A stretch of 45,712 nt of DNA from Bacteroidales bacterium (GTDB lineage Bacteria > Bacteroidota > Bacteroidia > Bacteroidales > VadinHA17), in NCBI GenBank assembly GCA_003141715.1, contig PLNF01000086.1:28755-74466 (forward strand). The letters are read 5' to 3'. The notes beneath the pieces were generated by a model. It was not told the DNA's origin and searched no databases. It worked only from the letters and a program-made list of their open reading frames with translations. The position numbers and the translations under genes are program-made. Shown here in pieces: positions 1-45,712 of this stretch; the first letter of the stretch is position 1; each line of letters opens with the position of its first letter.

Positions 1-846
1 TGGGATAAAGCCGTTGCTGATGGTTTTGTACCCGGGAAAACATTGTTTCCTGTTGAGGAAGCTGTAAAAAAAGGTACAATAATTCAATACCTTGTATCGG
101 ATGCGGCTCAGCGTATTCTCTGGCCAAAACTAAAACCATGCCTTAAAAAAGGAGATGCACTCTATTTTTCACACGGGTTTTCAATTACATATAAGGAACA
201 TACAGGTGTCATCCCTCCTTCTTTTGTTGATGTTATCCTGGTTGCACCAAAAGGATCAGGAACGAGTGTGAGGCGTAATTTTCTGGCAGGTGCAGGCATT
301 AACTCAAGCTATTCAGTTTTTCAGGATTTTACCGGGAAAGCCGAAGAACGTACAATTGCCTTAGGAATTGCTATTGGTTCAGGTTATCTCTTCCCGACAA
401 CTTTTGAACAGGAGGTTTACAGCGATCTGACCGGGGAGCGTGGGGTTTTAATGGGTGCTCTTGCAGGAATTATGGATGCACAGTACCAGGTACTCCGGGA
501 AAATGGACATTCTCCGTCTGAAGCATTTAATGAGACTGTTGAGGAGCTGACTCAGAGCCTTATAAGATTGGTTGATGAAAAAGGGATGGACTGGATGTAT
601 GCCAACTGCAGTGCAACAGCACAACGTGGAGCACTCGACTGGCGTCCAAAATTCAAAGCAGCGACCCTACCTGTCTTCATCGACTTGTATAATAAGGTCA
701 AATCTGGAGAAGAATGTGTCAGAGTTCTTGAATCAACCGGCGCTGTCAATTATAAACAAGTACTGGACGCCGAACTACATGAACTGGGTAATTCCGAGAT
801 GTGGAGAGCAGGTGCTGCAGTAAGAAAACTGAGACCCGTGAAATAA
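1..846 (+). CDS. ilvC: Ketol-acid reductoisomerase, C-terminal part (5' end outside window)
   Basis: The frame is open from base 1, so the N-terminal NADPH-binding portion is missing; 281 residues remain, against about 350 for the Bacteroidota form. The enzyme isomerises and reduces acetolactate or acetohydroxybutyrate in valine, leucine and isoleucine synthesis. Visible family segments are YFSHGFSI, LVAPKGSG, an alpha-helical domain containing SDLTGERGVLMG (the KARI acidic metal-binding helix) and the C-terminal SATAQRGALDW stretch. It lies 26 bp upstream of leuA in the same direction, so it is probably the end of an ilv block transcribed into leu. The TTG at 43 is not a real start. The family call is firm. 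Confidence 0.93.
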   Translation, partial: WDKAVADGFVPGKTLFPVEEAVKKGTIIQYLVSDAAQRILWPKLKPCLKKGDALYFSHGFSITYKEHTGVIPPSFVDVILVAPKGSGTSVRRNFLAGAGINSSYSVFQDFTGKAEERTIALGIAIGSGYLFPTTFEQEVYSDLTGERGVLMGALAGIMDAQYQVLRENGHSPSEAFNETVEELTQSLIRLVDEKGMDWMYANCSATAQRGALDWRPKFKAATLPVFIDLYNKVKSGEECVRVLESTGAVNYKQVLDAELHELGNSEMWRAGAAVRKLRPVK

Positions 847-872
847 AAATCTTTTATAAATAACTTATAAAT

Positions 873-2366
873 ATGGACGATAAGGTCATTATTTTCGATA
901 CCACCCTCAGGGATGGAGAACAGGTGCCTGGCTGCCAGTTAAATACAATTGAAAAAATTGAAGTTGCCCAGGCTCTTGAAGCCCTCGGGGTCGATGTGAT
1001 CGAAGCTGGTTTCCCCATTTCAAGTCCGGGAGATTTCAAATCGGTAGTCGAAATTTCAAAGGCTGTCTCAAACCCGGTGATCTGCGCACTTACCCGCGCA
1101 GTTAAAAAAGATATCGAAGTCGCTGCTGATGCTCTTCAATATGCAAAAAGGAAAAGGATACACACCGGTATCGGTGTGTCTGATTTCCATATTAAATATA
1201 AGATAAAGACAACTCCTGAAGAGATCCTGAAAAGAGCGGCAGATGCAGTTAAATATGCGAGAAAATTTGTTGATGACGTTGAGTTTTATGCTGAAGATGC
1301 AGGCAGAAGTGAAAATGAATACCTGGCCAAAGTTATCGAAGCTGTAATAAAAGCAGGTGCCACCGTTGTAAATATACCCGACACAACCGGTTACTGCCTT
1401 CCTGAAGAGTACGGTCAGAAAATAAAATATCTCAGGGAAAATGTTCCTAATATTGATAAAGCCACCATCTCAACACACTGCCATAATGATCTGGGCATGG
1501 CAACTGCAAATACAATGATGGGAATTATCAATGGAGCAAGACAGGTTGAAGTGACAATTAATGGTATCGGAGAGAGAGCCGGAAACACATCTCTCGAAGA
1601 GATTGCTATGATTATTAAAAGTCACCTTGACCTTAAATTAAGAACTGATATCAATACAAAACTGATCTTTAGCACGAGCCGGCTTGTTTCAACTCTTATG
1701 AGTATGCCTGTCCAGGCAAATAAAGCAATCGTTGGAAGAAACGCATTTGCTCATTCTTCGGGCATTCATCAGGACGGCGTTCTTAAGAACAGGGAAAACT
1801 ATGAAATCATCGATCCGGTTGAAGTTGGGATCAGGGAGTCTTCAATAATCCTTACAGCACGAAGTGGCAGAGCCGCTCTAAATCACCATCTTGAATTACT
1901 GGGATTCAACTTTGGGAAAGAGGAGATTGATGATATTTACCATCGCTTCCTCGTGCTTGCCGACAAGAAAAAAGAGATCAATGATGAAGATATACGGATA
2001 CTTGCAGGCGTTGTTTTCCAGGGGGAGAAATCGCTTAAGCTCGATCTTCTTCAGGTTTCATGCGGAAAATCATTAATCCCGGTAGCAACTGTTGGTGTAA
2101 AGATTAATGGTGAAGTACACTTCTCAACAGCTTCCGGAAACGGACCTATCGATGCGGCATTCACAGCTGTCAGACAGCTGATCAGCAAAACAGTGCATCT
2201 CGAAGAATTTCTGATTCAGGCAATTACTAAAGGAAGTGATGACCTGGGTAAGGTACACATACAAGTTGAACACCAGGGAAAAATCTATTATGGTTTTTCT
2301 GCAAATACCGATATCATAACCGCTTCAGTTGAAGCCTTTATTGACGCTCTTTCAAAGATTAAATAA
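873..2366 (+). CDS. leuA: 2-isopropylmalate synthase
   Basis: Condenses 2-ketoisovalerate with acetyl-CoA, the committing step of leucine synthesis. The 497-residue protein has the HMGL-type TIM barrel: [13 protein letters not shown] near residues 8-20 (metal/acyl-CoA site), the metal-binding [13 protein letters not shown] around 200, and NGIGERAGN. It ends with a LeuA allosteric dimerisation domain (about 365-497; [12 protein letters not shown]). Length matches the full-length feedback-regulated class. The ATG at 873 is the first codon fitting the family N-terminus. A 55-bp gap rich in TCAAATTTT words separates it from leuC. Confidence 0.95.
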
Positions 2367-2385
2367 ATTTAATCCGAATTGATCA

Positions 2386-2421
2386 AATTTTCAAATTTTT
2401 AAAATTTTCAAATTAAACAAA
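2386..2421. repeat. Degenerate TCAAATTTT word repeat between leuA and leuC
   Basis: The spacer repeats the word TCAAATTTT or close variants about every 9-10 nt (TCAAATTTT, TCAAATTTTT, AAAATTTTCAAATT). It codes for nothing, and the leuC TTG start follows directly. Other gaps in this window carry different words with the same architecture. Function unknown. Confidence 0.5.
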
Positions 2422-3846
2422 TTGGAAGCCAAAACACTTTTCGACAAAATCTGGGACAGCCATGTAGTGCGATCCATTGAAGCTGGACCTGATGTTCTCT
2501 ACATCGACAGGCATTACATACACGAGGTTACCAGTCCCCAGGCTTTTAATGGTCTGAAAGAACGTGGCATCCCGGTATTCAGACCCGGTAAAACAATTGC
2601 CACTGCTGACCATAACATACCCACGAAAGACCAGCATCTTCCAATCAGTGATCAATTATCGCGAAACCAGGTTGAAAGACTAACCGAAAATTGCCAAAAG
2701 TATGGTATCGAGTTGTTTGGTCTTAACCATCCGAAAAACGGTATTGTCCATGTTATTGGTCCGGAACTGGGATACACCCTGCCCGGAATGACAATAGTCT
2801 GCGGTGACAGCCATACATCGACCCATGGTGCATTTGGTACAATTGCATTCGGTATCGGAACCAGCGAGGTTGAGATGGTACTTGCAACTCAGTGTATTCT
2901 TCAGCCAAAACCAAAGAAGATGAGGATTACACTTTATGGTGACCTTCAGAAAGGAGTGACTTCCAAAGATATAGTAATGTATATCATCTCAGAGATATCA
3001 GCCAGTGGTGCGACAGGTTATTTTGTTGAGTATTGCGGTCCAGCAATAAAAAGCCTTAGCATGGAAGCAAGGATGACAATTTGCAATATGAGCATTGAGA
3101 TGGGTGCACGTGGCGGACTAATTGCCCCTGATGAGACTACATTTGATTATCTGCGCAACCTTTCTTCAATTCCAGGAATACAGAACCTTGAACTGGCCAT
3201 AAATGATTGGCAAAAACTTCAGAGCGATCCTGATGCAACTTTTGACCGCGAACTGACTTTTGATGCCGCCTTAATTAGTCCGATGATCACATATGGTACA
3301 AATCCTGGTATGGGAATGGCGATCAGTGCTTCAATTCCGATATCAGAAGTAAAAAACAGCCAGCCATCAGCTTCTTTTATTAAATCGCTCGATTATATGG
3401 GTTTTAAACCCGGTATGAAACTGTTGGGGCATCCGATAGATTATGTTTTTATCGGGAGTTGCACAAATGGCAGGATCGAGGATTTCAGGGCATTTGCACA
3501 GATCATCAGGGGAAGGAAAAAAGCAACAAATGTCACAGCGCTGATTGTTCCGGGCTCAAAAAGGGTCGAGGAACAGATGACTGCTGAAGGACTCCTGGAA
3601 ATATATAAAAATGCAGGCTTCGAAGTAAGGCAACCGGGATGTTCCTCATGTTTAGCAATGAACGAAGATAAAATCCCTCAGGGGAAATATGCTGTTTCAA
3701 CCTCAAACAGGAACTTTGAAGGGAGACAGGGTCCTGGTTCAAGGACTTTGCTCGCGAGTCCGCTTACGGCAGCTGCAGCAGCAATAACCGGGAGAATAAC
3801 AGATCCAAGGGAATTTATAACCGAAGAAAATAAAGTTAAAAAATAA
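2422..3846 (+). CDS. leuC: 3-isopropylmalate dehydratase, large subunit
   Basis: Works with LeuD to isomerise 2- to 3-isopropylmalate. The 474-residue protein belongs to the aconitase family: [12 protein letters not shown] for the active site, [13 protein letters not shown] giving the first [4Fe-4S] cysteine and [10 protein letters not shown] giving the other two. The most plausible start is the TTG at 2422 ([16 protein letters not shown] matches the usual LeuC N-terminus); no upstream in-frame ATG exists. leuD starts 6 bp downstream, so the two subunits are probably translated together. Confidence 0.94.
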
Positions 3847-3852
3847 TCAGAT

Positions 3853-4455
3853 ATGCCAAAAGTTAAGTTTGATATTCTTGAGTCAACCTGTGTCCCTCTA
3901 CCTTTCGAAAATGTTGATACCGATCAGATTATCCCGGCAAGGTTTCTAATTGCCACTTCAAGACAAGGATTTGGAGACAACCTTTTCCGCGACTGGAGAT
4001 ATACAAAAACCGGAGAGAAAAACAGTGAGTTTGTGCTAAATAATCCAAAATACAGCGGAAAGGTCCTTGTTGCAGGTAAGAATTTTGGAAGCGGATCAAG
4101 TCGTGAACATGCCGTCTGGGCTATCTTTGACTATGGTTTCAAGGCTGTGGTTTCGAGCTTTTTTGCCGATATTTTCATGGGTAATGCCCTGAATAACGGA
4201 CTCCTTCCAATTGTTATTTCTGAAGAACTATTGAAAAAGCTTCATGATCTGATCCTGAAGGACCCTTCAACAAAAGTTAAAATTGATCTTGAAAAACAGA
4301 CTTTTACGATATTATCAACAAGAGATACGGTTAAATTCGGGATCAATCCTTATAAGAAAGAATGTCTGCTTAAAGGGCTGGACGACATTGATTTTCTATT
4401 GAGCATGAAGAGTCTGATAACCAGTTATGAAAACAATAAAATCATTCCAAAATGA
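3853..4455 (+). CDS. leuD: 3-isopropylmalate dehydratase, small subunit
   Basis: Small subunit (200 residues) of the isopropylmalate isomerase, carrying the swivelling aconitase domain. NVDTDQIIPARFL near residues 20-32 and NFGSGSSREHAVWA around 76-90 are the substrate-binding signatures of LeuD. It sits directly behind leuC and overlaps the next gene by four bases (ATGA), typical of translational coupling. Full length for the family. Confidence 0.95.
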   Translation: MPKVKFDILESTCVPLPFENVDTDQIIPARFLIATSRQGFGDNLFRDWRYTKTGEKNSEFVLNNPKYSGKVLVAGKNFGSGSSREHAVWAIFDYGFKAVVSSFFADIFMGNALNNGLLPIVISEELLKKLHDLILKDPSTKVKIDLEKQTFTILSTRDTVKFGINPYKKECLLKGLDDIDFLLSMKSLITSYENNKIIPK

Positions 4456-6005
4456 GAATTGAAATAATGGATACTACCCTAAGGGACGGGGAACAAACGC
4501 AGGGAGTGTCATACTCACCGCTTGAAAAACTTCACGTTGCCAAGCTTCTCCTTAAGGATCTCAAAGTCGACCGGATTGAAGTGGCTTCAGCACGTGTTTC
4601 CTCCGGGGAATTTGAAGCTATCAGACAAATAACTGACTGGGCTCGTCATAACAATCTCCAAAGAAAAGTCGAAGTCCTGGGTTTTGTCGACGGTGATATT
4701 TCCTTAAACTGGATAGATGATGCAGGAGGAAAAGTTATCAATCTTCTTTGCAAAGGGTCGCTCCGTCATCTTGAAAAACAATTGAAAAAAACGCCCGAAA
4801 AGCATATACATGATATTAAAGACATTATAAGGAAGGCTGAAATACGTGACATGGAGGTAAATATTTATCTCGAAGACTGGTCGAACGGAATGATACATTC
4901 TGAAGAATATGTTTATTATATGCTGGATTCTCTGAAGGATGAAAACATCCAAAGATTCATGCTTCCGGATACACTTGGAATCCTTAACCCGGAACAGACC
5001 TTCAATTTCTGTAAAAAAATTATTGACAGGTATCCTTCACTTCATTTTGATTTTCATGCACATAATGATTATGACCTGGCAGTTGCCAATGTCTTTTCAG
5101 CAGTGAAAGCAGGAATAAAAGGAATTCATACTACTATTAACGGGCTGGGAGAAAGAGCCGGAAATGCGCCTCTTTCAAGCGTAATTGGTGTTCTTCGTGA
5201 TCTTACTAAAACAGAGACCGGGATAAATGAGTTCGAGATAACCAAAGCAAGTAAAATAGTAGAGACATTCAGCGGAATACGGATACCTGTAAATAAACCG
5301 GTGATCGGGGAGAATGTTTTCACTCAAACATCAGGAGTTCATGCTGACGGAGATAGTAAAGACAACCTCTATTATAATAGCTTGCTACCTGAAAGATTCG
5401 GAAGAAAAAGAAAATATGCCCTTGGGAAACAATCGGGAAAAGCAACGATCAGGAAAAACCTTGAAGAGTTCGGGCTGTTCCTTAATCCTGAATCACTCAC
5501 TAAAGTGACTCAGAGAGTCATTGAACTTGGGGATAAAAAAGAAAATGTAACCACTGAAGACCTGCCCTTTATCATAGCTGATGTGCTCGGCAGCGAACAG
5601 ATAAATTACAAGATCTTTATCAAAAACTATTCCCTCTCCCTCTCCTATGGTTTAAAACCGTTTGCAAGTGTTCTGATTGAGATTGACGGTAATTTGTACC
5701 AGGAAACATCATCAGGCGACGGACAATATGATGCATTTATGAAAGCATTACGGATAATCTATGACAAACTTGGGAAACAGTATCCGGTGTTAACAGATTA
5801 CCAGGTATCTATTCCTCCGGGAGGTAAGACTGATGCCTTTGTGGAGACTGTCATTACGTGGGACTACAATGGAAAAGAATTTAAAACCAGAGGATTTGAT
5901 GCCGACCAGACAGAATCGGCTATTAAGGCGACCGAAAGAATGCTGAATATTATTGAGAATATTGAAATAAGAGCCATAGCTGATAAAAGATTGACAGAAG
6001 TATAG
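4452..6005 (+). CDS. Second isopropylmalate/citramalate-synthase-like enzyme
   Basis: A 517-residue HMGL-family acyltransferase paralogous to Leu[15 protein letters not shown] at the N-terminus, metal-binding HAHNDYDLAVAN around 200, NGLGERAGNAPLSS, and a C-terminal LeuA-type regulatory domain (about 375-515; SSGDGQYDAFMKAL). It overlaps leuD by 4 bp and lies 61 bp before leuB. The family makes isopropylmalate, citramalate or homocitrate. With a dedicated leuA in the same operon, an (R)-citramalate synthase role (pyruvate plus acetyl-CoA, towards isoleucine via LeuCD and LeuB) is the best inference. Substrate specificity cannot be read from sequence here. Confidence 0.8.
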   Translation: MRIEIMDTTLRDGEQTQGVSYSPLEKLHVAKLLLKDLKVDRIEVASARVSSGEFEAIRQITDWARHNNLQRKVEVLGFVDGDISLNWIDDAGGKVINLLCKGSLRHLEKQLKKTPEKHIHDIKDIIRKAEIRDMEVNIYLEDWSNGMIHSEEYVYYMLDSLKDENIQRFMLPDTLGILNPEQTFNFCKKIIDRYPSLHFDFHAHNDYDLAVANVFSAVKAGIKGIHTTINGLGERAGNAPLSSVIGVLRDLTKTETGINEFEITKASKIVETFSGIRIPVNKPVIGENVFTQTSGVHADGDSKDNLYYNSLLPERFGRKRKYALGKQSGKATIRKNLEEFGLFLNPESLTKVTQRVIELGDKKENVTTEDLPFIIADVLGSEQINYKIFIKNYSLSLSYGLKPFASVLIEIDGNLYQETSSGDGQYDAFMKALRIIYDKLGKQYPVLTDYQVSIPPGGKTDAFVETVITWDYNGKEFKTRGFDADQTESAIKATERMLNIIENIEIRAIADKRLTEV

Positions 6006-6066
6006 ATATACATCAAATATCCTGACATTTATCCTAAAATAAAAAATAATTAATACAAAAAAACTT

Positions 6067-7128
6067 ATGAGCAAATCATACAATATTGCTGTGATACCTG
6101 GCGATGGTACCGGCCCGGAAGTTGTCAGGGAAGGTAAAAAAGTGCTGAGTGCAACGGCTTCAAAATTTGGATTTAAGCTGAATTTCGAAGAATTTGATTT
6201 TGGAGGAGATCGTTATCTGAGAACAGGTGAAATACTACCGGATTCTGCAACTGATCAATTAAAAAAGTTTGATTCAATTTTTTTGGGTGCTATCGGACAT
6301 CCGGATGTAAAACCAGGTATTCTGGAAAAAGGAATTCTGCTTAAAATACGTTTTGAATTGGATCAGTATATTAATCTTCGTCCGATTAAACTGTACCCCG
6401 GAGTGGCAACACCGCTTAAAGATAAAGGTCCTGAGCATATAGATTATGTTGTGGTAAGAGAAAATACAGGCGATGTATATACAGGTATTGGAGGTGTTAC
6501 CATGAAAGGCACTCCACATGAAGTTGCAATTCAGAATATGGTTTATAACCGCATGCAGGTTGAACGTTGTCTGCGGTATGCTTTTGAATATACCAGAAAA
6601 AGAAACAAGAAAAATACTCTGGCTCTTTGCGGAAAAACCAATGTATTAACTTATGTATTTGATCTTTGGGAAAGGGCGTTCCATGAGATTGGCAAAGCTG
6701 ATTATCCCGATATTAACCGCGAATATTATCACGTGGATGCTACTTGTATGTGGATGATTAAAAATCCCGAATGTTTTGATGTAATTGTTACAACAAATAT
6801 GTTTGGGGATATTATAACCGACCTTGGAGCCATTACTCAGGGAGGAATGGGAATCGCTGCCGGAGGAAATATTAATCCTGAAGGTGTCTCTATGTTTGAA
6901 CCTATTGGTGGTTCTGCTCCGAAATATACGGGTAAGAATGTCATTAACCCACTGGCTTCTATTGCATGCGGAGGTATGATGCTTGAAAACCTTGGTGAAG
7001 AAAAAGCCGCTCATGCAATCGAAAATGCTATTATGGATGTAACAGCTAACAAATTAAAAGATATGGGAGCCGGCAGGATGGGATTTTCTACTACTGAAGT
7101 CGGAGACCTTGTTGCTGAAAGGATTTAA
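6067..7128 (+). CDS. leuB: 3-isopropylmalate dehydrogenase, actinobacterial-type
   Basis: NAD-dependent beta-decarboxylating dehydrogenase, the last leucine-specific oxidation before transamination; 353 residues. Family motifs: [12 protein letters not shown] (6-20), [28 protein letters not shown], the metal-binding segment [14 protein letters not shown] and [13 protein letters not shown]. The substrate-loop motif resembles the actinobacterial form (REGTEGPYTGNGG) rather than the RELTGGMYFG form I recall from Bacteroides, so this is probably a second LeuB lineage. Together with the LeuA paralogue it might also process methylmalate. It is the last gene before the histidine leader. Confidence 0.87.
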
Positions 7129-7159
7129 GCATAATTTATGATATTTATTAATTTCTTAC

Positions 7160-7167
7160 TATCTTTG
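7160..7167 (+). promoter_or_regulatory. -7 box of the his operon promoter
   Basis: TATCTTTG matches the Bacteroidota -7 consensus TAnnTTTG and lies 19 nt before the histidine leader ATG. The expected -33 position has ATG instead of TTG, so the upstream half is weak. Confidence 0.6.
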
Positions 7168-7185
7168 CATTTATAATCTTAAGAA

Positions 7186-7242
7186 ATGTACTACAAATCA
7201 ACATCACATCATCATTTTTTTCTTTGCTTTCAGGCGAGGTGA
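7186..7242 (+). CDS. Histidine operon leader peptide
   Basis: An 18-codon frame, MYYKSTSHHHFFLCFQAR then TGA, between leuB and hisG. Three consecutive CAT codons (7207-7215) form a histidine sensor. The frame starts 19 nt after a -7 box and ends 31 nt before an intrinsic terminator. Its last codons carry TCAGGCGAGG, which can pair with the terminator's 5' arm. The expected job is ribosome-mediated attenuation: stalling at His codons lets the antiterminator form, and a ribosome at the stop codon masks it. The peptide itself needs no function. Confidence 0.85.
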   Translation: MYYKSTSHHHFFLCFQAR

Positions 7243-7284
7243 TATTGATATGTGTGTAAATTAAAATATCATAAACCCGTCTGA
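7230..7284 (+). promoter_or_regulatory. Candidate antiterminator of the his attenuator
   Basis: TCAGGCGAGG (7230-7239) can pair with CCCGTCTGA (7276-7284), the 5' arm of the terminator, in nine pairs with one bulged A and one G-U. The upstream strand is nearly a copy of the terminator's own 3' arm (TCAGGCGGG), as expected for mutually exclusive folds. TGATATT and AATATCA in between could zip up the loop. Confidence 0.7.
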
Positions 7285-7305
7285 GTAGATCAGGCGGGTT
7301 TTTTT
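7273..7305 (+). terminator. Intrinsic terminator of the his attenuator
   Basis: Stem AAACCCGTCTGA / TCAGGCGGGTTT (12 pairs, one G-U), loop GTAGA, then seven T residues. It lies 17 nt before the hisG start, where a constitutive terminator would silence the operon, so it must be conditional. Confidence 0.9.
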
Positions 7306-7321
7306 ATTTAAAAAAAGAAAT

Positions 7322-8179
7322 ATGAGTGAACTTAAAATTGCAATTCAAAAGAGCGGACGACTTAGTGAAAATTCAAAAAAGCTACTGGAAGAATGCGGTA
7401 TCAAATTCTCCAATGGCATCAGCGTCCTTAAGACAACTGCCAGAAATTTTCCCGTTGAGCTCCTGTTCCTTCGGGATGATGATATACCTCAATATGTTGA
7501 GCAACAAGTTGCCGACATAGGTATTCTTGGCGAAAACATGGTATTTGAGAAGCATAAGGATGTAACTATAATAGAACAGCTTGGCTTTGCGCAATGCAGA
7601 CTAAGCCTTGCCATTCCAAAAGAAGAAAAATATGAGGGTTTAGGGTATTTCATGAATAAGAAAATAGCTACAAGCTACCCGCATATCCTTAACAGTTTTC
7701 TTAAGAAAAATAAAATAACTGCTGAAATAGAAGAGATAAGTGGCAGCGTGGAAATAGCTCCCGGTATAGGTCTGGCCAGTGCAGTTTGTGATATTGTAAG
7801 CTCTGGCAGCACTCTGCTTACCAATGGTTTACATGAAGTTGAAACCATTCTTAAGAGCCAGGCAGTCATCATCGGGAACAAGAACCTGAGTCCAGAAAAG
7901 CAAGCGATTCTAAACAGCTTGCTTTTCAGGATAAGGGCTGTCAAAAATGCGAAAGAGAATAAATATATATTACTCAATACTCCCGAGTCGGCTATTGCAA
8001 AAATATGCAATATACTGCCGGGTATGAAAAGTCCTACCATCGTGCCATTAGTTGAAAAAGGATGGTACAGTCTGCATTCGGTTGTGAAAGAGGACGAATT
8101 CTGGGAAAGGATTGATCAGCTGAAGGCAGCAGGTGCAGAAGGTATTCTGGTTATTCCTATCGAGAAAATGATACTGTAA
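7322..8179 (+). CDS. hisG: ATP phosphoribosyltransferase, long form
   Basis: Condenses ATP with PRPP, the first and feedback-controlled step of histidine synthesis. At 285 residues it is the long (hexameric) form: catalytic domain from LKIAIQKSGRLSENS, PRPP-binding segment VCDIVSSGSTLLTNGL around 156-171, and a C-terminal HisG_C regulatory domain (about 210-285) ending AEGILVIPIEKMIL. No HisZ partner is needed for this form. The stop codon overlaps the hisD ATG (TAATG). It is the first structural gene after the leader. Confidence 0.95.
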   Translation: MSELKIAIQKSGRLSENSKKLLEECGIKFSNGISVLKTTARNFPVELLFLRDDDIPQYVEQQVADIGILGENMVFEKHKDVTIIEQLGFAQCRLSLAIPKEEKYEGLGYFMNKKIATSYPHILNSFLKKNKITAEIEEISGSVEIAPGIGLASAVCDIVSSGSTLLTNGLHEVETILKSQAVIIGNKNLSPEKQAILNSLLFRIRAVKNAKENKYILLNTPESAIAKICNILPGMKSPTIVPLVEKGWYSLHSVVKEDEFWERIDQLKAAGAEGILVIPIEKMIL

Positions 8180-9468
8180 TGAAGACAATAATTCTTCCCG
8201 AAAAAGAGAGTTGGAATGAGCTCTGCAGGCGTCCGGAAATAGCAAGGAAAGATCTTGAAAATGTCGTCAGAGGTATTATAAACAGTGTAAAATCAGAGCA
8301 TGACAAAGCTGTTCATTATTTCTCCGAAAAATTCGATGGTGTGCCTCCCGGAAACTTAAAGGTATCGTCAGATGAGATTCGGGAATCAGCAGTACAGATC
8401 CATCAGTATTTAATGAATGCAATAAACATTGCAAAAAAGAATATTGAGAGTTTCCATTCTGCCCAGCTTCTCACTGAACCGGTAATAGAAACTTTCAAAG
8501 GGGTCAGATGCTGGAGAAAAGGTGTTGCAATTGAAAAAGTCGGACTATATATACCCGGCGGAAGTGCTCCTCTCTTTTCAACCCTGCTTATGCTCGGTAT
8601 TCCGGCAAAACTGGCAGGTTGCAAAGAAATAATTGTCTGTTCTCCTCCCGGGAAGGATGGAAATGTCAGCCCTCTGATTCTTTATACCGCACAACTTATC
8701 GGCATATCTGAAATTTTCAAAGCAGGGGGAGCGCAGGCTATTGCTGCAATGGCTTATGGAACTGAGAGTATTCCGAAAGTATACAAAATATTCGGACCAG
8801 GTAATCAATATGTTACAAAAGCCAAGGAATTGGTTCAGCAGGATGGTGTTGCAATAGATATGCCTGCAGGTCCCAGTGAAGTATTAGTGATTGCAGACAA
8901 CAGAGCCAATCCTGAATTTATTGCAGCAGATCTGCTTTCGCAGGCAGAGCACGGACCTGACAGTCAGGTTATTATGCTGACTGATGATCTGAAGCTTATA
9001 GAAAGAGTTAAATCTGAAATTGATAGACAGGTTGAGTTGTTACCAAGAAAAGATATCGCCTTAAAAGCTCTCGAAAACAGTAAACTGATCCAAATGCCAA
9101 CACTGATCAACTGCATAGATTTCAGCAATCTGTATGCACCGGAACACCTTATTATTAACACTGTCGATGCAAATTCAGTTGCAAACAAAGTAAGAAATGC
9201 AGGCTCTGTTTTCATTGGAAATTTCAGTTGTGAAAGTGCCGGTGATTATGCATCCGGAACAAACCACACACTTCCGACAAATGGATTTGCTAAGAATTAT
9301 AGCGGGGTCTCAACCGAAAGTTTCCTTAAAAAAATATCGTTTCAGGAGATAAGTGCTGAAGGCATCAAAAACCTGGGACCTACCATAGAAGTAATGGCCG
9401 AAGCCGAGTCATTAATCGGTCATAAAAATGCAGTTAGTATCAGACTTAAAAGCTTGGAGAATGGTTGA
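8179..9468 (+). CDS. hisD: Histidinol dehydrogenase
   Basis: Zinc and NAD-dependent enzyme oxidising histidinol to histidine in two steps; 429 residues, the normal length. Visible signatures are GLYIPGGSAPLFST, AGGAQAIAAMAYGT, FGPGNQYVTKAK, the conserved MPAGPSEVLVIAD, QAEHGPDSQ (metal ligand region), YAPEHL and GTNHTLPT. It overlaps hisG by one base and hisC by eight bases, so translation is coupled across hisG-D-C. Confidence 0.96.
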   Translation: MKTIILPEKESWNELCRRPEIARKDLENVVRGIINSVKSEHDKAVHYFSEKFDGVPPGNLKVSSDEIRESAVQIHQYLMNAINIAKKNIESFHSAQLLTEPVIETFKGVRCWRKGVAIEKVGLYIPGGSAPLFSTLLMLGIPAKLAGCKEIIVCSPPGKDGNVSPLILYTAQLIGISEIFKAGGAQAIAAMAYGTESIPKVYKIFGPGNQYVTKAKELVQQDGVAIDMPAGPSEVLVIADNRANPEFIAADLLSQAEHGPDSQVIMLTDDLKLIERVKSEIDRQVELLPRKDIALKALENSKLIQMPTLINCIDFSNLYAPEHLIINTVDANSVANKVRNAGSVFIGNFSCESAGDYASGTNHTLPTNGFAKNYSGVSTESFLKKISFQEISAEGIKNLGPTIEVMAEAESLIGHKNAVSIRLKSLENG

Positions 9469-10492
9469 CCTTAATAAACTAGTAAGGGAAAATGTTATAA
9501 AACTTACTCCCTATTCATGTGCCAGGGATGAATTCAAGGGCAAAACCGGAATTTTTCTGGATGCCAACGAGAACCCTTACGGAAACCTGAACCGTTATCC
9601 CGATCCCTATCAGAGAGAGCTGAAAACTGCAATTTCAGAAGTCAAAGGAATTGAGGAGAAGAAAATATTCCTCGGTAACGGAAGCGATGAAATTATTGAT
9701 CTTTGCTTCAGGGTTTTCTGCAACCCGGGTGTTGACAAAGCACTCACCTTCACTCCTACCTATGGAATGTACGGAGTTTCAGCTTCAGTAAATGATGTTG
9801 AAGTTGTAAAGATTCCACTGACCGATAGCTTTCAGATTGATCTTAAAAAAGCCGAACCCCGTTTCTCAGATAAAAATCTGAAACTGGTCTTTATTTGTTC
9901 CCCAAATAACCCGACAGCTAACTCAATGAATTATCCCGACGTTGAATACATTATAACTAAATTCAAAGGCGTTGTGGTCATCGATGAAGCATATATTGAT
10001 TTCAGTGAAAAACCTTCATTTATCAAACTGGTCAACAAATATCCAAATCTTATAGTCATGCAAACATTCAGTAAGGCATTAGGACTTGCATCTGTAAGAG
10101 TTGGAATGGCCTTTTCAAATCCTGCTATTATTCAGTATCTCAACAAGCTGAAACCACCATATAACATTAGTGCCATCAATCAGAAAGCTGCATTACGGAA
10201 ACTCGGTCAAATTGAGCAATATCAAAGCCAGGTTTTAAGAATTAAAAAGGAAAGAGAAAGAATTTCTGTATTACTGTCAAAAATGAGTACAGTAGAAAAG
10301 GTATATCCTTCAGATGCCAACTTTATTCTTGCAAAAGTTAAAAATGCTAATTACATTTATAATGCATTGGTTAACAGGAATATTATTATTAGAAACCGTA
10401 CCAACCTGGTTGAAAACTGCCTCCGGATAACCATAGGTAAAAAGTCAGAAAACGACCAGTTAATCAGAGCATTAAAATCCATTTCAATATGA
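9461..10492 (+). CDS. hisC: Histidinol-phosphate aminotransferase
   Basis: PLP-dependent class I/II aminotransferase converting imidazole acetol phosphate to histidinol phosphate. The start at 9461 gives 343 residues beginning [12 protein letters not shown], as in homologues. The longer frame from 9428 would add 11 residues lying wholly inside hisD and is unlikely. Motifs: DANENPYGN substrate loop, [19 protein letters not shown], and [13 protein letters not shown] containing the PLP lysine. It overlaps hisD by 8 bp and hisB by 4 bp. Confidence 0.93.
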
Positions 10493-11577
10493 AGAAAGTA
10501 CTTTTTATTGACAGGGATGGTACCATCATAGCCGAACCGGAAGATGAGCAGATTGATAGTTTTGAGAAGCTGACTTTTCTCCCCGGAGCGATAACATGTC
10601 TGTCAAAGATAGCTAAGGAGACTGATTTTGAACTTGTAATGGTGACAAATCAGGATGGTCTTGGTACAGAGTCATTTCCTGAAAATACTTTCTGGCCGGT
10701 TCAGAATAAGATTCTGGAAATACTTAAAGGTGAGAGTGTTACATTCGCTGAAATACTTATTGACAGAACGACCCCATCTCAAAAGGCTCCAACCCGTAAA
10801 CCCGGAACTGCAATGCTTGTCAATTACTTTGCTAGCGGGATAGATCTCCACTCATCATATGTTATCGGCGACAGGCTGACAGATATTGAGCTCGCAAAGA
10901 ACCTTGGATGCAATTCCATTTTAATTAGTGATAAAAGATCCCCTGAAGCCGAATTAACAACCAAAGACTGGAACGATATATATAAGTATCTGAAGCAGCT
11001 ACCACGAACTGCAAAAGTGGAACGCAAAACATCCGAGACTGATGTACTCATCGAACTTAATCTTGATGGATCAGGTAAAAGTACGATTAATACAGGAATT
11101 GGATTATTCGATCACATGCTGGAACAGATTGCCCGTCATGGAAACCTTGATCTTAAAATACAGGTAAAGGGTGATCTTCAGATTGACGAACACCATACTG
11201 TTGAAGATGTGGCAATTTCATTAGGAGAGGCTATGCTGAAGGCACTGGGAGGGAAAAAAGGGATCGAAAGGTACAGTTTCGTCCTGCCGATGGATGATTG
11301 CCTTGCACAGGTAGCTCTCGATTTTGGAGGCAGGCCATGGCTTGTCTGGGATGTAAAGTTCTCAAGAGAGAAAGTCGGAGAACTTCCGACTGAACTGTTC
11401 TTCCATTTCTTTAAGTCATTCAGCGACAATGCAAAATGTAACCTTAATATAAATGCTGAAGGTCAGAATGAACATCACAAGATCGAAGCAATCTTCAAAG
11501 CGTTCGCAAAAGCTATAAAACTGGCTGTAAAGCAGACAGATAACTTTAACTTACCCACTACTAAAGGCAGTCTATGA
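10489..11577 (+). CDS. hisB: Bifunctional histidinol-phosphatase / imidazoleglycerol-phosphate dehydratase
   Basis: A fused 362-residue protein. Residues 1-165 are a HAD-type histidinol phosphatase ([12 protein letters not shown] with Asp8/Asp10, later [14 protein letters not shown]). Residues about 170-362 are imidazoleglycerol-phosphate dehydratase with its metal histidines in [16 protein letters not shown] and [14 protein letters not shown]. It catalyses two non-consecutive histidine steps. This fusion is familiar from enterobacteria and Bacteroidota. It starts on the ATGA overlap with hisC and ends on a similar overlap with hisH. Confidence 0.95.
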
Positions 11578-12152
11578 TAGCTATATTGAAATACAGCGCC
11601 GGAAATATAAAATCTGTACAGAATGCACTTACACGCCTGGGTTATAAGAGCATTATTACAGAAAATCCATCTGAGTTGTTAAATGCAGATAAAGTCATTT
11701 TCCCTGGTGTTGGAGAAGCCAGTTCTGCAATTCATTATCTTAAAGAAAGAGGATTAGATAAGACAATTATTTCACTTAAACAACCTGTACTTGGAATTTG
11801 TCTTGGTTTACACCTGATGTGCCGCTTTTCTGAGGAAGGAGGAACAAAATGCCTCGGAATATTTGATACCGATGTAAGATTGTTCCCACCGGTTGACAAG
11901 ATCCCGCATATGGGCTGGAATAATTGTCTGACAATGAAAGGAGATCTTTTCAGAGACGTAACAGTTGATGACGATCTCTACTATGTTCACAGTTATTACG
12001 CTGAGATTTCATCATATACTGTAGCAACATGTGACTATATCATTCCCTTCAGTGCAGCAATGCAAAAGGGGAATTTTTATGCAACACAGTTTCATCCTGA
12101 GAAATCAGCAGAAACCGGCGAAAAAATATTGAAAAACTTTCTGGAACTATGA
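11574..12152 (+). CDS. hisH: Imidazole glycerol phosphate synthase, glutamine amidotransferase subunit
   Basis: Class I glutamine amidotransferase (192 residues) supplying ammonia to HisF. The nucleophile lies in [11 protein letters not shown], with the His-Glu pair in FHPEKSAE near the C-terminus; an oxyanion segment is seen at [10 protein letters not shown]. It overlaps hisB and hisA by 4 bp each. Its position just upstream of hisA-hisF is the conserved core order. Confidence 0.95.
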
Positions 12153-12862
12153 GAATCATTGTAGCAATTGATATTATTGGCGGGAAATGTGTCCGGCTTA
12201 GCAGAGGAGATTTCAATAAAAAGAAAGTTTATAATAAGGATCCTCTGGAGTTTGCCTTACAGATCGAAGATAATGGTATAAACTATTTACATCTGGTCGA
12301 TCTTGAAGGGGCCAGAAATAAAAAAATAGAAAATATTAAGGTCCTTGAAAAGATTGCATGGAAGACAAAATTAAAAATTGACTTCGGTGGCGGGTTAAGA
12401 TCATATGAAGATCTTATTACAGTATTTAATGCCGGTGCACGACAGGTCACCGCCGGAAGTATTGCTGTAACGGATCCCCATTTATTCATAAGCTGGCTGA
12501 CAAAACTGGGACAGGAAAAGCTGATTCTTGGGGCAGATTGTATCGACAGAAAAGTCTCGACAGGTGGCTGGCTGGAAAAATCAGACAAAGAAATAATTAG
12601 TTTTATTTCTGATTACAGGTCAAAAGGAGTGAAATATACAATATGTACTGATATTAAAAAAGATGGTATGCTTCAGGGACCGTCAACGGCACTGTACAAA
12701 GAGATACTGGGTGCAGTAAAAATCAATCTTATTGCAAGCGGAGGCATATCTTCATTAAAAGATATTGAGGATGTACGAGAAGCGGGATGCGAAGGCGTAA
12801 TTATAGGGAAAGCAGTTTATGAGGGAAAAATAACTTTAAAGGAATTAGGAAAACTATGTTAA
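12149..12862 (+). CDS. hisA: ProFAR isomerase
   Basis: A 237-residue (beta/alpha)8 barrel that isomerises ProFAR to PRFAR. The catalytic aspartates are in [13 protein letters not shown] (Asp8) and [10 protein letters not shown]; phosphate-binding segments FGGGLRS and ASGGISS are present. It belongs to the same half-barrel family as HisF and shares its N-terminal pattern. It overlaps hisH by 4 bp and hisF by 7 bp. Confidence 0.94.
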
Positions 12863-13611
12863 AAAAACGAATTATTCCTTGTCTCGACATTAAAGATGGA
12901 AGAACAGTCAAAGGAGTGAGTTTTATTAACCTCATAGATGCAGGAGATCCGGTTGAACTGGCAAAAGCATATGTGAAACAGGGGGCAGATGAACTTGTTT
13001 TTCTCGATATAACTGCGACAATTGAGAACAGGAAAGCTCTTGCCGGACTGGTTGAAAGAATTGCAGCTGAAATAAATATACCATTTACAGTTGGAGGTGG
13101 AATTGATACCGTTAACGATGTTTCAATTCTTATTAAAGCCGGAGCCGATAAGGTGACTGTAAATTCATCGGCAGTACGAAGGCCCAAGCTTATTTCTGAG
13201 ATTGCAGGGCAGTTTGGAAGTCAGTGTATTGTCGTGGCTATTGACACAAAACTTGTTGATGATGAATGGATTGTTGTTGTAGACGGTGGCCGGACTATCA
13301 CTGAATTAATAACAATAAACTGGGCACGCAGGGTTGAAGAACTTGGAGCCGGTGAAATCCTGCTGACTTCAATGAATAATGACGGAACAAAAGCAGGTTT
13401 TTCAATAGATATTACAGGAGAGGTGAGCAGGAGTGTAAATATCCCGGTCATCGCATCGGGTGGAGCCGGATTGATGGAACACTTCAGGGATGTTTTTTTT
13501 AATACAAGTTGCAGCGCAGCCCTTGCCGCCAGTATATTTCATTTCGGAGAAATTACGATTCCTGATCTGAAAAAGTATTTAATAAATGAGAAAATTAGTA
13601 TAAGGTATTGA
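12856..13611 (+). CDS. hisF: Imidazole glycerol phosphate synthase, cyclase subunit
   Basis: Cyclase partner of HisH; 251 residues, normal length. [18 protein letters not shown] carries the catalytic Asp11, IVVAIDTK the second Asp around 130, and VGGGIDTV and [10 protein letters not shown] the phosphate grips. It starts inside the hisA tail. A 99-bp gap with a C-rich/G-rich hairpin element separates it from hisIE, the only sizeable break in the operon. Confidence 0.95.
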
Positions 13612-13638
13612 ATGAAAAAACGTTTCCTCTTTTTTTTT

Positions 13639-13663
13639 GCCCTCCTTTAAGGGGGATGGGGGG
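13639..13663. repeat. C-rich/G-rich intergenic element between hisF and hisIE
   Basis: A CCCTCC arm, short TTTAA turn, then GGGGG and GGGGGG purine runs, preceded by nine T residues. It can fold as a hairpin. Similar CCCT/GGGA elements occur after trpB (21515-21560) and before the GH43-like gene (30711-30740), suggesting a dispersed REP-like family. On the plus strand no T-run follows it, so it is not a standard terminator. Confidence 0.5.
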
Positions 13664-13710
13664 CGGAAAATGGGGAGACAAAGTATAATAAAATAATTAT
13701 AATCTATATT

Positions 13711-14301
13711 ATGAATATCGATTTTAGTAAGGGAAACGGGCTGGTTCCGGTTGTTATTCAGGATAATAACACACTTCAGGTACTAATGGTAGGATATATG
13801 AATGAGGAGGCTTTTAAAAAAACCAGGAAAGAAAAGAAGGTGACTTTTTTCAGCAGGAGTAAAAACAGACTCTGGACCAAGGGAGAAACTTCAGGGAACT
13901 TTTTGTATGTAGAAGAAATTTCAGCCGATTGTGATAATGATTCAATACTTATAAAAGTCAATCCAGCCGGACCTGTCTGCCATACAGGAAGTATCTCCTG
14001 CTTTGGTGATGAGAGCGCGAAGGGATTTATCTATAAATTGGAACATATTATAAACCAGTGCATTAAGAATAATACAAAGGAATCATATACCAACCAGCTA
14101 TTTAAAAAAGGCATTAATAAAGTTGCGCAGAAAGTCGGGGAAGAAACAGTTGAATTAATTATCGAATCGAAAGATAATAACATCGAACTGTTCAGAAATG
14201 AGGCAGCCGACCTCCTTTATCATCTGCTTATTTTATTAAAAGCAAAAGGCGTTAATCTGCAAAGTATTGAGGATGTTTTGAAGAAAAGACATGAAAAATA
14301 G
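13711..14301 (+). CDS. hisIE: Bifunctional phosphoribosyl-AMP cyclohydrolase / phosphoribosyl-ATP pyrophosphatase
   Basis: A 196-residue fusion catalysing histidine steps 2 and 3. Residues 1-110 are HisI, with FFSRSKNRLWTKGETSG and the metal-binding cysteines in SADCDNDSILIKV and GPVCHTGSISCF. Residues about 112-196 are the helical HisE pyrophosphohydrolase with KVGEETVELIIE and NEAADLLYHLLILL. It is the last gene of the operon and completes the pathway from PRPP to histidine. Confidence 0.95.
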   Translation: MNIDFSKGNGLVPVVIQDNNTLQVLMVGYMNEEAFKKTRKEKKVTFFSRSKNRLWTKGETSGNFLYVEEISADCDNDSILIKVNPAGPVCHTGSISCFGDESAKGFIYKLEHIINQCIKNNTKESYTNQLFKKGINKVAQKVGEETVELIIESKDNNIELFRNEAADLLYHLLILLKAKGVNLQSIEDVLKKRHEK

Positions 14302-14333
14302 TGATAATATTAAGTGTATTTTACATATTCATT

Positions 14334-14347
14334 GCCACGAATGTGGC
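14334..14347. other. Hairpin downstream of the his operon
   Basis: GCCAC-GAAT-GTGGC lies 32 nt after hisIE, extended by an outer CATATT/AATATG pair across an internal loop. No T-run follows on the plus strand, so it could be a 3'-end-stabilising stem or an imperfect terminator. Confidence 0.4.
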
Positions 14348-14405
14348 TAAATATGAAAAAACTGTCAATTTTCAACCTTAACCTGCACTTTTTCTAATTT
14401 TTTAA

Positions 14406-14434
14406 TTGTTTTTTTAAAAATTCAATTACTTTTG
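14406..14434 (+). promoter_or_regulatory. Promoter of the Phe/Tyr operon
   Basis: TTG (14406-14408), an 18-nt spacer, then TACTTTTG (14427-14434) fit the Bacteroidota -33/-7 consensus. The leader ATG begins 21 nt after the -7 box. Confidence 0.75.
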
Positions 14435-14454
14435 TAAGCCAATAACGCAACCAA

Positions 14455-14520
14455 ATGAATATTGTATACAAATATTTTATCTCCTTTTTTTACTTCTATT
14501 TTTATTTTAGAAACAGATAA
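14455..14520 (+). CDS. Phe/Tyr leader peptide
   Basis: A 21-codon frame with five Tyr and six Phe codons; its core reads YKYFISFFYFYFYF, followed by RNR and TAA. It sits between a consensus promoter and an intrinsic terminator ahead of pheA. The composition marks it as a sensor for charged tRNA-Phe and tRNA-Tyr. Its start region (14463-14472) can pair with 14528-14537, just after the stop codon. The next segment AGGGATTT (14521-14528) can pair into the terminator. This is the expected layout for ribosome-mediated attenuation. Confidence 0.85.
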   Translation: MNIVYKYFISFFYFYFYFRNR

Positions 14521-14537
14521 AGGGATTTTTGTATACA
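14463..14537 (+). promoter_or_regulatory. Candidate 1:2 stem of the Phe/Tyr attenuator
   Basis: TGTATACAAA (14463-14472) and TTTGTATACA (14528-14537) are perfect 10-base complements flanking the Phe/Tyr codons. A ribosome stalled early would break this pair and free AGGGATTT (14521-14528) to pair with GGGTCCCT (14563-14570) of the terminator's 5' arm (five Watson-Crick and three G-U pairs). Confidence 0.55.
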
Positions 14538-14557
14538 GATAATTTAAATTATATGAA

Positions 14558-14590
14558 AGCAAGGGTCCCTCGGAGGGGCCCTTGCTCTTT
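14558..14590 (+). terminator. Intrinsic terminator of the Phe/Tyr attenuator
   Basis: Stem AGCAAGGGTCCC(T) / (A)GGGGCCCTTGCT of 12-13 pairs around a tiny CGG loop, then TCTTTT. It is 18 nt upstream of the pheA ATG and 37 nt after the leader stop codon, so readthrough must be regulated. Confidence 0.88.
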
Positions 14591-14607
14591 TAATACTTTT
14601 TGAGAAA

Positions 14608-15438
14608 ATGAAGATAGCAATACAAGGAGAAACAGGATGTTTTCATGAAGTTGCCGCAAGGCAGTACTTCAATTATGATGAAATCGAAATAGTACCTTGT
14701 TCAACTTTCGATCTGGAACTCAATACTCTTAAGGATGGGGAGGCTGACTTTGCCGTAATGGCAATTGAAAATGCCAGGTCAGGCAGTATTCTCTATAATT
14801 ACACACTTATCAGGGAATCGGGGATGAAGATCCTGGGAGAACATAATCTTCGGATAAAACAAAATCTCATGGCATTACCAAATCAGAAAATAACCGACAT
14901 CAGGGAAATAAGGTCTCATCCGATTGCTCTGGCACAATGCATGACTTTTCTTAATCAGTTTCCCGGTATAACTCTTATTGAGAGTGATGATACTGCGGGA
15001 AGCGCCAAACAAATAAGTGAAACTAAGGTAAAAGGGGTGGCTGCTATCGCACCATCTCACGCTGCAGAGATATATGGTCTGGAAATACTAGCCCCCGGAA
15101 TTGAAACCTATAAACAAAATTACACTCGATTTCTTGTTGTCGGCAGTGAGGAGAAAGGTAACAAAAGAGGCAACAAAGTATCAATTTGTTTCTCTACCGG
15201 ACACAAACCGGGGTCACTGGCAAAAGTTCTTGTTAAGCTGGCAGAACTGGAAATTAACCTTTCAAAGATCCAGTCTGTCCCGAGACTCAATGGAGAATGG
15301 GAATATATGTTCTATCTCGATCTGGAGTTGAATAAAAATACAAAATCTGATATAATCAGAAGGGTTCTGGATAAATACACCAGTAACCTGGAGATACTTG
15401 GTGTTTATATTAAAGGAGACATGCTATATGATAGTTAA
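14608..15438 (+). CDS. pheA: Prephenate dehydratase
   Basis: Converts prephenate to phenylpyruvate. The 276-residue stand-alone enzyme lacks a chorismate mutase domain, which is instead fused to DAHP synthase downstream. The catalytic domain is residues 1-180: IAIQGETGCFHEVAAR at the start, AIENARSGSI, and the catalytic NYTRFLVVG near 170. The C-terminal ACT domain (about 190-270) has SVPRLNGEWEYMFYLDLE, a variant of the Phe-binding ESRP region. The stop codon lies inside the next gene. Confidence 0.94.
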   Translation: MKIAIQGETGCFHEVAARQYFNYDEIEIVPCSTFDLELNTLKDGEADFAVMAIENARSGSILYNYTLIRESGMKILGEHNLRIKQNLMALPNQKITDIREIRSHPIALAQCMTFLNQFPGITLIESDDTAGSAKQISETKVKGVAAIAPSHAAEIYGLEILAPGIETYKQNYTRFLVVGSEEKGNKRGNKVSICFSTGHKPGSLAKVLVKLAELEINLSKIQSVPRLNGEWEYMFYLDLELNKNTKSDIIRRVLDKYTSNLEILGVYIKGDMLYDS

Positions 15439-16597
15439 ACCGGCTGACCGCACAGGAAATGTGCAGGAGTATTATTTCTCTCAAAAACTTGCCCAGATTG
15501 ACAGGATGCGGAGAGAGGGGTCTGATGTGATAAACCTCGGTATCGGAAGCCCCGACCAGCCTCCTTCTGAAAATACTGTTTCAGCTCTGATTACAGAAGC
15601 CAAAAAACCAACTTCACATGGTTACCAGAGCTATACCGGTATAACAGCTCTTAGGAAAGCATTCTCAGAGTGGTATAATAAGTATTTTCATGTTAATCTG
15701 AATCCCGACAATGAGATCCTTCTTTTAATGGGAAGTAAGGAGGGAATAATGCATATAAGCATGGCTTTTGTCAATCCGGGAGATGAAGTTCTCGTCCCTG
15801 ATCCCGGGTACCCTACATATTCCTCAGTAACAGAACTTGTTGGAGGTACTGTTAGAAAATATGAACTTTCAGAAGAAAAGGGTTGGCTGCCCGATCTGAA
15901 ATCCCTCGAACAGAGTGATCTGAGCAGAGTAAAATTAATGTGGGTCAATTATCCGAATATGCCAACCGGCGTGAAAGGATCGATTGATCTGTTTGAAAAA
16001 CTGGTTACCTTTTCAAAGAAACATGGGATATTGCTTGTCAACGACAATCCTTACAGTTTCATATTAAATGACAAATATAACAGTCTCCTTGCTGTAAATG
16101 GAGCAAAAGAAACTGCCCTGGAACTTAATTCACTAAGCAAATCGCACAATATGGCTGGCTGGAGAATTGGGATGGTTGCAGGTCATAGTGATTATATTAA
16201 AACAATTCTGAAAGTAAAAAGTAACATGGATTCAGGAATGTTTCTGGCCATGCAGATGGCAGCAGTTGAGGCCCTTAATAACCAGGCATCATGGTACGAG
16301 ACAGTCAACAGTGTTTATATCAAACGAAGGAAAATTGTTGAAGAGATTATGGATTTACTTAAATGCCGGTATGATAAATCGCAGGTTGGTTTGTTTGTAT
16401 GGGGACGAATTCCTGAAGATATACCAGAATGTGAATCCTATATAGAGAATATATTAATGAAGACTAATGTATTCATTACCCCCGGATTCATTTTCGGAAA
16501 GAATGGAGAACGTTTTATCCGTATCTCTCTCTGTGCAACTGAAGAGAGACTGAATGAAGCCAAAAACAGAATTATAAGTTTACTTTCTATTCAATAA
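15428..16597 (+). CDS. PLP-dependent class I/II aminotransferase, probably aromatic/prephenate
   Basis: Fold-type I aminotransferase. The ATG at 15428 (389 residues, MIVKPADRTGNVQEYYF) is preferred because AAGGAGA sits about 10 nt upstream; the frame from 15398 would lie deep inside pheA. Motifs: GIGSPDQPPSE, PDPGYPTYSS, WVNYPNMPTG, and SLSKSHNMAGWRIG with the PLP lysine. The sequence resembles the aspartate / LL-diaminopimelate aminotransferase subgroup. Location between prephenate dehydratase and dehydrogenase suggests transamination of phenylpyruvate and 4-hydroxyphenylpyruvate (or prephenate). It overlaps pheA by 11 bp. Confidence 0.85.
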   Translation: MIVKPADRTGNVQEYYFSQKLAQIDRMRREGSDVINLGIGSPDQPPSENTVSALITEAKKPTSHGYQSYTGITALRKAFSEWYNKYFHVNLNPDNEILLLMGSKEGIMHISMAFVNPGDEVLVPDPGYPTYSSVTELVGGTVRKYELSEEKGWLPDLKSLEQSDLSRVKLMWVNYPNMPTGVKGSIDLFEKLVTFSKKHGILLVNDNPYSFILNDKYNSLLAVNGAKETALELNSLSKSHNMAGWRIGMVAGHSDYIKTILKVKSNMDSGMFLAMQMAAVEALNNQASWYETVNSVYIKRRKIVEEIMDLLKCRYDKSQVGLFVWGRIPEDIPECESYIENILMKTNVFITPGFIFGKNGERFIRISLCATEERLNEAKNRIISLLSIQ

Positions 16598-16626
16598 CCC
16601 AATAACTTAATAACAACACATAAGAA

Positions 16627-17472
16627 ATGACAATTGCTGTAATCGGAATAGGATTGATAGGAGGATCGCTGATGGTTGATCTCCGGAAACGAGGTTTTGC
16701 AGACAAAATAATAGGCGTTGATACAAATATGCATCATCAGAACATTGCCCTCCTTTGCGGCCTGGTTGATGAAAATGATACTCTGGAAAATGCCGTTGAA
16801 AAAAGCGATTTAATAATACTCTCAACACCTGTTAATACCAATTGCATAATGTTGCCAGGTATTCTCGACAGGCTGGCGGGAACTTCAAAAATTGTCACCG
16901 ATATGGGCTCAACAAAAGCCAGCATTGCGAAGGCTTCAAAAAATCATCCGGCCAGAGGCAGATATGTTGCGGTACATCCTATGGCGGGTACTGAATATTC
17001 AGGTCCTCTGGCAGCTATTGGTAAACTTTTTGACTATAAGACTGCAATTATTTGTGATAAGGAACTCAGTGATCCTGACGCTCTTACTACGGTTGAAAAA
17101 ATGCTCGATTTGCTTAACATGCATAAAGTTTACATGAACTCGAGCGACCATGATGTGCATGTCGCTTATATATCTCACATTTCACATATAACTTCCTTTT
17201 CACTGGCATTAAGTGTTCTTGAAAAGGAACAGGAAGAACAAAACATTCTCACTCTCGCTGGTGGTGGTTTTGAAAGTACTGTTCGTCTCGCTAAAAGTAA
17301 CGGAGAGACCTGGGCTCCTATCTTCCTGGAAAATGCACAATATATTCTTGAGGTAATGGATACTTATATTGAAAAAATGAATTCCTTCAGAAAAATGATT
17401 TCAGAGAAAGACCTTAAAGGGTTGAAAACCCTGATGGAAGAGGCTAATAAGATTAGGAAAATTTTAAATTAA
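16627..17472 (+). CDS. tyrA: Prephenate dehydrogenase
   Basis: Oxidatively decarboxylates prephenate (or arogenate) towards tyrosine. The 281-residue protein has an N-terminal Rossmann fold (IAVIGIGLIGGSLMVDL, residues 3-19, with GVD at the end of beta-2), VTDMGSTKASI, the catalytic-histidine segment VAVHPMAGTEYSG around 118-130, and a helical dimerisation domain with ISHITSFSLALS. There is no ACT or mutase domain. It is 15 bp before the DAHP synthase-mutase gene, which provides prephenate. Confidence 0.93.
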   Translation: MTIAVIGIGLIGGSLMVDLRKRGFADKIIGVDTNMHHQNIALLCGLVDENDTLENAVEKSDLIILSTPVNTNCIMLPGILDRLAGTSKIVTDMGSTKASIAKASKNHPARGRYVAVHPMAGTEYSGPLAAIGKLFDYKTAIICDKELSDPDALTTVEKMLDLLNMHKVYMNSSDHDVHVAYISHISHITSFSLALSVLEKEQEEQNILTLAGGGFESTVRLAKSNGETWAPIFLENAQYILEVMDTYIEKMNSFRKMISEKDLKGLKTLMEEANKIRKILN

Positions 17473-17487
17473 TTAATCTACTGGAAA

Positions 17488-18603
17488 ATGGAATTAAAAC
17501 TTAAGAATTCCCTGATTAAAGACTGGAGAGGTTATAAGGGCAGACCCTTTCTAATCTCCGGTCCATGTAGCGCTGAAACAGAGGAACAGGTAATGGAAAC
17601 TGCCACACAATTAGCTCAGATAAAAGAGGTTAGTCTGTTTCGCGCCGGTATATGGAAACCCAGAACTCGTCCAAATTCTTTTGAAGGTGTGGGTACTGAA
17701 GGGCTAAAATGGCTGAGAAGAGTGAAACAGGAAACGGGTCTGCTGGTTGGTACGGAAGTAGCGAATGAAAAACATGTCTATGAAGCTTTGAAATATGGTA
17801 TTGACATGTTGTGGATTGGCGCCAGAACATCTGTCAATCCTTTCACGGTTCAGGAGATCTCCGATGCATTGAGCGGAGTAGATGTTATGGTTCTGGTCAA
17901 AAACCCGATTAATCCGGACATTGAGCTGTGGATAGGTGCAATAGAACGCATTGCCAGGGCAGGTATTACACGGATAGGTGCAGTACATCGTGGTTTCTCC
18001 TCCTATGAAAAGACATTGTACCGCAATCAGCCTAACTGGCAGCTGCCAATTGAACTTCGAAGGCGAATCCCTGACTTACCAATAATTTGTGATCCAAGCC
18101 ACATTGGCGGAGCCCGACAATTTCTTCACGAGATTTCCCAGAAGGCAATGGACCTCAATTTCGACGGGTTAATGCTCGAATCGCATATCGACCCCTCAAA
18201 AGCTTTAAGCGATGCTGCCCAACAGCTTACTCCTAACGATCTGAAAGAACTTTTAAGCAGATTAATTCTTCGTAATCCTAGTACTACTGATCCCAAATTA
18301 CTTGATGTACTCGGTGAATTAAGGCAACAGATCGATGTATACGATGATCATCTTCTCGATCTGATGGAAAAGAGAATGAAAGTTGCAGAAACTATCGGTA
18401 GTTATAAAAAGGAAAATAATATCACTATCTTGCAAACAACCCGGTGGGATGAAATTATTAATAAAGTACTTATAAAAGGTCATGCTAAAGGCCTTAGCAC
18501 AGAACTGATTGATACAATTTTCAAAGCGATTCACCAGGAGTCTATTAATCATCAGATGAAGGTCATGAATAACGGAGTGAAAAGCGGGTCTGATGAAAAA
18601 TAA
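17488..18603 (+). CDS. Fused DAHP synthase / chorismate mutase
   Basis: Bifunctional 371-residue enzyme. Residues 1-265 are a KDO8P-synthase-like (type I-beta) DAHP synthase, condensing PEP and erythrose 4-phosphate: FLISGPCSAETEEQ, RAGIWKPRTRPNSFEG, VGTEVAN, ICDPSHIGG. Residues about 275-365 are an AroQ-type chorismate mutase: LRQQIDVYDDHLLDLMEKRM, ETIGSYKKENN, KAIHQESINHQ. The fusion couples entry into the shikimate pathway to its Phe/Tyr branch point and permits allosteric control by prephenate or chorismate in related enzymes. Confidence 0.94.
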   Translation: MELKLKNSLIKDWRGYKGRPFLISGPCSAETEEQVMETATQLAQIKEVSLFRAGIWKPRTRPNSFEGVGTEGLKWLRRVKQETGLLVGTEVANEKHVYEALKYGIDMLWIGARTSVNPFTVQEISDALSGVDVMVLVKNPINPDIELWIGAIERIARAGITRIGAVHRGFSSYEKTLYRNQPNWQLPIELRRRIPDLPIICDPSHIGGARQFLHEISQKAMDLNFDGLMLESHIDPSKALSDAAQQLTPNDLKELLSRLILRNPSTTDPKLLDVLGELRQQIDVYDDHLLDLMEKRMKVAETIGSYKKENNITILQTTRWDEIINKVLIKGHAKGLSTELIDTIFKAIHQESINHQMKVMNNGVKSGSDEK

Positions 18604-18619
18604 AAATTAAAATGAACTT

Positions 18620-19870
18620 ATGGAAAGAAATTTAGAACCGTCCGCAATTAAAGGTACTATCAAAGCTCCGGCTTCAAAAAGCATGACACAACGCGCAATT
18701 TCTGCCGCGTTACTGGCTGACGGTCAAAGTGTAATCCATAATCCATCGTATTGCGACGATTCATTGGCGGCAATGAGTATTGCAGTCGGACTGGGAGCCA
18801 GGGTTGAACCTCAGGTTAACGAGCTGAAGATAAATGGTTCTGCAATTATGAAAGAATCTAAGCTGAATTGCGGAGAATCTGGCCTGGCAATCCGTATGTT
18901 TTCCCCTATCGCTGCTTTATATCCTGCTGAAATTACGATGGTTGGTGCAAATTCTCTTAAAAAAAGACCAATGTTTATGATTGAAGAGGCTTTAAATCAG
19001 CTTGGAGTGAAATGTACAAGCTCTGCTGGGTTTCTTCCTCTTACAATTCAGGGACCTTTGGTCGGCGGGCATTGTGAAATTGACGGGTCGGTTAGCAGCC
19101 AATTATTAACCGGGCTGTTAATGGCTTTACCTCTGGCTGCCAAAAACTCTGAAATCAAGGTCAATAACCTGAAGAGCAAACCATACATTGACATGACGAT
19201 CCAGCTTCTGAAGTCATTCGGCATAACGGTGGAGAATTCAGATTATAGTTTGTTCCATATTCAGGGAAATCAAAAGTATACGCCTCAAAGTTATACAGTG
19301 GAGGGGGACTGGAGTGGAGGAGCATTTCTCCTGGTTGCCAGTGCTATTAACGGTCAGTTGTGTATTAAAGGGCTTCGGCGAGACAGCATGCAAAGTGATA
19401 TGTCAATAATTAACGCACTGGAGGAAGCCGGTGCTCATATGATAATAGATGAAGACCAGATTGAGATTACAAAATCAGAATTAAAAGCGTTTGAATTTAA
19501 TGCTACGGAATCACCGGATCTGTTCCCTCCGCTCGTTGCACTTGCATCCTATTGTGAAGGAATTTCAGTCATTAAAGGGGTATCAAGACTAATATATAAG
19601 GAGAGTGACCGGGCTAAAGCTCTTAAGGAAGAGTTTGGCAAAATGAAAGTTAAGATTGAGATTAATGATGATCTTATGTATGTGACCGGAGGAAGGCCAC
19701 AGGGCGCAAGGGTTGAATCGCATGATGACCATCGCATTGCAATGGCTCTTGCGGTCGCATCACTTGGAGCAACCGGAAAAGTTTCCATCAGGGACTCACA
19801 ATGTGTCGCTAAATCATATCCCGGTTTCTTTGATGATCTCAGACATCTTGGTGCTGTAGTTCATGAATGA
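18620..19870 (+). CDS. aroA: 3-phosphoshikimate 1-carboxyvinyltransferase (EPSP synthase)
   Basis: Transfers enolpyruvate from PEP to shikimate 3-phosphate; 416 residues, two inside-out alpha/beta domains. PASKSMTQRAISAALLADG (14-32) binds shikimate-3-phosphate and PEP, DGSVSSQLLTGLLMALPL and SESPDLFPPLVALA-like segments follow, and HDDHRIAMALAVASLG is the C-terminal signature. The glycine-rich PEP loop is NCGESGLAIRMF rather than the GNAGTAMR of proteobacterial enzymes. It is the last gene of the Phe/Tyr operon; no clear terminator follows. Confidence 0.94.
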   Translation: MERNLEPSAIKGTIKAPASKSMTQRAISAALLADGQSVIHNPSYCDDSLAAMSIAVGLGARVEPQVNELKINGSAIMKESKLNCGESGLAIRMFSPIAALYPAEITMVGANSLKKRPMFMIEEALNQLGVKCTSSAGFLPLTIQGPLVGGHCEIDGSVSSQLLTGLLMALPLAAKNSEIKVNNLKSKPYIDMTIQLLKSFGITVENSDYSLFHIQGNQKYTPQSYTVEGDWSGGAFLLVASAINGQLCIKGLRRDSMQSDMSIINALEEAGAHMIIDEDQIEITKSELKAFEFNATESPDLFPPLVALASYCEGISVIKGVSRLIYKESDRAKALKEEFGKMKVKIEINDDLMYVTGGRPQGARVESHDDHRIAMALAVASLGATGKVSIRDSQCVAKSYPGFFDDLRHLGAVVHE

Positions 19871-19951
19871 TACCTGACAAGTCTTTTTTATGCAATTCCG
19901 ATCATAAAAAGGGTTATTTCAAAGAAAAATTAAAAAATAATTGATTTTTTG

Positions 19952-19980
19952 TTGATATTTTAAATTTATTATTATTTTTG
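19952..19980 (+). promoter_or_regulatory. Promoter of the trpB transcript
   Basis: TTG (19952-19954), an 18-nt spacer, then TATTTTTG (19973-19980): an exact match to the Bacteroidota promoter pattern. Confidence 0.78.
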
Positions 19981-19997
19981 TCGTCATGAAAGCACAA

Positions 19998-20060
19998 ATG
20001 TTTTATATATGGTCGTGGCGCAGCTTAACTGATTCAGCTGTGAAACAAGCCATTATATAA
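19998..20060 (+). CDS. Tryptophan leader peptide
   Basis: A 20-codon frame starting MFYIWSWRSL, with two Trp codons (20010-20012 and 20016-20018), ending at TAA. An in-frame ATG at 19986 would add MKAQ, but it falls about where transcription should start. The ATG at 19998 keeps the 18-nt spacing from the -7 box seen in the other leaders. The Trp codons directly precede the 5' strand of a 1:2 hairpin, and an antiterminator and terminator follow. This is the classical trp-leader arrangement, here ahead of a solitary trpB. Confidence 0.82.
   Translation: MFYIWSWRSLTDSAVKQAII
20019..20042 (+). promoter_or_regulatory. 1:2 hairpin of the trp attenuator
   Basis: CGCAGCT (20019-20025) pairs with AGCTGTG (20036-20042) across a 10-nt loop. 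A ribosome stalled on the Trp codons ending at 20018 would cover the 5' strand and release the 3' strand. Confidence 0.65.
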
Positions 20061-20102
20061 CACTAACAAGATATTTATTTATAGAGGCACGCTGTTCACA
20101 GC
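20037..20102 (+). promoter_or_regulatory. Antiterminator pairing of the trp attenuator
   Basis: GCTGTGAA (20037-20044) is the exact complement of TTCACAGC (20095-20102). The latter forms the loop and first four bases of the terminator's 3' arm, so the two structures exclude each other. Confidence 0.72.
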
Positions 20103-20113
20103 ATGCCTTTTTT
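20085..20113 (+). terminator. Intrinsic terminator of the trp attenuator
   Basis: Stem AGGCA-C-GCTG / CAGC-A-TGCCT (nine pairs, one C-A mismatch), loop TTCA, then six T residues. It ends 38 nt before the trpB ATG. Confidence 0.85.
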
Positions 20114-20151
20114 GTTATAAAATTTTTAACCATCACTAATATTTAACAACT

Positions 20152-21513
20152 ATGGAAAAGATCAGAAAAATAATCTTAAGCGAAAGCGAAATGCCGAGGC
20201 AATGGTATAATATCGTGGCAGATATGCCTAACAAACCAATGCCGCCGTTGCATCCGGTTACAAAACAACCGGTCGGTCCGGAGGACCTTGCCGCTGTTTT
20301 TCCCATGGAGCTTATAAAACAGGAGGTATCAGCCGAGAGGTATATTGATATACCGGATGAAGTACTTGATCTCTATACTGCCTTTCGTCCCTCACCTCTC
20401 TTCAGGGCATTTAGCCTTGAAAAAGCCCTGGGTACAAAAAGCAAAATCTACTACAAGTATGAAGGCGGCAATTATTCCGGCTCTCATAAAGCCAACACTG
20501 CAATTGCGCAGGCATATTATAACAAAATGGAAGGAATAAAAAGAATTACCACTGAGACCGGAGCCGGACAGTGGGGAAGTGCCATGGCTTTCGCCTGCCA
20601 CCATTTCGGACTTGAACTTCTGGTCTTTATGGTAAAGGTCAGCTATGACCAGAAACCAGGCCGCAAGCTTTTGATGAACACTTATAATGCCAAGGTAGTC
20701 GCTTCACCAAGCACTATGACGGTGGCCGGAAGGAGAGTTCTTGAACTGGACCCCGATTCCCCGGGAAGTCTGGGTATAGCAATTTCCGAAGCTATGGAGG
20801 TGGCGGTACAGGATCCGTATACCAAATACTCACTCGGCAGCGTCCTTAACCATGTTATTCTTCACCAGACCATCATAGGACAGGAAGCACTTCTTCAAAT
20901 GGGAAAAACAGGTGATTACCCTGATGTTGTGATCGGCTGTTTTGGAGGAGGTTCGAATTTCTCAGGAATTGCATTTCCGTTCCTGCGCGAAAAGTTGCTT
21001 AACGGAAAAAATATAAGGCTTGTGGCCGTTGAGCCTGCCTCGTGTCCAAAACTTACGAAAGGAAAATTCATGTACGACTTCGGCGATTCGGCAGGGATGA
21101 CTCCTCTCCTTCCCATGTACACTCTGGGACATAATTTTATGCCTGAGAAGATTCATGCAGGTGGTTTACGCTACCACGGTGCAGGAGTTCTTGTAAGCCA
21201 GCTCCTCAAAGATGGATTTGTTGAGGCAAAGGCAAAGATGCAGAGGGAATGTTTTGAAGCAGGCGTGCTTTTCGCAAGGACAGAAGGTATTCTTCCTGCT
21301 CCCGAATCGACTTATGCTATTGCCGGTGCTCTTGATGAGGCAAGAAAGGCCGATCTGGAAGGGATCTCAAGGACGATACTCTTTAACCTGAGTGGCCATG
21401 GCCATTTCGACATTTCTGCTTATGAGAAGTATTTCGAAAATAATCTTCCTGACCATGAACTGACAAGCCTGGAGGTTGACGAAGCGATAGCTAAAATTAA
21501 TATCCCCGTGTGA
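20152..21513 (+). CDS. trpB: Tryptophan synthase beta chain, TrpB2 type
   Basis: PLP enzyme (453 residues) that joins indole and serine. The length and sequence (RPSPLFRAFSLEKALG, YKYEGGNYSGSHKANTA with the PLP lysine, TTETGAGQWGSA, the phosphate-binding CFGGGSNFSG, HAGGLRYHGAG) identify the TrpB2 class rather than the about 400-residue TrpB1 that pairs with TrpA. No trpA or other trp gene is adjacent. The tryptophan-type attenuator upstream argues that it really serves tryptophan supply, perhaps salvaging indole. It ends facing the NIPSNAP gene. Confidence 0.92.
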   Translation: MEKIRKIILSESEMPRQWYNIVADMPNKPMPPLHPVTKQPVGPEDLAAVFPMELIKQEVSAERYIDIPDEVLDLYTAFRPSPLFRAFSLEKALGTKSKIYYKYEGGNYSGSHKANTAIAQAYYNKMEGIKRITTETGAGQWGSAMAFACHHFGLELLVFMVKVSYDQKPGRKLLMNTYNAKVVASPSTMTVAGRRVLELDPDSPGSLGIAISEAMEVAVQDPYTKYSLGSVLNHVILHQTIIGQEALLQMGKTGDYPDVVIGCFGGGSNFSGIAFPFLREKLLNGKNIRLVAVEPASCPKLTKGKFMYDFGDSAGMTPLLPMYTLGHNFMPEKIHAGGLRYHGAGVLVSQLLKDGFVEAKAKMQRECFEAGVLFARTEGILPAPESTYAIAGALDEARKADLEGISRTILFNLSGHGHFDISAYEKYFENNLPDHELTSLEVDEAIAKINIPV

Positions 21514-21514
21514 C

Positions 21515-21560
21515 CTCTCCCTAAACCGAGCGAAGGCGAAGGGAGAAGGGGTCGGGGGCA
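21515..21560. repeat. CCCT/GGGA intergenic element after trpB
   Basis: A CTCTCCCT pyrimidine arm and GAAGGGAGAAGGGG purine arm flank a GCGAAGGC core, in the gap between convergent trpB and the NIPSNAP gene. It resembles the elements at 13639 and 30711. It could form a hairpin in either transcript and act as a boundary for both. Confidence 0.5.
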
Positions 21561-21588
21561 TGAGGTAAAAAAATACAGAGATGAAACA

Positions 21589-22386
21589 TTAAAAATCAGA
21601 ATACGAAGTCGGATGAAGCAGATATGGATTGGGTTTTGAGACTGTGTTTTTGTACTCATCCATTCCTGAAAGTTTCTTCCATTCCTCAGTTTTGCCAAAA
21701 GCACTCCAATGATCATCGTGTGATTTCATATCCGAAAAAGTAGTCATATACATAAGATTCGGCATATGGCTTCCCACCAATACTTCAGCATAAAATACAG
21801 GATTGAAACTCAGCTTCTTAAATAAGTCAATCTCTCCTCCCTGGTTGAACATTTCAATCTTTTTTACAGCTTTCGCTTCAGTTGCACTCTCGTAACTACG
21901 TAGTTCATAGATTCTTTCTGAAGGAGAAGTGGTAAATTTAGGTGCAACAAACTGAGGCATATTCATAAAAGCTTTCAGAAAAATGCTTTCGTATCTTTTA
22001 TAGGGTGGATCGTTGTAAGGGGCATCAATAAAAGATTTCCCGGCATCCCAATATACCTTGTCTTTTTGAAGAAGTCCAGGCAATTGCATAAACTGATCAA
22101 CAGTATTGAAAGGTATAAACACATAGATTAATTTCCCGAAAGTTGTATCTGCTTCAACTGGTTTAAACACACCTACTACGGGAATTCCAGCTCGATGAAG
22201 TGCCGGCAGATATGCCTCTTTAAGGTAGGTCTCAACCCTGCCCTCCTGTGTTTTATCAGCAATCCGGTAAATCTTAATCTCATAATACTGTTGTTTTGCT
22301 GGCCCAGCTCCAAATCCATTGATTACAACAGATATGAATAACAATAATGCCGGGAATATCCGGTAAAGAAAATTTGATTTTTTCAT
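21589..22386 (-). CDS. Exported NIPSNAP-family protein
   Basis: 265 residues with an N-terminal signal peptide (hydrophobic FPALLLFISVVINGFGAG, residues 11-28). Two NIPSNAP/ferredoxin-like modules follow: about 33-130 (YYEIKIYRIADKTQEGRVETYL) and about 152-263 (IYELRSYESATEAKAVKKIEMF, then a conserved HDDHWSAFGKTEEWKKL). The family has no settled enzymatic role; exported forms recur in Bacteroidota glycan-degrading loci. It is the third gene of a minus-strand set with the DUF6807 and oxidoreductase genes (26-bp gap). Confidence 0.82.
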   Translation of the reverse strand: MKKSNFLYRIFPALLLFISVVINGFGAGPAKQQYYEIKIYRIADKTQEGRVETYLKEAYLPALHRAGIPVVGVFKPVEADTTFGKLIYVFIPFNTVDQFMQLPGLLQKDKVYWDAGKSFIDAPYNDPPYKRYESIFLKAFMNMPQFVAPKFTTSPSERIYELRSYESATEAKAVKKIEMFNQGGEIDLFKKLSFNPVFYAEVLVGSHMPNLMYMTTFSDMKSHDDHWSAFGKTEEWKKLSGMDEYKNTVSKPNPYLLHPTSYSDF

Positions 22387-22412
22387 AGTTAAATTTTTTA
22401 TTGTGTAAAATA

Positions 22413-23495
22413 TTAATATGTCTTTAAAAACTCCTTAAAGATTGTATTTGCTTTTTCAGGTGTTAGTTCTGAACCCGATTGAACATAAAATCTGTGATAC
22501 AAAGTCACAGATTGCCCTTTTTCGATTTTGTAACTCCGCTTCTCCTGTTTTGGATCATAAGAATTCTGTCCAAAGTTATTGAATGAAAAAAGACCATATC
22601 CCCGGGTATGAGCATAAGCCGGGTAGCCGGTGTTTTTAGGATTATCAAAAATAGCCATGGAAATGGTGACATTATCTTTCGCTCCGGTCAGGATCACCCA
22701 GTCATTTCTGGTTCCCCATACCGAGTCTCCCTTTAATCCTTTGCTTGAAGTGTATATTCCTGTAACACCAGTATTATCTATGGCTTTGACTGTCGTGGGA
22801 TTGCCTTTGTCATCTGTAAAGATCAGCGATTCATTTGAAGGCATTTCAAATGCCCTGTCAACCCTTATAGCAAACATACCTTCCTTGCTATCGCCTATTG
22901 TGACCGGACCATTAATCGCTGTTAATGTTGAAATATGATCAATTGTCCGGGAATTCTTGTCCCCCGAAAAGATGTACCTTGTGTTCTCAGTTAACAATGT
23001 GTTCCCTTTGTTGTCATCCCAGTTTAATACTACCTCAAGTATTCCTTTCTTCCCGCTTACTGCTTTAACAATTTTCTGGTGAACAATATGTCCATAGGAA
23101 TCTTTCTTATCAGCCGGGATAGCAGAAGAATTATTCCAGAAATCAAGTCCATTGACATTGCCATAGTTAAACCAGATCCCTATATGGTGAGGGTGATCTA
23201 TGCGTTCACCCTTTCTTGGTTCAATCGGATAACCTCGTGTGATCACTGAACCGTCAGGAGCATTAACAGGAAAAAGAAAGGGCTTTTCAATATTTTCGGG
23301 ATACTGATAAGATGTAAAAAAGCTGCTGTTAACAAAGACATCAACTTTATGTTTGTCATCGACCCTGACAAGTTTTACCGCAGTGTCTTTGGAAGATTGA
23401 CAGTTAAGGATCATTCCTGAAAACAAAAAAGCAAGAATACAGAATCCTCTGGATATCAAGATCATGCTTCCTGATAAATTTTTTATTGTTCTCAT
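22413..23495 (-). CDS. DUF6807 (PmoA-like) family lipoprotein
   Basis: 360 residues with a signal sequence and probable lipobox ending at Cys32 (GMILNC), placing it in the cell envelope. The body matches the 'PmoA family' DUF6807 proteins: GYPIEPRKGERIDHPHHIGIWF with the HPHH motif, then NGLDFWNNS, and a C-terminal beta-rich region with YHRFYVQSG. These proteins commonly sit beside Gfo/Idh/MocA dehydrogenases in sugar-catabolic loci, as here; a glycoside or polysaccharide-related role is inferred, with no biochemical basis visible. The name PmoA does not imply methane oxidation. Confidence 0.78.
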   Translation of the reverse strand: MRTIKNLSGSMILISRGFCILAFLFSGMILNCQSSKDTAVKLVRVDDKHKVDVFVNSSFFTSYQYPENIEKPFLFPVNAPDGSVITRGYPIEPRKGERIDHPHHIGIWFNYGNVNGLDFWNNSSAIPADKKDSYGHIVHQKIVKAVSGKKGILEVVLNWDDNKGNTLLTENTRYIFSGDKNSRTIDHISTLTAINGPVTIGDSKEGMFAIRVDRAFEMPSNESLIFTDDKGNPTTVKAIDNTGVTGIYTSSKGLKGDSVWGTRNDWVILTGAKDNVTISMAIFDNPKNTGYPAYAHTRGYGLFSFNNFGQNSYDPKQEKRSYKIEKGQSVTLYHRFYVQSGSELTPEKANTIFKEFLKTY

Positions 23496-23510
23496 GGTTG
23501 ATAGTAGGTT

Positions 23511-24833
23511 TTAATATCGGAATACTTTCCCGCCTGCAAGAACTTCCTGTTTTTCCTCATCAAATGAAGCTTTCTCACCAGTCCTGAGTGCCGCTGTACA
23601 CATTATGGTAGCTATGGAATGATTATAACCTGCCATGATATCTGCATTTGGCTTCTTACGGTCACGAACACATTCCATCCAGTTCCTCATATGCGCATTA
23701 GTCATTGGATCGGAACCTTTATTGGCAGATGTTTCTACCTTAAATCCTGGTAAATCCATGGGTTCAAGAAGATTCGGCTGCATATTCATTTCCCTGGCAT
23801 CACCCGCACTGAGACCACCTTCAGAATTTATTTTATTTGTATCAAGATTGAGTGAACCTCCATTTGAGAAATAAATCTCTTTGGTTCCGCCGGCTGAGTT
23901 GGTGAAGCGTGAGGTATAGACAACCTGGAATCCGGAATTGCCATCGCTATAATCCATTACTGCTGTCATCGTGTCATAATTGGTACGTCCGTCTTTCCAT
24001 AAATAAATACCTCCATTTGCTGCAACGCTTTTTGGATGACTTAATCCGGTGAACCAATGAACTGTATCAATCTGGTGTGCCATCCATTGCCCCGGGATTC
24101 CTGATGAATACGGCCAGAACAGCCTGAATTCGAGATATTTCCTTGGATCCCATGCTGCAGGTTCACGATTCATCTGGAACCGTTTCCAGTCAGTATCAGC
24201 CTCCTTTATAACCGATGTAAGCTGAGGCCTTCTCCATCTGCCCGGCTGGTTCACATTCCACGACATCTCAACCATAACAATATTCCCAAACTTCCCGGAC
24301 CTTATATAATCATTAGCGGCTATATAATTTGGAGTACTCCTGCGTTGGGAACCAATCTGAACAATCTTTTTGGAATCCTGAACAGCTTTTAATGCTTCCC
24401 TGGCATCAGACATTGTCTCAGCAAAAGGCTTTTCACAATATGCATCATGTCCTTCCCTTACAGCCTCAGCAAGTACTAACGCATGCTGAAAATCCGCAGT
24501 GCTTATAATAACAGCATCTGTATCTTTACCACTATACAGCTCATCATTGTTTCGGGCTTTTCTGATTGTTATCCCTTTTCCTTTGAAGAAAGTTTCAGCC
24601 TCATCGCGACGTCTGTTCCATAAATCAGATACCGCAACTATTTCAAAGTTAAATTCTTTTTCCAGGCTAAGGAATGCAGGAGCCAGCGATGTCCTAAACC
24701 GGTCAGAAAAACCAACGATACCAACACGAACCCTGTCATTTGCACCAGGGATGCGTGAATAACTCTTTGCACCCAGCGTCAAAGCTGCCGCTCCCAGTGC
24801 CGATTTTTGAATGAATTCTCTGCGTGTTGTCAT
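23511..24833 (-). CDS. Tat-exported Gfo/Idh/MocA-family oxidoreductase
   Basis: 440 residues. The N-terminus TTRREFIQKSALGAAALTLG is a twin-arginine signal, so the folded, NAD(P)-loaded enzyme is exported. Then comes a Rossmann domain (VRVGIVGFSDRFR, about 35-160) including the conserved EKPFAETMSDA, and a substrate-binding alpha/beta domain. Exported members often act on glycosides by transient oxidation of the sugar; substrate unknown here. It leads a minus-strand operon (15 bp to DUF6807). A promoter is not obvious in the 95-bp gap to its right. Confidence 0.85.
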   Translation of the reverse strand: MTTRREFIQKSALGAAALTLGAKSYSRIPGANDRVRVGIVGFSDRFRTSLAPAFLSLEKEFNFEIVAVSDLWNRRRDEAETFFKGKGITIRKARNNDELYSGKDTDAVIISTADFQHALVLAEAVREGHDAYCEKPFAETMSDAREALKAVQDSKKIVQIGSQRRSTPNYIAANDYIRSGKFGNIVMVEMSWNVNQPGRWRRPQLTSVIKEADTDWKRFQMNREPAAWDPRKYLEFRLFWPYSSGIPGQWMAHQIDTVHWFTGLSHPKSVAANGGIYLWKDGRTNYDTMTAVMDYSDGNSGFQVVYTSRFTNSAGGTKEIYFSNGGSLNLDTNKINSEGGLSAGDAREMNMQPNLLEPMDLPGFKVETSANKGSDPMTNAHMRNWMECVRDRKKPNADIMAGYNHSIATIMCTAALRTGEKASFDEEKQEVLAGGKVFRY

Positions 24834-24937
24834 TTTTAATCTATTTTAATCTGTTTATACCTATTTCAATTTAATATACGAAATTAGGAAAATAATAGAA
24901 TTTATATACTTTTAAGTTATAATAGAATTTGAAAGAA

Positions 24938-25459
24938 ATGAAGAGAATAATTGTTGATATGGATGGAGTTCTGGCAGATGTATACCCTCGTTTCTTTGAG
25001 CTTTATGAGGAAGAAACCGGGTTACGGAAAACTATGGATGAGATGATCGGCCTTAAGGAGGGTGAAGCATTTCCCGAACTATACCGTTGGGTGGAAACAC
25101 CCGGATTTTTCAGAACTATTCCTGTGATGCCTGGTAGTCAAAAGGTTTTAAAATTACTTAATGAAACCTATGAAATAATAGTTATTTCGATGGCAACTGA
25201 ATTCCCTGTAAGCCTTACTGACAAACAATTGTGGATGAATGACAATTTCCCTTTCGTAAGCTGGAAACAGGTTGTTTTCTGTGGTAATAAAAGTTTAATA
25301 CCTGCAGATCTAATGATCGACGACCATTTTAAAAACCTTGACAATTTTGATGGTGAAACAATTATGTTCATCCAGCCTCATAATATAAACAAAACCAATC
25401 ATCATCATAAAACAGTCTCTTCCTGGGCAGAAATTGAAAAGCTCCTTCTGCCTGATTAA
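24938..25459 (+). CDS. 5'(3')-deoxyribonucleotidase-like HAD phosphatase
   Basis: 173 residues from ATG 24938 (MKRIIVDMDGVLADVY); the upstream TTG at 24929 would merely add three residues. DMDGVLAD gives the HAD nucleophile and acid/base Asp pair, and LMIDDHFKNLDNF the metal-binding motif. The helical cap insert and length fit the bacterial NT5C/YorS-like deoxyribonucleotidase family, which dephosphorylates dNMPs. It is isolated from the flanking genes in function, starting 105 bp from the divergent oxidoreductase. Confidence 0.8.
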   Translation: MKRIIVDMDGVLADVYPRFFELYEEETGLRKTMDEMIGLKEGEAFPELYRWVETPGFFRTIPVMPGSQKVLKLLNETYEIIVISMATEFPVSLTDKQLWMNDNFPFVSWKQVVFCGNKSLIPADLMIDDHFKNLDNFDGETIMFIQPHNINKTNHHHKTVSSWAEIEKLLLPD

Positions 25460-25498
25460 ATTAAATTCTGATTTATTTATATCAGATTATAAATATTA

Positions 25499-25506
25499 TA
25501 ACTTTG
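25499..25506 (+). promoter_or_regulatory. -7 box upstream of the acyltransferase-like gene
   Basis: TAACTTTG matches TAnnTTTG, 56 nt before the start at 25562. No clear TTG is seen at the -33 position. Confidence 0.45.
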
Positions 25507-25561
25507 AAACTCCGGTAGTCGTGATCTTTTTGTAACTGCTAATACTAAATAAAAAATAAAA

Positions 25562-26683
25562 ATGGAAAACGAGAACAAACCTGCTGTCAAACGTTTATAC
25601 TCCCTTGATGCATTACGCGGATTCGATATGTTCTGGATTGCCGGAGGAGAAGGAATTTTTGTTGGTCTGGCTTCACTTACCGGATGGCCAATCTTTCTCT
25701 GGTGGTCTGTACAGTTGGGGCACGTACAATGGCATGGATTCCATTTTGAAGATATGATCTTCCCTCTTTTTCTTTTTATTGCCGGAATATCATTCCCGTT
25801 CTCGCTGGCAAAACGTATTTCAAACAATGACAGCCGCCGTTCAATTTATAAACATGTTATCAGTCGCGGACTGATCCTCGTATTATTAGGTATAGTTTAT
25901 AATAATGGCGTGAATTTCGATTTTGCCCATTTACGATATGGAAGTGTTCTTGGAAGAATCGGTCTGGCATGGATGTTCGGCGCTCTCATTTTCATGAACA
26001 CCAGGCTATCATGGCGGATCATTTGGTTAGTAGTACTATTAATTGGTTACTGGCTTTTGTTGGTACTATTCCCGGCACACGACCTTGGATCGACCGATAT
26101 TTTTTCACGGGAAGGAAACCTTGCCAGTTACATCGATCGTCTGCTGATGCCCGGTAAACTTTATCTGGATAATCATGATCCTGAAGGACTGTTCAGTACA
26201 ATCCCTGCTATCGGAACAGCTTTGCTTGGAATGTTTACGGGAGAATTTATGTTGTCAAAATACCTGAATGACAAACCTCTGAAAAAGGTTTTATACCTTA
26301 TTCTTGCAGGAATTGCTTTAGTGATTATAGGCAGGATCTGGAACCTTGCATTCCCGATCAACAAGAATCTCTGGACAAGTTCATTTGTATGCTTTGTTGG
26401 CGGTCTGAGCCTCCTGCTTTTCTCAATCTTCTATCTCATAATTGATATGTGGCAGTACAAAAAATGGGCATTTTTCTTCGTGGTAATCGGGATGAACCCG
26501 ATCACAATTTATCTCACAGAACGAATAGTTAATTTCGGATCTGCAACCAAATTCTTGTTCGGAGGTCTTACAGCTCTTATGCCGGCAGCATGGGCGGAAC
26601 TGATTGATGGAATCGGGTTAACAACTATAGCATGGTTGTTCCTCTATTTTCTTTATAAAAAGAAGATATTTTTGAAGATCTGA
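25562..26683 (+). CDS. HGSNAT-like integral membrane acyltransferase (DUF5009/COG4299)
   Basis: 373 residues, about ten membrane segments. It has the family signature RLYSLDALRGFDMFWIAGGE at the N-terminus and HGFHFEDMIFPLFLFIAGISFPFS, whose histidine and aspartate-containing loop is conserved in heparan-alpha-glucosaminide N-acetyltransferase relatives. Later segments include IPAIGTALLGMFTGE and GMNPITIYLTERIV. Such proteins carry acetyl groups from cytoplasmic acetyl-CoA across the inner membrane to sugars. They are frequent in Bacteroidota glycan loci; the substrate here is unknown. Confidence 0.82.
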   Translation: MENENKPAVKRLYSLDALRGFDMFWIAGGEGIFVGLASLTGWPIFLWWSVQLGHVQWHGFHFEDMIFPLFLFIAGISFPFSLAKRISNNDSRRSIYKHVISRGLILVLLGIVYNNGVNFDFAHLRYGSVLGRIGLAWMFGALIFMNTRLSWRIIWLVVLLIGYWLLLVLFPAHDLGSTDIFSREGNLASYIDRLLMPGKLYLDNHDPEGLFSTIPAIGTALLGMFTGEFMLSKYLNDKPLKKVLYLILAGIALVIIGRIWNLAFPINKNLWTSSFVCFVGGLSLLLFSIFYLIIDMWQYKKWAFFFVVIGMNPITIYLTERIVNFGSATKFLFGGLTALMPAAWAELIDGIGLTTIAWLFLYFLYKKKIFLKI

Positions 26684-26784
26684 TCTCGTGGAAAGATGTG
26701 AGTCATAATCATATATTAATGAAAGTTGTTGTCAGAATTGTTGTTCATATAATACGGATATAAGTAATCAATAGAACTTAAGTC

Positions 26785-28425
26785 ATGAAAATATTTAAAA
26801 CAGTTATTCTACCAGTACTGTATCTGGTTTGTTGTTCAAATATAACAGGACAGGATTTATCCAAACCGCTTCCGGGTGGAACAAAGCAGGACTCTAATAA
26901 TTCCAATTTCCGTGTTTATCTTCACACTGACCGCTCTTATTACCTCCCGGGGGAATCTGTTTTATTCAAAGCCTACATATTAAGTGATTCGAATCAGGGT
27001 CAAAATTCAATTAATGATACATTACATGTAGCTCTTTTGGACCAGGAAGGACTTACTGTCGCTTCCGGAATATTTCCTGTTAATAACAGTCAGATAACCG
27101 GAGAAATTGAACTCCCTGATTTCCTTACTGAAGGAAATTATATTCTTATTGCCTCTGACCGTTTGACAAATTACCTTACACCTGAAAAGGTGTTTTCGAG
27201 TGTAATTGAGATAAGGGAATCCTTCGATTCCGATTTGATTACGGATTTATCATTAGCCGACACTCTGTATAAATCAGGCAGCCTGCTTACAGCACAAATC
27301 AGGTTTTCCGGAAAAGGTAATAAACCTGTTCCAGTAAGTTTTACCTACCAATTGACTGGTACATCAGGTGAAATACTTAGCGGAAAAAGTAAAGCCAACT
27401 CTGATGGAATGGCTACTCTTAAATTACAATTTCCTGCATTTGATGACAAAGAGATTATGAAACTCCTCGTGACCCAATCTTATAGGGGTACTAAAACCAT
27501 TACCGGACTTGTAATTCCGACTCGATTTAATTATACTGGCGGGAAAAAACGTAGCGGTAATAATTTGTCAGCGAATGAATTTAAGCACTTAAATATCCAG
27601 CTTAAGACAGTCAATCTGCATGATAATAAGGTCTATTTGGATATTTCTGTTACAGATGATAAAGGAATCCCGGTAATGACAAATTTGTCAGTTTCAGCTT
27701 CAAATAGTATTCCTAATCAGATTTATTTTGAGAATGACAACATTGTAAGTTTTACCAACCGGAAAGGCAACCTTTCAGAATTAAACTCAAACGGGGATAT
27801 TAAAAAGTACTTTAGTCAATATCTTTTACAGGTAACTCAATCACCGGGCAGTCCATTTATTGTCCAGGATAAAAACAACCCTAAAAAGTTATATAGAAAA
27901 AAGAATGCTGTTAATCAAAAGAAGCAAGAAGGATACTCGTCCGATCGGAATATTTTCGATATTCTTATGTCTATCAAACCGTATCACATTGAAAATGGGA
28001 AAATTACATTTGGAATAGGTACTATGAATTCTATTAACAATCTGGATGGTGCTCTGATAATTGTTGATGGTATTAAGATGGGTACTGACGCCTCAGTCCT
28101 TAATACTATCCCGGTGCCAGATATTGCCCGTATCACGGCCTCAACAAATGTTATGGATATTCAGAGATATTCAGCAATGAATAACGTAGGGATTATTGAG
28201 ATATCCATGAAGAAAACCAATGATTTTGTAAAGAAAGAAGAAAATGCAGGCAAAACTAAAAGTAACACCCTCTTCTGGGGACCAGATATAATAACCGACA
28301 GCTCAGGGAAGGCATCAATAAGTTTCTTAAATAACAATCCACTCTCCGAGATCTTAATTTCGGTCGAAGGATTAGCAGCAAGCGGATTATCAGGAAGCTG
28401 CACTCTTCATTATACAGAAAAATAA
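26785..28425 (+). CDS. Exported protein with macroglobulin-like and TonB plug-like domains, no barrel
   Basis: 546 residues with a signal peptide (ILPVLYLVCCSNITGQ). Residues 42-150 look like an alpha-2-macroglobulin MG2 domain (VYLHTDRSYYLPGESVLFKAY); about 155-260 like another Ig-like module; about 405-475 like a TonB-receptor plug (NLDGALIIVDGIKMG, DIARITASTNV, NVGIIEISMK). The end (FWGPDIITDSSGKASISF, then ISVEGLAASGLSG) recalls the A2M domain. Lacking a beta-barrel, it cannot itself be a transporter. Similar architectures occur in Bacteroidota as uncharacterised surface proteins; function unknown. Confidence 0.65.
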   Translation: MKIFKTVILPVLYLVCCSNITGQDLSKPLPGGTKQDSNNSNFRVYLHTDRSYYLPGESVLFKAYILSDSNQGQNSINDTLHVALLDQEGLTVASGIFPVNNSQITGEIELPDFLTEGNYILIASDRLTNYLTPEKVFSSVIEIRESFDSDLITDLSLADTLYKSGSLLTAQIRFSGKGNKPVPVSFTYQLTGTSGEILSGKSKANSDGMATLKLQFPAFDDKEIMKLLVTQSYRGTKTITGLVIPTRFNYTGGKKRSGNNLSANEFKHLNIQLKTVNLHDNKVYLDISVTDDKGIPVMTNLSVSASNSIPNQIYFENDNIVSFTNRKGNLSELNSNGDIKKYFSQYLLQVTQSPGSPFIVQDKNNPKKLYRKKNAVNQKKQEGYSSDRNIFDILMSIKPYHIENGKITFGIGTMNSINNLDGALIIVDGIKMGTDASVLNTIPVPDIARITASTNVMDIQRYSAMNNVGIIEISMKKTNDFVKKEENAGKTKSNTLFWGPDIITDSSGKASISFLNNNPLSEILISVEGLAASGLSGSCTLHYTEK

Positions 28426-28462
28426 TTTTGTATTGTTCCAATTCAAATTTGATCTGATTTCT

Positions 28463-29728
28463 TTAGTCTGATAATGCCTGATAAACCATAGCTCTGAACT
28501 TATCGGTTATTTCAGAATGGCTGAAAGGACTTTGCTGCAGAAACAACAGACAAACAAGATGTTCCTTTGGATCGGCCCAGTAGGTGGTCGAAAAATATCC
28601 ACCCCAGGAAAACGATCCTTCAGATATTCCAAGTTTTGCCTGGCCACTGGCAGTTGTAATTTCAAATCCCAATCCGAACTTATCCCTTCCAAGATTCAGG
28701 TCGCCGATCTGATTAGTTGTCATTAATTCTACAGTGCGTCTTGCAAGCAGTCTTTTCCCGTTATATTCTCCTTTATTTAATAGCATCTGCAAAAAAGTCG
28801 CATAGTCTTTTATAGTAGAACTCAGACCTGCTCCACCTGAATAATATTTTCCTGCAACCAGAGGATAATTCCCAAACTCATCCCTGGCATTTATCAGATG
28901 GCTATTCTTGTCTTCAGTAATTACTTTAACCAGCCTGTCAGATTTTGACTTAGGCACATAAAAATAAGTGTCATTCATGCCTAACGGTTCAAAAATGTGC
29001 TTGTGAAAATAGTGGTCCAGACTTTCACCTGACAAAACTTCAACCAGATAGCCCAGAACATCAACATTTAGTCCATAGGTAAATCTCTCACCCGGCTGGT
29101 GAACCAGAGGTAATCTGCCAAGGGCTCTCATCTTGTCTCCAAGCACAATTTTATCACTCCCAAAACCTCCGGGGATAGCTGATTTGGCATAGATAGCCCT
29201 CATTTTTTCAGAGCCGATACCGGCATAATCAATTCCTGAAGTATGCGTCAAAAGATCCCTTATTGTTATCTCACGATTTGCCTGAATTGTAGTATATGTT
29301 GTGTCTTTCTCATTGAATTTATCCAGAACTCGTGGATTTGCAAACTCAGGGATATATTTTGAAATCGGGTCATCCAAAAGGAATTTCCCTTCCTCAAATA
29401 ACATCATTACTGCAACACTGGTAATGGCTTTTGTCTGGGAAGCGATACGAAAAATATCGTCTTTTTGCATCAACGTCTTTGCTTCGATATTATTAACCCC
29501 AAACGATTTATCATAAACTATCTTGCCATCACGTGCTATAAACCCAACTGCTCCCGCAATCCATCCGCTGTCTATACTTTGCTGAAGCATCTTGTCGATA
29601 CGGATCAGCCGGTCACCGGAAACCCTTACTGAAAGAGGTGAGGCTTCTTGTAGTACTGTGGTTTGAGTACAAGAATCAGCAATAATTAAAATCAAACAGG
29701 CAACCTGAATAATAAAAGACCTTTTCAT
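28463..29728 (-). CDS. Serine hydrolase, class C beta-lactamase/esterase family, lipoprotein
   Basis: 421 residues. A signal sequence ends in a probable lipobox (IADSC, Cys20). The catalytic SxxK is SQTK at 97-100 and the paired tyrosine is in FTYGLNVDVLG (Tyr218), the pattern of EstB-type esterases; a GGAGLSSTIKDYATF segment follows. It likely hydrolyses an ester or D-amino-acid substrate in the envelope; true beta-lactamase activity is not implied. It is 37 bp downstream of the DUF4350-like gene on the same strand, and converges with the preceding plus-strand gene (37 bp). Confidence 0.85.
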   Translation of the reverse strand: MKRSFIIQVACLILIIADSCTQTTVLQEASPLSVRVSGDRLIRIDKMLQQSIDSGWIAGAVGFIARDGKIVYDKSFGVNNIEAKTLMQKDDIFRIASQTKAITSVAVMMLFEEGKFLLDDPISKYIPEFANPRVLDKFNEKDTTYTTIQANREITIRDLLTHTSGIDYAGIGSEKMRAIYAKSAIPGGFGSDKIVLGDKMRALGRLPLVHQPGERFTYGLNVDVLGYLVEVLSGESLDHYFHKHIFEPLGMNDTYFYVPKSKSDRLVKVITEDKNSHLINARDEFGNYPLVAGKYYSGGAGLSSTIKDYATFLQMLLNKGEYNGKRLLARRTVELMTTNQIGDLNLGRDKFGLGFEITTASGQAKLGISEGSFSWGGYFSTTYWADPKEHLVCLLFLQQSPFSHSEITDKFRAMVYQALSD

Positions 29729-29765
29729 AATAAAATTCTTTAATAATTTGTATCACAAATAAATT

Positions 29766-30557
29766 CTATTTTGCATGACTCAACAATAAATCTGTAAGGT
29801 TTTCAGCAGCCTTACGGTTCTGAAAACTTTCGGGAAGGCGGTCATGATCAATGTATTCATTATATATCCATGGATCACCGACAGCAAAAACGTATCCTTT
29901 CCCAAATTTATTTTCTGCCATCAGTACTTTCCCCTTTTCAGTCAGGATGGCTTTTGCAGTTCCTGAAAGATTTAAATCAGAGATCTCTTTGAGATAAATT
30001 TTAGTAACTCCTTTAAATAAAGGATGATCTGGCAGATTTGTACTGGCCCCCATTTCAAAATCATTCCCTGTCACTGGATGTAATGTGACATGGTTAAATG
30101 TCATTCCAAACTGTTTCATCAGTGCATTGAGATGAGTAAACTCACAGTTTGGTCCATCATTTGCCAGTACTGCCAGAACACCGCCATCCTCAACCCATCT
30201 CTTTATCAAAGCAATATCTTCGGGCATTATATAATTTGGTGAAGGGTTTTCTGCAGTAGTGTCGGGATCAACAATTATGTAGATATTAATTTTGTTTAAG
30301 ACGGCAGCATCAGGTTTCCCAAGGGTTGTAATTTTTGCTCCCCTGATGGTAAAAATTTCTCCCCACCTTGAAAATCCGCTGAACTCAGTATCTGTCCAGA
30401 GGTAATGAAATGGCTTTCCGGTTTTGGCATTTGTCTCACGGTTATACCAGTTATCCAGACCGACCACCGGTTGAGAAAACAAGTTTTGTACAACGAATGA
30501 AAGAAGAAAAAGCGAAATGAATAAGAAATGTCTTTTAATAACTTTCGGCTTCACCAT
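29766..30557 (-). CDS. Exported DUF4350/GATase-like protein
   Basis: 263 residues with a signal peptide (HFLFISLFLLSFVVQNLFSQ). The mature part resembles the glutamine-amidotransferase-like (DUF4350/ThuA-type) fold: INIYIIVDPDTT, the DIALIKRWVEDGGVLAVLAND helix-strand, and GKGYVFAVGDPWIYNEYID. No cysteine nucleophile is seen, so it is probably a binding or structural domain. In Bacteroidota such domains accompany unsaturated rhamnogalacturonyl (GH88/GH105) hydrolases, sometimes fused to them; here it stands alone. A consensus promoter lies just upstream. Confidence 0.65.
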   Translation of the reverse strand: MVKPKVIKRHFLFISLFLLSFVVQNLFSQPVVGLDNWYNRETNAKTGKPFHYLWTDTEFSGFSRWGEIFTIRGAKITTLGKPDAAVLNKINIYIIVDPDTTAENPSPNYIMPEDIALIKRWVEDGGVLAVLANDGPNCEFTHLNALMKQFGMTFNHVTLHPVTGNDFEMGASTNLPDHPLFKGVTKIYLKEISDLNLSGTAKAILTEKGKVLMAENKFGKGYVFAVGDPWIYNEYIDHDRLPESFQNRKAAENLTDLLLSHAK

Positions 30558-30580
30558 AGTTTTTCCATCGTTTACTACTT

Positions 30581-30610
30581 CAAAAATATAAAAGATTAAC
30601 GATCAAACAA
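30581..30610 (-). promoter_or_regulatory. Promoter of the DUF4350-like / serine hydrolase pair
   Basis: On the minus strand, TTG (30610-30608), a 19-nt spacer and TATTTTTG (30588-30581). The start codon at 30557 is only 24 nt downstream, the same compact geometry as the leader promoters. Confidence 0.65.
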
Positions 30611-30648
30611 TGATATTCCAAAACTTATTCTCCGGGTTATTTAATAAT

Positions 30649-30656
30649 TATCTTTG
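30649..30656 (+). promoter_or_regulatory. -7 box upstream of the GH43-like gene
   Basis: TATCTTTG matches TAnnTTTG. It would give a leader RNA of about 110 nt containing the hairpin at 30711-30728. No convincing -33 TTG. Confidence 0.45.
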
Positions 30657-30710
30657 TTATTAAGAACTCTCTTTTGCAGTCTTGGAGTTGTATGGAAAAA
30701 AATGTGATTA

Positions 30711-30740
30711 TTTCCCCCCTGGGGGAAAAAGAAAGGGGGT
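30711..30740. repeat. CCCC/GGGG hairpin element in the GH43-like 5' leader
   Basis: TTTCCCC and GGGGAAA form a tight hairpin at 30711-30728, followed by GAAAGGGGG. It belongs with the elements at 13639 and 21515 by composition and layout. No T-run follows, so it is unlikely to be a terminator. Confidence 0.5.
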
Positions 30741-30774
30741 TATTCTATTGATTCAGAATCTAATTAAGAAAAAC

Positions 30775-31920
30775 ATGAGAAACCACAATAAAAGATCCAT
30801 TATTTCACTTCCGATACTATTCTTCTGTATCATAGCTAATTGCCAGGATTTGAACCATTCATTTAAACCCGGCCAGATATGGCCGGATACTCAAGGTAAG
30901 CATATTAATGCTCACGGAGGCGGTATAATATATTTTAATGATACCTATTACTGGTTCGGGGAATACAGATTGACACGTTTAGAAAAAGACAAGAGTCGAT
31001 ATGGAGTCAGCTGTTACTCTTCAAAAGATCTTCTGAACTGGAAAAATGAGGGGCTTGCTTTAAAGGTTATCAACGATACTGCAAGTATCCTTAATCCGGG
31101 ATGTGTAATTGAGCGCCCCAAAGTAATCTATAACAAAAAGACCGGAAAGTTTGTAATGTGGTTTCATCATGAATTAAAAGGACAAGGCTACAAAGCAGCG
31201 TTAACCGGTGTTGCTGTAAGTAACAATATAACAGGCCCATACAAATACATCAGGAGCCTCCGTCCCAATGCAGGTGTCTGGCCTTTGAATTTTCCCGAAG
31301 AGTACAAAAAAGCAACTGTAAAAGATAGTGATCTTAAAAACGGGTCAGACGAGTGGAAACTTGCAGTCAGGGAAGGACTATTTATAAGACGTGATTTTGA
31401 AGGAGGTCAGATGGCCCGTGACATGACTATTTTTGTTGATAAAGATGGTAAAGCTTATCATGTCCATGCAGCCGAAGAGAATATGACACTTCATTTTTCA
31501 GAACTCACAGATGATTATCTCGATTTTACTGGAAGATATATTCGTGTTCTGCCCGGAGAATCTAATGAAGCGCCGGCTATCTTTTTTTCTAAAGGCAGGT
31601 ATTTTATGTTCACGTCCGGTACAACCGGGTGGAAGCCTAACGCAGCCCGACTTGCTGTTGCCAATAAGATTTTTGGTGAATGGAAGTCAGTTGGAAATCC
31701 CTGCAGGGGAACTGAGGATGAAAATAAAATCGCCTTTGGCTCCCAGAGCACACAGATTCTTCCCGTAAATGGTAAAAAAAATGCATTCATTTATATGGGT
31801 GACAGGTGGATTCCGGAGAATCTTGCCGACAGCCGGCATATCTGGTTACCAGTTGAATGGGAAAACGGAAATCCGGTTATTAAATGGTATCCCAACTGGA
31901 ACCTGAGTAAACTTAAATAA
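30775..31920 (+). CDS. GH43-like glycoside hydrolase lipoprotein
   Basis: Start chosen at ATG 30775 (381 residues) because it opens a lipoprotein signal, SIISLPILFFCIIANC; the same frame runs back to a TTG at 30682, with non-signal-like sequence. The mature protein matches five-bladed GH43 propellers: WPDTQGKHINAHGGGIIYF then YYWFGEYR, CYSSKDLLNWKNEG, ERPKVIYNKKTGKFVMWFH, and NEAPAIFFSKGRYFMFTSG with the likely acid Glu. It resembles the exo-beta-1,3-galactanase group (inference). It is followed 6 bp later by the GH106-like gene, so the two probably work on one glycan. Confidence 0.83.
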   Translation: MRNHNKRSIISLPILFFCIIANCQDLNHSFKPGQIWPDTQGKHINAHGGGIIYFNDTYYWFGEYRLTRLEKDKSRYGVSCYSSKDLLNWKNEGLALKVINDTASILNPGCVIERPKVIYNKKTGKFVMWFHHELKGQGYKAALTGVAVSNNITGPYKYIRSLRPNAGVWPLNFPEEYKKATVKDSDLKNGSDEWKLAVREGLFIRRDFEGGQMARDMTIFVDKDGKAYHVHAAEENMTLHFSELTDDYLDFTGRYIRVLPGESNEAPAIFFSKGRYFMFTSGTTGWKPNAARLAVANKIFGEWKSVGNPCRGTEDENKIAFGSQSTQILPVNGKKNAFIYMGDRWIPENLADSRHIWLPVEWENGNPVIKWYPNWNLSKLK

Positions 31921-31926
31921 AATATC

Positions 31927-34900
31927 ATGAAATCAAATCTTAGTATTAAGCAACCTGCTATTTTAGTTCTATTAACAGGTTTGATCATTTTGTATTCCTG
32001 TAAAAAAACTGTTATAAATGAGGTCAAAGTCCCTGATTTTGCGACCCTTTCATCACAATTCACCGACCCACCCAGGGAGTACACTACAGCCCCATTTTTT
32101 GTCTGGAACGCTGATATTAACAGTGAGGAGATCGACAAAGATCTTGTCAGTTTTAAAAACGCCGGATCATCGCAGGTTTTTATACATCCCCGCCCCGGAC
32201 TAATTACCGAGTACCTCTCAGAAAACTGGTTCGAACTTTATCAGCATGCAGTTGAAAAAGGGAAAGAGCTTGGTATGAATATCTGGATATATGACGAAAA
32301 CTCATATCCAAGCGGTTTCGGGGGCGGACATGTTCCTGATGAAATGCCCGAATCTTATAACAAAGGACAGGGCTTGGATATGACAAAAGTCGATATTCTT
32401 CCTGACACTTGTGACAAATACTACCTCTGTCTGAAAGAAATGGATGGAACTTACAAGGATATTACTTCCTCCCTGTCAAATGAAAAAGGAAAGAAAGGGA
32501 ACTATTTTCTCTTCTCAAAAACCTACAATGCAAAATCTGACTGGTACGGTGGCTTTTCGTATGTAGATCTGCTTTACCCGGGGGTGACCCAGAAATTTAT
32601 TGAAGTTACAATGAAAGGTTATGAAAAGTATCTTGGAACTGAATTCGGGAAAACGATCCCCGGCACCTTTACCGATGAACCTAATATCAATTCTCCGGGC
32701 GGAATACGGTGGACTCCTGACTTGTTTGATGTTTTCATGAAACAGTGGCATTATGATCTTAAAACTCAGCTGCCTTCACTTTATGAGGAAACAGGTGACT
32801 GGAAAAAGGTCAGACATAACTATACCCAAACACTCCTTCAGTTATTCATCGACAGGTGGTCCAAACCATGGCATTCCTATTGTGAAGCAAAAGACCTGAA
32901 ATTCACCGGTCATTACTGGGAACATGAATGGCCGAATATGCGTCCGGGCGGAGATAATATGGCTATGTATGCCTGGCCCCAGGTTCCGGCTATTGATATG
33001 TTATTCAACCAATGGGACGATTCTACAACAAATGCCCAGTTTGGAAATACACGGTCGGTTAAAGAGCTGGCCAGTGCTGCAAACCAGACAGGCAGGCAAA
33101 GGAAACTTAGTGAAACTTATGGAGGATCCGGCTGGGATCTGACATTTACCGATATGAAACGCAATGGTGACTGGGAATACGCCCTTGGAGTAAACCTTAT
33201 GAATCAGCATCTTACATACTTCACTCTTGCAGGAGCCAGAAAATATGATTACCCTCCCACCTTCGACTATCATGAGCCGTGGTGGAACAATTATAAGTAC
33301 TTAAATACCCATTATGCAAGACTTTCACTTGCATTATCATCAGGAAGACAAATTAACGATATACTCATACTTGAACCTACCACATCTGCCTGGCTTTATG
33401 ACTCCTATACACAACCTGATAAGAAGTATGCTGAAATAGGTCAGGCATTCCAGACATTTATTACAAAACTTGAAAAAAGTCAGGTTGAATATGATCTGGG
33501 TTCGGAAAACATTATTAAAGATATGGGAAGTGTTTCAAATAGCAAGCTGGTTGTCGGACAGGCGAGTTATTCACGGGTTGTCATTCCTCCTTTGACAGAG
33601 AATCTGGATCTGAATACTTTTAAACTTCTTGAGAAGTTTGTTTCGAATGGTGGTACCCTGATTGCATTCTCTATCCCAACACTTGTTGATGGTTCCACGA
33701 GTGAAGGTTTGAAAGAGTTCTTTAATAAGAAATCTGATAAGATTATCATTATCGATAAATTGACACAGGAGGTTATTTATAAATACTTCAATAACCTGAA
33801 GCTTAAGTTTGAAGGGGTGACCGGGGGAGTTCTTTATCATCATCGCAGGATTCTGACTGACGGACAGGTATTGTTCCTGGTAAATTCGAGTCTCAGTGAA
33901 CAATTGAATGGTTCGCTTAAAACAAACGGGAAAGATGCACTTGAGATGAATACCCTGACAGGTGAAATTTATGGATATCCAAACCAGGTTAAAGGAGAAG
34001 ATATCTATCTCTCCTATTCAATTCCTCCTGCCGGGAGTCTTCTGTTATACATCCCCGATACTAAAATGTCTGATTATACAATTCCTGCCAGACCTCAGAA
34101 CTATATTACTGTTCAATCATCAACCCCGTTAAAAGTTAACAGAAATGAGGATAATGTTTTAATGATTGATTTCTGCGACATCGAGGTTGGCAATGAGATC
34201 ACAAAAGATCTGAATACTTACAACGCAGCGGATAAGGTCTATAAATACTACGGATTTAAAAACGGCAATCCATGGAACACATCCGTACAGTTCAGGAGAA
34301 ATATAGTCGACAGGGATACTTTTGGAGTGTCTACAGGGTTTACTGCAACATATCATTTCCCTGTAAAGGGGAAATTCGACTTGTCAAAGATTAAAGCTGT
34401 TGTGGAACGACCCAATTTATGGACAGTTACTGTGAATGGCATTGAAGTGAAACCGGAAAATGGCGAATGGTGGCTCGACAGATCATTCGGTGTTTTCAAT
34501 ATCGGAAAAGTTATCAAATCAGGCGATAACACAATAACTCTTAAAACCTCACCGATGAAGGTTCATGCTGAGATCGAACCTGTTTATATACTAGGAGACT
34601 TCTCTGTAAAACCTTCTGAAAAAGGATGGAAGATTGAAGCACGTGTCTCAACTTACACCACAGGAAGCTGGAAAACTCAGGGACTTCCATTTTATTCATG
34701 GGGTGTTACTTACAGTGAAGAATTCAATATAGAAAACCCTGATGGTAAATGGGAAGTTGCATTGGGTAAATGGGATGGAACAATGGCTGAAGTTTCAGTA
34801 AACGGACAACTTGCCCCTGTTATAGCATTTCCTCCTTACCATAGTGATATCACAGGATTGATCAAGCCCGGAATTAATAAGATTGATGTAATTGTTATTG

Positions 34901-35064
34901 GTAGTCTTAAAAATCTTCTCGGGCCACATCATAATAATCCAAAGCCCGGTTTTGTTTCCCCTTGGACATGGAGAAATGTTAATTTTTATCCTTCGGGAAA
35001 GGAATACCAGATGCTGGATTATGGATTGTTTGGAGAGTTTAGTCTTTTACATGCTATTCAATAG
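31927..35064 (+). CDS. GH106-like large glycoside hydrolase lipoprotein
   Basis: 1045 residues with a lipoprotein signal (ILVLLTGLIILYSC, Cys25). The N-terminal half is a TIM barrel of the GH106/alpha-L-rhamnosidase-related type: PFFVWNADINSEEIDKDL, FIHPRPGLITEYLS, MNIWIYDENSYPSGFGGG, GTFTDEPNI with candidate catalytic acids. It continues through FKLLEKFVSNGGTLIAFS (a beta-galactosidase-trimer-like fold, about 555-660). The C-terminal 250 residues are beta-sandwich domains (VTVNGIEVKPENGEWW, AEVSVNGQLAPVIAFPPY). Substrate specificity is unknown; it is probably surface-anchored with the GH43-like protein. Confidence 0.8.
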   Translation: MKSNLSIKQPAILVLLTGLIILYSCKKTVINEVKVPDFATLSSQFTDPPREYTTAPFFVWNADINSEEIDKDLVSFKNAGSSQVFIHPRPGLITEYLSENWFELYQHAVEKGKELGMNIWIYDENSYPSGFGGGHVPDEMPESYNKGQGLDMTKVDILPDTCDKYYLCLKEMDGTYKDITSSLSNEKGKKGNYFLFSKTYNAKSDWYGGFSYVDLLYPGVTQKFIEVTMKGYEKYLGTEFGKTIPGTFTDEPNINSPGGIRWTPDLFDVFMKQWHYDLKTQLPSLYEETGDWKKVRHNYTQTLLQLFIDRWSKPWHSYCEAKDLKFTGHYWEHEWPNMRPGGDNMAMYAWPQVPAIDMLFNQWDDSTTNAQFGNTRSVKELASAANQTGRQRKLSETYGGSGWDLTFTDMKRNGDWEYALGVNLMNQHLTYFTLAGARKYDYPPTFDYHEPWWNNYKYLNTHYARLSLALSSGRQINDILILEPTTSAWLYDSYTQPDKKYAEIGQAFQTFITKLEKSQVEYDLGSENIIKDMGSVSNSKLVVGQASYSRVVIPPLTENLDLNTFKLLEKFVSNGGTLIAFSIPTLVDGSTSEGLKEFFNKKSDKIIIIDKLTQEVIYKYFNNLKLKFEGVTGGVLYHHRRILTDGQVLFLVNSSLSEQLNGSLKTNGKDALEMNTLTGEIYGYPNQVKGEDIYLSYSIPPAGSLLLYIPDTKMSDYTIPARPQNYITVQSSTPLKVNRNEDNVLMIDFCDIEVGNEITKDLNTYNAADKVYKYYGFKNGNPWNTSVQFRRNIVDRDTFGVSTGFTATYHFPVKGKFDLSKIKAVVERPNLWTVTVNGIEVKPENGEWWLDRSFGVFNIGKVIKSGDNTITLKTSPMKVHAEIEPVYILGDFSVKPSEKGWKIEARVSTYTTGSWKTQGLPFYSWGVTYSEEFNIENPDGKWEVALGKWDGTMAEVSVNGQLAPVIAFPPYHSDITGLIKPGINKIDVIVIGSLKNLLGPHHNNPKPGFVSPWTWRNVNFYPSGKEYQMLDYGLFGEFSLLHAIQ

Positions 35065-35094
35065 GTTTCTGGAATTCTCATTATTTTGCTGATA

Positions 35095-35124
35095 GGTACT
35101 GGGTGCTCGGTTCTCGGTGCTAGG
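35095..35124 (+). repeat. Left arm of an imperfect palindrome flanking the IS
   Basis: This arm contains the core CTCGGTTCT within GGTxCTGGGT...GGT words. Its reverse complement, with about five differences, lies at 36570-36598 beyond the other end of the insertion sequence. Confidence 0.7.
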
Positions 35125-35168
35125 TAGTGGACTGGTTGCAGGTTGCAGGTTGCTGGGTACTAGGTGTA
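35125..35168 (+). repeat. GGTTGCA / GGTACT word repeat
   Basis: Degenerate tandem words: GGTTGCAGGTTGCAGGTTGC, then GGGTACTAGGTG. It is non-coding and abuts the IS left end. Confidence 0.6.
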
Positions 35169-35172
35169 ATCC
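35169..35172. repeat. Possible target-site duplication (left copy)
   Basis: ATCC occurs here and at 36542-36545. The left copy is one base away from the inverted repeat and the right copy is adjacent, so the exact IS end is uncertain by one base. Confidence 0.35.
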
Positions 35173-35173
35173 A

Positions 35174-35197
35174 GTCAATGCCTAAATAACGTTGACC
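35174..35197 (+). repeat. IS left terminal inverted repeat
   Basis: Begins GTCAATGCCTAAATAACG and ends GTTGACC. It matches the right end at 20 of 24 positions; the inner ACGTTGACC is perfect. Confidence 0.88.
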
Positions 35198-36078
35198 TTT
35201 TTATTACTTGATTTAACTCTTTTATTATTTATATGATTTACTGTTGATAACGGGAGATAACTTGAAGAGTTATTCTCGTTATCAATGGTATCTCTAAATT
35301 TACTTGGTGTTAATTTCCCCAAAGCTTTATGTGGTTTTCCTGTGTTGTACATTAATACAGCCTTGTCTAACAGCTTCTTAAGAGAAGTCATGTTTGTCGG
35401 ACCATATGGATAAAGATAATTGTTTTTGATTATTCCATTTAGCCTCTCAGCATGTGAGTTTTCGTACACTTTTTCTTCTGTCATCGAGTTTATCATTCCC
35501 AGATCATGCGTAAGCTTCTTGAACTCAGTGCAGTAATATTGACCTCCTCCATCCGAATGAATAATTGCTCCTCTTAAGTTTACTTTACCACGTTCCTTTA
35601 TTAGTCTATGTAAGGCTGGTAATGTGGTGCTCTCTGTTCGAAGATTGTCGCTTGCTGACCATCCAACAATCTCTCGATTAAAAAGGTCCATTATAAAGGT
35701 CAGATAGAAAACTTTAGCTCCAATATCAAAGTAAGTTATATCACTCACAAAAACCTGGTTGACACCTGTAACTTCAATATCCTTTATCATGTTCGGAAAA
35801 CGGGTTACTCCAAGACTATTTGTAGTTACACGATAGTTCTTCACCTTTTTTACACGATAGCCTGAATCAAGACAAAAATGTTCAAACTGATCCCTCCCCA
35901 TTGTACAAGGTTGAAGCTTTATATACATATCCTTGGCTGACATACGTGGATGATCTATACGTATCTCGTCAATCAGTGGAATCAACTGTTGTTGTTCCTC
36001 GTTTTTGTATTTCCTGCGCTTTAGCATCTGATGGAATGACTGTTTGCTTATGCCTAATACTTCAAAAAGTCCATTCAA
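35182..36078 (-). CDS. IS3-family transposase OrfB (DDE integrase)
   Basis: 298 residues from a TTG at 36078, but normally made as an OrfAB fusion by -1 frameshifting: this frame is open back to 36141, past the A9 run in orfA. An HTH_21 region comes first (MLKRRKYKNEEQQQLIPLI, RIDHPRMSAKDMY), then the rve core with the catalytic triad: Asp in VFVSDITYFD, Asp in IIHSDGGGQYY, and Glu in YENSHAERLNGIIK. The C-terminus MYNTGKPHKALGKLTPSKF is typical. All key residues are present. Confidence 0.95.
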   Translation of the reverse strand: MNGLFEVLGISKQSFHQMLKRRKYKNEEQQQLIPLIDEIRIDHPRMSAKDMYIKLQPCTMGRDQFEHFCLDSGYRVKKVKNYRVTTNSLGVTRFPNMIKDIEVTGVNQVFVSDITYFDIGAKVFYLTFIMDLFNREIVGWSASDNLRTESTTLPALHRLIKERGKVNLRGAIIHSDGGGQYYCTEFKKLTHDLGMINSMTEEKVYENSHAERLNGIIKNNYLYPYGPTNMTSLKKLLDKAVLMYNTGKPHKALGKLTPSKFRDTIDNENNSSSYLPLSTVNHINNKRVKSSNKKVNVI

Positions 36079-36500
36079 TTTTTTCCGGTGTTCTTCCCGG
36101 TTGAAGTGGAACCAGACGAGAGTTTGGAACCTACTTTTTTTTTAATATCAACTCCATAGGTCGCTTCTGCAATTTCTATCATCTTGTCCTTAAACTCTAA
36201 CAATAACTGCTTCTGACCAACTATTCTTTCAAGTTCTTTGATTCGCTCTTCAAGTAACTTAATCCTTTGTGTATCACTCTTGGGTTCAATTACTTGCTTA
36301 TGCTGTTTTTGTGCCATGGACGAGTATTTAAATATCCATCGATATATAGACGTCCGACTTACCTGATAGATTCGGCAGACATCACTTATCGAATTAAAAT
36401 TTCTTTCTAAATCCCTAACAATCTTCTTTTTAATGTCACTGCTAAAGTAACGATTTTGTCTAGATCTAAGTTCTTCTGTGAAAATGCTGTTTTTTCCCAT
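36075..36500 (-). CDS. IS3-family transposase OrfA (HTH protein)
   Basis: 141 residues. An N-terminal helix-turn-helix (about 18-55; IKKKIVRDLERNFNSISDVC, VSRTSIYRWIFKYS) precedes a leucine-zipper-like coiled coil (about 75-110; RIKLLEERIKELERIVGQKQ). The segment IKKKVGS is encoded by GAT-ATT followed by nine A residues and GTA, a strong -1 slippery site (36133-36141). Slippage there enters the OrfB frame. Stop at 36075, overlapping the OrfB TTG. Confidence 0.92.
   Translation of the reverse strand: MGKNSIFTEELRSRQNRYFSSDIKKKIVRDLERNFNSISDVCRIYQVSRTSIYRWIFKYSSMAQKQHKQVIEPKSDTQRIKLLEERIKELERIVGQKQLLLEFKDKMIEIAEATYGVDIKKKVGSKLSSGSTSTGKNTGKN
36132..36141 (-). promoter_or_regulatory. -1 programmed frameshift site (A9G)
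   Basis: Nine A residues followed by G on the minus strand provide A-AAA-AAG-type slippage. The -1 frame is open from 36141 through the whole of orfB, giving a fusion read KKK then SRFQTLVWF. An upstream in-frame TAA at 36144 shows the junction must lie at or after the run. Confidence 0.85.
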
Positions 36501-36517
36501 GAGAATACACTATTTTT

Positions 36518-36541
36518 GGTCAACGTATTTCAGGCACTGAC
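36518..36541 (-). repeat. IS right terminal inverted repeat
   Basis: Plus strand starts GGTCAACGTATTTCAGG and ends CACTGAC; it is the imperfect inverse of 35174-35197. It is 18 bp upstream of the orfA start, leaving room for a -10-like element only. Confidence 0.88.
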
Positions 36542-36545
36542 ATCC
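36542..36545. repeat. Possible target-site duplication (right copy)
   Basis: ATCC immediately adjoins the right inverted repeat. The flank continues with further ATCC words (GACATCC, GATCC), so chance matching is likely enough to keep this tentative. Confidence 0.35.
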
Positions 36546-36569
36546 GACATCCAGATCCAGATCCACATC
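36546..36569 (+). repeat. CATCC / GATCC word repeat right of the IS
   Basis: Degenerate ACATCC, AGATCC and CACATCC words of 6-7 nt, in the complementary sense to the words left of the IS. Confidence 0.5.
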
Positions 36570-36598
36570 CCAGAACCCAGAACCGAGGACCCAGCACC
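36570..36598 (-). repeat. Right arm of the imperfect palindrome flanking the IS
   Basis: Inverse of 35095-35124 with about five differences; core AGAACCGAG. With the IS removed, the two arms would be about 130 bp apart and could form a long stem. Confidence 0.7.
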
Positions 36599-36824
36599 AT
36601 TATTTCAGATTTCTTCGAATAATCTTATATTAACCGTACAATCTACTAAATATCAATTAACTATTTTAGACCTATTGCAGAAAAGAATTATTTTTCTACA
36701 TTTGAGACAATTTATACTTTGGTTTTTGTATAATATTGAACTTACTTATAAACTTTTAATGGAAAATGGGATGTTGTACAGGTCTACAAAATACCCTCTG
36801 AAACTTAAACTTAAAACTTAACCT
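36599..36824 (+). promoter_or_regulatory. Intergenic region upstream of the porin gene
   Basis: AT-rich, no supported gene. A promoter is visible: TTG (36675-36677), a 19-nt spacer, TACATTTG (36697-36704), predicting a leader RNA of about 115 nt. I see no terminator or leader peptide in that leader. Confidence 0.65.
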
Positions 36825-38450
36825 ATGAGAAAACTATTAACTTTTGTTGCTTCTTTGTTCATTACCGGCAGTCTGCTTGCGGGCGGACTGGTTACCAACA
36901 ATAACCAGAGTGCTATGTTCACGCGCCTGCAGAACCGTAATGCCTCAACCGATATTGATGCAGCTTATTTCAATCCGGCAGGCTTAACCAAGCTTGGAAA
37001 TGGTTTCTTTGCTTCTATAAACAACCAGACAATCACACAGACACAAAAAGTAAACAGCAATTATCAATATCTCACCGGTACTCCCAGAGAGTATGTAGGT
37101 AATGTAAGTGCCCCTGTTTTCCCGGGAGTTTATTTAGTATATAATACCGGGAAGCTGTCATTTTCAGCAGGATTTAATCCGATTGGAGGAGGGGGCGGAG
37201 CAAAATATAAGACCGGGTTACCTTCTTTTGAAATGCCTGTTGCTGATATTGTACCTAGTTTAGCCAGTCAGGGCATACCTACAACTCAGTATTCGGCTGA
37301 TATATATTTTAAAGGATCTTCGATGTATTTAGGTTATCAGGCTAACGTTGGATATAAGATAAACGATAAGATTTCTGTTGCAGTTGGTGCACGTTTTGTC
37401 TCTGTTACAAACAAATATAACGGCTATTTAAATAATATCAGCATTAATCCTACTTATCCTGCTTTTGGAGCTGCTTATAACGGAGGAATGGTACTCGCCA
37501 GTGATTTCTTTACTGCTGGAGCGACAGCTCTCACAGCAGCATCTGCTGGAGCTACTAAATACGTTGCAGGACTGCAGCCCTTAGTTTCTGGAGGTGCTGG
37601 ATCAGTTCTTCTATCAAATGGTACCGGTGTAGGATTGAATGCCACTCAGATTGGCCAGATACAACAACTCCTTGGAGCTGCCGGGTTAACTCCAGCTCAG
37701 ATAGGTGCAATAACAATAGCTGGAGCTCAGGGAACATTAGCCGCAGCTGCACCTGTTTTAACTGCAAATGCAGCAGTTATGACTTCACACGCTGCAAGCG
37801 CAGCAGATATGACTGTAGATGCTTCAGAATCAGGAACGGGTGTTACTCCAATTCTTAACGCAAACTTTTCACCTTCAGAAAATGTGGATATTGCAATCAA
37901 ATACGAGTTTAAAACGAAGATTAATCTGAAGACAAAAGTTGTAAATAATGAAGGCGGGGGAATTTTTGTCGACGGGCAAACAGTTATTGGCGACATGCCG
38001 GCAATGCTTTCTCTTGGAATAGATTTTAAGCCAATAAAAAGGCTTTTGATTTCTGCAAGCTTCAATGAATATTTTGATAAAAATGTCGATTACAATGGCT
38101 ATGACAATGAAATTGACCGCAATTTCCTTGAATTTGGCCTCGGACTGGAATACAGCCTGTCAGAAAAACTGCGTGTGAGTGCCGGCTGGTCCAGGACTGT
38201 CACAGGTGTAAATACCAATTATCAGAGTGATCAGACTTTCAGCACTAACACCAACTCAATTGGATTTGGTTTCGGTTACCGTATTACACAAATGATCGAT
38301 CTTAATCTAGGTTATCAGCGCGCATTTTATGATGAGGGTTCAAAGAACTTTGATCCTCTTCTTCCCGGTGGTTTGTATTCTTTCGAAACATATAATAAAT
38401 TAACATGGATAGTTGCAGCAGGACTTGATTTCTATTTCGGGAAAAAATAG
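36825..38450 (+). CDS. OmpP1/FadL-family outer-membrane transporter
   Basis: 541 residues: signal peptide (LLTFVASLFITGSLLAGG), then the FadL hatch with YFNPAGLTKLGNGFFAS (NPAGL at 50-54), then antiparallel strands ending WIVAAGLDFYFG with a C-terminal aromatic signature. The family takes up long-chain fatty acids, hydrocarbons or other hydrophobic compounds. Residues about 220-340 are an Ala/Gly/Thr-rich insert (AGATALTAASAGAT, QQLLGAAGLTPAQIGA) that makes this protein longer than the usual 430-480. It is a monocistronic gene followed by a strong terminator. Confidence 0.88.
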   Translation: MRKLLTFVASLFITGSLLAGGLVTNNNQSAMFTRLQNRNASTDIDAAYFNPAGLTKLGNGFFASINNQTITQTQKVNSNYQYLTGTPREYVGNVSAPVFPGVYLVYNTGKLSFSAGFNPIGGGGGAKYKTGLPSFEMPVADIVPSLASQGIPTTQYSADIYFKGSSMYLGYQANVGYKINDKISVAVGARFVSVTNKYNGYLNNISINPTYPAFGAAYNGGMVLASDFFTAGATALTAASAGATKYVAGLQPLVSGGAGSVLLSNGTGVGLNATQIGQIQQLLGAAGLTPAQIGAITIAGAQGTLAAAAPVLTANAAVMTSHAASAADMTVDASESGTGVTPILNANFSPSENVDIAIKYEFKTKINLKTKVVNNEGGGIFVDGQTVIGDMPAMLSLGIDFKPIKRLLISASFNEYFDKNVDYNGYDNEIDRNFLEFGLGLEYSLSEKLRVSAGWSRTVTGVNTNYQSDQTFSTNTNSIGFGFGYRITQMIDLNLGYQRAFYDEGSKNFDPLLPGGLYSFETYNKLTWIVAAGLDFYFGKK

Positions 38451-38475
38451 CCTGGTGTATATTGAAAGAGTTCAT

Positions 38476-38504
38476 AGAGGCTGCATCAAACGATGCGGCC
38501 TCTT
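38476..38504. terminator. Bidirectional terminator between porin and convergent gene
   Basis: AGAGGCTGCATC and GATGCGGCCTCT form a 12-bp stem (one T-G pair) around AAAC, with T residues on the 3' side. Located 26 bp after the porin stop; it can serve both converging transcripts. Confidence 0.85.
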
Positions 38505-38507
38505 TCT

Positions 38508-39200
38508 TTAGTATATAATGCCTTGTGAATTAAGATGTTTAATATATAACTCGCATCTGGGAATACCTGATAATTTCAACCTGGAGTACCATTCAGCGGC
38601 TTTTGGGATATTGCCGGTTTCTTTAGCCAAGGTAATAATATTTATATATATCAAACCCTCAATTCCGGAATTCTTATTATCAATCGTGCCGGCAATTTTG
38701 ATGAAATTCATTAATGCTTCAGCCGGCCTTTCATTTTCGGCAAGGACAGAAGCATCATCGATCTTTTTGTTAAGATCGTTGTTAAGACAAACACCATAGA
38801 AAGAAAAACAGTTTTCCGTGCAATCCTCTATCAGATCAATCCATTGAGTATCCTGTTTTAGTGGCGGAAATGTTAGTTCAAAATTGAGTCTTTCTCCGAT
38901 TGTTTTAAATTTATATGATTCGGGACAAACAGGGATTCCTTTAGAAGAAGTCAGCCTGCTTCGTGTTCCATCGGGATAAATAATGAAGATACTTTTATCC
39001 GCACAGAAGTAACCTCCTGCAATTCTGTTTTCTACACTGAGGGAAATCATAGTTTTCTGTGCTGTAATTTCAACCTTTGAAATCTCAAGTGTCTCATGAC
39101 TTTTAAGACCTATGTCAGGATGATTGTAAGTTTGTGATTTTATATTTACTGTACCAGTAACAAAAAAGAACAAAACTGAAATTATTATCTTTATTTTCAT
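38508..39200 (-). CDS. Uncharacterised exported protein
   Basis: 230 residues with a signal peptide (IIISVLFFFVTGTVNIKSQ). I do not recognise the family. The first two thirds look beta-rich (LEISKVEITAQKTMISLSVEN, FIIYPDGTRSRLTSS) and include five cysteines: FCADKS, PVCPES, EDCTENC and GVCLNN, possibly disulphide-forming. The last 75 residues are helical with a TPR-like look (ENERPAEALMNFIKIAG, AKETGNIPKAAEWYSRL). It is transcribed towards the porin gene and divergently from phoU, with no obvious functional tie. Confidence 0.6.
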   Translation of the reverse strand: MKIKIIISVLFFFVTGTVNIKSQTYNHPDIGLKSHETLEISKVEITAQKTMISLSVENRIAGGYFCADKSIFIIYPDGTRSRLTSSKGIPVCPESYKFKTIGERLNFELTFPPLKQDTQWIDLIEDCTENCFSFYGVCLNNDLNKKIDDASVLAENERPAEALMNFIKIAGTIDNKNSGIEGLIYINIITLAKETGNIPKAAEWYSRLKLSGIPRCELYIKHLNSQGIIY

Positions 39201-39329
39201 ATTATTTTAATTAGAACCTGCAATTTATGAATTTAATACTCCCGTATGATAATCAATCTATGCAAAGAGTAAATTTGGTTTAATAAAACACGAATAGTTC
39301 CAGTGATATTCTTAAGGTTAATCCGAAAG

Positions 39330-39358
39330 TTAACCAAATTGTAACAATTAAGTAACAA
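39330..39358 (+). promoter_or_regulatory. Candidate PHO box upstream of phoU
   Basis: Three 7-mers with 4-nt spacers, i.e. an 11-bp period: TTAACCA (39330), GTAACAA (39341) and GTAACAA (39352). That is the geometry of PhoB binding sites. The downstream edge lies 30 nt before the -7 box, so it overlaps or replaces the -33 element, as in activator-dependent promoters. Confidence 0.6.
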
Positions 39359-39388
39359 ATAGCTGATAGTTATAACATTAAATGAAGT

Positions 39389-39396
39389 TAACTTTG
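39389..39396 (+). promoter_or_regulatory. -7 box of the phoU-phoB-phoR operon
   Basis: TAACTTTG matches TAnnTTTG; there is no TTG 18-19 nt upstream, consistent with dependence on an activator at the repeats just upstream. Leader RNA about 55 nt. Confidence 0.6.
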
Positions 39397-39456
39397 CGTC
39401 ATAATATTTTGTGCCTAAGGCAACTCAGGTAACGTAACAATTAATTAATACCAGGG

Positions 39457-40170
39457 ATGAAAACAAAAAGAGAAGAGTCGATACTCGATATTATTGCAAC
39501 ATTTGAAGAGATGGCAGACACCATACTTGCACAACTTAAGCTTCTTGAAAAGTATATGGATGAATACGTTGAGGAAAAGCGCGACCTCATTCGATCTGAA
39601 ATAAATATAAATGAGAACAGAATCGATAAGTATGAAGTTCTTGTGAGTGAAAAGTTTATTAATTCCATTATTCTTTATCAGCCTGTAGCTTCTGATATTC
39701 GTAAAGCAGTTGCTATCTCCAGGATGTCTATCAACCTTGAAAGAATTGGAGATCGTGTAATCAATATTCTTAATTCAATAGATAATATAAAAGATTCTGT
39801 GGAATACAAAGCTATGATTGAGGTGCTCAACGTAATGCTGTTATCAGGAATTTCAATGGTTGAAAAGGCGTTACTCTCCTTCATTAACAACGATAATGAG
39901 TATGCAATCTGGACAATAAAAAATGATGAAGTAGTTGATGATATGAACAGTAAATTGCTGATAAACAGTATTTCAAAAGCGAAAGTAGGTGACAAGACAA
40001 AAGAGATGTTGCTTAGTTACATCGATCTGAAGAACATTATTACAAACCTTGAAAGAATTGCGGATCATGCCACCAATATTGCCGAAGCCTCAATATATTC
40101 TATACAGGGTACTGATATCAGACATTCCGGGCTGGATTCGAATCAGACAACTAACAATGAAAGTAATTAA
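39457..40170 (+). CDS. phoU: PhoU phosphate-signalling protein
   Basis: 237 residues, an all-helical duplicated PhoU fold. The metal-binding repeat signatures are seen at VLVSEKFINSIILYQPVASDIRKAVAISRMSINLERIGDRVINI (shortened here in sense: ExxxD and NLERIGDR, about 85-105) and SYIDLKNIITNLERIADHATNIAE (about 188-211). PhoU connects the Pst transporter to the PhoR kinase and limits phosphate uptake. Here it heads the phoB-phoR operon (13 bp to phoB) instead of following pstB, from which it is separated. Confidence 0.93.
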   Translation: MKTKREESILDIIATFEEMADTILAQLKLLEKYMDEYVEEKRDLIRSEININENRIDKYEVLVSEKFINSIILYQPVASDIRKAVAISRMSINLERIGDRVINILNSIDNIKDSVEYKAMIEVLNVMLLSGISMVEKALLSFINNDNEYAIWTIKNDEVVDDMNSKLLINSISKAKVGDKTKEMLLSYIDLKNIITNLERIADHATNIAEASIYSIQGTDIRHSGLDSNQTTNNESN

Positions 40171-40183
40171 TAAATAAACAATT

Positions 40184-40870
40184 ATGGAACTGAAAGGGAA
40201 ACGGATTCTTATTGTTGATGATGAAGAGGATCTTTGCGAAATCCTTCAGTATAATCTCAGCAGTGAAGGTTATCAGACTGAGATTGCACATTCTTCGGAA
40301 GAAGCTCTGAAGAGGCCGCTTGGCAACTTCGATCTCATACTTCTCGATGTTATGATGGGTCCTATGTCGGGGTTTAAATTTGCCGACAAACTGAGAAAAG
40401 ATCTGAAACTCGATATCCCGGTGATCTTTCTTACTGCAAAGGATACAGAGAATGATATTCTTACAGGATTCAGCCTGGGTGCAGATGACTACATATCCAA
40501 ACCATTCTCCGTTAATGAATTAACAGCAAGAGTAAAAGCTGTTTTAAAAAGATCTTATACTGATAAGGTTAATAATAAATCCATTCTGCAATTTAATGGG
40601 ATCGATCTGGATACAGTCCGTAAAAGATTGATAATAAATGATGAACGTGTTGAGCTTACCAAAAAGGAATATGAAATTCTGAGAGTATTGCTTGAAAATC
40701 AGGGTAAGGTCTTTTCAAGGGAAGACCTGCTTATGAGAATATGGGGCCAGGACGTTATTGTCACTGAACGTACTGTTGATGTAAATATTACCAGACTCAG
40801 AACTAAACTCGGGCAATATGGATCGTCCTTAAAGAATAAAACAGGCTATGGCTATTTTTTCGAATTTTAA
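40184..40870 (+). CDS. phoB: OmpR/PhoB-family response regulator
   Basis: 228 residues. The receiver domain (1-120) has the acidic pair in ILIVDDEED, phospho-acceptor Asp55 in LILLDVMMG, the conserved Thr in FLTAKD and Lys in ISKPFS. The C-terminal winged-helix DNA-binding domain (about 130-228) includes LTKKEYEILRVLLEN, FSREDLLMRIWG and RTVDVNITRLRTKL. Position between phoU and a PhoR-like kinase and opposite pst genes supports the PhoB role; the candidate PHO box implies autoregulation. Confidence 0.9.
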   Translation: MELKGKRILIVDDEEDLCEILQYNLSSEGYQTEIAHSSEEALKRPLGNFDLILLDVMMGPMSGFKFADKLRKDLKLDIPVIFLTAKDTENDILTGFSLGADDYISKPFSVNELTARVKAVLKRSYTDKVNNKSILQFNGIDLDTVRKRLIINDERVELTKKEYEILRVLLENQGKVFSREDLLMRIWGQDVIVTERTVDVNITRLRTKLGQYGSSLKNKTGYGYFFEF

Positions 40871-40888
40871 TGAGCTAATTTTTCAAAA

Positions 40889-42649
40889 ATGATCGCACGG
40901 AATAAATTCAGAAATAATCTTTTCATATATTATTCATCAATATTTATATTATTCACATTACTGATATTAAGCTATCTCTATAAAAGAGAAAAAGAGTTCA
41001 GGATCTCAACTCTTAATGACGAGCTTGATAATGTTACAAAGGTTGTTGATAATTACATAAAATCAAATTCCATTTATGAAAACGGAAATTGGATTATTAC
41101 AGATTCAATCGTCAGACTGTTGCCGCAGGAAGAGTTGCGTGTAACTGTAGTCAGCCCTTCAGGAGAGGTTTTGTATGACAGTTCCGTTCACAATTGGAAG
41201 AGTATGGAGAATCATAAAACCAGGCCTGAAATAAGCGAATCGTTATATTCTGATTTTGGTAAGTCCATCAGGAAATCAGGGACGACGGGCAAAGACTACT
41301 ATTATTATGCAAAATACTATAGCAGGTATTATATCAGGGCTGCAGTAGTTTACGATAAAAAAACGATAAATCTTCTCACAGTAAAAAAGTATTTTCTTAT
41401 TGTTATATCACTATCTTTTATTGCAATATGGCTTGTGTTACTGGCAGTTACCAATAAGTTTGCCAAGTCGATAGACAGGCTTAAAGATTTTGCCGTGAGG
41501 GTAGCAAATAATGAACCCTTTGATTCTCATTCAAAATTTCCTAAAAATGAACTTGGAATCATTGGTGAAGAAATTGTTGAGATCTACAACAAAATGCTCA
41601 CAACTCAAAATGATCTTTCTAATGAAAAGGAAAAACTTTTCAGCCACCTGAATGCATTAAATGAGGGAATAGCATTTTTCTCAAAAGACAAAACAAAAAT
41701 TCTCACGAATAATCATTTCATTCAATTCATGAATATGATTTCTGGTGAACTTACAATATCTTCAGCTAATTTCTTCAAAATTAAGGAGTTTTATCCGGCT
41801 GTGGAGTTTATTGAAAAACAAACAGGAATTGAAATTAGATCATCTGACCTGCCAAAGGTGGAATATCATATCGGAAAGAACAGTAAATTCTTCAGAGTTC
41901 AGTGCGTTGTATTTCATGACAATAGTTTCGAGGTCATATTGAGCGACATAACAGTTGCAGAGAAAAGTCGCCTTATTAAACAGGAGATGACATCGAACAT
42001 TGCTCACGAACTCAAAACTCCAATCTCATCTGTAAAAGGCTATATCGAGACTCTTATCAACGCACCGCTGATGGAACCTGAAAAACAGAAGTACTTTCTT
42101 GAAAAAGCTCTTGCCCAGAGCGACAGACTTACCGGACTTATAAATGATATTGTTGTCATTAATAAAATCGAAGAGGCAGGTAACACTTATCTGAAGGACA
42201 AAACCAGGGTATTGGATATTATAAACGAGGTAAGAGATAATTTCAGATCTGCCGTTGACAGCCGAGGAATGAAAGTTGAAATTAATGTTGATGACAATAT
42301 TTATATTAATTGTAACCGGTCGCTTATCACCTCCGTTTTCCAGAACTTGCTTGAAAACTCCGTAAACTATTCAGGAAACAATACAACTGTTACAATTTCA
42401 TTATATAATCAGGATGATAAATACTGCCATTTTTCATTTTCTGATAATGGGGTTGGTATTTCAGAAGAACATCTCGGAAGGGTTTTTGAACGTTTCTATC
42501 GTGTAGATTCAGGCAGGTCAAGAAAGAGCGGAGGTACCGGACTCGGTCTTGCTATAGTAAAGAATGCAATATTGTTACATAAAGGAGATATCCAGGTAAG
42601 AAACAAAACCGGAGGGGGTATTGAATTCCTTTTTTCTCTTCCAAAATAA
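40889..42649 (+). CDS. phoR: PhoR-like sensor histidine kinase
   Basis: 586 residues, inner membrane. TM1 (about 11-31) and TM2 (about 168-188) bracket a 135-residue extracytoplasmic sensor. Then come HAMP (about 188-240), a PAS-like region (about 248-355), HisKA with His373 in [15 protein letters not shown], and the ATPase domain: N-box [12 protein letters not shown]1 [10 protein letters not shown]2 [11 protein letters not shown]. The sizeable periplasmic domain differs from E. coli PhoR, which has almost none. It ends only 16 bp from the end of convergent pstB. Confidence 0.88.
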
Positions 42650-42665
42650 ACTTTCTTTTGCGATT

Positions 42666-43424
42666 TTATCCAAAGCGTCCTGAAATATAATCTTCTGTCT
42701 GCTTTTTAGCCGGATTGGAAAATATTATTTCAGTCTTGTTCATCTCAATGAGATCACCCAGATAAAAAAGAGCTGTCAGATCACTTGTACGTGCTGCCTG
42801 CTGCATATTATGCGTAACAATAATTATTGTATATTCCTTCTTCAATTCATGAATCAATTCTTCAATTTTTGCAGTTGATATCGGGTCAAGGGCACTGGCC
42901 GGTTCATCCATCAGGAGTATCTCAGGATTGACTGCAAGCGACCTGGCAATGCAAATACGTTGTTGTTGTCCGCCTGAAAGACTTAAGGCAGAGTGAAACA
43001 GCCTGTCTTTTACTTCATCCCAGATTGCTGCCTGCTTTAATGATCGTTCAACTATTTCATCGAGATTGCTTTTATGGCTTATCCCATTAATTCTGGGACC
43101 GAATGCAATATTGTCATAAACAGATTTTGCAAAGGGGTTAGATTTCTGGAAGATCATCCCCACTTTTTTTCGAAGGTTAACAACGTCAATATTTTTATCA
43201 TAAATATTTATATTATCAATAAAAACTTCCCCTTCAATAGCAACATTATCAATCAGATCGTTCATGCGGTTAAGTGTTCTGAGGAAAGTGGATTTACCAC
43301 ACCCTGAGGGTCCGATAAAAGCCGTGACCATTTTTTCCGGAATATCCATTGATATCTTTTTTAATGCAAGATTGGTTCCGTACCGGAGAGATAAATCCTT
43401 GACTTTTACTTTAATATCGTTCAT
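42666..43424 (-). CDS. pstB: Phosphate ABC transporter ATP-binding protein
   Basis: 252 residues, normal length. Walker [10 protein letters not shown] (about 37-45), the Pst-typical [11 protein letters not shown] after it, Q-loop [24 protein letters not shown] signature LSGGQQQR, Walker [14 protein letters not shown] and switch His in VTHNMQQA. It powers inorganic-phosphate import with PstAC. It is the last gene of the leftward pst operon (10 bp after pstA). Confidence 0.96.
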
Positions 43425-43434
43425 GAAAAAATAG

Positions 43435-44328
43435 TTATTTTGTTCTTTTTCTTATTCTGTATCTTAATATAACTGCGACTGCATTCAGTGAAAATGTGAG
43501 AAATAACAACACTAGAGTTGTTGCAAACTGGATAGGTTGAGTTGCATCCACATTCGATGATTGAGTCGACATAATATATATATGGTATCCAAGTGACATA
43601 AACTGATCGCTTAATGAATGCGGCAGATGGGAACTGAAATAGACAGCCCCTGTAAAAAGAATCGGGGCAACTTCTCCGGCACCACGGCTTACAGCCAGTA
43701 TTGTTCCGGTTAGTATTCCGGAAACTGAACCTGGCAATACTACTTTTCTGATAGTCTGCCATTTAGTGGCGCCAAGAGCCAGGCTGGCTTCACGCATGTC
43801 CCTTGGAATTGTTCGTATTGCCTCCTCAACTGATACAATAACGACAGGCAGAGTCAATAAAGCCATTGTTAAGCTTGCCCATAAAATATTCGGTTGTCCC
43901 CATCTGAGCTCTCCTCCACTAAAAAGACTATCCATATTTTTGCCTACAAAACCAATAAAAAATCCCAGTCCGAACAGTCCGAAAATTATTGACGGTACAA
44001 CTGCAAGCGTTTTTACAGCAAACCTGATTGTCTTGGCAATTACAGATTTTTCGTTGGCATATTCTGCAAGATAAATTGCTGTAATTACACCAAAGGGGAC
44101 AGCCGCAACAGCCATAATTATTGTCATAACCGCTGTTCCGACAATTGCCGGGAAAATGCCTCCTTTTGTCATCCCATCCTTTGGAAATTCTGATAAAAAT
44201 GCCCAGTTCAGGTTTGGCCAACCCCCAACAATCGTTATCGTTAGTATTGATACAATAATGAAAATAATCACCAGTACACAAATTCCGGTTATACTTTCGA
44301 CTATTATATCTTTTACATTTCTGTTCAT
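43435..44328 (-). CDS. pstA: Phosphate ABC transporter permease PstA
   Basis: 297 residues with about six membrane segments, starting with [20 protein letters not shown]. The coupling-helix EAA motif is [26 protein letters not shown] (given here for recognition: EA...G.........LP), and the PstA-specific [14 protein letters not shown] and [14 protein letters not shown] are visible. It forms the channel with PstC. The 126-bp gap to pstC contains TTGAAA word repeats rather than a gene. Confidence 0.94.
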
Positions 44329-44370
44329 TTTATCTTATTTCAAAACATTCAATTTAATTCTACACTTTTC

Positions 44371-44445
44371 AGCTTATTTCAACCTCTTTCAACTCTTTAA
44401 ACCTGTTCAACCCTTTCAACTTATTTTAACCTGCTTCAATTTATT
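44371..44445 (-). repeat. TTGAAA word repeat between pstC and pstA
   Basis: On the transcribed (minus) strand, TTGAAA or a one-base variant recurs about every 9-11 nt (GTTGAAAGGG, TTGAACAGG, TTTAAAGAG, TTGAAAGAGG, TTGAAATAAG). It is in the mRNA leader of pstA, purine-rich, with no hairpin. Confidence 0.6.
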
Positions 44446-44454
44446 ACATTAAAG

Positions 44455-45525
44455 TTATTTTTTTGACTGATACTTTCTGACAACCAAATTCTTAAAATAG
44501 AATTCCGCCAGAGCATTAAGCGCAAATGTGAAGATGAAAAGTAATGAACCTATCAGAAACAATACATTGTAATGGATATCACCGAAAACAACTTCTGCCA
44601 TTTCTGCACCTATTGTAGCTGACAGAGTTCTTACAGAGTCAAAGGGATTCATTGAAATCATAGCAGCGTTTCCTGTTGCCATAAGAGCAATCATTGTCTC
44701 TCCAAAAATTCTGCCTAACCCAAGTACCACTGCAGCAAATATTCCTGGTACAGCGGCAGGTAAGACAACATAAAATGCTGTCTGTCTCAGGCTTGCCCCC
44801 AGACCAAGACTGGCCTCTATAAAAGTCTTTGGTATAGCAGTTAATGCATCCTCGGTAAGAGTGTAAATAATAGGAATTGCTGCGAGACCCATCGCGATTC
44901 CTCCTACGAAAGCATTTAACCTGCTTGCATATCCGAAAATGTTCTGCAACACCGTAGCCATGACCATCAGAGCAAAAAAACCGATAACAACAGAGGGAAA
45001 CCCTGCAAGCAGTTCAATTACCGGCTTGATTATTTCCCTTATTCCGGGCTTCGCAAACATTGAGGTGTAGATCGCCGCCAGAATGGAAATCGGTGTTGCA
45101 AATAACAATGCTATAAGAGTTACTTTAAGAGTTCCAAGAAATAACGGCCACAAACCATAACGAGGATTATCAGATACCGGCATCCACGTTTTTGAAAGAA
45201 GTGAAGAGGATGGTTTCTCATCGTTTGTCTGTTTTCTATTGGAGTTGTCAACCTGATTGTCCGCGCTTTTAACCGTCGAATTATCTGTGCCTAAACCGCC
45301 ATAACTTTCCTGAACAAGAGTTTCGGTTGAGGCTGCTTCCTTTTTGTCCATTTTGAAAATTGGAAAAGCTTCCCGAAAAACAAAGATAAAGATCAGAATA
45401 ACCACAGCAATCGAAAGGAAGGCCACTGCTTTGATTACTTTTTCTGCTAACCAGTCCGAAAAACGAAATTTCTTTTTATTGAAAGTTACCATATCATTTT
45501 GAATTTTCTTAACCAAGGGTTGCAC
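44455..45525 (-). CDS. pstC: Phosphate ABC transporter permease PstC
   Basis: 356 residues. TM1 (about 34-52: AVAFLSIAVVILIFIFVF) is followed by a 60-residue hydrophilic, Ser/Asn/Asp-rich loop (about 60-118) not found in the about 320-residue E. coli protein, then LWPLFLGTLKVTLIALLFATPI and five more membrane spans. The EAA-type coupling region is EASLGLGASLRQTAFYVVLP, and FGETMIALMATGNA is a PstC signature. Located between the pstS remnant at the window edge and pstA. Confidence 0.93.
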   Translation of the reverse strand: MQPLVKKIQNDMVTFNKKKFRFSDWLAEKVIKAVAFLSIAVVILIFIFVFREAFPIFKMDKKEAASTETLVQESYGGLGTDNSTVKSADNQVDNSNRKQTNDEKPSSSLLSKTWMPVSDNPRYGLWPLFLGTLKVTLIALLFATPISILAAIYTSMFAKPGIREIIKPVIELLAGFPSVVIGFFALMVMATVLQNIFGYASRLNAFVGGIAMGLAAIPIIYTLTEDALTAIPKTFIEASLGLGASLRQTAFYVVLPAAVPGIFAAVVLGLGRIFGETMIALMATGNAAMISMNPFDSVRTLSATIGAEMAEVVFGDIHYNVLFLIGSLLFIFTFALNALAEFYFKNLVVRKYQSKK

Positions 45526-45540
45526 TGAGGAATCACTCCT

Positions 45541-45561
45541 TGCCTTTTGCCTTTCGCCTTA
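45541..45561. repeat. TGCCTTT word repeat upstream of pstC
   Basis: TGCCTTT-TGCCTTT-CGCCTTA: three near-identical 7-mers in tandem between pstS and pstC. Same style as the other word repeats in this window. Confidence 0.55.
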
Positions 45562-45573
45562 TAAAATGCCAAA

Positions 45574-45596
45574 CTTGTCAGTGTTTTTCTGACAAG
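45574..45596 (-). other. Stem-loop between pstS and pstC
   Basis: CTTGTCAG / CTGACAAG form a perfect 8-bp stem with a 7-nt A-rich loop on the minus strand. Only a weak T-run follows (TTTGGCATTTT), so it may allow partial termination or protect the pstS mRNA, giving more PstS than permease. Confidence 0.6.
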
Positions 45597-45634
45597 CTTG
45601 ACGATTAGCCTAAAACTAACATCTCCTAAAATGA

Positions 45635-45712
45635 CTATTTATATGGGAAATATCCTACTTCTGTAACGACTCTTTGTCCTTCAGGGCCTAAAATCCAATC
45701 GATATATTTTTT
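45635..45712 (-). CDS. pstS: Phosphate-binding protein PstS, last 25 residues (5' part outside window)
   Basis: The minus-strand frame entering from the right edge encodes DWILGPEGQRVVTEVGYFPY then K and a TAG stop (45637-45635). The ILGPEGQ...VGYFP ending is characteristic of periplasmic phosphate-binding proteins of ABC transporters. It precedes pstC by 109 bp, giving the order pstS-C-A-B. Confidence 0.85.
   Translation of the reverse strand, partial: KKYIDWILGPEGQRVVTEVGYFPYK

Follow-up and report, generated by a model that had tools for sequence, protein, structure and literature searches.

A predicted tryptophan attenuator upstream of a stand-alone trpB2 gene in Bacteroidales

A stand-alone trpB2 gene in a Bacteroidales genome is very probably controlled by a ribosome-mediated attenuator that senses charged tRNA-Trp and governs the making of tryptophan from indole. 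The gene lies in a 45,712-nucleotide stretch (GenBank assembly GCA_003141715.1; contig PLNF01000086.1, positions 28,755 to 74,466, forward strand), referred to here as the window. Read from the sequence, the region 5′ of trpB2 contains a Bacteroidota promoter, a leader open reading frame (ORF) that includes two Trp codons, and three helices that exclude one another and show both conservation and covariation. That this leader is an attenuator seems, from these features, almost certain.

The window carries a series of amino acid biosynthesis genes: ilvC, leuACD, a cimA-like gene, leuB, and a his operon, followed by pheA, an aminotransferase gene, tyrA, aroGH, aroA, and then trpB2; all names except trpB2 are our own reading of the translations. 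The end of aroA and the start of trpB2 are separated by 281 nt, and the promoter, leader ORF, and terminator all lie inside this gap. The trpB2 product exceeded the cutoffs of both NF009057 (703.6 bits; cutoff, 366) and TIGR01415 (619.2 bits; cutoff, 518.85). The ORFs flanking trpB2 do not include trpA, and the genome's only full-strength match to TrpA lies next to trpB1 on contig C23. An earlier note on this DNA had described a solitary TrpB2 with no trpA neighbor, a description that the flanking ORFs and profile scores bear out.

Two other leaders were observed in the window: 5′ of hisG (positions 7186 to 7301), a His leader (MYYKSTSHHHFFLCFQAR) with a strong terminator behind it (−19.1 kcal/mol), and a Phe/Tyr-rich leader (MNIVYKYFISFFYFYFYFRNR) with a terminator 5′ of pheA (14455 to 14592). 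With the trp leader, they make three attenuators in a row within one supercluster. A simple scan from position 1 of contig C74 to the end of the window found only these three.

The features of the trpB2 locus, all on the forward strand, are as follows.

19952 to 19954, forward: −33 element TTG of a Bacteroidota-type promoter, 18 nt from the −7 box (consensus from PMC7366714)
19973 to 19980, forward: −7 element TATTTTTG (consensus, TAnnTTTG), a motif enriched among adjacent leaders
19983 to 19984, forward: predicted transcription start, 2 to 3 nt 5′ of the leader ATG, placed by the spacing of the −7 box
19986 to 20060, forward: leader peptide ORF MKAQMFYIWSWRSLTDSAVKQAII of 24 codons, from its translation and the Trp-rich leaders of relatives
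20010 to 20018, forward: regulatory codons Trp-Ser-Trp (TGG TCG TGG), from the alignment
20019 to 20025, forward: segment 1, which pairs with segment 2 (20036 to 20042), from folding and alignment pairing
20036 to 20044, forward: segment 2, the 3′ arm of the 1:2 hairpin and 5′ arm of the antiterminator (20037 to 20044), from sequence, duplex test, and alignment
20095 to 20102, forward: segment 3, the antiterminator partner TTCACAGC, located in the loop and on the inner 3′ arm of the terminator, from a shuffled-duplex test and the alignment
20085 to 20113, forward: intrinsic terminator hairpin and U-run (segments 3:4), from folding and alignment pairing
20152 to 21513, forward: trpB2, a stand-alone TrpB-like tryptophan synthase gene, from profile scores (closest solved chains, 6hul_B, 4qys_B, and 6hte_B)

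Direct reading of the sequence placed every element where the earlier note had put it. The promoter stands as claimed (TTG, 18 nt, and TATTTTTG), as do the two Trp codons of the Trp-Ser-Trp leader (20010 to 20012 and 20016 to 20018), the 7-bp 1:2 hairpin (CGCAGCT at 20019 to 20025 with AGCTGTG at 20036 to 20042), the exact 8-bp antiterminator (GCTGTGAA at 20037 to 20044 with TTCACAGC), and the terminator (hairpin, 20085 to 20108) with its six T residues (20108 to 20113). The antiterminator is extended by GCC (20049 to 20051) pairing with GGC (20086 to 20088). The first base of segment 1 directly follows the second Trp codon, the antiterminator portion of segment 2 begins 18 nt past this codon, and the leader stop codon (20058 to 20060) lies beyond segment 2. 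As to the proposed likeness to the 1:2/2:3/3:4 logic of Escherichia coli, the three helices are indeed present, and the point to be refined is the partner of the antiterminator: the antiterminator of E. coli trpL pairs with the 5′ arm of the terminator, whereas that of the window reaches beyond this arm to the terminator loop and the inner 3′ arm.

The terminator folded at −12.4 kcal/mol (z, −3.55), a value equaled by none of 200 shuffled sequences, and the whole leader had a z of −3.03 (2 of 200 shuffles equal). The terminator contains a C.A mismatch (20090/20103), the window leader being the sole one of 72 aligned leaders unpaired there. The 1:2 hairpin was weak when folded alone (−7.2 kcal/mol; z, −1.74; 12 of 200 shuffles equal), and the support for it therefore comes from comparison with relatives.

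For this comparison, TrpB2 was found in 98 of the 117 genomes of the window's family. We read 98 loci, 97 of which had enough upstream sequence; one locus (L035), with only 63 nt upstream, was excluded from the leader counts, as was one genome (G110) whose TrpB2 runs into a contig end, and relatives L106 to L150, which overlap loci already counted, were counted once. A Trp-rich leader was present in 91 of the 97 readable loci, adjacent to trpB2 in 87 and farther upstream in 4; this count was made partly by eye, and a strict automatic detector (a Trp-rich ORF plus a terminator) passed 86 of the 97 upstream regions versus 1 of 485 shuffled sequences. Leader and trpB2 stay paired behind differing upstream genes (aroA, aroGH, pheA, or hisIE). 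No leader was found in the other six loci (L011, L014, L017, L050, L054, and L100). Of these, the first three have trpB2 close behind aroA, and in L050 and L054 it lies behind aroGH. Leader loss showed no significant link with trp genes (Fisher P = 0.50, calculated when ten loci were scored as leaderless). The upstream region of L011 (genome G069) retains an apparent decayed terminator, and the leader model described below matches L014 (G059) in its 3′ part only (positions 67 to 109).

In the four loci with a distant leader (L097, L099, L101, and L104; genera g2, g7, and g4), the Trp leader and terminator are followed by a second small ORF, which lies between the attenuator and trpB2. Its common pattern is seen in WLKRIIFLWCR, HWWGRVIFRWR, and KWWRYINFRWGR, and by eye the peptide also occurs in L100. 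No terminator was found after this second ORF in the four loci.

We then examined covariation in two alignments, one of 72 leaders and the other of 9 distant leaders, which together represent 81 distinct loci of the 83 (out of 98) used in the antiterminator tests. Both TGG codons were invariant in 72/72 aligned leaders, which had been preselected as Trp-rich. The terminator was paired in 98.3% of cells, with two-sided changes in 30 cells versus 4.6 in shuffles. The corresponding values were 86.8% and 35 cells (versus 15.8) for the antiterminator and 85.3% and 13 cells (versus 5.8) for the 1:2 hairpin; these shuffle controls leave relatedness in, and the structures were derived from the same sequences. 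Most of the antiterminator changes (22 of 35) were A-U to U-A at one column pair (37-90), and pairs 27-99, 28-98, and 37-90 were unpaired in 19, 44, and 17 of the 72 leaders, respectively. Counted by pair, two-sided changes occurred at 5, 5, and 4 pairs of the terminator, antiterminator, and 1:2 hairpin (equaled in 36, 27, and 96 of 500 shuffles). The numbers of further pair types (11, 15, and 12) were near those of the shuffles (162, 189, and 54 of 500 as high). Sliding the partner by 1 to 3 columns lowered pairing to 14 to 59% across the three helices. All three stems thus covary, the 1:2 stem least.

The nine distant leaders, aligned separately, have a longer antiterminator with 93.7% of cells paired and a single two-sided change (C-G in seven leaders and A-U in two close relatives). 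For 73 of the 83 loci, no more than 5 of 100 shuffles equaled the best antiterminator duplex. When antiterminators and terminators were swapped between genera, duplexes averaged −17.0 kcal/mol versus −19.6 kcal/mol for a leader's own pair; own pairs in the distant genera reached −23.9 kcal/mol versus −15.4 kcal/mol with near hairpins, and the advantage of own over swapped pairs almost vanished in genera g10 and g12. The leader thus combines a tandem-Trp ORF, a U-run terminator, an exclusive antiterminator, and a 1:2 hairpin at the Trp codons, as a trpL-type attenuator does.

One feature absent from the earlier note concerns the start of the leader. According to the available part of PMC7366714, the Bacteroidota promoter consensus is TTTG/TAnnTTTG, the −7 element of Bacteroides thetaiotaomicron is centered at −7, and most 5′ untranslated regions in that species are 23 nt long, with about 3.7% under 10 nt. 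Of the 87 adjacent leaders, 74 have TAnnTTTG at 20 to 85 nt 5′ of their last Trp codon, versus 7% of mononucleotide shuffles. The leader start codon lay exactly 5 nt past the box in 69 of the 77 trpB2 loci with a box. Another 13 loci lack TAnnTTTG, including every member of the distant set, and the 5-nt spacing is documented only outside that set. Among 29 trpE leaders examined in the family, the distance from box to start was 18 to 21 nt in 22 of the 23 that have a box. Given the 5-nt spacing and the centering of the element at −7, the trpB2 leader ORF should have only 2 to 3 nt of mRNA in front of it, and a near-leaderless mRNA is the likely prediction for the window.

A covariance model built from the 72 leaders, which match it by construction, was used to follow the leader further. 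At an E value of 0.01, it matched 90 of the 117 family genomes. All 80 family matches below 1e-9 adjoin trpB2 (two beside truncated or divergent copies), and weaker matches were located 5′ of trpE in five genomes (G022, G055, G012, G053, and G044). Two other weak matches were seen in the family (G031:C58 and G030:C152). In one of the trpE upstream regions (L222, G022), two tandem Trp-rich leaders, each with a terminator-like hairpin, were visible by eye.

Across the order, the model matched 18 of 344 sampled Bacteroidales genomes, two of which belong to the window's family. The 18 nonfamily loci precede a solitary trpB2 (7), trpE (7), trpB1-trpE (3), or a cysK-like gene (1). This search is not a measure of frequency, with 7 trpB2 leaders found and TrpB2 present in 122 of the 344 genomes. 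The detector passed 20 of 58 trpB2 upstream regions from other families versus 1 of 1,160 shuffles, and 38 of the 58 failed. These 58 come from 118 nonfamily TrpB2 genomes; 49 were picked to represent one family each and 9 were additional, and two loci were discarded, L292 for being too short and L298 for covering the wrong stretch. In a loose look at L151 to L185 minus the family members, only L161, L164, and L167 combined a Trp-rich ORF and a strong terminator. The locus with the cysK-like gene (L234, G244) has, at about 595 to 737 on the reverse complement, a leader rich in Cys (CCWCC codons) that, together with a terminator, precedes the cysK-like gene and, by our own reading, a cysE-like acetyltransferase gene, with trpB2 farther on; this leader is a candidate cysteine attenuator.

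The proposed mechanism is as follows. When charged tRNA-Trp is scarce, the ribosome would stall at TGG-TCG-TGG and mask segment 1; because segment 1 abuts the Trp codons and segment 2 lies 18 nt on, a stalled ribosome would cover the former and free the latter. Segment 2 would then pair with 20095 to 20102, the terminator would be blocked, and trpB2 would be transcribed. With ample tryptophan, the ribosome would run on, segment 2 would be masked or held in the 1:2 hairpin, the terminator would form, and transcription would stop about 40 nt 5′ of trpB2. Read-through transcripts from the upstream aro genes would meet the same terminator. TrpB2 itself would make tryptophan by condensing free indole with a serine donor.

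The gene complement of the family bears on this role. In the window's genome, contig C23 carries trpE, -G, -D, -C, -F, -B, and -A (trpA is truncated where the contig ends), and these genes have their own Trp leader (MKAIYTYWRWWLTKFHFLT) and a terminator-like hairpin 5′ of trpE. This answers the question raised by the earlier note of whether a canonical operon with its own leader exists, and TrpB2 would act here beside that operon. Trp-rich leader ORFs were present in 29 of the 30 trpE loci fetched from the family. Among the 117 family genomes, TrpA was detected in 49 (E value, 1e-10), TrpB1 in 48 (1e-60), TrpC in 47 (1e-20), and TrpE in 50 (1e-60). Of the 98 genomes with TrpB2, 35 have all of TrpA, TrpB1, and TrpC, 6 have some, and 57 have none. 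Three of the latter carry trpE (G032, G061, and G087), and their removal leaves 54 of the 117 genomes in which TrpB2 was found while TrpA, TrpB1, TrpC, and TrpE were not, as judged in draft genomes at fixed E values by a search restricted to these genes. Twenty-six of these 54 are among the 65 good genomes (≥90% complete and ≤5% contaminated). In many relatives, then, TrpB2 would act as the sole tryptophan synthase subunit found. The association between TrpB2 and missing trp genes was not significant (Fisher P = 0.13 for all 117 genomes, 0.16 for the 65 good ones, and 1.0 for the 42 best), and two genomes scored as TrpB2 free actually hold a truncated or divergent TrpB2. The argument thus rests on the existence of such genomes. 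The leader is kept in 52 of the 53 readable loci of the 54, and a Trp switch retained on TrpB2 where the other synthase genes were not found is hard to explain unless tryptophan is made from free indole.

The likely indole source would be the cell's own tryptophanase or neighboring cells. The window's genome has a tryptophanase (TnaA) gene (G000:C82, L216:1079 to 2455; NF053783, 824.3 bits; cutoff, 750), which is a possible internal source. Tryptophanase-family proteins occur in 94 of the 117 family genomes, although none of these reaches the cutoff of the model used for this count, which also scores relatives; two were typed, and one was a divergent second kind. In 11 of the 54 genomes with TrpB2 but without the searched trp genes, no tryptophanase-family protein was found (for two of the 11, as judged by their absence from the matches), and indole would there have to come from outside. 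The B. thetaiotaomicron TrpB2 (BT_RS23500) gave a growth benefit to an E. coli trpA mutant beside wild-type cells, an effect credited by its authors to indole secretion (available part of PMC11535334). The 54 genomes and this report support the suggestion of the earlier note that TrpB2 serves tryptophan supply, perhaps by indole salvage. We regard indole salvage as the probable main role of the window's TrpB2.

TrpB-type enzymes are catalytically broad. The attenuator might accordingly be real while TrpB2 serves mainly another reaction (e.g., serine removal or the making of another beta-substituted amino acid), with tryptophan starvation as a proxy. The 35 TrpB2 genomes that also have TrpA, TrpB1, and TrpC would fit such a role as well. 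We consider it improbable: Trp-specific leader codons recur across many genera, the trpE operon leaders of the family bear the same Trp signal, and the Bacteroides homolog supports the E. coli trpA mutant through indole cross-feeding (PMC11535334, in the part available).

The ribosome might also be stalled by the nascent peptide rather than by a shortage of charged tRNA-Trp. TnaC is an example of such arrest. WSWRSS and its variants around the Trp codons are conserved within the genus, and some relatives have the second small, W-containing ORF 5′ of trpB2 described above. However, between genera the residues other than Trp vary (YWWWWR, WRWWWQ, and NWWWQ), while the Trp codons and helices stay, and segment 1 falls on the codons of the conserved RSS. 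We therefore rejected this explanation, which we rate as very unlikely.

Given the position of the element between aroA and trpB2, the hairpin could simply terminate the aro cluster (it would stop aroA read-through in any case), followed by a constitutive trpB2 promoter, with the Trp-rich ORF arising by chance. The promoter and leader, however, sit upstream of the hairpin and not downstream of it, the Trp codons are invariant in the aligned leaders, the antiterminator covaries, and the unit of leader and trpB2 also occurs behind hisIE, pheA, or aroGH, with 1 of 485 shuffles passing the detector. On these grounds, we rejected a plain interoperon terminator with a chance ORF as barely credible. 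A T-box or riboswitch was rejected as well, since the window has no Rfam match at the gathering score.

Charged tRNA-Trp attenuation thus remains our reading, and several known systems resemble it. Trp leaders are already known in Bacteroidetes, namely the Bacteroid-trp RNA (Rfam RF01692) of Weinberg et al. 2010 (PMC2864571, as far as available), and the trpB2-linked branch is not captured by that model. The best RF01692 match in the window does fall on the trpB2 leader and spans the full model (1 to 131), but it scores 23 bits against a gathering cutoff of 49 (E value, 1.9, which by itself is chance level). None of 20 other trpB2 loci passed the cutoff. One relative (L084) reached 39.6 bits. 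Of 18 trp operon loci, 2 passed (L233 and L237, whose leaders were found with the TrpB2 leader model) and 16 failed. RF01692 leaders control the trp operon, whereas the window leader would control a solitary trpB2.

The E. coli trpL leader (RF00513) shares the tandem Trp codons, the 1:2, 2:3, and 3:4 helices, and the U-run. The window leader differs from it, besides the antiterminator partner, in its Bacteroidota promoter, predicted near-leaderless start, and control of one gene instead of the trp operon. RF00513 had no match in the window or genome at its cutoff of 41 bits. When 10 TrpB2 loci were searched at a low threshold, its matches coincided with the leader in five, L080 (35.3 bits), L084, L098, L022, and L034, these being among 31 listed matches that were mostly to unrelated families. 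Lopatovskaya and others reportedly published an attenuator survey in 2010 that may include Bacteroidetes.

Corynebacterium diphtheriae has a candidate Trp attenuator before a trpB2A operon, which opens with a second trpB copy (available part of PMC1262725); there trpA follows trpB, whereas the TIGR01415-type TrpB2 of the window stands alone. The TrpB2-type enzymes of B. thetaiotaomicron and Thermococcus kodakarensis (Hiyama 2014, as cited in PMC11085991) turn indole into tryptophan in indole salvage, and the available parts of these accounts (PMC11535334 and PMC11085991) describe no Trp-responsive leader. We found no published Trp attenuator before a stand-alone trpB2 in the open-license PMC literature. 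The trpB2 leaders add to the Bacteroidete Trp leaders a branch missed by the Rfam model.

The role of TrpB2 has been held to be unclear. The Trp switch is kept with trpB2 in many families, including in genomes where TrpA, TrpB1, TrpC, and TrpE were not found, and this conserved switch provides independent genetic evidence that the cellular product is tryptophan. There is perhaps an even chance that a leader-controlled indole salvage module (a Trp attenuator with a near-leaderless mRNA of its own, linked to stand-alone TrpB2) replaces the tryptophan pathway in many Bacteroidales, which would then be indole dependent, using their own or their neighbors' tryptophanase, and not truly auxotrophic for tryptophan. 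Indole exchange between community members would thereby become predictable from sequence and testable.
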